From positions 1 through 44,343 of the forward strand of contig JACPPM010000260.1 of the NCBI GenBank assembly GCA_016191015.1: a stretch of DNA of 44,343 nt. Reading direction: 5' to 3'. A program made the position numbers and the translations under genes. Below the pieces are notes generated by a model. The model worked only from the letters and a program-made list of their open reading frames with translations, ran no database searches and was not told the origin of the DNA. The stretch comes from Acidobacteriota bacterium (GTDB lineage Bacteria; Acidobacteriota; CAIWXX01). The stretch's first letter is position 1. The number at the start of each line of letters is the position of its first letter. Positions 1 through 44,343 of the stretch are shown here, piece after piece.

Positions 1-125
1 GCGCAGCCGGGCCGAAGGATCTCCTGCAAGACCCGTAGCCCATGGAGGAGATCCTTCGTCACCGGGCGTCGCCCGGCTCCTCAGGATGACGTTACGTTCA
101 TGCCCGTGTGCGTCTACTCCAAATC
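1..125. repeat. Nested-palindrome interspersed element, copy 1 (cut by window edge)
   Basis: A 12-bp perfect inverted repeat (14-25 with 46-57) surrounds an unpaired centre. It is followed by a small hairpin with arms CCGGGC/GCCCGG (62-67, 71-76) and then the outer arm CCTCAGGATGA (79-89). The same architecture and the same arm sequences recur at 24312-24489. The matching left outer arm must lie before position 1. About 23 bases after the outer arm, 110-125 resembles the 13-bp terminal inverted repeat of copy 2 in degenerate form, so the element probably ends near 125. It encodes no protein. It could be a REP/MITE-like element mobilised in trans, though no transposase is present here. Confidence 0.75.
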
Positions 126-144
126 TCAGCGAGCACCACGCGGA

Positions 145-173
145 TTGACAACCTCCCTGCGGCACTCTATTAA
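145..173 (+). promoter_or_regulatory. Sigma70-type promoter for the small exported protein
   Basis: TTGACA at 145-150 and TATTAA at 168-173 are separated by exactly 17 bp. A transcript starting near 180 would carry an approximately 140-nt leader before the ATG at 322. The -35 box lies 20 bp beyond the end of the palindromic element at 1-125. Confidence 0.7.
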
Positions 174-321
174 TCAGGTATGGGTCGGGGCTGGGCAGGT
201 CCGGGTCAAAACAGGGTGAGAAGTCTGCCTGGGTCGCACGTGCGCGTGCACGTTGCCCGTCCCGGTGCCTTGGTTGCTGCAAAGGTCCCTCAGAAGAGAA
301 GAGGACCAAGGAGGACAAAGA

Positions 322-705
322 ATGCATCGTTCGACTAGATATGTCTCGGTAAGGCTGTTCGTTCTCGCGATCGCTGCGATCACGTGTATCAGCATCTCTG
401 CACCGCTGTTCGCCGGCGAGCACCCGACGGCGACGAAGCCGGGGATGGCGAAGTTCCTGGTTGAGTCACCTCACACGCCGGAGGAATGCCTGGCGGCACT
501 CGACAAGATGGCCGTCGCCCCCGGAACGCTTGCGAAGTTTGATTGGGGCTGCATGGCAGGCGATCACACCGGCTATGCGATTGTTGAGGCTGCCAACGAG
601 ACGGCCGCCCTCGAGTCGATCCCAGCGTCGATGCGCGGCGGTGCGAAGGCGATCAAACTGAACAAGTTCACCCCCGAACAGATCAAGGCTTTCCACCAGA
701 AATAG
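322..705 (+). CDS. Small exported protein, GYD/DUF3303-like fold
   Basis: A 127-residue protein of unknown function. The start is the ATG at 322, preceded by AGGAGG-type bases at 309-314; the frame is open further upstream but has no ribosome site there. Residues 1-31 look like a signal peptide (basic start, long hydrophobic stretch, small residues before the Ala-Gly-Glu cleavage region), so it is probably periplasmic. The mature part begins with a beta strand (KFLVES) and continues with a pattern (HTPEECLAALD, then FDWGCMAGDHTGYAIVEA, then KLNKFTPEQI) resembling small ferredoxin-like alpha-beta proteins of the GYD/DUF3303 type. One mature Cys is present (in DWGCMAG). It ends in a hairpin shared with the convergent gene at 773. 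The family call is by resemblance only. Confidence 0.75.
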   Translation: MHRSTRYVSVRLFVLAIAAITCISISAPLFAGEHPTATKPGMAKFLVESPHTPEECLAALDKMAVAPGTLAKFDWGCMAGDHTGYAIVEAANETAALESIPASMRGGAKAIKLNKFTPEQIKAFHQK

Positions 706-730
706 GTACCGGCCGGGAGGATCGGAACCG

Positions 731-754
731 AGGGGCGAAGAATCCTTCGCCCCT
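731..754. terminator. Bidirectional stem-loop between convergent genes
   Basis: A perfect 10-bp stem (731-740 with 745-754) closes a 4-base loop. It lies 26 bp past the stop at 705 and 19 bp from the stop of the convergent gene at 773. There is no strong T run on either side, so it is called from position and stem strength. Confidence 0.55.
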
Positions 755-772
755 GACTCCCTTTCTCGCCCC

Positions 773-2539
773 TTACGAGATTTCGAGCCACCTGAACCAG
801 ATCGGGTGGTTTTCCTTGTACCAGCGCAGCACGCGGCGCATGTACTCCTTTTTCGCCGGTGGCAGGACCGCCTCGTCAACGCGATCGAAAAAAATGTGAA
901 TGCCGTCGTCGTTGAGGAACTCGAGAGCCTCCGAGTACCAGGTCTGCAGCTCGTTGCGTATGCGGCCTGAATCGGAGATCTTTACAGGTCGGGTTCTGTA
1001 GTCCTGTCCGGCGTAGAACCTGTCGAGAAGCGGAGAGAAGACGTAGCGGCTCTCTTCGAAGGTCTTGGTCAGACGCAACGTGAGTGTGATCTCGCGGATC
1101 CCGCGGTGGTACGAGGCGTGAGTGGTCACCTTGTAGGTACCCGGCTTGATTTCCTGGACTCCTGGCACGCCCGTGTAGGGGTCGGGCAGCATGTAGCCGG
1201 CCAGTGCGAGACCGCGCCAATCCTTTTTCGGAAAGAAATCGTCGACAGTAAGGGTCCGCTTTCCCAGCGGCATACCGGCCGCTCGAGCGTGTTTTAGAAT
1301 GCCACGGTATCTCTCGGCTTCCTTCTCCCCTACTTCGTGCCCGAGCACGTCGGAAAGGTCACGCCCGAAATTGGGCGAGTTGGGATTCAGATGCATCACT
1401 CGGGACTCGCGCTTGTACGAGACGTCGAACTTGGATGAGAAGATGGCCATGGAGGTAGTGAGGCCGAGCATCGGATCCAAGCTGCTGGCCTGGATAGCTT
1501 CGGCGGTGGCAGCGTACCCATCACAGATGAACAGGTGGGTCCTTCCGTCATGACCGGTGAAGGTGCCCACACGATACGTGGGTGCGTACGTACCCGACTC
1601 CAGGAATGCAGCCATGCCACCCGGGACTTGCCATCCCTCCTCGACCAGATGAGCGCCGGCCTCCCTCCACTCCCCCCACAGTTCCCCGATCCGCGGTTCC
1701 CTTGGCGTCCCGCCGAGTGTCCAGACGTGCACGTGCTCTGAGAGGATTCCCGGGAAGGCAGCACGGATCGCGTCCATGACGAGCGAGCGTGGCGTGAGAT
1801 AGGTCATGAGGACGGAACGTTCGGCTGCCGTCTCTACGACCTTGCGCGGGAGAGCCAGGTATCCCATGTAGCCTTCATATGGGAGCGAGACCTTCAACGG
1901 CTGGTCGAACAGATGCAGCACGGCCATGGGTCCGGTCGGGGCGCCCTTGGCGAAGCGCGACGTGTTCTCGAGCGTGTCGATGGCCGCCCCCCAGATACTG
2001 ATCCCGGCAGCCACCATATCGCCCCAGAACTCTTCCCAGTGATATGACGGGTCGTTGATCAGCCGGTGGACGTGGTGGTCTACAACCCGCGCGACCTGCG
2101 GCCGGGCATAAACGCGGCCGAAGCCGAGGAGCGGGTTGGAGCCCATTTCGGGCGTCTCGCCGACTTTCGGCATGAGCCCCTCGCCCAGGCTCACCATCAC
2201 CGCGTGGTTCTCCGGCAGGTCACGCGCCAGATACCAGAGCGCCTCACTCATTGCGTAGGCTGAGACCGCGTCAGAATCCTTCTTGACGGTGTTCAACCCG
2301 GCTTTGTCGAGCCCTTTCCCCTCACCATACCGCCCGAAGAGGCGTGTGCCGAGGGCGGTCACGGCGGCAGTCATGATGAATGCGCTCTCGAGGGATTCGC
2401 CCACGAAGGAGAACTCATCGCCGGGCTGTCCCTGGATCCACTTCTCCTCCACATCTTCGAGCCAGAGATGGAATCGGCCGAGGATGTTGTGAGTGTCGAA
2501 GGCCCACTGAGCAATACGATTGCGTTGTTCCATTTCCAT
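773..2539 (-). CDS. Conserved-looking hypothetical protein, 588 aa
   Basis: I do not recognise this family. The start at 2539 has a good AGGAGG 7 bases upstream; a second ATG two codons in (2533) is the alternative. There is no signal peptide and no membrane segment, so it should be cytoplasmic. It is mostly mixed alpha/beta with many aromatic residues and several His-rich spots, including DHHVHRL near residue 155 and SEHVHVW near 274. The last 100 residues contain a strand-rich part followed by a Trp/Arg/Lys-rich helical tail. GC-rich third positions and the clean start argue for a genuine gene. It is transcribed divergently from the BNR protein at 2716 and convergently with the gene at 322. 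No operon partner suggests its role. Confidence 0.85.
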   Translation of the reverse strand: MEMEQRNRIAQWAFDTHNILGRFHLWLEDVEEKWIQGQPGDEFSFVGESLESAFIMTAAVTALGTRLFGRYGEGKGLDKAGLNTVKKDSDAVSAYAMSEALWYLARDLPENHAVMVSLGEGLMPKVGETPEMGSNPLLGFGRVYARPQVARVVDHHVHRLINDPSYHWEEFWGDMVAAGISIWGAAIDTLENTSRFAKGAPTGPMAVLHLFDQPLKVSLPYEGYMGYLALPRKVVETAAERSVLMTYLTPRSLVMDAIRAAFPGILSEHVHVWTLGGTPREPRIGELWGEWREAGAHLVEEGWQVPGGMAAFLESGTYAPTYRVGTFTGHDGRTHLFICDGYAATAEAIQASSLDPMLGLTTSMAIFSSKFDVSYKRESRVMHLNPNSPNFGRDLSDVLGHEVGEKEAERYRGILKHARAAGMPLGKRTLTVDDFFPKKDWRGLALAGYMLPDPYTGVPGVQEIKPGTYKVTTHASYHRGIREITLTLRLTKTFEESRYVFSPLLDRFYAGQDYRTRPVKISDSGRIRNELQTWYSEALEFLNDDGIHIFFDRVDEAVLPPAKKEYMRRVLRWYKENHPIWFRWLEIS

Positions 2540-2611
2540 GGCACTCCTCCTCTCCGCCCGCTTTCGCGCGCGGCCGGTGCGTAAGGTCGCGGTTTCTTAT
2601 GAGACTGCAGC

Positions 2612-2619
2612 AGTATACT
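2612..2619. promoter_or_regulatory. Palindromic -10 shared by divergent genes
   Basis: AGTATACT is a perfect 8-bp palindrome, so it offers a TATACT -10 hexamer on both strands in the 176-bp gap between the starts at 2539 (minus) and 2716 (plus). No convincing -35 was found at 16-18 bp on either side, so this is tentative. Confidence 0.35.
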
Positions 2620-2715
2620 ACAGAGCGCGGTCCTTCGAGCCTTGCGCGTGCCCGCGTCCTGTTTCGATTTGACCTCCTGGCTGCTTCAGGAGAGACTGCA
2701 CCGATTGGAGGCAGC

Positions 2716-4209
2716 ATGAAGAGGTTGGCATTGGCTGGTGGGTCGCTCGTAATCATAGTTCTTGCGGCAGGCGCGGCCAGGCAGGCCGCTGACGCGCAGC
2801 CTTTCTCGCGAAGCCGATGGATCGCCGAGAACATCGGGCGGCTGAGGTTCTCCGGTGGGGTGATACCCGCGGGACAAGCCGCGGTCGGGCATTCAGGATC
2901 CATCGAACCGATCCAGGCGGATCCAGGGACGCTGCCCAACTTCAGGGTCAGTCACGATATCGTGCCGGGGCCGCATGGGTCGGGTCAAGCAGAGACGCAG
3001 GCCGAGCCCTTTGTCGCAATCAACCCATCGAACCCCAGCAACCTCCTGGCCGGCTACCAAGACATCCGCTTTGAGGATGGCGGGGCCCGCGCGCTGACGG
3101 CGGCATACTCGATCGATGGCGGACGAAAGTGGAAGGAGACGATGCTGCCGAAGCTGACCAAGGTCACCGGAGGGCCGTACGACCGGGCCTCGGATCCCTG
3201 GGTCGCCTTTGGGCCGGACAATCGTGCCTACTACGTGAGTATCGCATTCAACGAAACCACGCCTAAGAACGGCGTCTACGTCAACGCTTCTACGAATGGG
3301 GGGAAGACGTTCGGGAGGCCCGTGGAGGTCCATGTCAACGAGACCTCGTCCGCGTTCGATGACAAAGAGAGCATGGTCGTCGATAGTGGGGACGGAAGCC
3401 CATTCCGTGGATATGTATATGTGGGGTGGGACGACGCCGGTACGGGTATCGAGTACGTGAGCCGCTCACGAGACAACGGAACGACCTACGAGGAGCCGGT
3501 GGCCCTCGATACGGCCGGAAACAACATCGGCATCGTGATGGTCGTCGCGTCGAATGGCACAGTCTACGCGTTCTGGAATCGCGTCCTCGGGAACGAATAC
3601 GCCGTGGTGTGGGCCAAATCCGAGGACGGCGGAGCTACGTGGGGGACGCCGGCGAAAGTGGCCGACATTCGAGCGGCCGGTGTTCCGGATCTCCGGACCG
3701 GGGACGGCCTTCCCATGGCCGCAATCGATCAGAATTCCGGCGCCCTCTACGTTGTCTGGCAGGACGCCAGATTCACAACGGGGGTCGATCAGGCAGTGAT
3801 CTGCAGATCGACCAATGGTGGGAGGACGTGGAGCGCCCCGAAGAGGGTATCCGACGGGCCTTCTGACGCGCCGAGCTTCACACCGGCGGTGGCAGTTACA
3901 CGCGACGGCAAGGTTGGCGTCGCGTACTACTCGATGCGTAACGACCCAACCAGGCAGTTCCTCGTTGACCACTACCTGGCCATCTCATCGGATAAGGGGA
4001 AGACCTTTGCCCCGAGTATTCGCGTCAGCAAGGCCACCTTTGACGTTCGAGACGCCGCGATTGCCAGAGGCTATTTCCTCGGGGACTATCAGGGCATCGT
4101 CGGTGGAAACACGGTCTTCCATCCGTTCTTCATCGCGACGCTCAAGAACTCCGCCATCGACTCCACCACAAAGCAGCCGGATGCCTTCGCCTCTCGCGTG
4201 ACGCCGTAA
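2716..4209 (+). CDS. Exported BNR/Asp-box (sialidase-like) repeat protein
   Basis: A 497-residue exported beta-propeller. The start at 2716 has GGAGG five bases upstream and gives a clear signal peptide (MKRLALAGGSLVIIVL, then AADAQ). At least six Asp-box motifs of the S-x-D/N-x-G-x-T/K-W/F type are readable: SIDGGRKW, STNGGKTF, SRDNGTTY, SEDGGATW, STNGGRTW and SSDKGKTF. Asp-box repeats are structural elements of sialidases and of many secreted glycan-binding propellers. I cannot place the Arg triad and Tyr/Glu pair of true sialidases, so catalytic sialidase activity is not claimed. A phrase typical of such exported proteins, AINPSNPSNLLAGYQD, occurs near residue 105. The histidine kinase gene follows after 70 bp. 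Confidence 0.85.
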   Translation: MKRLALAGGSLVIIVLAAGAARQAADAQPFSRSRWIAENIGRLRFSGGVIPAGQAAVGHSGSIEPIQADPGTLPNFRVSHDIVPGPHGSGQAETQAEPFVAINPSNPSNLLAGYQDIRFEDGGARALTAAYSIDGGRKWKETMLPKLTKVTGGPYDRASDPWVAFGPDNRAYYVSIAFNETTPKNGVYVNASTNGGKTFGRPVEVHVNETSSAFDDKESMVVDSGDGSPFRGYVYVGWDDAGTGIEYVSRSRDNGTTYEEPVALDTAGNNIGIVMVVASNGTVYAFWNRVLGNEYAVVWAKSEDGGATWGTPAKVADIRAAGVPDLRTGDGLPMAAIDQNSGALYVVWQDARFTTGVDQAVICRSTNGGRTWSAPKRVSDGPSDAPSFTPAVAVTRDGKVGVAYYSMRNDPTRQFLVDHYLAISSDKGKTFAPSIRVSKATFDVRDAAIARGYFLGDYQGIVGGNTVFHPFFIATLKNSAIDSTTKQPDAFASRVTP

Positions 4210-4279
4210 ACCGGCGAGCAGCGCTTGATTTCGACCGTCGCGGCCACTATGGTTTGAAGGGAGTGGTGGAGGACAGGCG

Positions 4280-5500
4280 GTGGAGGATCGCACCAGAATT
4301 TTGGAGGCGGCACTCGAGGCCGCAGCAAACGCCATCGTCATCACCGACACGAAGGGGTCGATCCTGTGGGTCAACAACGCGTTCACTCGCCAGACCGGGT
4401 ACGAGCGCCAGGACGTCTTGGGCCAGAACCCCCGACTACTGAAATCAGGGCGACAGGATCCGGCGTTTTACACCGATCTCTGGCAGGCGATCACATCCGG
4501 ACGTGTCTGGCGCGGAGTGCTCCTCAACAGACGAAAAGACGGCGGTGAGTACCCGGAGGAGATGACGATCACTCCCGTCCGGGGTGAGGGCGGAGACATC
4601 ACCCATTTCATCGCCATCAAAGAGGACATCACAGATCGGAGGCGCGCGGAAGAGGCGATGCTCGAGAAGGAGAAGCTGGAGAGCATCGGCGCTCTCGCGG
4701 CCGGCATCGCCCACGACTTCAACAATCTCCTCACCGTCGTCCTCGGCCACACGGCCTTGGCCGTCCATCAGTTGGGACGAAATCACCCCGTGGGCTCGCA
4801 GCTTCAGCGTGCCATGGAGGCGACCGAAAAAGCCGCCGACATTACCCGCCAACTACTCGCCTACGCCCGGAAAGGCCAGTACAAGCAGGAGAATCTCGAT
4901 ATCAACGGCCTCCTTAGAGAAAATCAACGGCAGATCGCCACTCTACTCGGCACGAATATCAGACTGAGCCTTGACTTGGCTCCGGACGTCCCCATCGTCT
5001 CGGCCGACCCGGTACGGGTCCGACAAGTGCTTTTTGACCTGGTTGTCAATGCCAGGGACGCCATCCAGGAGATCCGTGCGGATCGGTCGAACAGCCAAGA
5101 CTGTGCGGTGACGATTGCCACCGGAAGCCGAGCGATCACTCCAGACTCTGATCTCACTGGCTACCAGGCAAACGCTGTTCCCGCCCCGGGCCTCTATGCC
5201 TCGCTGAGGATTAGTGACACCGGACCGGGAATGGATCCCGACATCGTCACCAGGATCTTCGACCCGTTCTTCTCCACGAAGTTCGTCGGGCGCGGCCTGG
5301 GACTAGCCGCCGTCCTCGGGATCGTGCTCGTCCATCGAGGCGGATTGCAGGTCGTGAGCGAGCCGGGAAAAGGCACGGCCTTTACAGTTCTGCTTCCGGC
5401 GGAGAGTGCGGACGACCGGACTCAAGCTCGTGAACCAGGCTGCTGGCAAGAGGCCCGCGGTGAATCGCGTTCCACCCCTGCTTCTCTGACAAAGCCCTGA
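4280..5500 (+). CDS. PAS-domain sensor histidine kinase (soluble, orphan)
   Basis: A 406-residue kinase starting with GTG at 4280, with GGAGG seven bases upstream. Residues 8-120 form a PAS domain plus PAC tail (GSILWVNNAF; EYPEEMTITPV; IAIKEDITDRRRAEEA). The dimerisation/phosphoacceptor helix carries the AHDFNN motif with His145. ATP-binding motifs follow: N box with Asn257, G1 DTGPGMD (313-319), F box FDPFFSTK (327-334) and G2 GRGLGLA (337-343). There is no membrane segment and no receiver domain. The AHDFNNLL type is typical of kinases that often carry a C-terminal receiver, which is absent here. No response regulator gene is adjacent, so it is an orphan. Its signal and partner are unknown. 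Confidence 0.93.
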   Translation: MEDRTRILEAALEAAANAIVITDTKGSILWVNNAFTRQTGYERQDVLGQNPRLLKSGRQDPAFYTDLWQAITSGRVWRGVLLNRRKDGGEYPEEMTITPVRGEGGDITHFIAIKEDITDRRRAEEAMLEKEKLESIGALAAGIAHDFNNLLTVVLGHTALAVHQLGRNHPVGSQLQRAMEATEKAADITRQLLAYARKGQYKQENLDINGLLRENQRQIATLLGTNIRLSLDLAPDVPIVSADPVRVRQVLFDLVVNARDAIQEIRADRSNSQDCAVTIATGSRAITPDSDLTGYQANAVPAPGLYASLRISDTGPGMDPDIVTRIFDPFFSTKFVGRGLGLAAVLGIVLVHRGGLQVVSEPGKGTAFTVLLPAESADDRTQAREPGCWQEARGESRSTPASLTKP

Positions 5501-5536
5501 CACCGTTGACCCACGGGCGGCCGGTTCCCGCGCCTA

Positions 5537-5565
5537 TTGACAACCGGATCTTCTAGTCATATAGT
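5537..5565 (+). promoter_or_regulatory. Strong sigma70-type promoter for the rrf2-ior cluster
   Basis: TTGACA (5537-5542) and TATAGT (5560-5565) are spaced by 17 bp, 27 bp before the GTG start of the Rrf2 gene. The sequence CTAGTCATATAG around the -10 has weak dyad symmetry and would be a plausible site for autoregulation by the Rrf2 protein (inference). Confidence 0.75.
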
Positions 5566-5591
5566 CGTTTTGTCGAGGGAGGAGACGCGCG

Positions 5592-6005
5592 GTGCTGAGC
5601 CAGACGGTAGGATATGCAGTGACCGCAATGGGCTGGGTGGCCGGTAGCGGAGACGGCCCTGTGCTGGTCCGAGACATCGCGGCTGGGACGGGGATACCGA
5701 GTGCCTACCTTGCGAAGATCGTCAACTCGCTCGCGCGCAAGGGGTTCGTCGTGACGCAGCGCGGGACGAAGGGTGGCGTGGCGCTCGCACACAGGCCCGA
5801 GTCGATCACGATCTACGATCTGTGCGCGGCCCTTGACGACCCGCTCGTGAAGGAGCGGTGCATGCTGGGCATGGCTTCCTGCTCCGACGATCGTCGCTGC
5901 CCGGCTCATGAGTTCTGGAAAGCTCAACGCGAGAAGGAACTTGAATTCCTGCGGAGGACGACGCTCTCGGATGTGGCGGCGTTCGAACACAGGAGAACGC
6001 GGTAG
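5592..6005 (+). CDS. Rrf2-family transcriptional regulator with Fe-S type cysteines
   Basis: A 137-residue regulator, the normal length for the family, starting at GTG 5592 after a purine-rich GGGAGGAG. The N-terminal half is the winged helix (AYLAKIVNSLARKGFV, then RGTKGGVALA, the wing). Cys90, Cys97 and Cys103 form a C-x6-C-x5-C cluster, close to the spacing that binds a [2Fe-2S] or [4Fe-4S] cluster in IscR and NsrR. It is therefore likely to sense iron-sulfur status, oxygen, NO or redox state. It lies 57 bp upstream of iorA in the same direction and behind one strong promoter. The neighbouring oxidoreductase is an oxygen-sensitive TPP enzyme type, so redox control of the cluster is a sensible inference. 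Confidence 0.9.
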   Translation: MLSQTVGYAVTAMGWVAGSGDGPVLVRDIAAGTGIPSAYLAKIVNSLARKGFVVTQRGTKGGVALAHRPESITIYDLCAALDDPLVKERCMLGMASCSDDRRCPAHEFWKAQREKELEFLRRTTLSDVAAFEHRRTR

Positions 6006-6008
6006 CTG

Positions 6009-6023
6009 GCCCCGGAACGGGGC
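6009..6023 (+). other. Intercistronic hairpin between rrf2 and iorA
   Basis: GCCCCG-GAA-CGGGGC forms a 6-bp GC-only stem right after the rrf2 stop codon, followed by TGTTCGAAAAACC. It could be a leaky terminator or an RNA processing or stability element that sets the ratio of regulator to enzyme. The downstream iorA keeps its own AAAGGAG site at 6048-6054. Confidence 0.4.
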
Positions 6024-6062
6024 TGTTCGAAAAACCTCTCCTTCGAGAAAGGAGTGTGAGTC

Positions 6063-7724
6063 ATGAGCACGACCTCTACCTGCGTGCCGGCGTCTGCGGA
6101 TGCGGATTGCAAAGCCACTCAGCGCACGGAGGCGCCGCTAGTCCTGCTCGGGGACGAAGCCGTGGCCCGCGGCGCCTGCGATGCGGGCATCACGGCTGCG
6201 TACGCATATCCCGGCACGCCATCGACTGAAATCCTGGAATACGTCATGGCCCAAACCGGCGGCCGGGGCAGGCCGATCGCTCGCTGGTGCGCCAACGAGA
6301 AGACTGCGTACGAGGAGGCGATGGGCGTTGCCTTTGCGGGTAAGCGCGCCTTGGTCGCGATGAAGCACGTGGGACTGAACGTTGCGGCCGACCCGTTCAT
6401 GAACTCGGCGCTGGTGTCCGTTCACGGAGGTCTCGTTCTGGCTGTCGCTGACGACCCCGGCATGCACAGTTCCCAGAACGAACAGGACAGCCGCTGGTAC
6501 GCCGATTTTGCGCGCATCATCTGCCTCGAGCCGGCGAATCAGCAGGAAGCTTACGAAATGACTCGAGAGGCATTCGATCTGTCCGAGCGGTTTCGAATAC
6601 CCGTGATGATTCGTCTGGTCACGCGTCTCGCGCACAGCAGGGCAGTGGTGCGCGTGAGTGAACCGCGCGGCGAGAACGCCGCCAAGATGGCACCCGACAT
6701 CTCATCCTGGATCCTCCTCCCCTCCAACGCCAAGCGCCAGTGGCGCGACCTGCTCAACAAGCAGCCCGCCCTCTCGGACTACACGCTTGAGTCCGCGCAC
6801 AACAGGCTGGACCTGATCGAAGCCGAGAGGTCTTTCGGCGTGATCACGACCGGCATCGCGCGCAACTACCTTTTGGAGAACCTTGACGACCTCGCCATTC
6901 GCCCGTCACATCTCCACATCGGGGCATATCCCCTCCCGCTGGACAAGGTCAGGGTCCTTGCTGATCACGTCAAGACGCTTCTTGTTCTTGAGGAAGGCTA
7001 TCCGATTGTCGAGCGGTTGCTCAGGGGCATCCGCCATGGGCAACTCCTGATTCTCGGCAAGGAAACGGGAGAGGTCCCCGCGGCCGGCGAGCTCACACCT
7101 GACATCGTGCGTCAGGCACTCGGTCTCACGTCCCACCGCGGAGTCGATCTCCCAACGCTCGATCTCCCCAGCCGGCCTCCTCAGCTGTGCTCCGGCTGCC
7201 CGCACGGTGATTCCTACGACGCACTCAAGAAGGCGCTGCTGGGGTTCGAGTCACCCGTGGTGACATCCGACATCGGTTGCTACACGCTCGGCGCCCTCCC
7301 GCCTTACTCCGCCATTCAGACGTGCGTGTGCATGGGAGCGTCGGTGAGCATGGCGACGGGGGCGGCTGAGGCGGGCTGCTATCCGGTCCTCGCCGTCATA
7401 GGCGACAGCACGTTCGTGCATTCGGGTGTCACTCCGCTGATGGATGCCGTCTCAGCGAACACCGACATGACACTGATCATCCTCGATAACGAAACCGTGG
7501 CGATGACCGGCGGGCAACCGTCGCTTTTGCCCACGTCGAGGCTCGCCGGCCTCATCCTCGGACTCGGCATCGACCCGGATCACTTCCAGGTGATTTCGGC
7601 GCACCGGAGAGACACCGAAAAGAATGCGGAGATCATCCGCAGGGAAATCGCGCATCGCGGGCTCTCGGTCATCATCGCCGTCCGGGAATGCATCGAGACC
7701 GCAAAAAAGAGGAAGCGAGGCTGA
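6063..7724 (+). CDS. iorA: Indolepyruvate:ferredoxin oxidoreductase, alpha subunit (no ferredoxin domain)
   Basis: A 553-residue TPP-dependent subunit. With IorB it would oxidatively decarboxylate aryl pyruvates (from Trp, Phe, Tyr) to aryl-acyl-CoA, reducing ferredoxin. The N-terminal half is the pyrimidine-binding domain (AYAYPGTPSTEILEY; ARWCANEKTAYEEAMG; DDPGMHSSQNEQDSR). The C-terminal half is the PP-binding domain (CSGCPHGDSY; SDIGCYTLGALPPY; TCVCMGASVSMATG; GDSTFVHSG). Family members usually end in a domain with two 4Fe-4S clusters and exceed 600 residues. Here the protein stops after VIIAVRECIETAKKRKRG, exactly where that domain would begin. No frameshifted remainder is seen before iorB, whose ATG follows 3 bp later. 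The start at 6063 has AAAGGAG eight bases upstream. Confidence 0.93.
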   Translation: MSTTSTCVPASADADCKATQRTEAPLVLLGDEAVARGACDAGITAAYAYPGTPSTEILEYVMAQTGGRGRPIARWCANEKTAYEEAMGVAFAGKRALVAMKHVGLNVAADPFMNSALVSVHGGLVLAVADDPGMHSSQNEQDSRWYADFARIICLEPANQQEAYEMTREAFDLSERFRIPVMIRLVTRLAHSRAVVRVSEPRGENAAKMAPDISSWILLPSNAKRQWRDLLNKQPALSDYTLESAHNRLDLIEAERSFGVITTGIARNYLLENLDDLAIRPSHLHIGAYPLPLDKVRVLADHVKTLLVLEEGYPIVERLLRGIRHGQLLILGKETGEVPAAGELTPDIVRQALGLTSHRGVDLPTLDLPSRPPQLCSGCPHGDSYDALKKALLGFESPVVTSDIGCYTLGALPPYSAIQTCVCMGASVSMATGAAEAGCYPVLAVIGDSTFVHSGVTPLMDAVSANTDMTLIILDNETVAMTGGQPSLLPTSRLAGLILGLGIDPDHFQVISAHRRDTEKNAEIIRREIAHRGLSVIIAVRECIETAKKRKRG

Positions 7725-7727
7725 CCC

Positions 7728-8303
7728 ATGAAATACGACATCGTCCTTGCGGGTGTCGGCGGGCAAGGGGTGCTCTCGGTTTCGGCGCTCATCGCGAAGA
7801 GCGCGATGAAGGAAGGGCTGTTCGTCAAGCAGTCCGAGGTACATGGGATGGCGCAGAGAGGCGGAGCGGTTTCGGCGCATCTTCGGATCTCCGACAGGCC
7901 GGTCGCCAGCGACCTGATCCCGTATGGCACCGCATCGATGATCCTCAGCATGGAGCCGCTCGAGGCCCTTCGCTACCTCTCCTATCTCGGAGTGAATGGC
8001 ACTGTGGTCACATCGACCGATCCCGTCGACAACATCCCGGACTACCCGCGGATGGAGCAGATCCTTGTCGCGATCCGCTCGCTCCCGCACTCGGCGACGA
8101 TCGATGCGGAAAGGCTGGCGCGGGAGAGCGGCTCGGTGCAGGCAATCAACATGGTGCTCGCGGGCGCTGCCTCTGGCCTGCTCCCGATCAAGGTCGAAAC
8201 GATGCAGGAATCCATTCGCGAGCTCTTCGGGCGCAAGGGCGAGAAGGTGGTTCAGACGAACCTGCGGGCGTTCGAGACCGGGAGGCAAGCGGCGGCATGC
8301 TGA
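7728..8303 (+). CDS. iorB: Indolepyruvate:ferredoxin oxidoreductase, beta subunit
   Basis: A 191-residue gamma-type 2-oxoacid oxidoreductase subunit, the normal length. It opens with the family signature DIVLAGVGGQGVLSVSALIAKSA, followed by KQSEVHGMAQRGGAV, the conserved stretch that contacts the alpha subunit. It lies 3 bp after iorA and overlaps the acyl-CoA synthetase start by 7 bp, so the three are very probably co-translated. Cytoplasmic. The preferred 2-oxoacid (indolepyruvate, phenylpyruvate or another) cannot be decided from the sequence. Confidence 0.94.
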   Translation: MKYDIVLAGVGGQGVLSVSALIAKSAMKEGLFVKQSEVHGMAQRGGAVSAHLRISDRPVASDLIPYGTASMILSMEPLEALRYLSYLGVNGTVVTSTDPVDNIPDYPRMEQILVAIRSLPHSATIDAERLARESGSVQAINMVLAGAASGLLPIKVETMQESIRELFGRKGEKVVQTNLRAFETGRQAAAC

Positions 8304-10564
8304 TAGACAGCGCAGCGATCGCAACGATTCTGCGAAAGGCGGAGACGGAGCGGCGCGGAGCACTGTTGGAGACGGAGGGGTTCGGCATCCTGACTGCGAT
8401 GGGCATCAGGGTGCCGCGACAGGTCTTCGTCCGAGGCAGGGGCGAATTGAAAGACTCTGCGGTTCCAGCCGGCGAACGGGTCGTCCTCAAGGTCGTCTCA
8501 CCAGCGATCCTGCACAAATCCGAAGCAGGCGGGGTGCAGATCGTAGCGAACGATTCGGACGTGATAGTGGCGGCGATCGAACAGATGTCGGCACGATTCG
8601 GAGAGATCGACGTGCGTGGTTACACGATCAGTGAGTACATCCCGTATGACCCCTCGCTCGGTAACGAGCTGCTGATCGGCGCCAGGTGGACAGCCGAATT
8701 CGGACCGGTCGTCACGTTCGGCGCCGGCGGGATTTTTGCCGAATTCCTGGCGAAGAGCTTCAGGCCCGGCAGTGACTCCGCCATTTTGTCAGCCCGGTTG
8801 GTCGCGGAAGACGAGATCATGCCCTGCCTCGAGCAGGCAGCGATCAGCCGTCTGGTTTTCGGAGGGCTCCGGGGCCAGAGCGGCAGAGTCGATCCGCAGG
8901 CCATCGCGAAGGTCGTCGCCGACTTTTGCGCATTCGCGAACGCATTCATGCCGGATCCGATCGCCGAGCTCGAGATCAACCCGATGGTGCTCTCCAGTGG
9001 ACACCTCGTTGCGCTTGATGTCCGCGGGCTCCTGAGCCACGCTGTCGGGTCCGCCGAGCCGGCACGCCCCGTCGCGAAGATCCGGAACCTGCTGCAGCCT
9101 CGTTCGATCGCGATCGTAGGGGTCTCGGAGAAGCTCAACCCGGGTCACATCATCCTCAACAACATCCTGGGTGAGGGATTCGACCGCGACCGGATCTATG
9201 TCGTCAAGCAGGGCAGCGATACGATCGAAGGCTGCCAATGCTATCCGGACATCGAAGCGATGCCGGGACGGGTGGATCTTTTCATCCTGAGCGTGAGCGC
9301 GGCGCAGACGCCTGGGATCATCACGAGGATCGTCGAGGGCCGATGGGCCGAGAGCCTTATCGTCATTTCCGGCGGGCTGGAAGAGAAGCAGGGCACCGAG
9401 GCGATTGTGGCGCGGATGAGAGGGACGCTCGCGCGCGCGCGGGTGAGTGATTGGCATGGTCCTCTCATCAACGGTGGCAACTGCCTTGGGATACGCTCAG
9501 GGCCCGGCCACTATGACACCCTGTTCATTCCCAAGCACAAGCTCCCCGCGCCGGCAGTGGAGAGATCCCCGCTTGCGATCATATCGAGCAGCGGCGCGTT
9601 TGCGATCGCGCGCATGAACAAACTCCCTCTCAACCCCAGATACCTGATCTCCCTCGGCAACCAGATGGATCTGACGCTTGGCGACTACCTTTCATACCTC
9701 GCCGACGACGCGGAGATCGAGGTCTTTTCGGTCTATGCTGAGGGATTCCGCCCTCTGGATGGTTTACGGTTTCTCGAAGCTGCCAGACGGATCACTGCGA
9801 CCGGGCGCACGGTGATCTTGTATCGCGCGGGGCGCACCGCGGCGGGCGCGAAGGCGTCGGCGAGTCACACGGCAGCGATTGCCGGCGACTACGCCGTCAC
9901 CCGCGTCCTTGCAGAACAGGCTGGCGTCGTTATGGCGGAAACCATCGCCGATTTCGAAGATCTGACGAAGATCTTTGTCCTCCTCAGAGACAGGCGGGTC
10001 GCCGGGCTGCGGCTCGCTGCAGTCTCGAATGCAGGCTTCGAATGTGTCGCCATGGCCGACAACCTTCATGACTTCAGCTTGGCCCGATTCGGAAAGGAAA
10101 CTGTGTCTGGTCTCGAGGAATTATTCCGCAGATGCCACCTCGAGGAGATCGTGGACCTGCACAACCCGGTGGATCTCACCCCGATCATGGACGACGGCGC
10201 GACCGCAGACGCGATCCGCGCCGTGCTCCTCGACGCCAACGTCGACATCGTCGTCATCGGTTGCGTGCCCCTCACGGGCGCACTCAACACCCTGCCCCCA
10301 TCGAACGGGCATGGCGAGAACATTCACAACTCGGAAGCTCTTGCGATGCGCATGGCCGCGATCCGGCGCGATATTTCCAAGCCCTGGGTGGCTATCGTGG
10401 ATGGCGGCGCGATCTATGATCCGATGGTCAAGGTACTCGAAGAGAACGCGATTCCAACCTTCAGGACTGCAGATAGGGCTCTCCGTCTCTTCAACCGGTT
10501 CTGCGCGGCCCGCGTGCGTGCACTCGCCCAGGAACGTTCTGCGCTGGGATCCCTGGCCGGCTAG
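8297..10564 (+). CDS. ADP-forming acyl-CoA synthetase (fused beta-alpha, NDP-forming)
   Basis: A 755-residue enzyme that would convert acyl-CoA, ADP and phosphate to the free acid, CoA and ATP. The start is ATG 8297 inside the end of iorB; a longer open frame upstream is not used. Residues ~1-235 are an ATP-grasp beta domain (VVLKVVSPAILHKSEAGGV; FGAGGIFAEFL; ELEINPMVL). Residues ~255 onward are the CoA-binding alpha part (NLLQPRSIAIVGVSE, then IINGG-type and SSSGAFA motifs). His524 lies in the SHTAAIAGD motif, the phosphohistidine loop. Many fused bacterial homologues have the order alpha then beta; here it is beta then alpha. Together with IorAB this gives substrate-level phosphorylation from aryl pyruvates, as known in peptide-fermenting archaea. 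It could also serve other acyl-CoAs. Confidence 0.92.
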   Translation: MLIDSAAIATILRKAETERRGALLETEGFGILTAMGIRVPRQVFVRGRGELKDSAVPAGERVVLKVVSPAILHKSEAGGVQIVANDSDVIVAAIEQMSARFGEIDVRGYTISEYIPYDPSLGNELLIGARWTAEFGPVVTFGAGGIFAEFLAKSFRPGSDSAILSARLVAEDEIMPCLEQAAISRLVFGGLRGQSGRVDPQAIAKVVADFCAFANAFMPDPIAELEINPMVLSSGHLVALDVRGLLSHAVGSAEPARPVAKIRNLLQPRSIAIVGVSEKLNPGHIILNNILGEGFDRDRIYVVKQGSDTIEGCQCYPDIEAMPGRVDLFILSVSAAQTPGIITRIVEGRWAESLIVISGGLEEKQGTEAIVARMRGTLARARVSDWHGPLINGGNCLGIRSGPGHYDTLFIPKHKLPAPAVERSPLAIISSSGAFAIARMNKLPLNPRYLISLGNQMDLTLGDYLSYLADDAEIEVFSVYAEGFRPLDGLRFLEAARRITATGRTVILYRAGRTAAGAKASASHTAAIAGDYAVTRVLAEQAGVVMAETIADFEDLTKIFVLLRDRRVAGLRLAAVSNAGFECVAMADNLHDFSLARFGKETVSGLEELFRRCHLEEIVDLHNPVDLTPIMDDGATADAIRAVLLDANVDIVVIGCVPLTGALNTLPPSNGHGENIHNSEALAMRMAAIRRDISKPWVAIVDGGAIYDPMVKVLEENAIPTFRTADRALRLFNRFCAARVRALAQERSALGSLAG

Positions 10565-10637
10565 CTCCGGGGAACGTCGGGGCCACAGGCTCCGTCCGGG
10601 AATACAGTAGATCTTGGCTCATGTTGCCCGCGAACTT

Positions 10638-10646
10638 TGATATAGT
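10638..10646 (+). promoter_or_regulatory. Extended -10 promoter for the permease gene
   Basis: TGATATAGT contains an extended -10 (TG-N-TATAGT). No good -35 lies at the usual distance, which is acceptable for this class. It is 30 bp before the permease ATG, whose AGGAGG is at 10663-10668. The permease therefore can be transcribed separately from the ior cluster. Confidence 0.5.
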
Positions 10647-10675
10647 GCTCGCACCATCGATCAGGAGGAAGGCGC

Positions 10676-12493
10676 ATGCGGGGCGTTTTTGCGACAAAGA
10701 ACCTGGACGACATACTCAAGGACTCCGAGAAACCTGAATACTCCCTGAGGCGCGTGCTCGGGCCGGTTCAGATCACCCTGCTCGGGATCGGCGCGATCAT
10801 CGGCGCCGGCATCTTTGCCACAATAGGCACGGCCGCTGCGGGTGATGCGCATCGTGTGGGGGCAGGGCCCGGGCTGATGCTCTCTTTCGTTTTTGCCGCC
10901 ATCGTCTGTGCCTTCGTGGCCCTCTGCTACGCGGAGCTGGCGGCAATGGTCCCGATCTCGGGATCGGCCTACACGTATTCGTACGCGACGCTGGGCGAGC
11001 TCGTCGCGTGGATTATCGGCTGGGACCTCATCATCGAGTACGCCGTTGGGAACGTCGCCGTCGCCATTAGCTGGGCCAACTACTTCAAGACGCTGATGCG
11101 CGAGGCCGGCTACATCATCCCTGACTGGATTTCGATCGACTATCAGACAGCGCATAAGATTCCCGGCCTGCTCGAAAACGCGCCCCACATTCTCGGTGTC
11201 CCCATCGTTTTCAACCTGCTGGCCTTCCTGATCGTCGCCTTCATCACCGTCATCCTGTTGATCGGCATCCGCGAAAGCGCCTGGTTCAACGCCGGGATGG
11301 TCATGACCAAGCTCGTCGTTTTGACCTTTTTTGTTATCGTCAGCTACAAAGCTGTGCATTCGGGCAACTGGCATCCTTTCATGCCGAACGGTTGGCTTGG
11401 GGTGCTCTCTGGAGCCGCAGTCATCTTCTTCGCCTACATCGGGTTCGATGCTGTCTCGACCGTGGCGGAGGAGGCTAAGAATCCGCAGAAGGACATGCCC
11501 ATCGGCATCATCGCCTCGCTGATCGTCTGCACGGTCTTCTACGTGATCATCGCGGCCGTCTTCACCGGTATCATTCCGTACGCGGACCTGGTCAAGACTC
11601 TTTCCAATCAGCAGGCCGAGCCTTTGACGCTTGCACTCGACTACGCAAAGCTCGGCGGATGGATCATCACAATAGTGGCTGCCGGATCCGTCATCGCGCA
11701 CACGGCAGTTCTCTTCGTCTTCCAACTGGGGCAGCCGCGAATCTTCTTCTCCATGGCGCGCGACGGCCTCCTGCCTTCCGTCTTTGCCAAGGTCCATCCC
11801 AGGTTCCGCACTCCCTGGGGATCGACGATCATGACCGGCGTCGGCGTCGGCATCGCTGCGACTGTGTCCAGCCTCGACGAGATGGTGGACCTCACCAATA
11901 TCGGTACGCTCTTCGCCTTCATTCTCGTCTGCATCGGAGTCATCGTCCTCCGCGTGAAGGACCCGGACAGACATCGGCCGTTCCGCGTCCCATTCGGCCT
12001 CGTGTTGCCCGTTCTTGGGATCATAGGCTGCCTCGTCCTGATCTACTACCTGCCGCCGACCTCGTGGCTCCGTTTCGCGGCCTGGCTGAATTTCGGCTTC
12101 GTGATCTATGCGAGCTACGGCAGCTTGAGGAGCCGCCTGACAGGGCGAGCACTGGCCGAAAAGCCCGCGCTCCATGACGCTCAATCGGCCTACACCGGAG
12201 CATACCTGGCTGTGGGCGGGATTGCCCTCCTCGCCATCACACGAACTGCGGACATTCTTCACCTGGGATCCGCAGCGCCCCACAATTGGTGGTTCGCCAA
12301 CTCGTGGTGGCTCACCTTGCCGCTCGTGCTCAATGCCGTGCTCCTGTGCCCCGAAGTGATTGCGAGGTCGAGGCGGGCCTTGGCCGCTGACCTGCCTGAG
12401 GAGATCGCCACCCGGACGAAGCGTGCCGCTCTGGTGGCTTGGGCGCTGATGATAGCGTCTGCGGCCTACCTTGTTTGCGTCTGGCAGTTCTGA
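10676..12493 (+). CDS. APC-superfamily amino acid permease (cationic amino acid transporter type)
   Basis: A 605-residue inner-membrane transporter with about 14 hydrophobic segments. The first membrane segment carries the substrate-binding signature GIGAIIGAGIFATIG found in the APC family, and VPISGSAYTYSYATLGE follows. The segment AVIFFAYIGFDAVSTVAEEAKNPQ (near residue 250) is the hallmark of the CAT subgroup. The length with extra C-terminal helices also fits CAT proteins. It would import amino acids with protons or by exchange. It sits 112 bp after the acyl-CoA synthetase in the same direction, so it is a natural supplier of substrate for the IorAB pathway. The actual substrate (Lys/Arg, aromatic or broad) cannot be read from the sequence. 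Confidence 0.93.
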   Translation: MRGVFATKNLDDILKDSEKPEYSLRRVLGPVQITLLGIGAIIGAGIFATIGTAAAGDAHRVGAGPGLMLSFVFAAIVCAFVALCYAELAAMVPISGSAYTYSYATLGELVAWIIGWDLIIEYAVGNVAVAISWANYFKTLMREAGYIIPDWISIDYQTAHKIPGLLENAPHILGVPIVFNLLAFLIVAFITVILLIGIRESAWFNAGMVMTKLVVLTFFVIVSYKAVHSGNWHPFMPNGWLGVLSGAAVIFFAYIGFDAVSTVAEEAKNPQKDMPIGIIASLIVCTVFYVIIAAVFTGIIPYADLVKTLSNQQAEPLTLALDYAKLGGWIITIVAAGSVIAHTAVLFVFQLGQPRIFFSMARDGLLPSVFAKVHPRFRTPWGSTIMTGVGVGIAATVSSLDEMVDLTNIGTLFAFILVCIGVIVLRVKDPDRHRPFRVPFGLVLPVLGIIGCLVLIYYLPPTSWLRFAAWLNFGFVIYASYGSLRSRLTGRALAEKPALHDAQSAYTGAYLAVGGIALLAITRTADILHLGSAAPHNWWFANSWWLTLPLVLNAVLLCPEVIARSRRALAADLPEEIATRTKRAALVAWALMIASAAYLVCVWQF

Positions 12494-12653
12494 TCGGATC
12501 CTGCTGGAGAAGACACGCGTCGTTCAGAGGAGGAGTATTGGGAATCACGGCGCCCAGGATTCGCACTCTGTCTGCGGAATTCGCGTTCGCCTCGGGAAGA
12601 ATAGGCAATCTCGGGTTGATGCGACTTTGAAGTTCGATCGGCCGCGACCACGT

Positions 12654-13082
12654 ATGACAAGTGTGTGCGTCGTTGCGCTTCTTTTGATTGCCGCTCCGCA
12701 GCTTCCAGCCCGCGATACCCCCACGGGCAAGCTCACCGTCACCATTATCAATGTCAGAAGTGATTCAGGTTATGTGAGGATCGCTTTGTTCAACTCGCCG
12801 GAGACGCATCTCAAGAGTTCATTCCGTTCCGAACGAATACCGGCGACTGGCCAACATTGCGTTGTCGTGCTTGACCAACTGCCTTACGGTGAATTCACGT
12901 TCATCGTCCATCACGACGAGAATGGGAATGGGAAGATGGACAAGAACTTCCTGGGCATGCCCAAGGAGGGGTATGCGTTCTCTAGGGGTGCCAGAGTGTC
13001 TTTCGGCGCTCCATCGTATCGGGATTGCACGTTGAAGCTCGAGGCATCCGAACTGAGTGTCGTGGTCAAGCTCAGCTATTGA
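12654..13082 (+). CDS. Exported DUF2141 protein
   Basis: A 142-residue exported protein, close to the usual size for DUF2141. The ATG at 12654 gives a good signal peptide (VCVVALLLIAAPQLPA), but there is no clear ribosome site just before it. The frame is open back to a TTG at 12471 inside the permease gene, and a strong AGGAGGAG at 12528-12535 sits farther upstream, so the start is uncertain. The mature part matches the family pattern: GKLTVTIINVRSDSGYVRIALFNSPE, LPYGEFTFIVHHDENGNGKMDKNFLGMPKEGYAFS, then a beta-rich end. HDENGNGKMD resembles a calcium-binding loop. Function of the family is unknown. Confidence 0.85.
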   Translation: MTSVCVVALLLIAAPQLPARDTPTGKLTVTIINVRSDSGYVRIALFNSPETHLKSSFRSERIPATGQHCVVVLDQLPYGEFTFIVHHDENGNGKMDKNFLGMPKEGYAFSRGARVSFGAPSYRDCTLKLEASELSVVVKLSY

Positions 13083-13148
13083 ATGAATCAATTGAAACCA
13101 TGCTTTGTCCGGCCTTCGCATGCCGAGCGCCGGAGAGCGCAATCACCG

Positions 13149-13225
13149 TAGAATCCAGGAGATTGAGTGCTAGCACGAAATGGCAATACGTTCGAGGGGG
13201 CGAGATCCTCCGGACCCCTCTCAGG
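13149..13225 (-). repeat. Gene-end repeat family, copy A (partial, inverted)
   Basis: This stretch matches the reverse complement of 27414-27490 at about 55 of 63 positions in its best part (by eye). It lies between the DUF2141 and M28 genes. Its last bases, CTCAGGGAG, supply the probable ribosome-binding sequence of the M28 gene. The half containing the second inverted arm seen in copy B is missing. Confidence 0.7.
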
Positions 13226-13234
13226 GAGTGACTC

Positions 13235-15547
13235 ATGTTGACCAGGGGTGTCCCTTTGGCGGTTGCGATTGTTCTTTCCTTCTCCTGGTCAGTGTCAGGG
13301 GAGAGCACCGATCCTTCACGCGAGGAGTCTTCCGACGCCGTGCGCGTAAGGCGCCACCTGGTCGAGCTGACGAATTTGGGCCCACGTCCCACGGGAAGTG
13401 AGGCCAACGCGAAAGCCGCCGCCTACCTCCTCGACGCCTTTCGGCGGCTGGGAGCGCGGGCTCGGCTGCAGGAGGGAGTCGGGTTCTACCAGCCAAGAGG
13501 GAGCAGCGGCCCCGTCCGCAACGTTTTGGCGCTTCTGCCCGCTGACGCGCCCGATCCATCCCTCGCCGTGGACGGGAAAGACATCGTTCTTGTGGTGGCG
13601 CACTATGATTCCGTCCCGGGAGGGCCGGGTGCGGCCGACGATGCCATGTCGGTTGCGGCGATGCTGGCCGCCGCTGAGGACCTGGCGCAGAAGGAGAAGC
13701 GGAAGCGCACGGTTCTCTTCCTCGCCACGGACGGTGAGGAGCAGGGCCTTCTGGGAGCCGACCTCTTCGTCCGGGAGGAACCGCTGGCGCGCAAGGTGGC
13801 TGTCGCTTTCAACTTCGATCATGCTGGCCGCGCCGTCCCCCTCTACTGCTTCGAAACGGCACCCCCAAACCGTGCGATTCTAGCGGCCCTTGCTGATCTT
13901 CCGCGGTACACGGGTCATCCGCTCGCGCTGTCCCCGGCTGAAGACGTCTACCATGCGATGCCCGCCGACACGGACTTCACTGCGCTCAAGAGATTGTCCA
14001 TCCCTGGCCTCAGTATCGGCGCGATTGCAGACGACTACGCCTATCACACTTCACGCGATGGAGAGGAAGAAGTCGGTGACGAGATCCTGACGGCTTTGAA
14101 ATGGACGATGGATGGGCTGCTCCGCGGGCTCGTCCTGGAGGGGAGGCCCGTGGGTGGGGAGCCGGAGCACGTCGGGAACGACGTCGTCTTCTTTCAAGTC
14201 GGCCCGTTCTTCGTTCGCATGGGGACTGGCGCTTGGAGACTTTTCTCCATTACGATTCTCGTTCTCTCCCTAGTCGCGATCTGGAGCTTGGTGCGAGGGA
14301 TGATCCGAGCCTTCCTGCGCGCCCTCGCTGCGGTGCCCGTTGCGTTTGGCTTGAACTTCATCATCACATGGCTGGCTGTCCTTGCGTTGGCAAGATTTGG
14401 AGCGGCGTGGCAAGTCGGCTATGCGCGGCCGCTGCCGTTCTTCTTTCTCCTAACCACACTCTCGATCATCGGCCCGATGCTCGCTGGGGCGTGGCTGGAA
14501 AGGAGTGATGGTCGCACGAGAGACATCCGTCTTGCTGCAGCCCTCGTGCCGTGGGCTCTGTCAGCCGCAGCGATGACAGTCCTCATGCCTGGCTCGTCGG
14601 TTCTGTTCACACTTCCCCTTGCCGGCCTCGTGCTCGCCTCGGTGCGCGTTAGGGAAGGGTGGCCGCGCTACGGCGCGCTCGTTGCGGCCGCGCTCGCGCT
14701 CCTCCTCCTCGCACTTGTCTGGTACCCGTTCCTGGCAGCCGTCCATCCACTCGCGGTCACCACCTTTGCCAAGTTCGGGGCGTCTCCGCCGTCATTCTTC
14801 TGGCCGCTGTTCGCAGGTGCCTGCTCTCTGTTTCTGCTCCCGCTACCTCGGGCTTTCTTCCCACTTCCCAAAGGCAAGGGCCGCATCATCGCTCTCACAG
14901 CTACCGCCACGACCGCCGCGGCGACGATCTGGTTGATCTCCGGCCCCCCCTACGACGACCGGCATCCCGAACGAAGCTGGGTTTACCACCTCACCGAGAA
15001 TACGCCGAACGGGCCACGGGCGATCTGGGCCGTGTCCAGCTCCGACCGGCTGCCCGTTTTCGCTTCGGGCGCTCCCGAGGAGGTGACGACACCCGAAGTG
15101 GCGGAGTGGTTTCTTCGGGGGAAAGCAGACGTGCGGGTCCTGCGTGCGGAGCCGATCACTCCTCTTCCTCTCATCACAGTGGCGCGCGAGGAACGCACCT
15201 TGGTCGTGGAAGTGTCACCGCCTCCCGGAAGCACGCGCGTGGGCATCATGGTCGATGGTGCCAGGATCGACAGCTCAGAGCCCCCAGGGCAGGTGGAAGG
15301 CGGGGTCCTTCGCCTCCTGCGTTTCATGCCCGAGGCGGACCGGCCGTCGCGTTTCGTGATCATGGGCCGATTCACCGAGAAGACCAGAGTCTTTGCCTTG
15401 GCGGGATCAGAGGGTCTCCCCGGACTACTGGATAGCCGCGGGCTACCCGCTTGGTTGCCGGATGGCCCACGAACCTGGTCGGGAAGAACCTTCGCCATCA
15501 CGCGCCTGACGAATCCCAACGTGGCTCAGAACAACCAGGCACGATAG
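13235..15547 (+). CDS. Membrane-bound M28-family zinc aminopeptidase
   Basis: A 770-residue protein with an N-terminal signal sequence, an M28 peptidase domain (about 30-290) and a C-terminal part with about eight membrane segments (340-570) plus a beta-rich tail. The architecture recalls eukaryotic ER metallopeptidase 1 (Fxna). Zinc and catalytic motifs are all visible: VVAHYDSVPGGPGAADDAMS (His, bridging Asp and catalytic Asp region), TDGEEQGLLGA (catalytic Glu and ligand Glu), FNFDHAG (Asp ligand) and YHTSRDG (terminal His ligand). It would trim peptides outside the cytoplasm. The ATG at 13235 is preceded by AGGGAG. It is near the amino-acid catabolism cluster but separated from it by a repeat. 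Confidence 0.92.
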   Translation: MLTRGVPLAVAIVLSFSWSVSGESTDPSREESSDAVRVRRHLVELTNLGPRPTGSEANAKAAAYLLDAFRRLGARARLQEGVGFYQPRGSSGPVRNVLALLPADAPDPSLAVDGKDIVLVVAHYDSVPGGPGAADDAMSVAAMLAAAEDLAQKEKRKRTVLFLATDGEEQGLLGADLFVREEPLARKVAVAFNFDHAGRAVPLYCFETAPPNRAILAALADLPRYTGHPLALSPAEDVYHAMPADTDFTALKRLSIPGLSIGAIADDYAYHTSRDGEEEVGDEILTALKWTMDGLLRGLVLEGRPVGGEPEHVGNDVVFFQVGPFFVRMGTGAWRLFSITILVLSLVAIWSLVRGMIRAFLRALAAVPVAFGLNFIITWLAVLALARFGAAWQVGYARPLPFFFLLTTLSIIGPMLAGAWLERSDGRTRDIRLAAALVPWALSAAAMTVLMPGSSVLFTLPLAGLVLASVRVREGWPRYGALVAAALALLLLALVWYPFLAAVHPLAVTTFAKFGASPPSFFWPLFAGACSLFLLPLPRAFFPLPKGKGRIIALTATATTAAATIWLISGPPYDDRHPERSWVYHLTENTPNGPRAIWAVSSSDRLPVFASGAPEEVTTPEVAEWFLRGKADVRVLRAEPITPLPLITVAREERTLVVEVSPPPGSTRVGIMVDGARIDSSEPPGQVEGGVLRLLRFMPEADRPSRFVIMGRFTEKTRVFALAGSEGLPGLLDSRGLPAWLPDGPRTWSGRTFAITRLTNPNVAQNNQAR

Positions 15548-15621
15548 GACCGAAGCGGGCGTGACAACCACCACAGGGGAAAGTGATGCGGCGCGTCAAC
15601 GGAATGTAGCGCCTCAGTGGT

Positions 15622-16041
15622 GTGGGGCATCCGCCCATCCTCGAACCGGCGGATGTAGGCGAGTCTCAGTCGCCGGGTTTGCGGGGAGTCAAGCGCAGCA
15701 CCGCGGATTTCGCATGGCACGACTTCTACTCCATAGGGAAGGAGGCCAGCGAGATCCTTCACAATTACGCGGACTTCGCCGACGCGCCGGTCGGGACAAT
15801 CCTACGGCTCTCCAACGATTGCGAAGTCCATCGGCGTACTCCTGACTACTTGGCCTACGTGACCGAGCTCGACGCATCTCACGCGAGTCCGGGGCGAAGG
15901 TCTGCTTGCCAGCAGCGAAAAACCAGCAGAAACTTGACAACCCTCCGTTGTGGTCCTAGCTTGTTGTTATGCTTCCAACGCGACCCTATGGCATTGGTGT
16001 CATCCCGCGGATCAGGCGGCTCGGTTACGCGGCACTCCTGA
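15622..16041 (+). pseudogene. Possible truncated gene before the propeller sensor
   Basis: The 421-bp gap between 15548 and 15968 contains an open frame starting at GTG 15622. Residues ~27-85 (for example DFYSIGKEASEILHNYADF and PVGTILRLSNDCEVHRR) have protein-like composition and GC-rich third positions. Its last third overlaps the start of the next gene and looks non-coding. There is no ribosome site, and I do not recognise a family. It may be the remains of a gene whose end was replaced, or chance. Confidence 0.25.
15934..15962 (+). promoter_or_regulatory. Promoter placed for a leaderless transcript
   Basis: TTGACA (15934-15939), 17-bp spacer, TAGCTT (15957-15962). The ATG of the propeller gene is at 15969, seven bases after the -10, so transcription would start on or next to the start codon. 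No Shine-Dalgarno sequence is present, consistent with a leaderless mRNA. Confidence 0.5.
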
Positions 16042-18608
16042 CAGCACCATTCACCTCGTTGCTGGGCTGGCCTGCGATTGTCACTGCCCTTGATCCAGCC
16101 AAGGCTATCACGCAGTACGTTCATCACGTGTGGCAGGCGGAAAACGGGTTGCCCCAGATTACTGTCCAAGCGATCCTCCAGACTCGCGATGGCTACCTTT
16201 GGCTCGGTACCTTGGAGGGGCTGGTCCGGTTCGACGGAGTGCGCTTTACGGTGTTCGACTCGGAGAACACTCCAGAAATGACCAACAGCAGGGTCATGGG
16301 ACTCTGCGAAGATCGGGAGGGCAGTCTGTGGGTGGGAACCAGGGGTGGGGGTCTGATCCGGTTCAGAGATCGCAAGTTTACGGCCTACACAACCAAAGAC
16401 GGGCTGCCCAGTGACAGAGTGCGGACCGTCTCACAGGATCGAGCAGGCAACCTCTGGATTGCCACCCAGGGTGGTGGACTCAGCCGATGGAAAAACGGGA
16501 CGTTCACCAACTACACGACCAAGGAAGGACTCTGCGACGACGAGGTGAGGGACGCCCTGGAGGACCGGCATGGCAATCTCTGGGTCGCTACCAATCGGGG
16601 GTTGAGCCGATTCAAGGACGGCAGGTTCACCAGCTACAGCACGAAGGATGGCCTACCGAGCGACTCAGTGATGTCGATCTACGAAGACATCGAAGGGCGA
16701 CTCTGGTTCGCCACGCGCGGGGGACTCGCCCGTTACGAGGATGGAAGTTTTACGAACTACACCACCAAAGAGGGGCTGTCGGAGAACTTCGTCACGTCAG
16801 TATGGGAGGACCGGGCGAAGAACCTTTGGGTTGGTACCTACGGAGGGGGTCTGACGCGCTTTGCTGGCGGGAAAGCTTCGACGTACAAGGTGGAGGATGG
16901 ACTCTCAGATAACTTCATCTGGAAAATCTACGAAGACCGAGAAGGGAGCCTCTGGATTGGCACGGACGGTGGAGGGCTGAACCAGTTGCGGGACGGCAAG
17001 TTTACCGCCTTCGGCAAGAAAGAAGGCCTGTCAAACGAGGTGGTCTGGACGATCTGCGGTGGGCGGGAGGGGGACATATGGATTGGCACGCATGGTGGCG
17101 GGTTGAATCAGCTGAAGGACGGGAGAATGATCGTACACAGCAGCAAGGAGGGACTGTCCGACGATAGGGTTTGGTGCGTGTACGAGGATCACGAGGGGAA
17201 CGTCTGGGCTGGCACCTATGGCGGCGGGCTGAACCGGCTCAAGGACGGGAAGATAACCGTCATGCGGGGCAAGGACGGGCTCTCGAGTGATCGGGTGATC
17301 TCCATCTATGAGGACAGGGAGGGAGCGCTCTGGATCGGTACGGATGCGGGGCTCAACCAATTAAGAGCCGGAAAACTCACCGTCTACACGACTCGTCAAG
17401 GACTGTCCAGCGACGTCATACGTTTCATCCTCGAAGACAGGTCGGGCAATCTGTGGGTCGGGACGGATATGGGGCTGAATCGGTTGAGCGACGGGAAATT
17501 CAAGCAGTACACAAGGAAGGACGGGCTCTCCAGCCCGGATGTCCGGTCGATCTACGAGGATAGCGAAGGCACTCTCTGGATCGGCACATCCGGCGGCGGG
17601 CTGAACCGGTTCAAGGACGGCAGGTTCACTGCCTGCACGACGAAGGACGGCCTTCATAATGACGTCATATTCCAGATCCTCGAGGATAGTAAGAAGAACT
17701 TGTGGATGAGCTGCAACAAAGGGATATTTCGTGTCAGTCTCCGTGAGCTAAATGAGCTCGCAATGGGAGTAACCAAGTCCGTAACCTCGATTGGCTACGG
17801 CATGGCAGATGGCCTACCCAGCGCCGAATGTAACGGCGGAGTCCAGCCGGCGGGATGGAAGAGCCGGGACGGACGACTCTGGTTTCCGACGATTAAGGGC
17901 GTGGTCATGATTGACCCGGAGAATATCAAGGCTAACCCGCTGCCCCCGCCGGTAACGATCGAACAAATTATCAGCGACGATCGGTCCGCCGAGGCTGTTG
18001 AGCCCATGGAATTACCCCCAGGTAACTGGAACTTTGAGATTCACTATGCTGGTCTGAGCTTCCTGGCACCGGAGAAAGTCCAGTTCAAGTACAAACTGGA
18101 GGGATTTGACTCGAGATGGGTCGAAGCCGGGACCAGGCGAGTTGCATACTACACCAGGATCCCGCCCGGTCACTACCGCTTCACTGTTACGGCCTGTAAC
18201 AGTGACGGCGCGTGGAATGTCGCCGGATCCTCGTTCGAGTTCTATCTGAAGCCGCACTTCTTTCAGACGTACTGGTTCTATTCGCTTTGCGCACTCTGGG
18301 TGATTCTGATTGCAGCCGGATCGTATCGTCTGCGAGTCAGGCAGTTGAAGACACGGCAACGGGAGCTCACCACGCGAGTCGAGGAAGCTCTCGCCAAGAT
18401 TCGGACACTCCACGGGCTCCTGCCGATCTGCGCTTCCTGCAAGAGCATACGCGATGACAAGGGGTATTGGAACCAAATCGAGGCCTATATCCGGGAGCAT
18501 TCTGAGGCGGAGTTCACCCACGGTATTTGCCCAACGTGCATGAAGCAATTGTACCCGGAGTATCACGACAAGATTGTGAGTAACCCGCCGGGGAGTCAGG
18601 GAACGTGA
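15969..18608 (+). CDS. Two-component-type propeller / Y_Y_Y sensor with a CxxC output module, no kinase
   Basis: An 879-residue protein. After an N-terminal hydrophobic signal/anchor come about fourteen sensor-propeller blades of ~40 residues (pattern: edge strand, TKDGLPSD, E/D-DREGSLWIGT, GGGLNRFKDGKF), filling residues ~45-590. A Y_Y_Y domain follows (YAGLSFLAPEKVQFKYKLEGFD, near 690). One membrane segment lies at ~755-775, then a short coiled coil. Instead of a histidine kinase or guanylate cyclase, the tail (818-879) has ICASCKSIRDDKGYW, then HGICPTC: two CxxC pairs (Cys821/824, Cys854/857) that would make a zinc-ribbon-like unit. Similar tails occur at the ends of many PAS and receiver proteins in diverse bacteria, with unknown function. 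The sensor part should be periplasmic and the Cys module cytoplasmic. Confidence 0.9.
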   Translation: MLPTRPYGIGVIPRIRRLGYAALLTAPFTSLLGWPAIVTALDPAKAITQYVHHVWQAENGLPQITVQAILQTRDGYLWLGTLEGLVRFDGVRFTVFDSENTPEMTNSRVMGLCEDREGSLWVGTRGGGLIRFRDRKFTAYTTKDGLPSDRVRTVSQDRAGNLWIATQGGGLSRWKNGTFTNYTTKEGLCDDEVRDALEDRHGNLWVATNRGLSRFKDGRFTSYSTKDGLPSDSVMSIYEDIEGRLWFATRGGLARYEDGSFTNYTTKEGLSENFVTSVWEDRAKNLWVGTYGGGLTRFAGGKASTYKVEDGLSDNFIWKIYEDREGSLWIGTDGGGLNQLRDGKFTAFGKKEGLSNEVVWTICGGREGDIWIGTHGGGLNQLKDGRMIVHSSKEGLSDDRVWCVYEDHEGNVWAGTYGGGLNRLKDGKITVMRGKDGLSSDRVISIYEDREGALWIGTDAGLNQLRAGKLTVYTTRQGLSSDVIRFILEDRSGNLWVGTDMGLNRLSDGKFKQYTRKDGLSSPDVRSIYEDSEGTLWIGTSGGGLNRFKDGRFTACTTKDGLHNDVIFQILEDSKKNLWMSCNKGIFRVSLRELNELAMGVTKSVTSIGYGMADGLPSAECNGGVQPAGWKSRDGRLWFPTIKGVVMIDPENIKANPLPPPVTIEQIISDDRSAEAVEPMELPPGNWNFEIHYAGLSFLAPEKVQFKYKLEGFDSRWVEAGTRRVAYYTRIPPGHYRFTVTACNSDGAWNVAGSSFEFYLKPHFFQTYWFYSLCALWVILIAAGSYRLRVRQLKTRQRELTTRVEEALAKIRTLHGLLPICASCKSIRDDKGYWNQIEAYIREHSEAEFTHGICPTCMKQLYPEYHDKIVSNPPGSQGT

Positions 18609-19105
18609 GGTTTTTGGAGATCAAAGGCGCCTTCTCGCCGGCGCTGATCGAGAGCGCTGAGGCGCGATCACATCGAATCCTGCAGCCACGGGCATCAGAG
18701 AGGGCGACCGCCTCAGGACACAGCGCCCTACGAGGACCGCGACAAGAAAGCAGGATCCGACTCCTCTGAGGATATGCATCGCGTGGAGAGTGCGGATGTC
18801 GATACCCCGCAACAGAGTGCGCTCGCCCACCTGAGAAAACCCGAACGTAACCGCTGTCACGGCAGCCTAGAGGAGCAGGATCCGAGACAGGGCGGCCCCC
18901 TGCCGGCGTTCCGTTGGTTCCGCCCGAAGCGCGTATTGATCAGAGCTCTTATGCGGACTCGCCGGATTCTGCCGAATCTGCCACTCAATCCCCATCCAGC
19001 ATAGGTGCCCGTCTTCCTAAAATCAACGCTCGACATTCCCGCGACAACGGCAGCTCTTCGGCAACGTATCGCTGAGCTGGGCGATCCGCATTCCGGACCG
19101 CACGT
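18609..19105. other. Intergenic, no convincing gene
   Basis: This 497-bp gap lies between the convergent ends of the propeller gene and the HD-GYP gene. Short open frames on both strands have no ribosome sites and no recognisable protein pattern. I see no clear terminator, repeat or RNA gene in it. Confidence 0.5.
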
Positions 19106-20158
19106 TTATGTTTCTGCCAGGACAATGCCGTATCGCGCTGCCACACTCGCCCATTCCGCACGTGAGATATGCATGAAGGCGTCGAGGACGACCGGGTCGA
19201 AGTGAGTGCCGCGTTCGGCAGCGATGCTCGCGCGGACTTCGCGGAAGCTCAGGGCGCGACGATAGGGCCTGTCTGTCGTCATGGCGTCGAAGGCATCGGC
19301 CACAGCGAAGATGCGTGCGCCAAGCGGGATGGCTTCCCCCGCCAGCCCTCGCGGGTAGCCCGTGCCGTCATACCGCTCATGGTGGCAGAGAACCAGCTCG
19401 CGCGCCTCCCCCAACGATTCGATTCCGCCGATCAGTGCGGCGCCCAAGTCCGGGTGGCGCTTGATCTCGGCCCTCTCCACGTCAGTGAGCGCACCCGGCT
19501 TGAGAAGGATGCTGTCTGAAACACCAATCTTCCCGACGTCGTGCAGGAAGGCCCCGGTGGCGAGATTCCACCGCGCAGCCTCCCCGCACAGACCGAGCCG
19601 ATCGGCAAGCAGGAGCGCGTACTCCCTCACTCGGCAGGAATGTTGTCCCGTACCATGTTCTCGCAGGTCGAGCGAGGCGGCCAGCGCGTGCAGCGTCTCC
19701 TCATGCGACCGGTGGATTCTCTCCAGCGAGCGCCCGATACGTTGGAAGAGCAGCGAGGCCACGAGCGCGGCAACCCAGAGGTTCACGAGATCTCCGATCT
19801 GGTCAGCCTGAACCATCTCGTAGCCACGCCAGTCGGTCACGATGTGAAGGACAAACAAGGCGCTGACGGCGAGCGTCACGAGAATAGTACGACTCACGCC
19901 CAACCACGCCGCCGCAACGAGAATTGGGACGAGATAGAGTTTCTGCGCGGCGAGGTGCACCCAGTGCCACTCGTGAGGGCCGGCGGGCGTTGCGAAGTGA
20001 ATGAAGGAGACCAGTAGCGTGCTCAATGCCACGGCCAGAGCTGCCCGCCTCTGGCTGGGGATCCACGCGCCGAAGCTTCTGCGAATGTAGCCAGACCAGG
20101 GTGGAGGTGAACCCGCCCCTCCTTCAAGCGAAACGAGCCTTTGCGCCCCCGTGGTCAT
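19106..20158 (-). CDS. Membrane-anchored HD-GYP cyclic-di-GMP phosphodiesterase
   Basis: A 350-residue protein. Residues 38-140 hold about four membrane helices that act as the anchor and possible sensor. Residues ~150-345 are the HD-GYP domain with intact motifs: REHGTGQHSCRV, HDVGKIGVSD (His206-Asp207), KRHPDLGA, and HHERYDGTGYPRGL (259-272), which satisfies HHExxDGxGYP. ADAFDAMTTDRPYR follows. Intact metal ligands and GYP predict hydrolysis of c-di-GMP (or cGAMP-type dinucleotides) at the inner membrane. There is no receiver domain. It is transcribed alone, so the signal is unknown. Confidence 0.93.
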   Translation of the reverse strand: MTTGAQRLVSLEGGAGSPPPWSGYIRRSFGAWIPSQRRAALAVALSTLLVSFIHFATPAGPHEWHWVHLAAQKLYLVPILVAAAWLGVSRTILVTLAVSALFVLHIVTDWRGYEMVQADQIGDLVNLWVAALVASLLFQRIGRSLERIHRSHEETLHALAASLDLREHGTGQHSCRVREYALLLADRLGLCGEAARWNLATGAFLHDVGKIGVSDSILLKPGALTDVERAEIKRHPDLGAALIGGIESLGEARELVLCHHERYDGTGYPRGLAGEAIPLGARIFAVADAFDAMTTDRPYRRALSFREVRASIAAERGTHFDPVVLDAFMHISRAEWASVAARYGIVLAET

Positions 20159-20468
20159 ATCTGCATCCCCTTGTCAGGTTCAATGGCGGCCGGCGCCGGC
20201 CGGGAGCACCGGGAGAGGGCTCCTTACCCCGTCGAGCGGACGTGATCACAGATCAGATCGAGCGCCGGCCACATCGGACACTTGCAAGGTGTGTGCCTGG
20301 TGCGAATTGCCCTGTGACAAGGCACGCGGCGAGGCGGAGTGCTTGAAATGCAGCACCACTGCCTGAGATGCGACAGAGTGCTCACGCGCGACACGTTCAG
20401 AGCAACCCCGTCCTCGCCTTGCTGAGAGAGTGCCTAGCCTTCCTCCCTCAAAGTCGACAGTGCTGACG
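20159..20468. other. Intergenic region with a Cys-rich reading frame fragment
   Basis: On the plus strand, 20272-20364 reads SDTCKVCAWCELPC, then ECLKCSTTA and stop at 20366. The cysteine spacing C-x2-C-x2-C-x3-C-x8-C-x2-C is metal-site-like. No start codon with a ribosome site precedes it, and upstream residues in frame look random, so it is at best the end of a decayed gene. The rest of the gap shows nothing clear. Confidence 0.25.
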
Positions 20469-21401
20469 TCAGAGACCGAAGCCTAGTGCCATCCGCAGGA
20501 GCAGCCGGTCGCTGCTTGGGGTCAGTCCGACGGCCGCGCCCGTGTGGAGCATCCAGCCCTTTCCCAGATGGAACATCACCATCGGCTGAAGATAGTGCTG
20601 CTGATCGCGCGGCCGCAGGGCGAGCCTTCGGCTGTCGCCGAGGGCACCGATGAGCTCTACCCCGACAGCGGCCAGGCCAGCCCCCCGATGCTCAGCATGG
20701 GCCCCGCCCGATTCATGATCGGGCCCTTCCGCGTGATGATGAGATGCGCCGAGCTTGTGCATCAGCCCGATCGAGTAGCCGAAATCGGTGAGGCCGCCCC
20801 GAAGATCTGTCTCGTTGATCCAGTTGAAGGCCACGTTCGTGGAGGCGAAGTCGTGTGAAAGGATGAGCCGGGTTTCGAGGATGCGCTCGTCCTTCTCCGG
20901 CTCAGAGCTCTCCTCCTCCTCGTACGGAGGCCTGACCCATCCGCTCACTTCCATCTTGTAACGCGTGGCGTAATCGAGGTGCTCGTATTCCATATAGACC
21001 ACCGGATTGAGCCATTTGTTTTCCTTGAAGAAACTATAGCGGTTCTCCCACCTGAACCCCGTAAACCGGACCGTTCCACCGACATCCTGGAATGCCTCGA
21101 TCATCAGCTCGCTCGCGTACTTGTCCGTCACGCCGTATTCAAGCTCGAGCATCTGAGAGAAGTAGTTGTTCTGGCCCCCGTTCCGATTGGCCGACGAGGG
21201 CACGGTGAAGTCGCTCATGATCATCAGCTCAAGCTCGCCCTTCTCGACGTGGTGGTTGTACGTGGTGAAATAGCCGTCGTTGCCTCGCAACAGCGCCCCG
21301 GACGACAGCAGGCACAGAAGAAACGTCAAGGTGAGAACACCTCCCTTGATCCCGCGACCGGCGGCGGTCTTTCGTGTCATCGTCCATATCGTGTGTGGCA
21401 T
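20469..21401 (-). CDS. Envelope protein with His-rich loop, Fur-box controlled
   Basis: A 310-residue exported protein. The ATG at 21401 is chosen because GGAGG lies 6 bases upstream. The frame stays open for 25 more codons, but those run through the Fur-type box and are not credible. An N-terminal signal peptide (GGVLTLTFLLCLLSSGAL) is followed by a strand-rich body with alternating polar and aromatic residues (WENRYSFF, NPVVYMEYEHLDY, ERILETRLILSHDF) and a C-terminal end MALGFGL, all compatible with an outer-membrane beta-barrel. Between about 230 and 255 lies a loop rich in His and acidic residues (GASHHHAEGPDHESGGAHAEH), a likely divalent-metal binder. With the regulatory box, a role in transition-metal uptake is plausible; the family is not recognised. 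Confidence 0.85.
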   Translation of the reverse strand: MPHTIWTMTRKTAAGRGIKGGVLTLTFLLCLLSSGALLRGNDGYFTTYNHHVEKGELELMIMSDFTVPSSANRNGGQNNYFSQMLELEYGVTDKYASELMIEAFQDVGGTVRFTGFRWENRYSFFKENKWLNPVVYMEYEHLDYATRYKMEVSGWVRPPYEEEESSEPEKDERILETRLILSHDFASTNVAFNWINETDLRGGLTDFGYSIGLMHKLGASHHHAEGPDHESGGAHAEHRGAGLAAVGVELIGALGDSRRLALRPRDQQHYLQPMVMFHLGKGWMLHTGAAVGLTPSSDRLLLRMALGFGL

Positions 21402-21421
21402 CAAATCCTCCAAATTATTAA

Positions 21422-21442
21422 TGATAATGAGAGTCATCATCA
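21422..21442 (-). promoter_or_regulatory. Fur-family operator (iron, zinc or manganese box)
   Basis: A 21-bp near-palindrome that agrees with the classical 21-bp Fur consensus (two overlapping TGATAAT-N-ATTATCA units) at 18 of 21 positions by direct comparison; mismatches are at positions 10, 12 and 17 of the box. It lies 20 bp before the ATG at 21401, on top of the expected promoter or leader of the His-rich envelope gene, so repression by metal-loaded Fur, Zur or Mur is expected. Confidence 0.75.
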
Positions 21443-21607
21443 GAATCATTGTGGCACACGACTCGCCGGGTGTCAACAGCTCTTTTCATTGATGCTCATG
21501 ACTATCCCGGTCGGACGAGTCATCCCCGGGGACCAACCATTCAGACCGATCTCGACGGTCCCGTTCGACGCGCATCTGCGCCACCTGGTGTTCACGTCGA
21601 GACCTGA

Positions 21608-21685
21608 ACGGTCACCAGGCGTGCGGGGGTCAACGTGAAGACGCTCAGGTACTACGAGCGGCGCGAGCTTCTTCAGAAGCCTCGC
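21608..21685 (+). pseudogene. MerR-family DNA-binding domain remnant
   Basis: This 26-codon stretch reads TVTRRAGVNVKTLRYYERRE followed by LLQKPR, the helix-turn-helix and wing signature of MerR-family regulators (consensus AGV-x-x-x-TLRYYE-RxGLL). An in-frame stop lies directly upstream, and the downstream frame loses all similarity. No effector domain is left. It is convergent with the cysteine-rich membrane protein gene at 21719. It suggests that a MerR-controlled module once stood here. Confidence 0.7.
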
Positions 21686-21718
21686 GCCGTGGCTCCGCGC
21701 CTCAGACGCACCGGCCCA

Positions 21719-22261
21719 TCAGCCGGCTTGCTGGTCCGTTGCGCCGCAGCACGGAGTCGTCTTCGTACCAGGCGCTGAGGTCGGCTTATGACGGTTCATC
21801 CACAGCCAAGCCCCGATGATTGAAATCGCAGTCATCAGTGCCAGCAGTGGTTTAGCCAGAGGAAGGAACGCCGCTCCGAACAGATTGAGGTACACCGCCA
21901 GCACCGGAGAGCCGCAGCATCCAAGAAGGTAGCAACCTGCCACGGCAAGAAACCCGGACAGAGTGACGCCTCCAATGGCGAGAGTCCGGCCTGCACAGAA
22001 ATGCTGCTCGCGGTATCGACGGAGCGCATTGGCGGCGAAGGCGATTGACAGGGCGTAAGAGAATCCGAGGTAGTAGCCTTGAGTCTCGATGTAGCGTTGT
22101 AACCATGAAACGTCCGTGACAGCCGGAACCGCCACCCAGCGGTCTTGCACCAAGCTCTGTTCGGGGGAAATCCCGATCCATACGTAGTGGACAGCCGCCA
22201 CGACGAGAAAGACTCCCGCTGGAAGGAAGGCTCGCCGGAAGAGTTGGGTGGAGGGGATCAT
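21719..22261 (-). CDS. Polytopic membrane protein with two vicinal Cys pairs
   Basis: A 180-residue inner-membrane protein with about four helices (near 12-30, 63-80, 95-113, 118-152). A GCYLLGCCGSP motif puts Cys110 and the pair Cys115-Cys116 inside or at the edge of the third helix, and the soluble tail holds another pair, Cys171-Cys172 (TTPCCG). Membrane CC pairs plus a cytosolic CC pair are also how MerT-type mercury importers hand on thiol-reactive metal ions, but overall similarity to MerT is not evident. The ATG overlaps the stop of the upstream OB-fold gene (ATGA, 22258-22261). It is the last gene of the arsR operon. I do not recognise the family. Confidence 0.85.
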   Translation of the reverse strand: MIPSTQLFRRAFLPAGVFLVVAAVHYVWIGISPEQSLVQDRWVAVPAVTDVSWLQRYIETQGYYLGFSYALSIAFAANALRRYREQHFCAGRTLAIGGVTLSGFLAVAGCYLLGCCGSPVLAVYLNLFGAAFLPLAKPLLALMTAISIIGAWLWMNRHKPTSAPGTKTTPCCGATDQQAG

Positions 22262-22692
22262 CTTGAATTCCCAGTCGGTGCTCTCGCCCTTTCGAGTGCC
22301 GACGCAACGAAGATCAACTTCCCCTCAGATTGCCTCACCCTCCCCTCCACTTTGACCAAATCCTTGACCGACGGCATAGCCCCGGTCCAGAGAACCGGCA
22401 ACGTGAGCGCACAGTCGTCGATCCCACACAGCTGAAACTCCCGGAGGTCGATCAGCGCGAGAGTTTGCTTGTCCGCCGAGACAGCACTGACAACGCCCTC
22501 AATCTGCACCTTCTCGCGGTGGCGGTCTACGTCCTTCATGAGCGCGTCCACTCCGAGGATCGGATCATTTCGAGACACCGACACACTTCCACTCAGCTTG
22601 GGATCACTGCGGGAAGCAACATTCGAATACCAGATGAACGCCACGGCCGTCACACCGATGGTGCAGCAACCAATCACGACCCATCGCTTCAC
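22258..22692 (-). CDS. Membrane-anchored OB-fold-like small protein
   Basis: A 144-residue protein with an N-terminal membrane anchor (WVVIGCCTIGVTAVAFIWY), then an extracytoplasmic domain. The pattern KVQIEGVVSAVSADKQTLALIDL, LPVLWTGAMPSVKDLVKVEGRV and GKLIFVAS is that of an OB-fold like the CcmE/BOF group. Cys89 and Cys94 (CGIDDC) could form a disulfide or a metal site, and Cys9-Cys10 lie in the anchor. The start is GTG 22692, overlapping the upstream stop by four bases (GTGA). An upstream in-frame ATG at 22728 lies inside the MtrA-like gene and is less likely. The role may be binding or delivering a ligand outside the membrane next to the CC membrane protein. Confidence 0.85.
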   Translation of the reverse strand: MKRWVVIGCCTIGVTAVAFIWYSNVASRSDPKLSGSVSVSRNDPILGVDALMKDVDRHREKVQIEGVVSAVSADKQTLALIDLREFQLCGIDDCALTLPVLWTGAMPSVKDLVKVEGRVRQSEGKLIFVASALERARAPTGNSR

Positions 22693-23882
22693 GAGGACTT
22701 CTCTTCGCAAGGGGACGAGCAACCACATCCAGGCCCGGCCTCCACGATCGTACGATGCTCCGGGGCCCCATCCTGAACATAGGACTCACCCGACGACAGA
22801 GCGCGTTCCGCGCGGGCCAGCTCCCTGCCAAGGTAGGCGGCGTGGTCCAGGCGCGAGATGAGGCCCTTGTCGATAGCAGGAGCATAGAGCTCTGCCGCGG
22901 TGCGACCCGCGATGATCAGGTCGAGCACGCCTTCATTCCCGTAGTGCTCCAGGGAAAGGACGTGCCGATGGCGATCGACATAGACCACGAAGTAGCCCGC
23001 TGGGTCCGGCATCATCCGGTCGAGCAGATATCCCTGCACGGGATTCAGCGCGAGCTCTTTGGCGAATGGATCGGCAGGGCCTGGAGATCGCGCAGCGCAC
23101 GTTCGGGCCGCGTCGAGAACGGCGGCGGGGTTGGAGTTGCCCACGAGATCAACGACCTCGACGGTGCTCCGGAAATGATCGACCGCTTCCAGGGAGACAT
23201 TCTTGATTATCGGGCGCCTGCCATTGGCGCCGGCGATGCGAGAACGATCGTCCAGTCCCGAGCGCGCAAGGGCGACGAGGGACTGACCCGGCAGATGCCC
23301 GATGGCCTGGCGCGAATCCAAGCCGCATACAACGAGGAACCGGATGTTCGGGTTGGCCACGATGTTCAGGACGAGTCGCTCGATACCGAGATTCTCCGTC
23401 TGGAGCGTACCGACGATGCTCGTCTCCGGACCGGCTTGCCGGACGGCTGTCGCGGCGAGTTGGTCATCCGCCAGAGTACAAACTGCGACGGGTGCTTGAT
23501 ATCGAAGCACGGCATACGAGCCAGGCAGCGGTGGCCAGCCCTGCCGCGCCTCCACTTCATTGGTCGGACAAGCATCCAGCTCCACCCCATGGTCGGCCGT
23601 CGCCTGATTGAGGGCGTTAGTCGCAAGCGCCGGATAGCAGACCTCGCATCCCAGGCACTCGTACTGGACTTCCACCAGTCGCCCGCGAGCGGCGTGTACG
23701 GCGGCCTCAAGGTCAGGCGCGATCTGTCCCTTCGGGAAGGCGCTCTCAATGGACGCGAGCGAGTTGTGAAGACAGCCACAACTCAAGCACTTTTTCGCCG
23801 CCGCGGCTTTCTCCAGTTGCGCGACCGCTTCCTGCCTCCCGCTCTCCTCGATCCTCGTCTGTTCCGCGCTCATAGCTTTCAT
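22689..23882 (-). CDS. Cys-rich corrinoid-binding MtrA-like / DUF4346 protein
   Basis: A 397-residue cytoplasmic protein. N-terminal region: Cys32/35/37 (CLSCGC) and Cys76/79/82 (CLGCEVC), possible metal or Fe-S sites. Residues ~118-270 match the A subunit of tetrahydromethanopterin S-methyltransferase: APVAVCTLADD, TLQTENLGIERLVLNIVANP, NIRFLVVCG, then GHLPGQS. His196 in GHLPGQS corresponds to the corrinoid-coordinating His of archaeal MtrA (His84 in Methanothermobacter, from memory). Residues ~290-375 match DUF4346 (PAGYFVVYVDRHRHVLSLEHY; SRLDHAAYLGRELARAE). The tail has CGCSSPC (386-392). The start at 23882 overlaps the arsR stop (ATGA); a 63-codon upstream extension lies in arsR and is rejected. 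Archaeal MtrA acts in the Mtr complex; no other Mtr subunits occur here. Methyl transfer to or from a thiophilic element is an inference. Confidence 0.88.
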   Translation of the reverse strand: MKAMSAEQTRIEESGRQEAVAQLEKAAAAKKCLSCGCLHNSLASIESAFPKGQIAPDLEAAVHAARGRLVEVQYECLGCEVCYPALATNALNQATADHGVELDACPTNEVEARQGWPPLPGSYAVLRYQAPVAVCTLADDQLAATAVRQAGPETSIVGTLQTENLGIERLVLNIVANPNIRFLVVCGLDSRQAIGHLPGQSLVALARSGLDDRSRIAGANGRRPIIKNVSLEAVDHFRSTVEVVDLVGNSNPAAVLDAARTCAARSPGPADPFAKELALNPVQGYLLDRMMPDPAGYFVVYVDRHRHVLSLEHYGNEGVLDLIIAGRTAAELYAPAIDKGLISRLDHAAYLGRELARAERALSSGESYVQDGAPEHRTIVEAGPGCGCSSPCEEKSS

Positions 23883-24244
23883 TTGCGGGCGTCCTCGGTG
23901 AGGCACAGCCCTTGATCCAGGAGTCTCGGCACGCAGGGGTCCACGACGCGGTAGTAGACCTGGTTGCCGTTGCGTCGGGAGCCAAGGATGCCGCGATTCG
24001 CGAGCCTCTGGAGCTGGTTGGAAACGGCCTGCGGTCTCATGCCGAGCGCCTTGGCGAGGTCGCCCACACACATCTCTCCTGCTCGAACAAGGGCATGAAG
24101 CAGCCGGAGGCGGGTATCATTTGCAAGCACCTTGAATATCGCCATCAAATCGACGGCCTGTGGCGTTGAGAGCAGGGGGCGTTCTCCGAGCTCGGGTTTC
24201 GGGCAGCACTTGGTCAGATTCGAGGAACGCACTTTCCTAGTCAT
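23879..24244 (-). CDS. ArsR/SmtB-family metal-sensing repressor
   Basis: A 121-residue winged-helix repressor, the usual size. The core is VDLMAIFKVLANDTRLRLLHAL, EMCVGDLAKALGM, QAVSNQLQRLANRGIL (recognition helix) and a wing ending NGNQVYYRVVD. Candidate metal ligands are Cys13-Cys14 at the N terminus, Cys59 in the helix that carries the arsenic site of ArsR, and Cys104 and Cys114 near the C terminus. All-sulfur sites point to thiophilic ions such as As(III), Cd, Pb or Hg rather than Zn or Ni. It heads the operon, and its promoter overlaps an ACAC-N6-GTGT dyad. It overlaps the next gene by four bases. Confidence 0.93.
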   Translation of the reverse strand: MTRKVRSSNLTKCCPKPELGERPLLSTPQAVDLMAIFKVLANDTRLRLLHALVRAGEMCVGDLAKALGMRPQAVSNQLQRLANRGILGSRRNGNQVYYRVVDPCVPRLLDQGLCLTEDARK

Positions 24245-24261
24245 TGCATCATTCCACTACC

Positions 24262-24291
24262 ACACTATGCTGTGTAACGTCGCTTTGTCAA
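24262..24291 (-). promoter_or_regulatory. arsR operon promoter with overlapping dyad operator
   Basis: Read on the minus strand: TTGACA (24291-24286), 16-bp spacer, CATAGT (24269-24264), about 20 bp before the arsR ATG. The -10 is covered by ACAC-N6-GTGT (24262-24275), a perfect 4-bp-arm dyad that is the obvious candidate ArsR operator. Confidence 0.65.
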
Positions 24292-24311
24292 CCCTCGCAC
24301 CAGTTCCCCGA

Positions 24312-24489
24312 GATTCGGAGTACGGTCCCCTCGAAACACGCGCCAAGTCATCCTGAGGAATCCGCCGCAGGCGGATGACGAAGGATCTCATGCAGGACTC
24401 GTCGGCATGGCAATGAGATCCTTCGGGCGCCTGTGGCGCCCTCAGGATGACGGAACCGGCACGCGCTACGCTGAATCGTACTCCGAATC
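24312..24489. repeat. Nested-palindrome interspersed element, copy 2 (complete, 178 bp)
   Basis: Terminal 13-bp perfect inverted repeats (24312-24324, 24477-24489). Inside these are outer arms TCATCCTGAGG/CCTCAGGATGA (24348-24358, 24440-24450), a hairpin in each half (24361-24375 and 24425-24441), and inner 12-bp arms (24380-24391, 24413-24424) around a 21-bp centre. Arms and layout match copy 1 at 1-125. One end cuts metF at the codons after its AGI motif; the other end stops 20 bp before the arsR -35. No target duplication or transposase is visible. Confidence 0.85.
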
Positions 24490-24830
24490 CCGGCGTGTTC
24501 GAGGTCCTGCAGGATTCTCTCGACATCTTCGCGCGAGTGTCCGCGGCAGGTAAGGTGTGCCATCGACTCGACTCCGATCTCCCGTTGCAGCCGTCGAACC
24601 ACCTCCAAAGTCCGCTCCCGAGAGCTCCCATCCGCCCGGTAGGCGATGGATACGAAGGGAGGATCTAGTGCAGACAGCTCTTCGAGAGTCGAGAAGAGAA
24701 AAGCCGTGGCTTTGTCGGTCTTCGGCGGATAAAACTCGAACGAGAAGGAAGGCATTGCCTTTTGCAGGTGGACGGACTTCGCCCCCGGGTCGCTCCACGT
24801 GAATGTGATCCCCTTTTTCGCGTTGCCCAT
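24484..24830 (-). pseudogene. metF: 5,10-methylenetetrahydrofolate reductase, truncated
   Basis: The first ~115 residues of a MetF/MTHFR-type protein: SFSFEFYPPKTDKATAFLF, then PPFVSIAYRADGSSRERTLEVV and ESMAHLTCRGHSREDVERIL. The active-site Glu of FEFYPPK is present. A normal MetF has close to 290 residues. Similarity stops at HAGIR, exactly at the terminal repeat of the element at 24312-24489, and nothing of the missing C-terminal two thirds is found beyond it. The start at 24830 has GAGAGGAGG upstream. The intact form would make methyl-tetrahydrofolate. The fragment cannot be active because most of the FAD barrel is missing. Confidence 0.85.
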
Positions 24831-24854
24831 GGCGTTCCTCCTCTCAGGATGCAT

Positions 24855-25191
24855 CTGGCTAATGCACGAAGCACACCAACGAGAATCGGCTGATAAGTAA
24901 TGAACGCATCCATGGAGGTGTGCTTGAAAAGCAGCGGCTCAGACGGAAATCCAAGAATGGCCTACCGCGCGAGCGCTTCACGGCGCGTCGAAGTCTTCGC
25001 ATCGACACAGGGCCGGCAGGTTTCCGCCGGTATTGGGAGAGCCATTCGCCCCCCCAGCGGGCACTGCAGCATGTAGAGACGCACGACCAGGCTCTCCCCT
25101 TGTCATCGATGACGCGTTGGACGCAGCCAGCGCCCAGGCAGGATGGCAGAGCCCGACTCTCCCCGCTTTGGCAAGCGTGTTCCGTTGATGC
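24855..25191. other. Intergenic, no gene recognised
   Basis: A 337-bp gap between the metF remnant and the PEGA gene. Short open frames on both strands (for example around 24920 plus and 25202 minus) have no recognisable motif or ribosome site. Given the truncated genes on both sides, it may be scrambled former coding sequence. Confidence 0.4.
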
Positions 25192-25479
25192 TCACTCCCC
25201 AATCAACATCAGGTCCATCTCGGTTCTTGCGTCCGCCTCGATGCGCACATTCTGGCTGGCGGTCCGGCGGCCCGGCTTGAGCGCGTCGATCCGATGGTTA
25301 CCCGCAGCCAATCGGACCACGGTCGACCCCTCTTCACGAAGGATCCCCCACAATTCCCCATCGATGTAGACGACTGAGCCGATCGTGTAGATGTTCAGAC
25401 GCAGCGTCCCCAGGCCCCCTGAGCGCACGGCGTGAGCTTCGTGCTCAGCTTCCGAAGGTGCGTGCGCGCCTGAGTGCAT
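25192..25479 (-). CDS. Short PEGA-domain protein, possibly truncated
   Basis: A 95-residue frame. Residues ~23-93 look like a single PEGA domain: LGTLRLNIYTIGSVVYIDGELWG, then RLAAGNHRIDALKPG and an end strand of alternating acidic and hydrophobic residues. PEGA domains are usually found at the outer face of exported or surface proteins. Here the N terminus (MHSGAHAPSEAEHEAHA) is short and polar with no signal peptide or lipobox, and the ribosome site is weak, so the gene may have lost its front part. The frame upstream of the ATG is open for about 30 codons with no alternative start. Confidence 0.55.
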   Translation of the reverse strand: MHSGAHAPSEAEHEAHAVRSGGLGTLRLNIYTIGSVVYIDGELWGILREEGSTVVRLAAGNHRIDALKPGRRTASQNVRIEADARTEMDLMLIGE

Positions 25480-25613
25480 CTCTGGATGGGCGATGGATGC
25501 TGATGGGTCCGCACTGGCGATGCCACCTCCGGTTGGTGCACGAGACCCGCGCCGCTCCGCCTGTTGCCGCGCATCATCCCGAAGCCGATCGGAGCAATGG
25601 GGGGGATGAATAG

Positions 25614-25733
25614 ATGAGAATCACAGCCATCTGGACCGGGTCGCTAGTCCTGGCGTGCGCACTGACCAGCGAGACCATTCCGGCGTTCGCGCGGGAACTT
25701 GATGTAAGATGCAACCTGGGAGTCCGATGGTGA
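25614..25733 (+). pseudogene. Truncated exported-protein gene (signal peptide only)
   Basis: A 39-codon frame after a G-rich ribosome-like stretch reads MRITAIWTGSLVLACALTSE, then TIPAFARELDVRCNLGVRW and stop. This is a typical signal peptide with an AFA cleavage site followed by only about 13 residues. It overlaps the start of the aminotransferase gene in another frame. It looks like the front of an exported-protein gene cut off by a deletion that joined it to the aminotransferase. Confidence 0.45.
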
Positions 25734-27247
25734 AAATGGTGGAGCAACGGAAATCGGGCGAGGAAAATTCAGAGCGGTACTTCGACCGCTTTCGTCGCCG
25801 CATCGTTGGCTGCCATCAGGCGTTCCAGACGCCGTACGGTGAGAAGCAGCTCGTGTATGCGGATTGGACAGCGAGTGGTCGGATGTATGAGCCGATCGAG
25901 CGAAAGATGCTCGAGGAATTTGGTCCGTTTGTCGGCAACACCCATTCGGAGACCAACGTCACCGGCGCGTCGATGACGCACGCCTACCATCTTGCGCACC
26001 AGATAATCAAGAAGCATGTGAACGCCGGCCCGGACGACGCGCTGCTGTTTGTCGGTTCCGGCATGACGTCAGCGATGAACAAGATGCAGCGTATTCTGGG
26101 GTTCAAGGTGCCCGAGCAGCTGAGGCCGCATCTCTCCATCCCCGAAGAGCTTCGCCCCGTCGTCTTCCTCACCCACATGGAGCATCACTCGAACCACACC
26201 ACCTGGTACGAGACAATTGCAGATGTAGTCGTGTTGAAATCGACGGACCAGGGATTGGTCGATATTGACGATCTCCGTGCCTTAGTTGAGAAATACCGGA
26301 ACCGACCCCTGAAGATCGGTTCGTTCACGGCTTGCTCCAACGTCACCGGCATCGAAACGCCGTACCGGGATCTCGCGCGCATCATGCACGAACATGGCGG
26401 ACTCTGTTTTGTCGACTTCGCCGCATCAGCACCGTATGTGGAGATCAACATGCATCCCGCCGACCCACTGGAAAAATTGGACGCCATCACCTTCTCGCCG
26501 CACAAGTTCTTGGGCGGACCCGGAAGCTCCGGCGTGCTTGTTTTCGACGCGGAGCTTTATCATCTCAAATCGCCTGACCAGCCCGGCGGCGGAACCGTGC
26601 TATGGACGAATCCGTGGGGAGAGTACCGGTTTATTCCGGACATCGAGATTCGCGAAGACGGAGGTACACCCGGATTCCTGCAAGCCGTCAAAGCCGCACT
26701 GGCAGTAGAGCTCAAAGAGGAGATGGGCGTCGAGCAGATGCACAAACGGGAAGAGAAACTGGTGGCGAAGATTTTCGGGGAGATGAGGACGATCCCTGGC
26801 CTGCACATTCTTGCGGACGAGATCGAACACCGGCTCGGAATGATCTCATTCTACATCGACAAGGTCCACTACAACCTGCTTGTACGCTTGCTCAACGACC
26901 GGTTTGGCATACAAGTGCGCGGCGGCTGCTCCTGTGCAGGAACATACGGCCACTACCTGTTACATGTCGACCGCTATACCTCCAAGCGCATTACCGACAA
27001 GATTGATGCCGGAGATCTCTCGGGTAAACCCGGCTGGGTGCGAATGTCTATCCACCCGACAACGACCGACGACGAGGTGGACTACATGATCGACGCCGTG
27101 AGGCAGATTCAACGCAATGCCAAGCAGTGGGAAGCAGATTACTCGTACAACAGCCTGACGAACGAGTTTACGCACAACGGCGCCAAAGGCCAGTTGCAGG
27201 AAATGGTAGAAGAGTGGTTTCGGCTTTCGCATGATGATCTCCCCTAA
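25709..27247 (+). CDS. Class V PLP aminotransferase (cysteine desulfurase-like)
   Basis: A 512-residue PLP enzyme. Motifs: VYADWTASGRMYEPIE, HSETNVTGASMTHAYHLAH, FVDFAASAPYVEI (PLP-ring Asp) and SPHKFLGGPGSSGVL with the PLP-binding Lys266. Cys407 lies in RGGCSCAGTYGHYLL, at the place of the catalytic Cys of SufS/CsdA-type desulfurases but in an atypical setting, so either sulfur transfer or another lyase/aminotransferase reaction is possible. The protein is longer than SufS (about 410) by an insert and a C-terminal extension. The start could be ATG 25709 or ATG 25727; the latter has GGGAG four bases upstream. The stop TAA is part of the repeat at 27243. No suf or isc genes are nearby. Confidence 0.88.
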   Translation: MQPGSPMVKMVEQRKSGEENSERYFDRFRRRIVGCHQAFQTPYGEKQLVYADWTASGRMYEPIERKMLEEFGPFVGNTHSETNVTGASMTHAYHLAHQIIKKHVNAGPDDALLFVGSGMTSAMNKMQRILGFKVPEQLRPHLSIPEELRPVVFLTHMEHHSNHTTWYETIADVVVLKSTDQGLVDIDDLRALVEKYRNRPLKIGSFTACSNVTGIETPYRDLARIMHEHGGLCFVDFAASAPYVEINMHPADPLEKLDAITFSPHKFLGGPGSSGVLVFDAELYHLKSPDQPGGGTVLWTNPWGEYRFIPDIEIREDGGTPGFLQAVKAALAVELKEEMGVEQMHKREEKLVAKIFGEMRTIPGLHILADEIEHRLGMISFYIDKVHYNLLVRLLNDRFGIQVRGGCSCAGTYGHYLLHVDRYTSKRITDKIDAGDLSGKPGWVRMSIHPTTTDDEVDYMIDAVRQIQRNAKQWEADYSYNSLTNEFTHNGAKGQLQEMVEEWFRLSHDDLP

Positions 27248-27490
27248 CGCGGCGGAGCCGCAACCAAATAGGCAAGACCCAGGCACGCTGCAAGACCCTT
27301 CCGAGCACCTCTCAGGAAAGCAGGAAGTTAGGAAGGCAGGAAGGGGTCTGGTCGATGCCAACCTGAGCTCCGGAGATGATTGCTCCGTTACTGCATTACT
27401 CCCTTCCTGCTTTCCTGAGAGGGGTTCCGAGGATCTCACCCACTCGAACGTTTTGCCATTTCGTGTCAACACTCAACGTCCAAGACACTA
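27243..27490. repeat. Gene-end repeat family, copy B (longest)
   Basis: Contains a perfect 20-bp inverted repeat (27308-27327 with 27403-27422) and a right part (27420-27490) shared with copies A and C. It begins with CCTAACGCGGCGGAGCCGC, also the start of copy C. It supplies the stop codons of both convergent neighbours: TAA of the aminotransferase (27245-27247) and TAG of the symporter (27488-27490). No reading frame of note lies inside. The long stem may act as a bidirectional terminator. Confidence 0.8.
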
Positions 27491-29185
27491 GACACTATGC
27501 GGGCCGGCGAGCCTGCGCCCGCTCGACGCAAAGGCCAGCACGAGCACCAGGATGCACCCGAGCGCGTTGTACCAGAGGAACGAGATCGTCGTGAAGAAAT
27601 AGCAGCAGAGAACCACAACCTCGGCGACGATCGCCGCTGCGAAGGTGCCCGTCCCCGTCGCCCTCCGGAGGAAGAAAGCGACCGCGAAGATGCCGAGGAT
27701 CGTGCCGTAGAACAGGGACCCCAGCACGTTGACGGCCTCGACCAGGGACCCCAGCCGCGTCGCATTCTCCGCGAACCCGACGGCAAAGAGCCCCCAGAAC
27801 ACTGTCGCCCAGCGCGCCACTCGCACAAGCTGCGCCTCCGTGGCGTCCGGGCGCATGAGCCTGCGGTAGATATCTACGACGGTCGTAGAAGACAGGGCGT
27901 TCAACTCCGCTGACGACGACGACATGGCCGCCGCGAACACCACGGCCAGCACAATACCGATAACGCCCACCGGCAGGTGATTCACGACGAACGAGAGAAA
28001 AATGTAGTTCGTGTCATTGGTGTCAGAGGAGGATGAGTTGCCACGAATGAGAGAGATCGCCTCGCCCCGCACGGCGCGAACCGCCGATTCTTCGTGCTGC
28101 AGCGCGGTCTCGGCGGCCGCGATCGCCGCGGAGCTTTGTGAGCGCCGGGCCTCGACGTACACCCTCGCCGCTCGGGCTCGCGCCTCCGCGGCACCGGCAT
28201 GTCGCTCTTCGGCGTTAGCGAACTTCTCGGCCTCCCCCGAGCTCCGCATCCGGGACACCTCCACCGGATTGAAAAATACCGGCGGCGGCGTGAACTGGTA
28301 GAAGGCGAAGACGAGGATCCCCACGAGAAGGATCAGGAACTGCATGGGGACCTTCACGATTCCATTGGCGAGGAGTCCCAGGCGGCTCTGTGTGACGGAT
28401 CGCGCCGTGAGGTATCTCTGCACCTGCGACTGATCGGTGCCGAAGTAGGAGAGGGCGAGAAAGAGGCCGCCGATCAGTCCTGACCACAGCGTGTACCGGC
28501 TGCTGGGGTCGAACGACAGGTCGATCGCGTCGAGTCGTCCGGTGCGCGCGGCAAGCCGCATGGCGTCTCCCACCGACACTCCATCAGGGAAGGATCTCAC
28601 AATCACCCAGGCGGCCACCAGCATCCCCGCAATGATGATGAGCATCTGCTGATTCTGAGTCCTGCTGACGGCGCGGGCTCCGCCGGCAGTCGTGTAGAGG
28701 ATGACCAGTCCTCCCATCAATGCGGTGGTGATGTGGATATCCCAACCGAGCACGACCGTCAGGATCAGTGACGGTGCGAAGATCGTCAGGCCTGCACTCA
28801 GTCCTCGTTGAAGAAGGAAGAGGAATGCCGCGAGTGAACGGGTCTTGAGATCGAGGCGTTTCTCGAGGAATTCGTAGGCGGTATAAACCCGCTGCTGCAG
28901 GTAGTGGGGAGCAGCGGTCATCGAGAGGATGATCATCGCGAACGGCAGGCCGAAATAGAACTGCACAAATCGGATACCATCGACGTAGGCTTGGCCGGGG
29001 GTAGACAGGAAGGTGATAGCGCTTGCCTGGGTCGCCATGATGGAAAGCGTGACCGATGCCCATCGAAGCTCGCGGCCGGCCAGCAGGTACGAGTCGGCAT
29101 CCCGCCGCCCGTTGCGCTGCCAGACGCCGTAGACGACGATTCCGGCGAGGGACGCGATAAGAAGGAACCAGTCGATGCCGCTCAG
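27488..29185 (-). CDS. Sodium/solute symporter (SSS family)
   Basis: A ~565-residue inner-membrane symporter with about 13 helices. Family signatures: DADSYLLAGRELRWASVTLSIMAT, ITFLSTPGQAYVDGIRF, QRYLTARSVTQSRLGLL and AAAMSSSSAELNALSSTTVVDIYRR. The last contains the Na+-site Ser/Thr region of the SGLT-like fold. Residues ~305-385 form a polar, Ala/Glu/Arg-rich helical insert between two membrane helices, unusual for the family. The start is probably CTG at 29185, with GGGAGG nine bases upstream and a CTGA overlap with the stop of the small upstream gene; the longer frame to 29260 would be a shadow of that gene. It pairs with PIG-L deacetylase, suggesting uptake of a sugar-type or amino-sugar solute. 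Confidence 0.88.
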   Translation of the reverse strand: MSGIDWFLLIASLAGIVVYGVWQRNGRRDADSYLLAGRELRWASVTLSIMATQASAITFLSTPGQAYVDGIRFVQFYFGLPFAMIILSMTAAPHYLQQRVYTAYEFLEKRLDLKTRSLAAFLFLLQRGLSAGLTIFAPSLILTVVLGWDIHITTALMGGLVILYTTAGGARAVSRTQNQQMLIIIAGMLVAAWVIVRSFPDGVSVGDAMRLAARTGRLDAIDLSFDPSSRYTLWSGLIGGLFLALSYFGTDQSQVQRYLTARSVTQSRLGLLANGIVKVPMQFLILLVGILVFAFYQFTPPPVFFNPVEVSRMRSSGEAEKFANAEERHAGAAEARARAARVYVEARRSQSSAAIAAAETALQHEESAVRAVRGEAISLIRGNSSSSDTNDTNYIFLSFVVNHLPVGVIGIVLAVVFAAAMSSSSAELNALSSTTVVDIYRRLMRPDATEAQLVRVARWATVFWGLFAVGFAENATRLGSLVEAVNVLGSLFYGTILGIFAVAFFLRRATGTGTFAAAIVAEVVVLCCYFFTTISFLWYNALGCILVLVLAFASSGRRLAGPHSV

Positions 29186-29322
29186 CGGAAGACCCTCCCG
29201 AAGGCGTAGAACATGACGATCCAGAAGAGCAGAGAGCCCGCGACGATCGAATAGAGACAACCCCAGCTCCGCCCGACCGGCGGTCGTTCGTCTCCGGGCG
29301 TCACCAGCGGACGCTCACCCAC
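29182..29322 (-). CDS. Small single-helix membrane protein, symporter accessory type
   Basis: A 46-codon gene too short for routine calling. It starts at GTG 29322 (or GTG 29304, 40 residues) and ends at 29182. The N-terminal half is polar (TPGDERPPVGRSW); the second half is one membrane helix, CLYSIVAGSLLFWIVMFYAF, ending in Arg. It overlaps the stop of the PIG-L gene upstream and the symporter start downstream. Very small membrane subunits encoded just before SSS- and NSS-type transporters are known, so an accessory subunit is the best guess. Confidence 0.65.
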   Translation of the reverse strand: MGERPLVTPGDERPPVGRSWGCLYSIVAGSLLFWIVMFYAFGRVFR

Positions 29323-31822
29323 GCGCTCGTCCCCCGCCCAGGAGGTTCAGAAAGAGTCTGATCGCCCCCGGAACACCCGCCGGCAGCTGGCGGAAAAACG
29401 AGATCCCGGTGTAAACATACATCCCCTTCCCCGAGGGCGTGACGAGCACGGCGCCTCTCGATGGAGTTTCGCCCGGATCTCCCATCTCCAGCAGGGGCGT
29501 GAAACGATCGTCCCACTTCCCCGGATAGTAGAGTCCCCGCTCTTGCACCCAGCCTTCGAAATCGGAGGCGCGAATCCGATGCGGAGTGACCAGAATGGGA
29601 TGATCGGGCCGCAGCAGAGTGACCGAGGCGGATTCATCGGTCGTACGATCGCGGGACAGCTCGAGCGGAAACGGAGCGATCCGAGCCGCCACGAGGTCCC
29701 GGTTGGTGTTGTACTGGACCACGAGTGTGCCGCCCGCGTCGACGTATCTCAACAGGGCGTCTGAGAGCTCGCCCAATCGCGGCCGCGTGTTGAAAGCGCG
29801 CACCCCCGTCACGATGGCGTCGAAGCGAGACAGGTCCGTCTCCTCGAGATCGGCATCTGTGAGCAACGTGACATCGACGCCGAGTTGCCGCAACATCCCC
29901 GGGATGTCATCTCCGGCACCCATCACGTAGCCGACGCGGTGGACCGGCGTTGTGAGCTCCGCCCGAACCAGCCTCACCGACGCGACGGGCAGGAGCACCT
30001 GAACCGGGATGTGCGGGTGGTCGACCTGCAGGAATTGCCGCGCGGGTTCCTCGGGATGGCCCGCCGTCGCAAGACTCACCCGGAGCTCGCCCGAGGATTC
30101 CGCCGCCGGCGGCGCAATCTCCACTCGCAATGACCGCTCCTCGCCTCTTTTGGAAAAGGCCACCTCCACAGCCCGGGGCGTCACCGTCCATCCCTGCGGG
30201 CACGCGAAGCTGACTCTAGCGGAAGCACCGTCGCGCTGGGCGCGCGCGACCATCCGGACTGATCGTGCTCCCTGCCCGGAGAACAGGACCGCGTGATTCT
30301 CGAAACTCACCGTCACCTCCGGCACCACCGTCGCATCACGGTAGCGCTCGCCCTCCACCGGATCGGTCCACCTGTGTTGAACCGGCACGTCGAATGCGAC
30401 CTCCCGTCCTTCGATCTCCAGGACGAAACGGACGACGATCGGCGGGGGGTTGTGAGGGAGTCCGCGCAACGATTCGTCGGGGACTGCCGTGACGCCGCGA
30501 TCCCGTTCGCCCTCCAGCCAGTACGGGTTCGAGTACGCCAGGCCGGGTGGGATCGTGACCGTGGCGTCAGCCTGGGCGAGTATGTTCTGCTCCGGGGTGA
30601 TGCCGGTCATCGCGGGCGGCGCCCCGAATGGCATCTCCACCCGCGCGCAGCGCACCGTGAGTGGAGAACGACGGAGGAGCGAGAGTGTGATCTTTACGGC
30701 CGCGCCGCGCGTCACCGACGGGCTGTCGGTAACCGATTCCAGCCAGAGACCCGCACAATCGCGGATGCAGCCGACGATCTCGGCACGCTTCCCGCGAGTG
30801 AGAGGCTCATCGGGCAGCTTTTCGGCGAGCGTGAGGGCGCGGATGAGGGCCGGAACGGAACGGTGTGGCTCGAGATCTGAATAGGCGGCAAGCGCCTCTT
30901 TCAATGCAGCCTCGACGGCCGCTCCCCCTGCATATCGTCCCCAGCTCAGATCGATCCCGTCGAACGGATCACCGGATGCGGGAGAACCCGCGAGAAGCTC
31001 GAGGTAGTTCGGAAAAAATCCTCGCCGCGCCGGCGAGCCGAATCCCTGGCTCTTGTGCATGCTTCGGCTCGACGCGGCGAGCTCGACGTAGGACTGCCCG
31101 AGGACCGGGTTGTACACACCGAGATCCACCGTGAGGATCGGGGCGGAGCCACCCGAACGCGGCTTCTCGGCTCCGGGCGGAGTCCACGCATTCCAGAAGA
31201 GGCGCGTCGAACGCCAGGGTGAGACACGAGAGAGCTGTTCGCTGAAGCGCGCGGGATCGGCCGCGGCCGTGTAGGCTTCCAGGGCCAATTGGGCGGATGC
31301 CGTGTGGTGCCCATGTCCTCCGTCTCCGCTCGTCGGGAAGCGCGTGATGAGGACGTCTGGACGAAACGATCGGATTGCGTAGACGATATCCGCGAGGATT
31401 CTGTCCCGCCCCCAGAACCGCAGCGTCTCCTCCGGAGTCTTCGAGAAACCAAAATCCGCCGCCCGGGTGAAAAGCTGTTCTGCCCCATCCAGCTTTCGTG
31501 CAGCGAGGAGCTCTTCGGTACGGATCACGCTGAGAGCGTCTCCCTGTTCTGCGCCGATCAGGTTCTGCCCGCCGTCGCCGCGGGTCAGCGAGAGATATGC
31601 CGCGCTCAGCTTGCGGCCCTGCGTGAGCCAGGCGAGCATCGCGGTGTTTTCATCATCCGGGTGGGCGCCAATGTACAGCGCGCGGCCGGTGACGAGGAGT
31701 TTTTCGAGGGCGATCCGCCGACGGGCCGCGTCGGGCGGCGGGGCGATCTGGGCCATCGCGAATCCGGCCGCGAGGACGAATTGGACCAGGATCAGAATCT
31801 CTCGAATCTTTTTCTTCTGCAC
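29315..31822 (-). CDS. Exported PIG-L (LmbE-type) deacetylase with GATase-like C-terminal domain
   Basis: An ~835-residue exported enzyme. A signal peptide (ILILVQFVLAAGFAMAQ) is followed by a PIG-L domain (residues ~35-270) with the zinc motifs GAHPDDE and GHGHHTAS and with TRGDGGQNLIG. Such enzymes remove N-acetyl groups from amino sugars. The middle (~370-590) is beta-rich and probably holds Ig/NEW3-like domains. The last ~200 residues (VHRVGYVMGAGDDIPGMLRQLG; FDAIVTGVRAFNTRPRL; GGTLVVQYN) look like a class I glutamine amidotransferase/ThuA-like fold without a clear catalytic Cys. GTG 31822 is preferred over TTG 31831 because a GGGGG run lies nine bases upstream. It heads an operon with the small membrane protein and the symporter. 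Confidence 0.88.
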   Translation of the reverse strand: MQKKKIREILILVQFVLAAGFAMAQIAPPPDAARRRIALEKLLVTGRALYIGAHPDDENTAMLAWLTQGRKLSAAYLSLTRGDGGQNLIGAEQGDALSVIRTEELLAARKLDGAEQLFTRAADFGFSKTPEETLRFWGRDRILADIVYAIRSFRPDVLITRFPTSGDGGHGHHTASAQLALEAYTAAADPARFSEQLSRVSPWRSTRLFWNAWTPPGAEKPRSGGSAPILTVDLGVYNPVLGQSYVELAASSRSMHKSQGFGSPARRGFFPNYLELLAGSPASGDPFDGIDLSWGRYAGGAAVEAALKEALAAYSDLEPHRSVPALIRALTLAEKLPDEPLTRGKRAEIVGCIRDCAGLWLESVTDSPSVTRGAAVKITLSLLRRSPLTVRCARVEMPFGAPPAMTGITPEQNILAQADATVTIPPGLAYSNPYWLEGERDRGVTAVPDESLRGLPHNPPPIVVRFVLEIEGREVAFDVPVQHRWTDPVEGERYRDATVVPEVTVSFENHAVLFSGQGARSVRMVARAQRDGASARVSFACPQGWTVTPRAVEVAFSKRGEERSLRVEIAPPAAESSGELRVSLATAGHPEEPARQFLQVDHPHIPVQVLLPVASVRLVRAELTTPVHRVGYVMGAGDDIPGMLRQLGVDVTLLTDADLEETDLSRFDAIVTGVRAFNTRPRLGELSDALLRYVDAGGTLVVQYNTNRDLVAARIAPFPLELSRDRTTDESASVTLLRPDHPILVTPHRIRASDFEGWVQERGLYYPGKWDDRFTPLLEMGDPGETPSRGAVLVTPSGKGMYVYTGISFFRQLPAGVPGAIRLFLNLLGGGRARG

Positions 31823-31983
31823 GATCCACAACCCCCACTGTTTAGTCGTCGACTACCGCACACTTCGCCAGGGAACGCCCAGGGGACGCCCCTCCCCGTA
31901 TGTACGCGCGAATGGGAGCCGGGGTTTCGCCAGGCGAACCGTCCGCGCACCTGGACCGGCAGGTTCGACCAAGAAAAAAGAGC

Positions 31984-32012
31984 TTGACATCCTGATCAAC
32001 GAGCCCTACATT
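31984..32012 (+). promoter_or_regulatory. Sigma70-type promoter for the Ig-domain exported protein
   Basis: TTGACA (31984-31989), 17-bp spacer, TACATT (32007-32012). Transcription would start near 32019, about 140 bp before the gene at 32158. The rest of the 31823-32157 gap toward the PIG-L gene shows no other gene. Confidence 0.65.
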
Positions 32013-32023
32013 CTCGGCAGGAA

Positions 32024-32037
32024 TCTACACGTGTAGA
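32024..32037. promoter_or_regulatory. 14-bp perfect palindrome just after the promoter
   Basis: TCTACACGTGTAGA lies about five bases after the predicted transcription start of the promoter at 31984-32012. A perfect dyad at this place fits an operator bound by a dimeric repressor. It has no T run and too short a stem for a terminator. Confidence 0.45.
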
Positions 32038-32157
32038 GGATTGTGAGGGCGAGAATGCGGGCGGATTGGCGGCCGGGGCAGGCGTCGATGGCCGGTGCGT
32101 GCCAAGTCCGTCTCGGTCTCAAGCACCCGCAGTCCCGGCGACGCATAAGGTGAGTCT

Positions 32158-33057
32158 ATGCAAACACCGTCACAGAAACCACCGATTCTCGAGACATGCA
32201 GCCATGGCCCTGGACGCAGCCACCACGCGAGGGCGGGCATGATCGTTACCGGTATCATGATCGTCGTCTCGGTGACATCGATTCTGGGACGTGCGGACCA
32301 GGCCGAGCTCATGACGATGGGGGACGGCACGTTGGCCATCACGACAGAGTCGCTGCCGGGCGCTTCCCTGAATCAGTCGTACTACCAGCAATTGTGGGCT
32401 ACTGGTGGAGTGGCGCCATACACGTGGGGGATCTACAGGGGTACGTTGCCACCGGGCCTGTCGATCGACGCTGCCACCGGTACCATCTTAGGCATGCCGT
32501 CCCAGGCGGGGTCATTCAGATTCAGGGTGAAGGTGAAGGATTCATCACAGCCCCGGGGGGAACGAGACAGACGACGCTTCTCGCTGGAGGTTACGGGCTC
32601 CCCTGTGAAGTACTCATGCGATCACCAGGGCGGTTGCATTCCCGATCCGAACGGGGTGTACGGCGAGCCCACCTGCTCGAACGCCTGTTCGCCCAACACG
32701 AGCACACCCGACCTGAGCTATGCTTACAGAATCCTGCAAGAGGTGGCGGCCGAGTATTCGATCACGTCCTGCCCGACCTGGACATTCCTCGACGCGGCCG
32801 TCAAGAGACTGCGTGAGACCAACACGCGGTGGGGATATCACCGGTATCCGCGAACGAAGAGCACGTTCGTAATCTCACAGGACCGTATCGCATGGTACAA
32901 AGGGGCGGGCACCCCGGTGGATGGGAGCAACGACGTCCTCGCCTATGACATCATTTCGAACTACTGCTCGAGGAGCGCCGTGCTCCGACGGCCAAGCCTG
33001 GTCCATTCGAGTGAATTCGACTACCAGGACAAATGGTCGTATCCGCGAGGTGAGTGA
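32158..33057 (+). CDS. Exported putative-Ig (He_PIG) protein with Cys-rich mini-domain
   Basis: A 299-residue exported or surface protein. A hydrophobic segment (GMIVTGIMIVVSVTSIL, residues ~27-44) follows a polar start, so the true start may be internal (Met28). Residues ~55-145 are a putative Ig domain of the He_PIG type (GASLNQSYYQQLWATGGVAPYTWGIY; LPPGLSIDAATGTILGMPSQAGSF). Next is a short Cys-rich piece, CDHQGGCIPDPNGVYGEPTCSNAC, of a type I recall from other exported proteins. The final ~120 residues (FLDAAVKRLRETNTRWGYHR; SNDVLAYDIISNYC; KWSYPRGE) recall an uncharacterised C-terminal domain common in such proteins. Function unknown; probably cell-surface or secreted. Confidence 0.8.
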   Translation: MQTPSQKPPILETCSHGPGRSHHARAGMIVTGIMIVVSVTSILGRADQAELMTMGDGTLAITTESLPGASLNQSYYQQLWATGGVAPYTWGIYRGTLPPGLSIDAATGTILGMPSQAGSFRFRVKVKDSSQPRGERDRRRFSLEVTGSPVKYSCDHQGGCIPDPNGVYGEPTCSNACSPNTSTPDLSYAYRILQEVAAEYSITSCPTWTFLDAAVKRLRETNTRWGYHRYPRTKSTFVISQDRIAWYKGAGTPVDGSNDVLAYDIISNYCSRSAVLRRPSLVHSSEFDYQDKWSYPRGE

Positions 33058-33151
33058 GGAATCACCGGCGGTGTCCCGGCACCCCCCCGCGAGAAGTGTG
33101 CAGATGAGCGCGACCATCCCGTACGAGCGCCAGATCTGGACCTGAGACGGC

Positions 33152-33325
33152 CCTAACGCGGCGGAGCCGCGCGTGAGAGCGTTCTTCCGAGCCACCCCGA
33201 TCGGCCGAGACGACCGCTCCGTTCCTGCATTCCTCCCCTCCTGCTTTCCTGAGAGGAGTCCGGAAGATCTAGCCTCCTCAAACTTCTTGCCATTTTCCGT
33301 CAACACTCAACTTCCTAGACACTAC
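33152..33325. repeat. Gene-end repeat family, copy C
   Basis: Begins with the same CCTAACGCGGCGGAGCCGC as copy B and shares its right part (CTGCTTTCCTGAGAGG; CAACACTCAAC; TAGACACTA) but is more diverged and lacks the left arm of the 20-bp inverted repeat. Its right end overlaps the last codons and TAG stop of the minus-strand gene at 33315. Confidence 0.7.
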
Positions 33326-33881
33326 GTCCGCGTAGAGACCCCCCGCCTCGAGATCGGCGCCCGAAGTGGAGCGAACGACCCAGCAGCCGTAGGAATGACC
33401 CGACCGCGGCGATGACCGGCTTGCGGTGCATCGAGTACCAGTACCGGGGATCGGCGAGAACGCGTGGGGGAATCCCGATCTCCCGATGAAGGGCGACGTG
33501 TGTCGGCGGCTTGCCGCCACGATGTGTCTGGGTGAGAGACCCAAGCCCGTGGAATGTCCCCTCCGTGTCACCCTCCAGGACTTTCAGCACGATCGCAAGC
33601 TGGCCGCGCCTCATCTCGGTCCAGGAGCTCCCGTGGGGAGCCTCGAACACCATGGTCCGAGGGCCGAGTGGGGTAAGCCGAGCCATCAGGTTCTCGGCGC
33701 CACGCCGGAAATAGAGGCGGCCTCGAGCAAGCTGGACGTCTTCCAGCAGCTCACGAAGCACGGATGACTCCTCCACAAACCTCACCGCCTGCGCCTGGAG
33801 TCGCTCCAGCCCTTCGCGCGACAGCTTGGCCACCTCGAGTCGTGGAGCCCTCATGGGCAAGCCTCGGAACCGCCACCTCAT
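33315..33881 (-). CDS. Hypothetical protein, 188 aa
   Basis: I do not recognise this protein. The start is ATG 33881 or, with GAGG eight bases upstream, ATG 33854. It is soluble and basic. The first half is helical (SREGLERLQAQAVRFVEESSVLRELL), followed by strands (RGRLYFRRGAENLMARLTPLG; TMVFEAPHGSSWTEMRRGQLAIVLKVLEG). The C terminus (GRSLHFGRRSRGGGSLRGRSV) is low-complexity and its final codons are provided by repeat copy C, so the original end may have been replaced. Codon use is GC-rich as in its neighbours. Confidence 0.6.
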   Translation of the reverse strand: MRWRFRGLPMRAPRLEVAKLSREGLERLQAQAVRFVEESSVLRELLEDVQLARGRLYFRRGAENLMARLTPLGPRTMVFEAPHGSSWTEMRRGQLAIVLKVLEGDTEGTFHGLGSLTQTHRGGKPPTHVALHREIGIPPRVLADPRYWYSMHRKPVIAAVGSFLRLLGRSLHFGRRSRGGGSLRGRSV

Positions 33882-34333
33882 GGCCTCTCGTATACCACAA
33901 GTGGCTGCGCATGCGGAGATTGCCGTGGGCGACTCGTCGGCGGATCTACCATCCTGTACGTCTATCCTCGAATGACGATGCCACCATGCCGTTCATTGGC
34001 CAACGTGGTCATGGCATCATCCAGGCACTCCGAGCCGACACCTCCATGGGGGCCGGCAGGTGGGACCGGCGCCATGCAATAAATCTCGATCAACGTTCGT
34101 CCTATTACCGAGGGGTGCATGATGGGGGACGGGCTAGGATACGCCTTCAGGGAGGAATCGCGCGGACCGCTAATCGCTCTCGTGGCGAAATGGCCAGGCT
34201 ATGGACGGAGCCGACGACCCGGCAACCGTAGTGGTTACCTCACCGGCGCGGTGCAGCTCAGCGCGGCGATAAACCTTTCGCCCTCGATCCAGATCAAAGC
34301 TGATTGGGGCTTACGAAGGGGATCCAACTCGCT
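33882..34333. other. Long leader/intergenic region before the glycosidase
   Basis: No credible gene in 452 bp. Several complementary blocks are present, for example GATGCCA/TGGCATC at 33977-33983 and 34012-34018. The segment 34180-34240 (GGCGAAA, GGACGGAGCC, CCCGGCAACC, GGTTACC) is loosely reminiscent of c-di-GMP or SAM riboswitch cores, but no class fits well. It may be a structured leader. Confidence 0.3.
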
Positions 34334-35869
34334 ATGACACGCAAACTTGCCGGCGCATTGGCTGCCACCGTGGTGCTCTTGGCGGCAGCGTTGCCGGGCC
34401 CGGAGATCGGGATGGGCACGCATGTCACATTCGCCGTCGACGCTCGGCGCGTCGCCGGGACCTTACGCGCGTTGAACGGTGTCCAGGGGGGTCCGCGGCC
34501 GACGATCGGCGAAGATCCGGATCTGGCTGCGAGGTACAGGGAGGCCGGCATCCCTGTGGTGAGGCTCCCGCAAGACGATGGCTTCATCAACGGCGATTCT
34601 TTCGGCCCGGACTACCGGCTGACACTCGGCGATATCTTCCCCAACCGTCAGGCCGACGTAGAAGACCCGGACAGCTATCACTTCGAGGACATCGACGCTT
34701 TCATCCGTCGCATCCGCGCCGCGGGCGCGACGCCGCTCTGGACGCTCTGCTACGACATCGGTGCCGGCGCCAATGCTTACGCATCCAACGGCAATCAGGC
34801 TGGTCGTGCGCCGATGGATTCTGATCGCTGGGCGGATGTGATCGTGCATGTGCTCCGGCATTTCAACGACGGCTGGGGCACCGACGGGCACCGCTGGAAC
34901 GTCCGCTACGTCGAGCTCCCGAACGAGCCGTGCACCCTGGGCGGTTTCGATTGCGGGTCGCGCGAGTCACGGCAAGAGCTCTACGATGCATGGGCGACGC
35001 TGGTAAGGAAGATCCGCGATTACAATGCAGTCTACCGGCACAGTGTCAAGGTCGCCGCACCTGGGCTGCCAGCCCATCAGGCCATTCGATGGCTCCCGGA
35101 ATTCCTCGCAAACGTTCGTGACCAGGATCTGCCCCTTGATATCTACAGCTACCACGACTATGCATGGCCCGACGAAATCCTCGATCGGGCGCGGACGATC
35201 CGTGAGACGCTCGACGCTGGCGGATACGAGGCGGTCCCCGTCTGGAATACCGAGTGGAATTGGCCTTTGTACAAGCCGGCTCCCGATGAGGTCCTCTTGG
35301 ACGATGCCGGCCAAAGCGCCTATGTCGCGGCTCACAACGCGCAGGTGAAGACTCTCCTCCAGGACTTGTGGGACGAGGCGTTCGTGTATCGCGCCACCCG
35401 AAGTGCTCGCAGAGCGCAGCGCCCGAATCCAGGAGAGTTCTTCTATTTTCACCTCGACGGCGAAAAGTCTGATGTGGCCGTCGGAGCTCCGAAGCCCGCA
35501 TACTACGAGTGGGTCATCTACGACCAGATGGCCTCCGCAACGCCCCAACGACTGGTCGTCAACCGTCCCGTCACGAGCCCCACACTACTAGCGGCGCGCT
35601 CGCCCACCGGCACTCAACTTCGCCTCCTGGTTGTTCACTGGTGCCGGATCGACACTCCGGAGCGCGCCGCACCTTTTTCCTACCGGATGCGGATCTCCGG
35701 TCTCTCACAGGGTCGCCTCACCGCGACCCTGTACGCTGTGGATGCCACCACGACTCGGCTCCAGCCGATTGAGGATAGAATCGTCATCGTCCCCCCGGAT
35801 GGGGTCACCACGCTAAAGGGGACCATGAATCTTTGGTCGCTGCACTATTGGAAGCTGCACAGGCAATGA
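34334..35869 (+). CDS. Exported glycoside hydrolase, GH39-like (beta-xylosidase type)
   Basis: A 511-residue exported protein. The ATG at 34334 gives a signal peptide (LAGALAATVVLLAAALPGPE); an upstream TTG at 34304 is less likely. The (beta/alpha)8 barrel shows the clan GH-A arrangement: IPVVRLPQDDGF near the start, then VELPNEP with Glu198 as likely acid/base, PLDIYSYHDY and VWNTEWNW with Glu307 as likely nucleophile, at the usual 100-residue spacing. A C-terminal beta domain follows (RLVVNRPVTSPTLLAARS onward), as in GH39 enzymes. Cleavage of xylosides or related glycosides outside the cytoplasm is expected. The family assignment is by motif spacing, so GH39 versus a neighbouring GH-A family is open. 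Confidence 0.78.
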   Translation: MTRKLAGALAATVVLLAAALPGPEIGMGTHVTFAVDARRVAGTLRALNGVQGGPRPTIGEDPDLAARYREAGIPVVRLPQDDGFINGDSFGPDYRLTLGDIFPNRQADVEDPDSYHFEDIDAFIRRIRAAGATPLWTLCYDIGAGANAYASNGNQAGRAPMDSDRWADVIVHVLRHFNDGWGTDGHRWNVRYVELPNEPCTLGGFDCGSRESRQELYDAWATLVRKIRDYNAVYRHSVKVAAPGLPAHQAIRWLPEFLANVRDQDLPLDIYSYHDYAWPDEILDRARTIRETLDAGGYEAVPVWNTEWNWPLYKPAPDEVLLDDAGQSAYVAAHNAQVKTLLQDLWDEAFVYRATRSARRAQRPNPGEFFYFHLDGEKSDVAVGAPKPAYYEWVIYDQMASATPQRLVVNRPVTSPTLLAARSPTGTQLRLLVVHWCRIDTPERAAPFSYRMRISGLSQGRLTATLYAVDATTTRLQPIEDRIVIVPPDGVTTLKGTMNLWSLHYWKLHRQ

Positions 35870-35955
35870 CTCCGGCTCGGCGGTTCTTGGGTCCCAACGC
35901 CCGGCGCTCCGTCCATCGCCGCATGAGACAGTGGTCATTGTTGGCCGGATCTTTT

Positions 35956-36024
35956 CCGACGCAGTCTCTCCGCTCCGCGGAGGCTCGCTCCGCGAGCCTC
36001 CACTCCGCTCCGAGACTGCGTCGG
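35956..36024. repeat. Large cruciform-like inverted repeat
   Basis: A perfect 13-bp outer stem (35956-35968 with 36012-36024) encloses a second perfect 9-bp stem GGAGGCTCG/CGAGCCTCC (35979-35987, 35993-36001) with a 5-base loop. The bases between the stems (TCCGCTCCGC / ACTCCGCTCC) face each other as two similar CT-rich strands. It lies 87 bp after the glycosidase stop. There is no T run. It could be a terminator or a REP-like element. The remaining part of 35870-36304 shows no gene. Confidence 0.7.
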
Positions 36025-36304
36025 CGGCATCGGACACTGCGTGCTGATCTCTGTCGGGTCCTGGTTGCATCATTCGTCTCCTCGCCCTCTACACTAAACT
36101 CGGCGAGGGGGCTGTCTCAATCAGGTTGTCACAGAGGGTGCTGAGCGCTGCACACGTCCTCGGCCACAACTTCGCCACAAATTGCCATCGGGTTTTCCTC
36201 GCGACTCCATCGGCCCGCCCCTGGCCTGCTCTATGTTCTCGCTGAATGCCATTGCAGTGAGGCCGGGCAACGCCCCCCGTGGGGCCAATCAACAGGAGTG
36301 GGAA

Positions 36305-37495
36305 ATGATTCGAACGATTCTCGCAATCAGCGCCATTTTCATAATCGCCACGATCGGGTGGCTGGCACTCGGGGGCACGATCGTCACGCGGACGGATACA
36401 CAGGACCGAAAGCTGAAGGCGCAGGTGGGCCAACTGTGGGGGACCCCGTTGGAGCAGAAAGCGCCGGCTGGGACGCTCACGTGGAAGCGCCCCACCGAAG
36501 GCGGTCCGTGGAAGGAAACGATCGAGCGCGCCGAGGTTCCCGTGGTCCGCAGCGATATCCGGCTCGGACTGGATCTGGATATGCGCCAGAAGGGGCTTCT
36601 GTGGTATTCGACTTATCGCGTACGTTTCGCCGGGACCTTCGTGCTGGAGAACCAATCCGGGCAGGCAGGCGAGCTGGCCATGACTTTCTGCTTCCCGGCT
36701 GCCAGTGGTAAATATGACGATTTCGTCTTCGAGATCGACACACGCCGCGTCCCGATCACCCGCCAGGCCTCCGGGGTCGTGACGTCGACGATCAGCTGCC
36801 TCGCCGGCGAACGGCATACCGTGCGCATCGGCTATGTCTCTCAGGGGCTGGATCGGTACGTCTACCGCTTCGGCAAAGGCATTGATGAAGTCCGCGACTT
36901 CCAGCTCGTCGCTACGACCGATTTCGATGGATTCGACTTCCCCGCCAATACAATCTCACCAACGCAGAAAGCGAGGGCGGGCACGGGCTGGAACCTCACA
37001 TGGAAGTACACGGATCTCATATCCGGAAACGGGATCGGCATCGAGATGCCGCAGAGAATCGACCCCGGTCCGATGGCGGCGAGGATCTCCTTCTTCGCCC
37101 CAGTCTCGCTCGGCTTCTTCTTCTTCCTCACCTTCGTTATCGCCGTCCTGAAAGATGTGCGGATCCATCCGATCAACTACTTCTTCCTCGCGTGCGCCTT
37201 CTTCGCCTTCCATCTGCTCCTCGCCTATCTCGTCGATCACCTCTCGATCCATGCAGCCTTCCTCGTCTGCTCGGCCGTCTCCGTCTTTCTGGTGGTCTCG
37301 TACATGCGGATCGTCGTCGGAAATCGATTCGCGTTCGTCGAGACCGCGATCGCACAACTCATCTACCTCGTCGGCTTCTCCTACGCCTTCTTCTTCGAGG
37401 GCTTCACGGGTCTCACCGTGACAATCGGCGCTGTCGTCACCCTTTTTGTCGTCATGCAGCTCACAGCCAAGATCGACTGGTCCAACCAGTTCTAG
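36305..37495 (+). CDS. CreD-like inner membrane protein
   Basis: A 396-residue membrane protein. The ATG at 36305 is preceded by AGGAG and gives a first membrane helix (MIRTILAISAIFIIATIGWL); the frame is open to 36182 but without a ribosome site. A large extracytoplasmic beta-rich domain (~35-275) is followed by about six helices. The helix region has FFFFLTFVIAVLKDVRIHPINYFFLA, the conserved signature of CreD (Cet) proteins, and ends MQLTAKIDWSNQF, also CreD-like. CreD proteins are linked to envelope stress and beta-lactam response through CreBC in gammaproteobacteria. No CreBC genes are near, so only an envelope role is inferred. Its TAG stop is in the GTTCAAA repeat. Confidence 0.82.
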   Translation: MIRTILAISAIFIIATIGWLALGGTIVTRTDTQDRKLKAQVGQLWGTPLEQKAPAGTLTWKRPTEGGPWKETIERAEVPVVRSDIRLGLDLDMRQKGLLWYSTYRVRFAGTFVLENQSGQAGELAMTFCFPAASGKYDDFVFEIDTRRVPITRQASGVVTSTISCLAGERHTVRIGYVSQGLDRYVYRFGKGIDEVRDFQLVATTDFDGFDFPANTISPTQKARAGTGWNLTWKYTDLISGNGIGIEMPQRIDPGPMAARISFFAPVSLGFFFFLTFVIAVLKDVRIHPINYFFLACAFFAFHLLLAYLVDHLSIHAAFLVCSAVSVFLVVSYMRIVVGNRFAFVETAIAQLIYLVGFSYAFFFEGFTGLTVTIGAVVTLFVVMQLTAKIDWSNQF

Positions 37496-37588
37496 TTCAA
37501 AGTTCAAAGTTCAAAGTTCAAGGCTCACGATCATGCCAAACCCGTCCGGGAACTTGGAACTTTGAACTTGGAACTTTGAACCTGGAAC
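37494..37588. repeat. GTTCAAA-type tandem/inverted repeat between convergent genes
   Basis: The left half has four GTTCAA(A) units (37494-37523); the right half has several GGAACTT/GGAACTTTGAAC units on the opposite sense (37549-37588), so the two halves can pair over about 30 bases. The repeat fills precisely the gap between two convergent stop codons (TAG at 37493-37495 and TGA at 37591-37589). It may work as a bidirectional terminator. Confidence 0.75.
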
Positions 37589-39694
37589 TCATCGAGGATA
37601 GGACGCCTCAGGGTATGCGAGTGTCGAGCCGAAACGCTGGATCTCGGCGAGCTGGTCGCGCCAGGATGGGTCTCCGGCGCGCTCCAGACTCGCCATCAAG
37701 AAGACGCGGGCCTTCATGTAGTCCGGCAGGATGACCGAGAGGGCGCGGAAATGCGACGCGCTCTCGTCCCAATCCCCGGCTTCGAAGGCGGCCGTCCCGA
37801 GCATCAGATGGACGGTTGCCGGATCGTGGATGGCATCGAGAGTCTCGAGATCAGCCGCCGCCTCCGCGGTCCTGCCGAGCCGCCGCAGCAAATCGGCCCG
37901 CCGGCTCAGGGACCACGCGGACCCGGGTTGCTCGGCAAGCGCGCTGGCATATTCCAGGAGCGCGTCATCCGCCCGCCCGCTCCTCTCGGCACAGAGGGCG
38001 AGGAAGTGATGGGGGGAGGATGGCGCGAGATAATACCGGTAGACGGCGTAGCCCGATTCCACGACGGATTCCAAGTCGCGAGTCGCGGCATCGCAGTCGC
38101 CCGCAATCAGCTCTGCGATGGCCGCATTGTATAGAAGACTTACGTCGCCCCCGTCACCGGAAGCTCGACTCCTTGCCCGCTCAGCCACTCGCGCGTAGAA
38201 CAGCGCATCGTATCGAACGCCGGCCGGGCGGAACTTGTCATATAGATATGGCGCAGCGACGACGGCATCGACGGCGTGGGTGGTCTTGTCTTCTACATTC
38301 GTAGAATGCAGTGCCGACCGGTACGCCTCACCTGCAGCCCGGGAATCCACTCTCATCCTTTCCAATTCGACTGCGGCTGTCGGGCTGATGGCCAGCACGG
38401 CATACAGGGCTGCCCCGAGGACCACGTATCCCGCCACCGCCCGGAGCTCACGCCGACACCCGAGGCACACCACGCGATCCGCGAAGACACCGCCGAAGAG
38501 AATAAGGTATGGCACGACGTGCAGCCGCTGCCGGGCGGACACGAAGAAGACCATGTTGGCAAGGGCGAAACAGAATGCAAGGACATAGGGGATCCAGATG
38601 CCCGAGGCGTAGGGAGGCCGCGACCCGTTCTCGTTCCGCAGAGCCGCGACAGCGCCGATGATGCCGAGGGCTGCCACGAAACCGAATCTCAACAGAGGCA
38701 GGCGCCTCGTGGAAGCATCGGTAGCGGCGGCCTGTTCGACATCATGCGCTTCGTACTCCGATAGCAGGAACCTCAGCTTCGAATGCAGGATCGCCAGCTC
38801 GGCCCGCGGATAGAGGCGCACGAATCCGAGGGCGCGACCCAACCAGTAATCGTTGCACTGCAGGAGACTGGCGCCGGGCCCAAGGGATGAGCGCGCGATC
38901 TGCCGGTAGAGCGGGTGTGCGTAATCGCTTCGCCGCAGGTATTGCATCTCTTGTTCCTTCAGCACCAGGGGGTAGGCACTGAGCACTCCCCGGGCGTTCG
39001 GGTTGTTCCCCTCGTAGAATACCTGTCCGGGACTCATCGTGATCAATGTCGGGCGGCCGCACGCTTTCCAGTTGTAGGCCAGGAGAGCGGCTATGGGCAG
39101 AGCTCCTGCGATGAGAAACGTTCCCAGGGGTCCTCCGCGGCGCCCGGTTCTCCATATGTGGGCGGCAGCGAAAGGCAGAGCGAGTACAACCGTGGGTCGC
39201 GTAACGACGGCGAGGCCGAAGAGAAGGCCGGCAGCGGCGGTGCGAGCACCCCCCGTGAGCGCGGGGCGTCCCGGGACCATGCAGGTGATCCATCCGAGCG
39301 TGAGCAGCATCAGAACCGTCTCGGGCTCGAACACGTTGTCATAGACGATGAACCCCGAGTAAATCCCCGCGAAACATCCGCTCAACAGGCCCGCGCGTCG
39401 CCCAAAGAGGCGGGCCCCGATCAGGCTCAGCAGGGCCGCGTTAAGCGACCCCAGGACGATCTGGACTCCACGCGCCCAGACTAGGTCGGGGCCGAAGATC
39501 GTGCGGCAGAGCCAATGGAATGCAATGTAGAGGAAGCTGCCATCCATCGCGCGCTCGGAGAGTCCACCACGTATTTCGTCAACCAGGGCTGGATATTTCA
39601 GAAAGTACCCTGCCGGGAAGACGGCTGCAACACACACCACGCGCACCAGGAGCGAGAGCGCGAAAACGACCGTCAGCTCCGGCCAGATACGCAT
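37589..39694 (-). CDS. GT39/PMT-type membrane glycosyltransferase with C-terminal TPRs
   Basis: A 701-residue membrane protein; start ATG 39694 with GAGAGGA upstream (the frame stays open for ~197 more codons that are a shadow of the MoxR gene). It begins with a membrane helix (ELTVVFALSLLVRVVCVAAVF), then a loop with acidic residues (PALVDEIRGGLSERAMDGS) and about ten helices, typical for lipid-linked-sugar dependent GT-C enzymes (RLFGRRAGLLSGCFAGIYSGF; FEPETVLMLLTLGW). Residues ~490-690 carry TPR-like helical pairs (ALLEYASALAEQPGSAWSLSRRADLLRRLGR), likely protein interaction. It would transfer a sugar from a polyprenyl carrier to a protein or lipid outside the membrane. The usual DE/DD pair is not obvious, so the substrate is unknown. 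Confidence 0.82.
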   Translation of the reverse strand: MRIWPELTVVFALSLLVRVVCVAAVFPAGYFLKYPALVDEIRGGLSERAMDGSFLYIAFHWLCRTIFGPDLVWARGVQIVLGSLNAALLSLIGARLFGRRAGLLSGCFAGIYSGFIVYDNVFEPETVLMLLTLGWITCMVPGRPALTGGARTAAAGLLFGLAVVTRPTVVLALPFAAAHIWRTGRRGGPLGTFLIAGALPIAALLAYNWKACGRPTLITMSPGQVFYEGNNPNARGVLSAYPLVLKEQEMQYLRRSDYAHPLYRQIARSSLGPGASLLQCNDYWLGRALGFVRLYPRAELAILHSKLRFLLSEYEAHDVEQAAATDASTRRLPLLRFGFVAALGIIGAVAALRNENGSRPPYASGIWIPYVLAFCFALANMVFFVSARQRLHVVPYLILFGGVFADRVVCLGCRRELRAVAGYVVLGAALYAVLAISPTAAVELERMRVDSRAAGEAYRSALHSTNVEDKTTHAVDAVVAAPYLYDKFRPAGVRYDALFYARVAERARSRASGDGGDVSLLYNAAIAELIAGDCDAATRDLESVVESGYAVYRYYLAPSSPHHFLALCAERSGRADDALLEYASALAEQPGSAWSLSRRADLLRRLGRTAEAAADLETLDAIHDPATVHLMLGTAAFEAGDWDESASHFRALSVILPDYMKARVFLMASLERAGDPSWRDQLAEIQRFGSTLAYPEASYPR

Positions 39695-39727
39695 CCTCGT
39701 ATCCTCTCGCTGTGTCACGGCAGAGCG

Positions 39728-39733
39728 ATTATA
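39728..39733 (-). promoter_or_regulatory. Consensus -10 for the glycosyltransferase gene
   Basis: A perfect TATAAT on the minus strand, 33 bp before the ATG at 39694. No -35 of quality was found 16-18 bp upstream, so activation by another factor is possible. Confidence 0.45.
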
Positions 39734-39797
39734 CTCGACAAGCTCGCCGACGCGTTCTCGCGCGGAGTCTGACTCAGCACTCGGCTCTTTCGGTGGA

Positions 39798-39825
39798 TTG
39801 AGAGGCTCCGATCTCAGGGTATAAT
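39798..39825 (+). promoter_or_regulatory. Sigma70-type promoter for the moxR operon
   Basis: TTGAGA (39798-39803), 16-bp spacer, TATAAT (39820-39825). Transcription would start near 39832. This rules out the in-frame ATG at 39828 and decides for ATG 39855 as the MoxR start. Confidence 0.7.
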
Positions 39826-39854
39826 GAATGGAGGACACGCAGGGTCGGACGCTG

Positions 39855-40805
<951 letters not shown>

Positions 40806-40817
40806 TCCCGCGAGATC

Positions 40818-41963
40818 TTGAGCACCGAGTCAAGCGGTTCCTGGCAGCGCTGGTCCCGCGTGGTGCGGGCCGTTGTCCTCCGCCTCCGCTATCCGCGAAA
40901 CCGGGTCCGACCGACGACACTGGGTATCTACTTCATCATCATGTCGCTGGTCGTCGGGATGGCCGCCGTCAACACAGGCAACAACGTTCTCTTCCTGGTC
41001 TTCTCGCTGATGCTCTCGGCCCTGGTGATCTCCGGCATCTCCAGCCGGGCGGCGATGCGCCGGTTGAGTATGGCGAGGCGCATCCCGGAGACCATTTACG
41101 CGGGCACCCCGTTTTCCGAGGCGCTGAGTATCACGAATGGCAAGCGTCTCTTCCCGACAGTGTCCTTGCGGTTGTCCAGCCCCATTGCGACGGGGACAGT
41201 TTTTCTGCCGCATTTGCCGCCGCGGACCACGCGGACACTCGTGCTCGAGCACCAGTACTCCAAGCGCGGGGTGGCTGAGGTGCCAGCCGTCGAATGCCGC
41301 AGCCACTATCCGTTTGGACTATTCGAGCGGAAACGGATGGAGCCTGGAAAGGAGTCGGTGGTGGTGTTTCCGCGGATTGAGCGCATCGTGCCGTTCTTTC
41401 CCGAACGTGAGGGTGGGCACGGCGACTTCATGGCCCGGCTCAAGGGTGAGGGTGAGGATCTCTATCAGATCCGCGAGTATGTCCCGGGTGAGAGTGCCCG
41501 GGCGATTGACTGGAAGGCGTCGAGCCGGGTCGCGCGAATCATGGCGCGGGATTTCCATCGCAACGCCAACCTGAGGGTGACGCTCATCGTGGACGCCTCC
41601 AGCACCTCGCCAGCTGACCACGATGCCATCGAAACGCAGATCTCGCTCGCCGCATCCATCATCGATTTTCTCTACCATTCGCATATCAGCTACCAGCTCT
41701 TGAGCACCTCGGGGGATGTGGCGTTCGGTCTGGGGCCTCTCCAATATCGTGAGGCTCTCTCCCATCTCGCGCTCCTCCCCGTCTCCGATCCGGAATCAGG
41801 TGGGGCATTCAGAAAGTCGCTCTCTGCGAGCCGGATTCACGATTCCATCCCTCTCTTCTTCTCCGCGCGCGCGACGGTGCGAGATCTGCCGGTCAAAGCC
41901 TACCGCGTCCTCGCGGCCGAAAAGTCCACCCCGGTGGCGACATCGGATGGGGTGGAGGCATGA
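40818..41963 (+). CDS. DUF58 protein (VWA-like, membrane)
   Basis: A 381-residue protein starting with TTG 40818; no strong ribosome site, probably translationally coupled to moxR. Two membrane helices are near 35-80 (LGIYFIIMSLVVGMAAVNTG; NVLFLVFSLMLSALVISGI). The DUF58 signature GEGEDLYQIREYVPGESARAIDWKAS is near residue 220. A VWA-like fold follows (VTLIVDASSTSP), lacking an ideal DxSxS MIDAS motif (here DASST). Partner of the MoxR ATPase and the transglutaminase-like protein. Confidence 0.93.
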   Translation: MSTESSGSWQRWSRVVRAVVLRLRYPRNRVRPTTLGIYFIIMSLVVGMAAVNTGNNVLFLVFSLMLSALVISGISSRAAMRRLSMARRIPETIYAGTPFSEALSITNGKRLFPTVSLRLSSPIATGTVFLPHLPPRTTRTLVLEHQYSKRGVAEVPAVECRSHYPFGLFERKRMEPGKESVVVFPRIERIVPFFPEREGGHGDFMARLKGEGEDLYQIREYVPGESARAIDWKASSRVARIMARDFHRNANLRVTLIVDASSTSPADHDAIETQISLAASIIDFLYHSHISYQLLSTSGDVAFGLGPLQYREALSHLALLPVSDPESGGAFRKSLSASRIHDSIPLFFSARATVRDLPVKAYRVLAAEKSTPVATSDGVEA

Positions 41964-44017
41964 TCCGAATCTCGTTCAGAACCACCGGTGCCATGATCGA
42001 CCCGGCCATGCTGGTCTTCTCCGCCATAGCAGCCCTGACGCTCTTCGTCTCTTCACCGTCGCATTTCCTGCTCCCGGCGGCCCTCTACACCCCTCTCTTC
42101 ATCCTCTCCTTGGACTCCAGGTTTCTTCAGAAACGCCAACGCTTCCTGCGCCGCATTTGGAACGTGCTCTCACTGCTCTACCTCCCCGTCCTCGTGCTCG
42201 ACATGTCGGCCAGCGGCGAGGTGATTGGACCGGTCGCACGGCTGCTCTATTTCCTCCAGCTCGCCAAGCTCTACGATCGCAGCACGACGCGAGACCGTTC
42301 GCAGCTCTTCGCCGTATCGTTTTTCCAGATCCTCGCCGCCGCCGTGCTCACCACCGAGGCGACTCTGCTCATCGGACTCGTCCTGTTCGCCGCCGCGGCC
42401 CTGGCCGTGCTCATGATCATGGCACTGCTGAAGGACGGTGGCGAAGGCGCAGCGCCCGCCCCCGTGTTGAAACTCACCACGGCATTCACTGTGTCCATCT
42501 TCGTGCTCGCGATCGGCATCTTCTTCATGATCCCACGGCTCAGTCTCGGCTATCTCCAACGGATGCAGGCACGCGACTCGATGGTCTCCGGTTTCTCCGA
42601 CCACATGGATTTGGGCCAGATCGGAGCGATCAAAAAGGATTCATCCGTGGTGATGCGCATCAAGAGACTGGATGCGCACGGTCCCCTCTCCCAGACCCTC
42701 TACTGGCGGGGTATCGCCTACACCACGTACGACGGACGGAAGTGGATCCGCTCCACCCGTGCCCTATCACTCACCCGCCAGAGCGAAGCTCGCTACCCCC
42801 TCAACGATCCGCGCCCCGGCGCGCCGACCATCGAGCTCGAGTTCGTGGTCGAACCGATGGACTCGGAGGTCGTGTTCCTGCTGGGGAGACCGCTCGAGGT
42901 TGAGGGGCGCTTCTTCTGGCTGGAAATGGACGAGAACCGGACGATCACATCGCGATACCAGCGTTTTTACAGGATGAGCTACACCGAGAGGGCGGAGCTG
43001 CCGCTGCCGCCCCCCAGCGCCCCCGACCGAGCGCTCCCCGAAGGGCTGGACCCGTATCTCGAGCTCCCTCCAGGCACGCAAAGGATCGAGAGCCTCGCCA
43101 GGGAGATCACGGCCACGGCCAGTACTAGATACGACGCATGTAGACAAATAGAGGCCTACTTGCGACGTCACTACACCTATACGCTCGACCTCCGGCGTAC
43201 GGGCACCGGAAGCCCTATCGACGAATTCCTCTTCGATCAGAAACGCGGGCACTGCGAATACTTCGCGACGTCGATGGCTCTGCTCTGCCGCGCCACCGGG
43301 GTGCCCGCCCGCGTCGTCTCGGGCTTTCTGGACGGCGAGTTCAACAGTGCGGGCAATTTCTACGTCGTACGACAGCAGGACGCGCACGCCTGGGTCGAGG
43401 CCTACATTCCGGGGTTCAGGTGGGTCACGTTCGATCCGTCGCCGGCGATCCCGACTGAGCAGGCCGGGCAGAGTGCCAGCCTGGGCACGATCATCCACAA
43501 CTACTGGGAGTCGTACAAGCTGCTCTGGGACCGCTACATTCTGACGTACAACCTCTGGGACCAGTTCTACGTGATCATGGAGGTCTCGCAGGCGATGCAG
43601 CACGGCCGTGAAGCGTTGAGCGGTTTCCTGTCCACTCTGCGAAACCAGAGCGCCCGGGCGCCAGGCGTCCCATTTGTCGCGCTGATCGGCGCGATCGCCG
43701 TCGGCGCGGTGGCAGTCGCCGCGATCCGCAGGAAGCGGCGCAGACTCACGCCCACAAACACTCTTGCCCCCCACAGCCGGCGCGCGCTTTCTGCGATGCG
43801 CGAGTACGTTCGCTTCCTGCAGGCGGCGGCGAAACACGGGTACATGAAAAGTGACTCGGACACGCCGCTCGAGTTCGCGCGCTCGTTCCCCTCTGACAGG
43901 CGACTCGAGTCCACACGGCTTGCCGAGGTCTACTATTCGGCGCGGTTCGGCGACGAGCCCCATGAGGGTGTGGAAGAGGAGATCAGGGAGTTGGGCCGCC
44001 GGATCCTGGCTGAGTAA
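41960..44017 (+). CDS. TgpA-type membrane transglutaminase-like protein
   Basis: A 685-residue membrane protein whose ATG overlaps the DUF58 stop (ATGA). About six N-terminal helices (15-195), a DUF3488-type region, then an extracytoplasmic transglutaminase-like domain with the complete triad Cys432 (KRGHCEYFATSMALLCRATGVPAR), His476 (DAHAWVEAY) and Asp492 (WVTFDPSPA). A further helix (PFVALIGAIAVGAVAVAAI) and a C-terminal DUF4129-like region (SAMREYVRFLQAAAKHGY) complete it. This is the length and layout of the Pseudomonas TgpA protein. It probably cross-links or processes envelope components. Confidence 0.94.
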   Translation: MIRISFRTTGAMIDPAMLVFSAIAALTLFVSSPSHFLLPAALYTPLFILSLDSRFLQKRQRFLRRIWNVLSLLYLPVLVLDMSASGEVIGPVARLLYFLQLAKLYDRSTTRDRSQLFAVSFFQILAAAVLTTEATLLIGLVLFAAAALAVLMIMALLKDGGEGAAPAPVLKLTTAFTVSIFVLAIGIFFMIPRLSLGYLQRMQARDSMVSGFSDHMDLGQIGAIKKDSSVVMRIKRLDAHGPLSQTLYWRGIAYTTYDGRKWIRSTRALSLTRQSEARYPLNDPRPGAPTIELEFVVEPMDSEVVFLLGRPLEVEGRFFWLEMDENRTITSRYQRFYRMSYTERAELPLPPPSAPDRALPEGLDPYLELPPGTQRIESLAREITATASTRYDACRQIEAYLRRHYTYTLDLRRTGTGSPIDEFLFDQKRGHCEYFATSMALLCRATGVPARVVSGFLDGEFNSAGNFYVVRQQDAHAWVEAYIPGFRWVTFDPSPAIPTEQAGQSASLGTIIHNYWESYKLLWDRYILTYNLWDQFYVIMEVSQAMQHGREALSGFLSTLRNQSARAPGVPFVALIGAIAVGAVAVAAIRRKRRRLTPTNTLAPHSRRALSAMREYVRFLQAAAKHGYMKSDSDTPLEFARSFPSDRRLESTRLAEVYYSARFGDEPHEGVEEEIRELGRRILAE

Positions 44018-44020
44018 TGC

Positions 44021-44050
44021 CCCAGATCCCGCGATCAGGGCGCATCTGGG
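44021..44050 (+). terminator. Possible stem-loop after the moxR operon
   Basis: CCCAGAT (44021-44027) can pair with ATCTGGG (44044-44050) across a 16-base loop, three bases after the TgpA stop. No T run follows, so this is weak. Confidence 0.3.
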
Positions 44051-44251
44051 TGGAGAAGCAGGGCTGCACCGATGGCTGCGAAGTCTCGAAGAGACTGGTG
44101 CAGCCTGCCGAGAGGAACAATGTCGAGCTGCGAAAGCAGTGTTGCGCCCATCACTGTGAAGTCTCTACAAATCTCAATGAGTCTCTATGAGCGTCCCAGG
44201 GCTGCGGCAAAGTCGAGGTGGCGACTCGGGCGAGGCCGTTCCGTGCGAAAC

Positions 44252-44288
44252 CGCAGATGGCGCAGATTTCCGCGCAGATCACGCAGAT
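44252..44288 (+). repeat. Short CGCAGAT repeats near the window end
   Basis: CGCAGAT occurs four times, at 44252, 44261, 44273 and 44282 (steps of 9, 12 and 9 bases). Similar CGCAGATT-x-CGCAGATT strings are common intergenic repeats. The rest of 44018-44343 has no gene that I can support. Confidence 0.55.
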
Positions 44289-44343
44289 TCTTCCAGCATT
44301 CAACCGACGAGCAACTTGCTCCTCACTCTCGGGTCGGCGCGAA

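What the first reader, a model, noticed from the sequence alone, without database searches (positions are those of the whole stretch)
21719..24291. Four-gene overlapping operon: ArsR, Cys-rich corrinoid MtrA-like/DUF4346 protein, OB-fold anchor, vicinal-Cys membrane protein
The sequence shows one promoter and three consecutive four-base stop/start overlaps (ATGA, GTGA, ATGA), so the products are made together. The ArsR has five Cys and no obvious His site. The second protein joins a cobamide-binding domain known from methanogen MtrA to CxxCxC, CxxCxxC and CxC-x3-C clusters. The last gene has CC pairs in a membrane helix and in the tail. Combining a thiophilic-metal sensor with a methyl-carrying corrinoid domain and a CC membrane protein suggests sensing, transport and corrinoid-based methylation or demethylation of a metal or metalloid. 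It is not the HgcAB mercury-methylation pair, whose corrinoid domain comes from a different family. The function is inference.
Basis: partly seen in the sequence, partly recalled or inferred. Interest (0 to 1): 0.88.

Follow-up and report, generated by a model that had tools for sequence, protein, structure and literature searches.

The report
Corrinoid-protein operon for toxic metalloid defence
A bacterial gene set, switched by a repressor of the type that senses antimony, carries an unstudied vitamin-B12-binding, cysteine-rich protein that recurs in metal-resistance gene clusters of many unrelated bacteria, and it may be the missing enzyme by which microbes methylate (or demethylate) antimony and arsenic.

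Summary
The four-gene overlapping operon is real (minus strand, 24244-21719; promoter and junctions confirmed). The ArsR is AntR-like: its best solved relative is 6uvu, near-identical to plasmid genes annotated antR (antimonite-responsive repressor). I found a shared 18-bp operator, TTACAC-N3-ATA-GTGTAA, at AntR-like promoters in several phyla, at plasmid antR, and at window 24260-24277. The second protein joins an invariant six-Cys module, an MtrA cobamide domain with all checked cobalamin contacts kept (including the cobalt-ligating His), and DUF4346. Thirty-two such proteins from many phyla and plasmids were collected by sequence alone: 25 lie near an ArsR gene, 28 near some metal(loid)-resistance gene. 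One sits between an Acr3 pump and antCA homologues. A separate MtrA branch with a CFeSP-type Fe-S domain sits beside acr3/arsP. Cys-less Chloroflexota relatives have no such context and mostly lost the His. The metalloid link is therefore well supported, more for antimony/arsenic than for metals in general. Corrinoid methyl transfer is the best mechanism but is inferred. The last gene is a four-helix membrane protein with an invariant CxxxGCCGSP motif. No description was found in the searchable literature; genes for Sb methylation are stated to be unknown.

The parts
24264..24291 (-). sigma-70-like promoter TTGACA-16-CATAGT
   Evidence: expected 0.8 such sites in 4 kb
24260..24277 (-). AntR-type operator TTACACAGCATAGTGTGG, overlapping the -10 element
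   Evidence: 13 of 15 consensus positions; only site in the 44-kb window scoring >=12 (0.45 expected in shuffles); only exact hit to TTACACNNNATAGTGTRR in the 6.4-Mb genome
23879..24244 (-). ArsR/SmtB-family repressor, AntR-like; Cys13, 14, 59, 104, 114
   Evidence: (6uvu, 141.8 bits)
22689..23882 (-). Cys6 module (res. 32-82) + MtrA cobamide domain (111-271) + PterinBD-DUF4346 (293-371) protein
22258..22692 (-). membrane-anchored, OB-like small protein (GTG start overlaps previous stop; alternative ATG at 22728)
   Evidence: homologues in 10 related loci
21719..22261 (-). four-helix membrane protein with invariant C110-xxx-G-C115-C116-G-S-P motif and CCG tail
   Evidence: no Pfam or PDB relative

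Best explanation
This is an inducible defence operon against a soft metalloid, most likely Sb(III) and/or As(III)/methyl-As(III). Step 1: the AntR-like repressor sits on the TTACAC-N3-ATA-GTGTAA operator over the promoter and leaves when its Cys pair (104/114) binds the metalloid. (Protein and operator family shown by comparison; induction inferred.) Step 2: the second protein binds a cobamide with a protein His on the cobalt in its MtrA domain. (Shown by residue conservation and fold; binding itself not measured.) Step 3: its invariant six-Cys module holds either an Fe-S cluster that re-reduces the cobalt or the metalloid substrate. (Inferred.) Step 4: a methyl group, probably from a methyl-pterin held with the help of the DUF4346 domain, passes through methyl-Co to the thiol-bound metalloid, giving a methylated species that is exported or lost. 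(Inferred.) Step 5: the CC membrane protein, and in other loci a thioredoxin-like protein plus CcdA, passes the metalloid or thiol electrons across the membrane; the OB-like protein is an anchored accessory. (Inferred.) It would work like HgcAB does for mercury, with unrelated parts.
For: AntR assignment: 6uvu is the best PDB hit by far (E 8.9e-41; next 2.7e-15), and a near-identical plasmid gene is annotated antR in an antR-(62 aa)-P1B ATPase operon. The operator is shared between AntR-like genes of different phyla. Context: 25 of 32 Cys-module proteins have an ArsR gene within 4.5 kb and 28 of 32 some metal gene, against 1 of the 11 Cys-less Chloroflexota relatives L076-L086. L009 holds ArsR-LMW phosphatase (ArsC-like)-Acr3-MtrA protein-DsbD-AntC-like-AntA (60% identical to plasmid AntA; Acr3 above NCBI's cut-off). 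Planococcus plasmids: ArsR-HMA protein-P1B ATPase-MtrA protein. Corrinoid: Tyr, Thr-Glu, Gly, Asn and His equivalents of the 5laa cobalamin site are conserved; the model matches 5laa with TM-score 0.87. The His and Glu are invariant in every protein with a Cys or Fe-S module, while the His is lost in 8 of 11 Cys-less ones. A second MtrA branch carries the CFeSP gamma-type [4Fe-4S] domain and lies beside Acr3 and ArsP. The genome has 12 other B12-binding proteins over cut-off. An AntR-like gene on a Mycobacterium plasmid is followed by arsM, so this regulator type does sit ahead of a metalloid methyltransferase. Live gut microbiota methylated As only when given methylcobalamin (PMC2920899).
Against: No chemistry is shown. 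The domain name 'PterinBD' is Pfam's; pterin binding was not tested. The six-Cys pattern is not a standard ferredoxin pattern. Aerobic, plasmid-bearing hosts (Planococcus) fit less easily with a Co(I) enzyme. Some AntR-like relatives sit next to cadD, and several MtrA neighbours are of other ArsR types, so the substrate may differ between loci. No dedicated methyl-donor enzyme is conserved next to it.
Confidence: 0.42

Rival explanations
1. Metallochaperone/sequestration: the Cys module and Cys tail bind Sb(III)/As(III) and hand it to a pump (AntA, Acr3, RND, CC protein). The MtrA and DUF4346 domains are scaffold or use the cobamide as a redox switch, with no methyl transfer.
For: In L009 and on the Planococcus plasmids the protein is in one operon with efflux pumps. 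The Planococcus copy carries an extra metallothionein-like Cys insert. Cys count is high and conserved.
Against: It does not explain why the cobalt-ligating His-Glu pair and the other cobalamin contacts are invariant, nor why a second MtrA branch in ars clusters carries a CFeSP-type activation domain.
Confidence: 0.27
2. Demethylase: the corrinoid takes a methyl group off methyl-arsenic/antimony (or methylmercury) and passes it to a pterin, detoxifying organometal(loid)s without oxygen.
For: AntR is reported (from memory of the paper cited in PMC10616229, text not held) to respond to MAs(III) as well as Sb(III). ArsP, a permease family known for organoarsenical export, is near L024, L087 and L096. 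A MerB-family gene shares an AntR-like locus in Mycobacterium.
Against: Inorganic-metalloid pumps (Acr3, AntA) are the commoner partners.
Confidence: 0.15
3. Soft-cation (Cd/Pb/Zn/Cu) homeostasis module unrelated to As/Sb.
For: P1B ATPase, RND and cadD neighbours in some loci; CadC-type ArsR beside some members.
Against: The window regulator is AntR-like with an AntR-type operator; Acr3, AntCA and ArsP neighbours occur. Corrinoid chemistry has no known role with Cd or Zn.
Confidence: 0.1

Closest known systems
ant operon (antRCA; AntR repressor, AntA Sb(III) P1B ATPase)
   Same: Repressor family (6uvu), conserved Cys, operator; L009 even combines the MtrA protein with antC/antA homologues
   Different: The window has no AntC or AntA; an MtrA/DUF4346 protein, an OB-like protein and a CC membrane protein take their place
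MtrA of the methanogen Mtr complex (5laa, 5l8x)
   Same: Cobamide domain fold and cobalamin-contact residues, including the cobalt-ligating His
   Different: Bacterial, soluble, with an added Cys6 module and DUF4346; no other Mtr subunits; scores below NCBI's MtrA cut-offs
HgcAB mercury methylation
   Same: Works-like analogy: corrinoid plus Cys/Fe-S chemistry acting on a thiophilic element
   Different: HgcA uses a CdhD/PF03599-type corrinoid domain; none is found here, and there is no HgcB ferredoxin
Corrinoid iron-sulfur protein (CFeSP, AcsC/CdhE)
   Same: The related branch C in acr3/arsP clusters has the CFeSP-type [4Fe-4S] domain fused to MtrA
   Different: The window protein has a different Cys6 module instead
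MerT/MerF-type and CcdA/DsbD-type membrane proteins
   Same: Cys-Cys pair before a Pro in a helix plus a Cys pair in the tail; CcdA/DsbD replaces the CC protein in some loci
   Different: No detectable sequence or fold relationship

Membership tests
AntR (Sb(III)-responsive ArsR) | sequence relationship closer than to other ArsR/SmtB proteins | tested here: met
   6uvu 141.8 bits, next 59.6; plasmid antR 58.6% identity
AntR (Sb(III)-responsive ArsR) | C-terminal Cys pair (DPC...GLC) reported to bind Sb(III) | tested here: met
   C104 and C114 aligned with AntR and conserved; the role of these Cys is recalled, not tested
AntR (Sb(III)-responsive ArsR) | operator shared with annotated antR | tested here: met
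   (L034:5949 and window 24260)
AntR (Sb(III)-responsive ArsR) | response to Sb(III)/MAs(III) | not testable with these tools
   needs binding or reporter assay
ant operon | antC and antA follow antR | tested here: not met
   window genes are MtrA/DUF4346, OB-like, CC; present in L009 only
MtrA domain (PF04208) | Pfam match and cobalamin-contact residues incl. axial His | tested here: met
MtrA of MtrA-H complex | score over NCBI cut-off for TIGR01111, other Mtr subunits | tested here: not met
   126.9 vs 249.15 bits; no other Mtr subunit seen among the window's ORFs
NF002128 (full-length MtrA/DUF4346 model) | score over curated cut-off 568 | tested here: not met
   472 bits, full-length alignment 5-392: same architecture, below cut-off
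HgcAB | PF03599-type corrinoid domain and HgcB ferredoxin | tested here: not met
CFeSP | PF04060 [4Fe-4S] domain | tested here: not met
   absent in the window protein; present in L096
MerT/MerF/MerC or CcdA/DsbD (CC membrane protein) | Pfam or fold match | tested here: not met
metalloid methyltransferase (functional class) | methylates Sb/As | not testable with these tools
   assay needed

The most novel reading that the evidence does not exclude
A previously undescribed class of corrinoid-dependent, metalloid-inducible enzymes (Cys6-MtrA-DUF4346, and a sister form MtrA-CFeSP[4Fe-4S]) that methylates or demethylates antimony/arsenic, spread by plasmids and horizontal transfer through many phyla, and the missing genetic basis of methylcobalamin-linked antimony methylation.
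Probability: 0.4. Interest if true: 0.93.

Novelty: new variant of a known kind. Interest (0 to 1): 0.76.

Why it matters
Antimony and arsenic methylation controls how these poisons move and volatilise. A 2021 review states that the genes for antimony methylation are unknown and that methylcobalamin may be involved (PMC8453088). The operon gives a concrete, testable candidate with its own inducible regulator, and it would extend corrinoid-based element methylation beyond HgcAB. It would also reassign a protein family now annotated as a methanogenesis subunit in bacteria that are not methanogens.

Tried and rejected
Membership in HgcAB and in the Mtr complex (rejected). A link of CC to MerT/MerF/CcdA by Pfam, by profile search of PDB and by Foldseek (nothing significant). 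A methylene-THF reductase partner: an N-terminal MTHFR fragment lies upstream at 24351-24854 but looks truncated and no metF recurs in the other loci, so I do not count it. Whether AntC is the MtrA protein: no, AntC is a 62-aa Cys-rich protein. A strict rule that Cys-less relatives lost the His: a first regex suggested it, but the alignment shows 3 of 11 keep it. Random sampling of 246 genomes of the L008 phylum gave no new members: the family is patchy. The literature found no DUF4346 paper and no MtrA/ars-operon paper; subscription journals are not held, and the AntR paper could not be read.

Full report
Observation. The four genes lie on the minus strand between 24244 and 21719. The junctions are the ATGA, GTGA and ATGA overlaps described, and a good sigma-70-like promoter precedes arsR. 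Pfam finds ArsR, MtrA (E 6.5e-39) and PterinBD-DUF4346 (E 7.8e-23); the two small proteins have no family. The full length of the second protein matches the NCBI model NF002128 but below its cut-off (472 versus 568 bits), so the architecture is known to annotators only under a methanogenesis name.

The regulator. The best solved relative is 6uvu (141.8 bits; the next hit is 59.6). Plasmid relatives almost identical to the printed part of 6uvu are annotated 'antimonite-responsive transcriptional repressor AntR' and are followed by a 62-aa Cys-rich protein and a P1B ATPase. Window Cys13 or 14, 59, 104 and 114 align with AntR Cys; Cys104 and Cys114 are kept in nearly all AntR-like neighbours of the MtrA proteins. 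That AntR binds Sb(III) through this C-terminal pair and also senses MAs(III) is my recollection of the AntR paper (cited in PMC10616229; not held).

The operator. A dyad TTACAC-N3-ATA-GTGTAA lies directly before AntR-like genes in L008, L010, L011, L013, L014, L015, L017, L070 and L074, before annotated plasmid antR (L034), and before AntR-like plasmid genes of Massilia, Bacillaceae, Staphylococcus, Lactiplantibacillus and Mycobacterium. The window copy is at 24260-24277, over the -10 element. It is the only exact match in the 6.4-Mb genome. The regulatory circuit is therefore that of the AntR family, and the operon is its local target.

The second protein. Relatives were gathered by sequence only: 22 loci from the genome collection, phylum samples and plasmids. 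In 29 aligned members the residues C32, C35, C37, C76, C79, C82, H196, E312, H313 and H347 are invariant. Residues that hold cobalamin in Methanothermus MtrA (Tyr18, Thr53, Glu54, Gly57, Asn64, His84; PMC4915002) correspond to Y123, T162, E163, G166, N173 and H196 and are kept in the Cys-module proteins apart from one Tyr-to-Phe. The predicted model (pLDDT 88) matches cobalamin-bound MtrA 5laa at TM-score 0.87 over the domain. Corrinoid binding is thus very likely, though not measured. The host genome has 12 further B12-binding proteins over cut-off.

Three branches. Branch A (Cys6-MtrA-DUF4346; window) spans Planctomycetota, Verrucomicrobiota, Chloroflexota, Synergistota, Bacillota, Acidobacteriota, delta-proteobacterial and other bins, plus Planococcus plasmids and a Paraburkholderia megaplasmid. 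Branch B is a set of 11 Cys-less Chloroflexota proteins (L076-L086): 8 of 11 lack the cobalt-ligating His and their surroundings are ordinary. Branch C (MtrA plus a CFeSP gamma-type [4Fe-4S] domain, PF04060 and NF003195) lies beside true Acr3 pumps and ArsP permeases in L087 and L096. The His and Glu of the cobalt site are invariant wherever a Cys or Fe-S module is present.

Context. Of 32 branch A proteins 25 have an ArsR gene within 4.5 kb, and 28 have at least one of ArsR, CC, OB, Trx, CcdA/DsbD, Acr3, ArsP, P1B or RND; among the 11 branch B loci only one (L077) has an ArsR gene. CC and OB each occur in 10. In L007/L074 the order is ArsR-OB-CC-MtrA, so the association survives rearrangement. 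In L003/L071, L004/L072, L022 and L023 a membrane-anchored thioredoxin-like protein and a CcdA-type protein take the place of OB and CC. L009 runs ArsR, LMW phosphatase (ArsC-like), Acr3, Cys-rich protein, MtrA protein, DsbD, AntC-like, AntA (60% identical to plasmid AntA against 38-41% for other P1B ATPases). On Planococcus plasmids the order is ArsR, HMA protein, P1B ATPase, MtrA protein, next to a transposase.

The CC protein. Twelve homologues share C110-xxx-G114-C115-C116-G-S-P and most have Cys in the tail; the model has four long helices with a break at CCGSP. No known family or fold matches. By anatomy it resembles mercury-type transporters and CcdA-type thiol proteins; this is analogy only.

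Mechanism. I favour an AntR-type switch controlling a corrinoid enzyme that moves a methyl group between a carrier and a thiol-bound metalloid. Methylation is preferred because inorganic-metalloid pumps are the commonest partners, because the CFeSP-type domain of branch C is used elsewhere to activate cobalt for accepting methyl from methyl-pterins, because an AntR-like gene is followed by arsM in Mycobacterium, and because methylcobalamin alone allowed As methylation by live gut microbiota (PMC2920899). Demethylation and plain chaperoning remain open. The clade-level link to soft metal(loid) resistance I hold at about 0.9, cobamide binding at about 0.85, methyl transfer to or from the metalloid (either direction) at about 0.55.

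Novelty. The paper library returned no work on DUF4346 or on MtrA in ars/ant operons, and a review states that the genes for Sb methylation are unknown (PMC8453088). The library lacks most subscription papers. I rate it a new variant of a known kind (metalloid-resistance operon); if the chemistry is confirmed it would be a new class of enzyme.

Noticed in passing
window 24351-24854 (-): N-terminal third of a methylene-THF reductase (PF02219 E 4.5e-24, profile 5-101 of 287), apparently truncated, 100 bp upstream of arsR on the same strand; it would make the methyl donor if whole, but no metF recurs in the other loci.
   Followed up: partly
window ~21619-21700 (+): In-frame MerR-like helix-turn-helix remnant (VNVKTLRYYERRELLQKP), just past the end of the CC gene, by eye only.
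   Followed up: no
window 20469-21476 (-): 335-aa protein with a His-rich stretch and no family, possibly outer-membrane, same strand directly downstream of the operon with its own promoter-like site (21476-21448).
   Followed up: no
L087 and L096 (MtrA at L096:6596-7435): MtrA fused to a CFeSP-type [4Fe-4S] domain, next to acr3, arsP, CcdA and thioredoxin genes: a second corrinoid protein type in ars clusters.
   Followed up: partly
L030:5458-6837 (Planococcus plasmid pA30H1; also L031, L033): MtrA/DUF4346 protein with a metallothionein-like Cys insert, after a P1B ATPase with an unusual SCSC motif in place of CPC, on small plasmids next to an ISL3 transposase.
   Followed up: partly
L036-L038 (Bacillaceae, Staphylococcus and Lactiplantibacillus plasmids): AntR-like repressors with the same operator stand near cadD (directly before it in L036 and L038), so AntR-type sensing may not be limited to antimony.
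   Followed up: partly
L076-L086 (Chloroflexota): MtrA-DUF4346 proteins without Cys module, most without the cobalt-ligating His, in ordinary surroundings: function unknown.
   Followed up: partly
L035:5971-10571 (Massilia putida plasmid): AntR-like gene heading an uncharacterised cluster with a barrel-like protein, an OB-like small protein and a MacB/FtsX-type ABC exporter; L088 also pairs OB-like with a MacB permease.
   Followed up: partly
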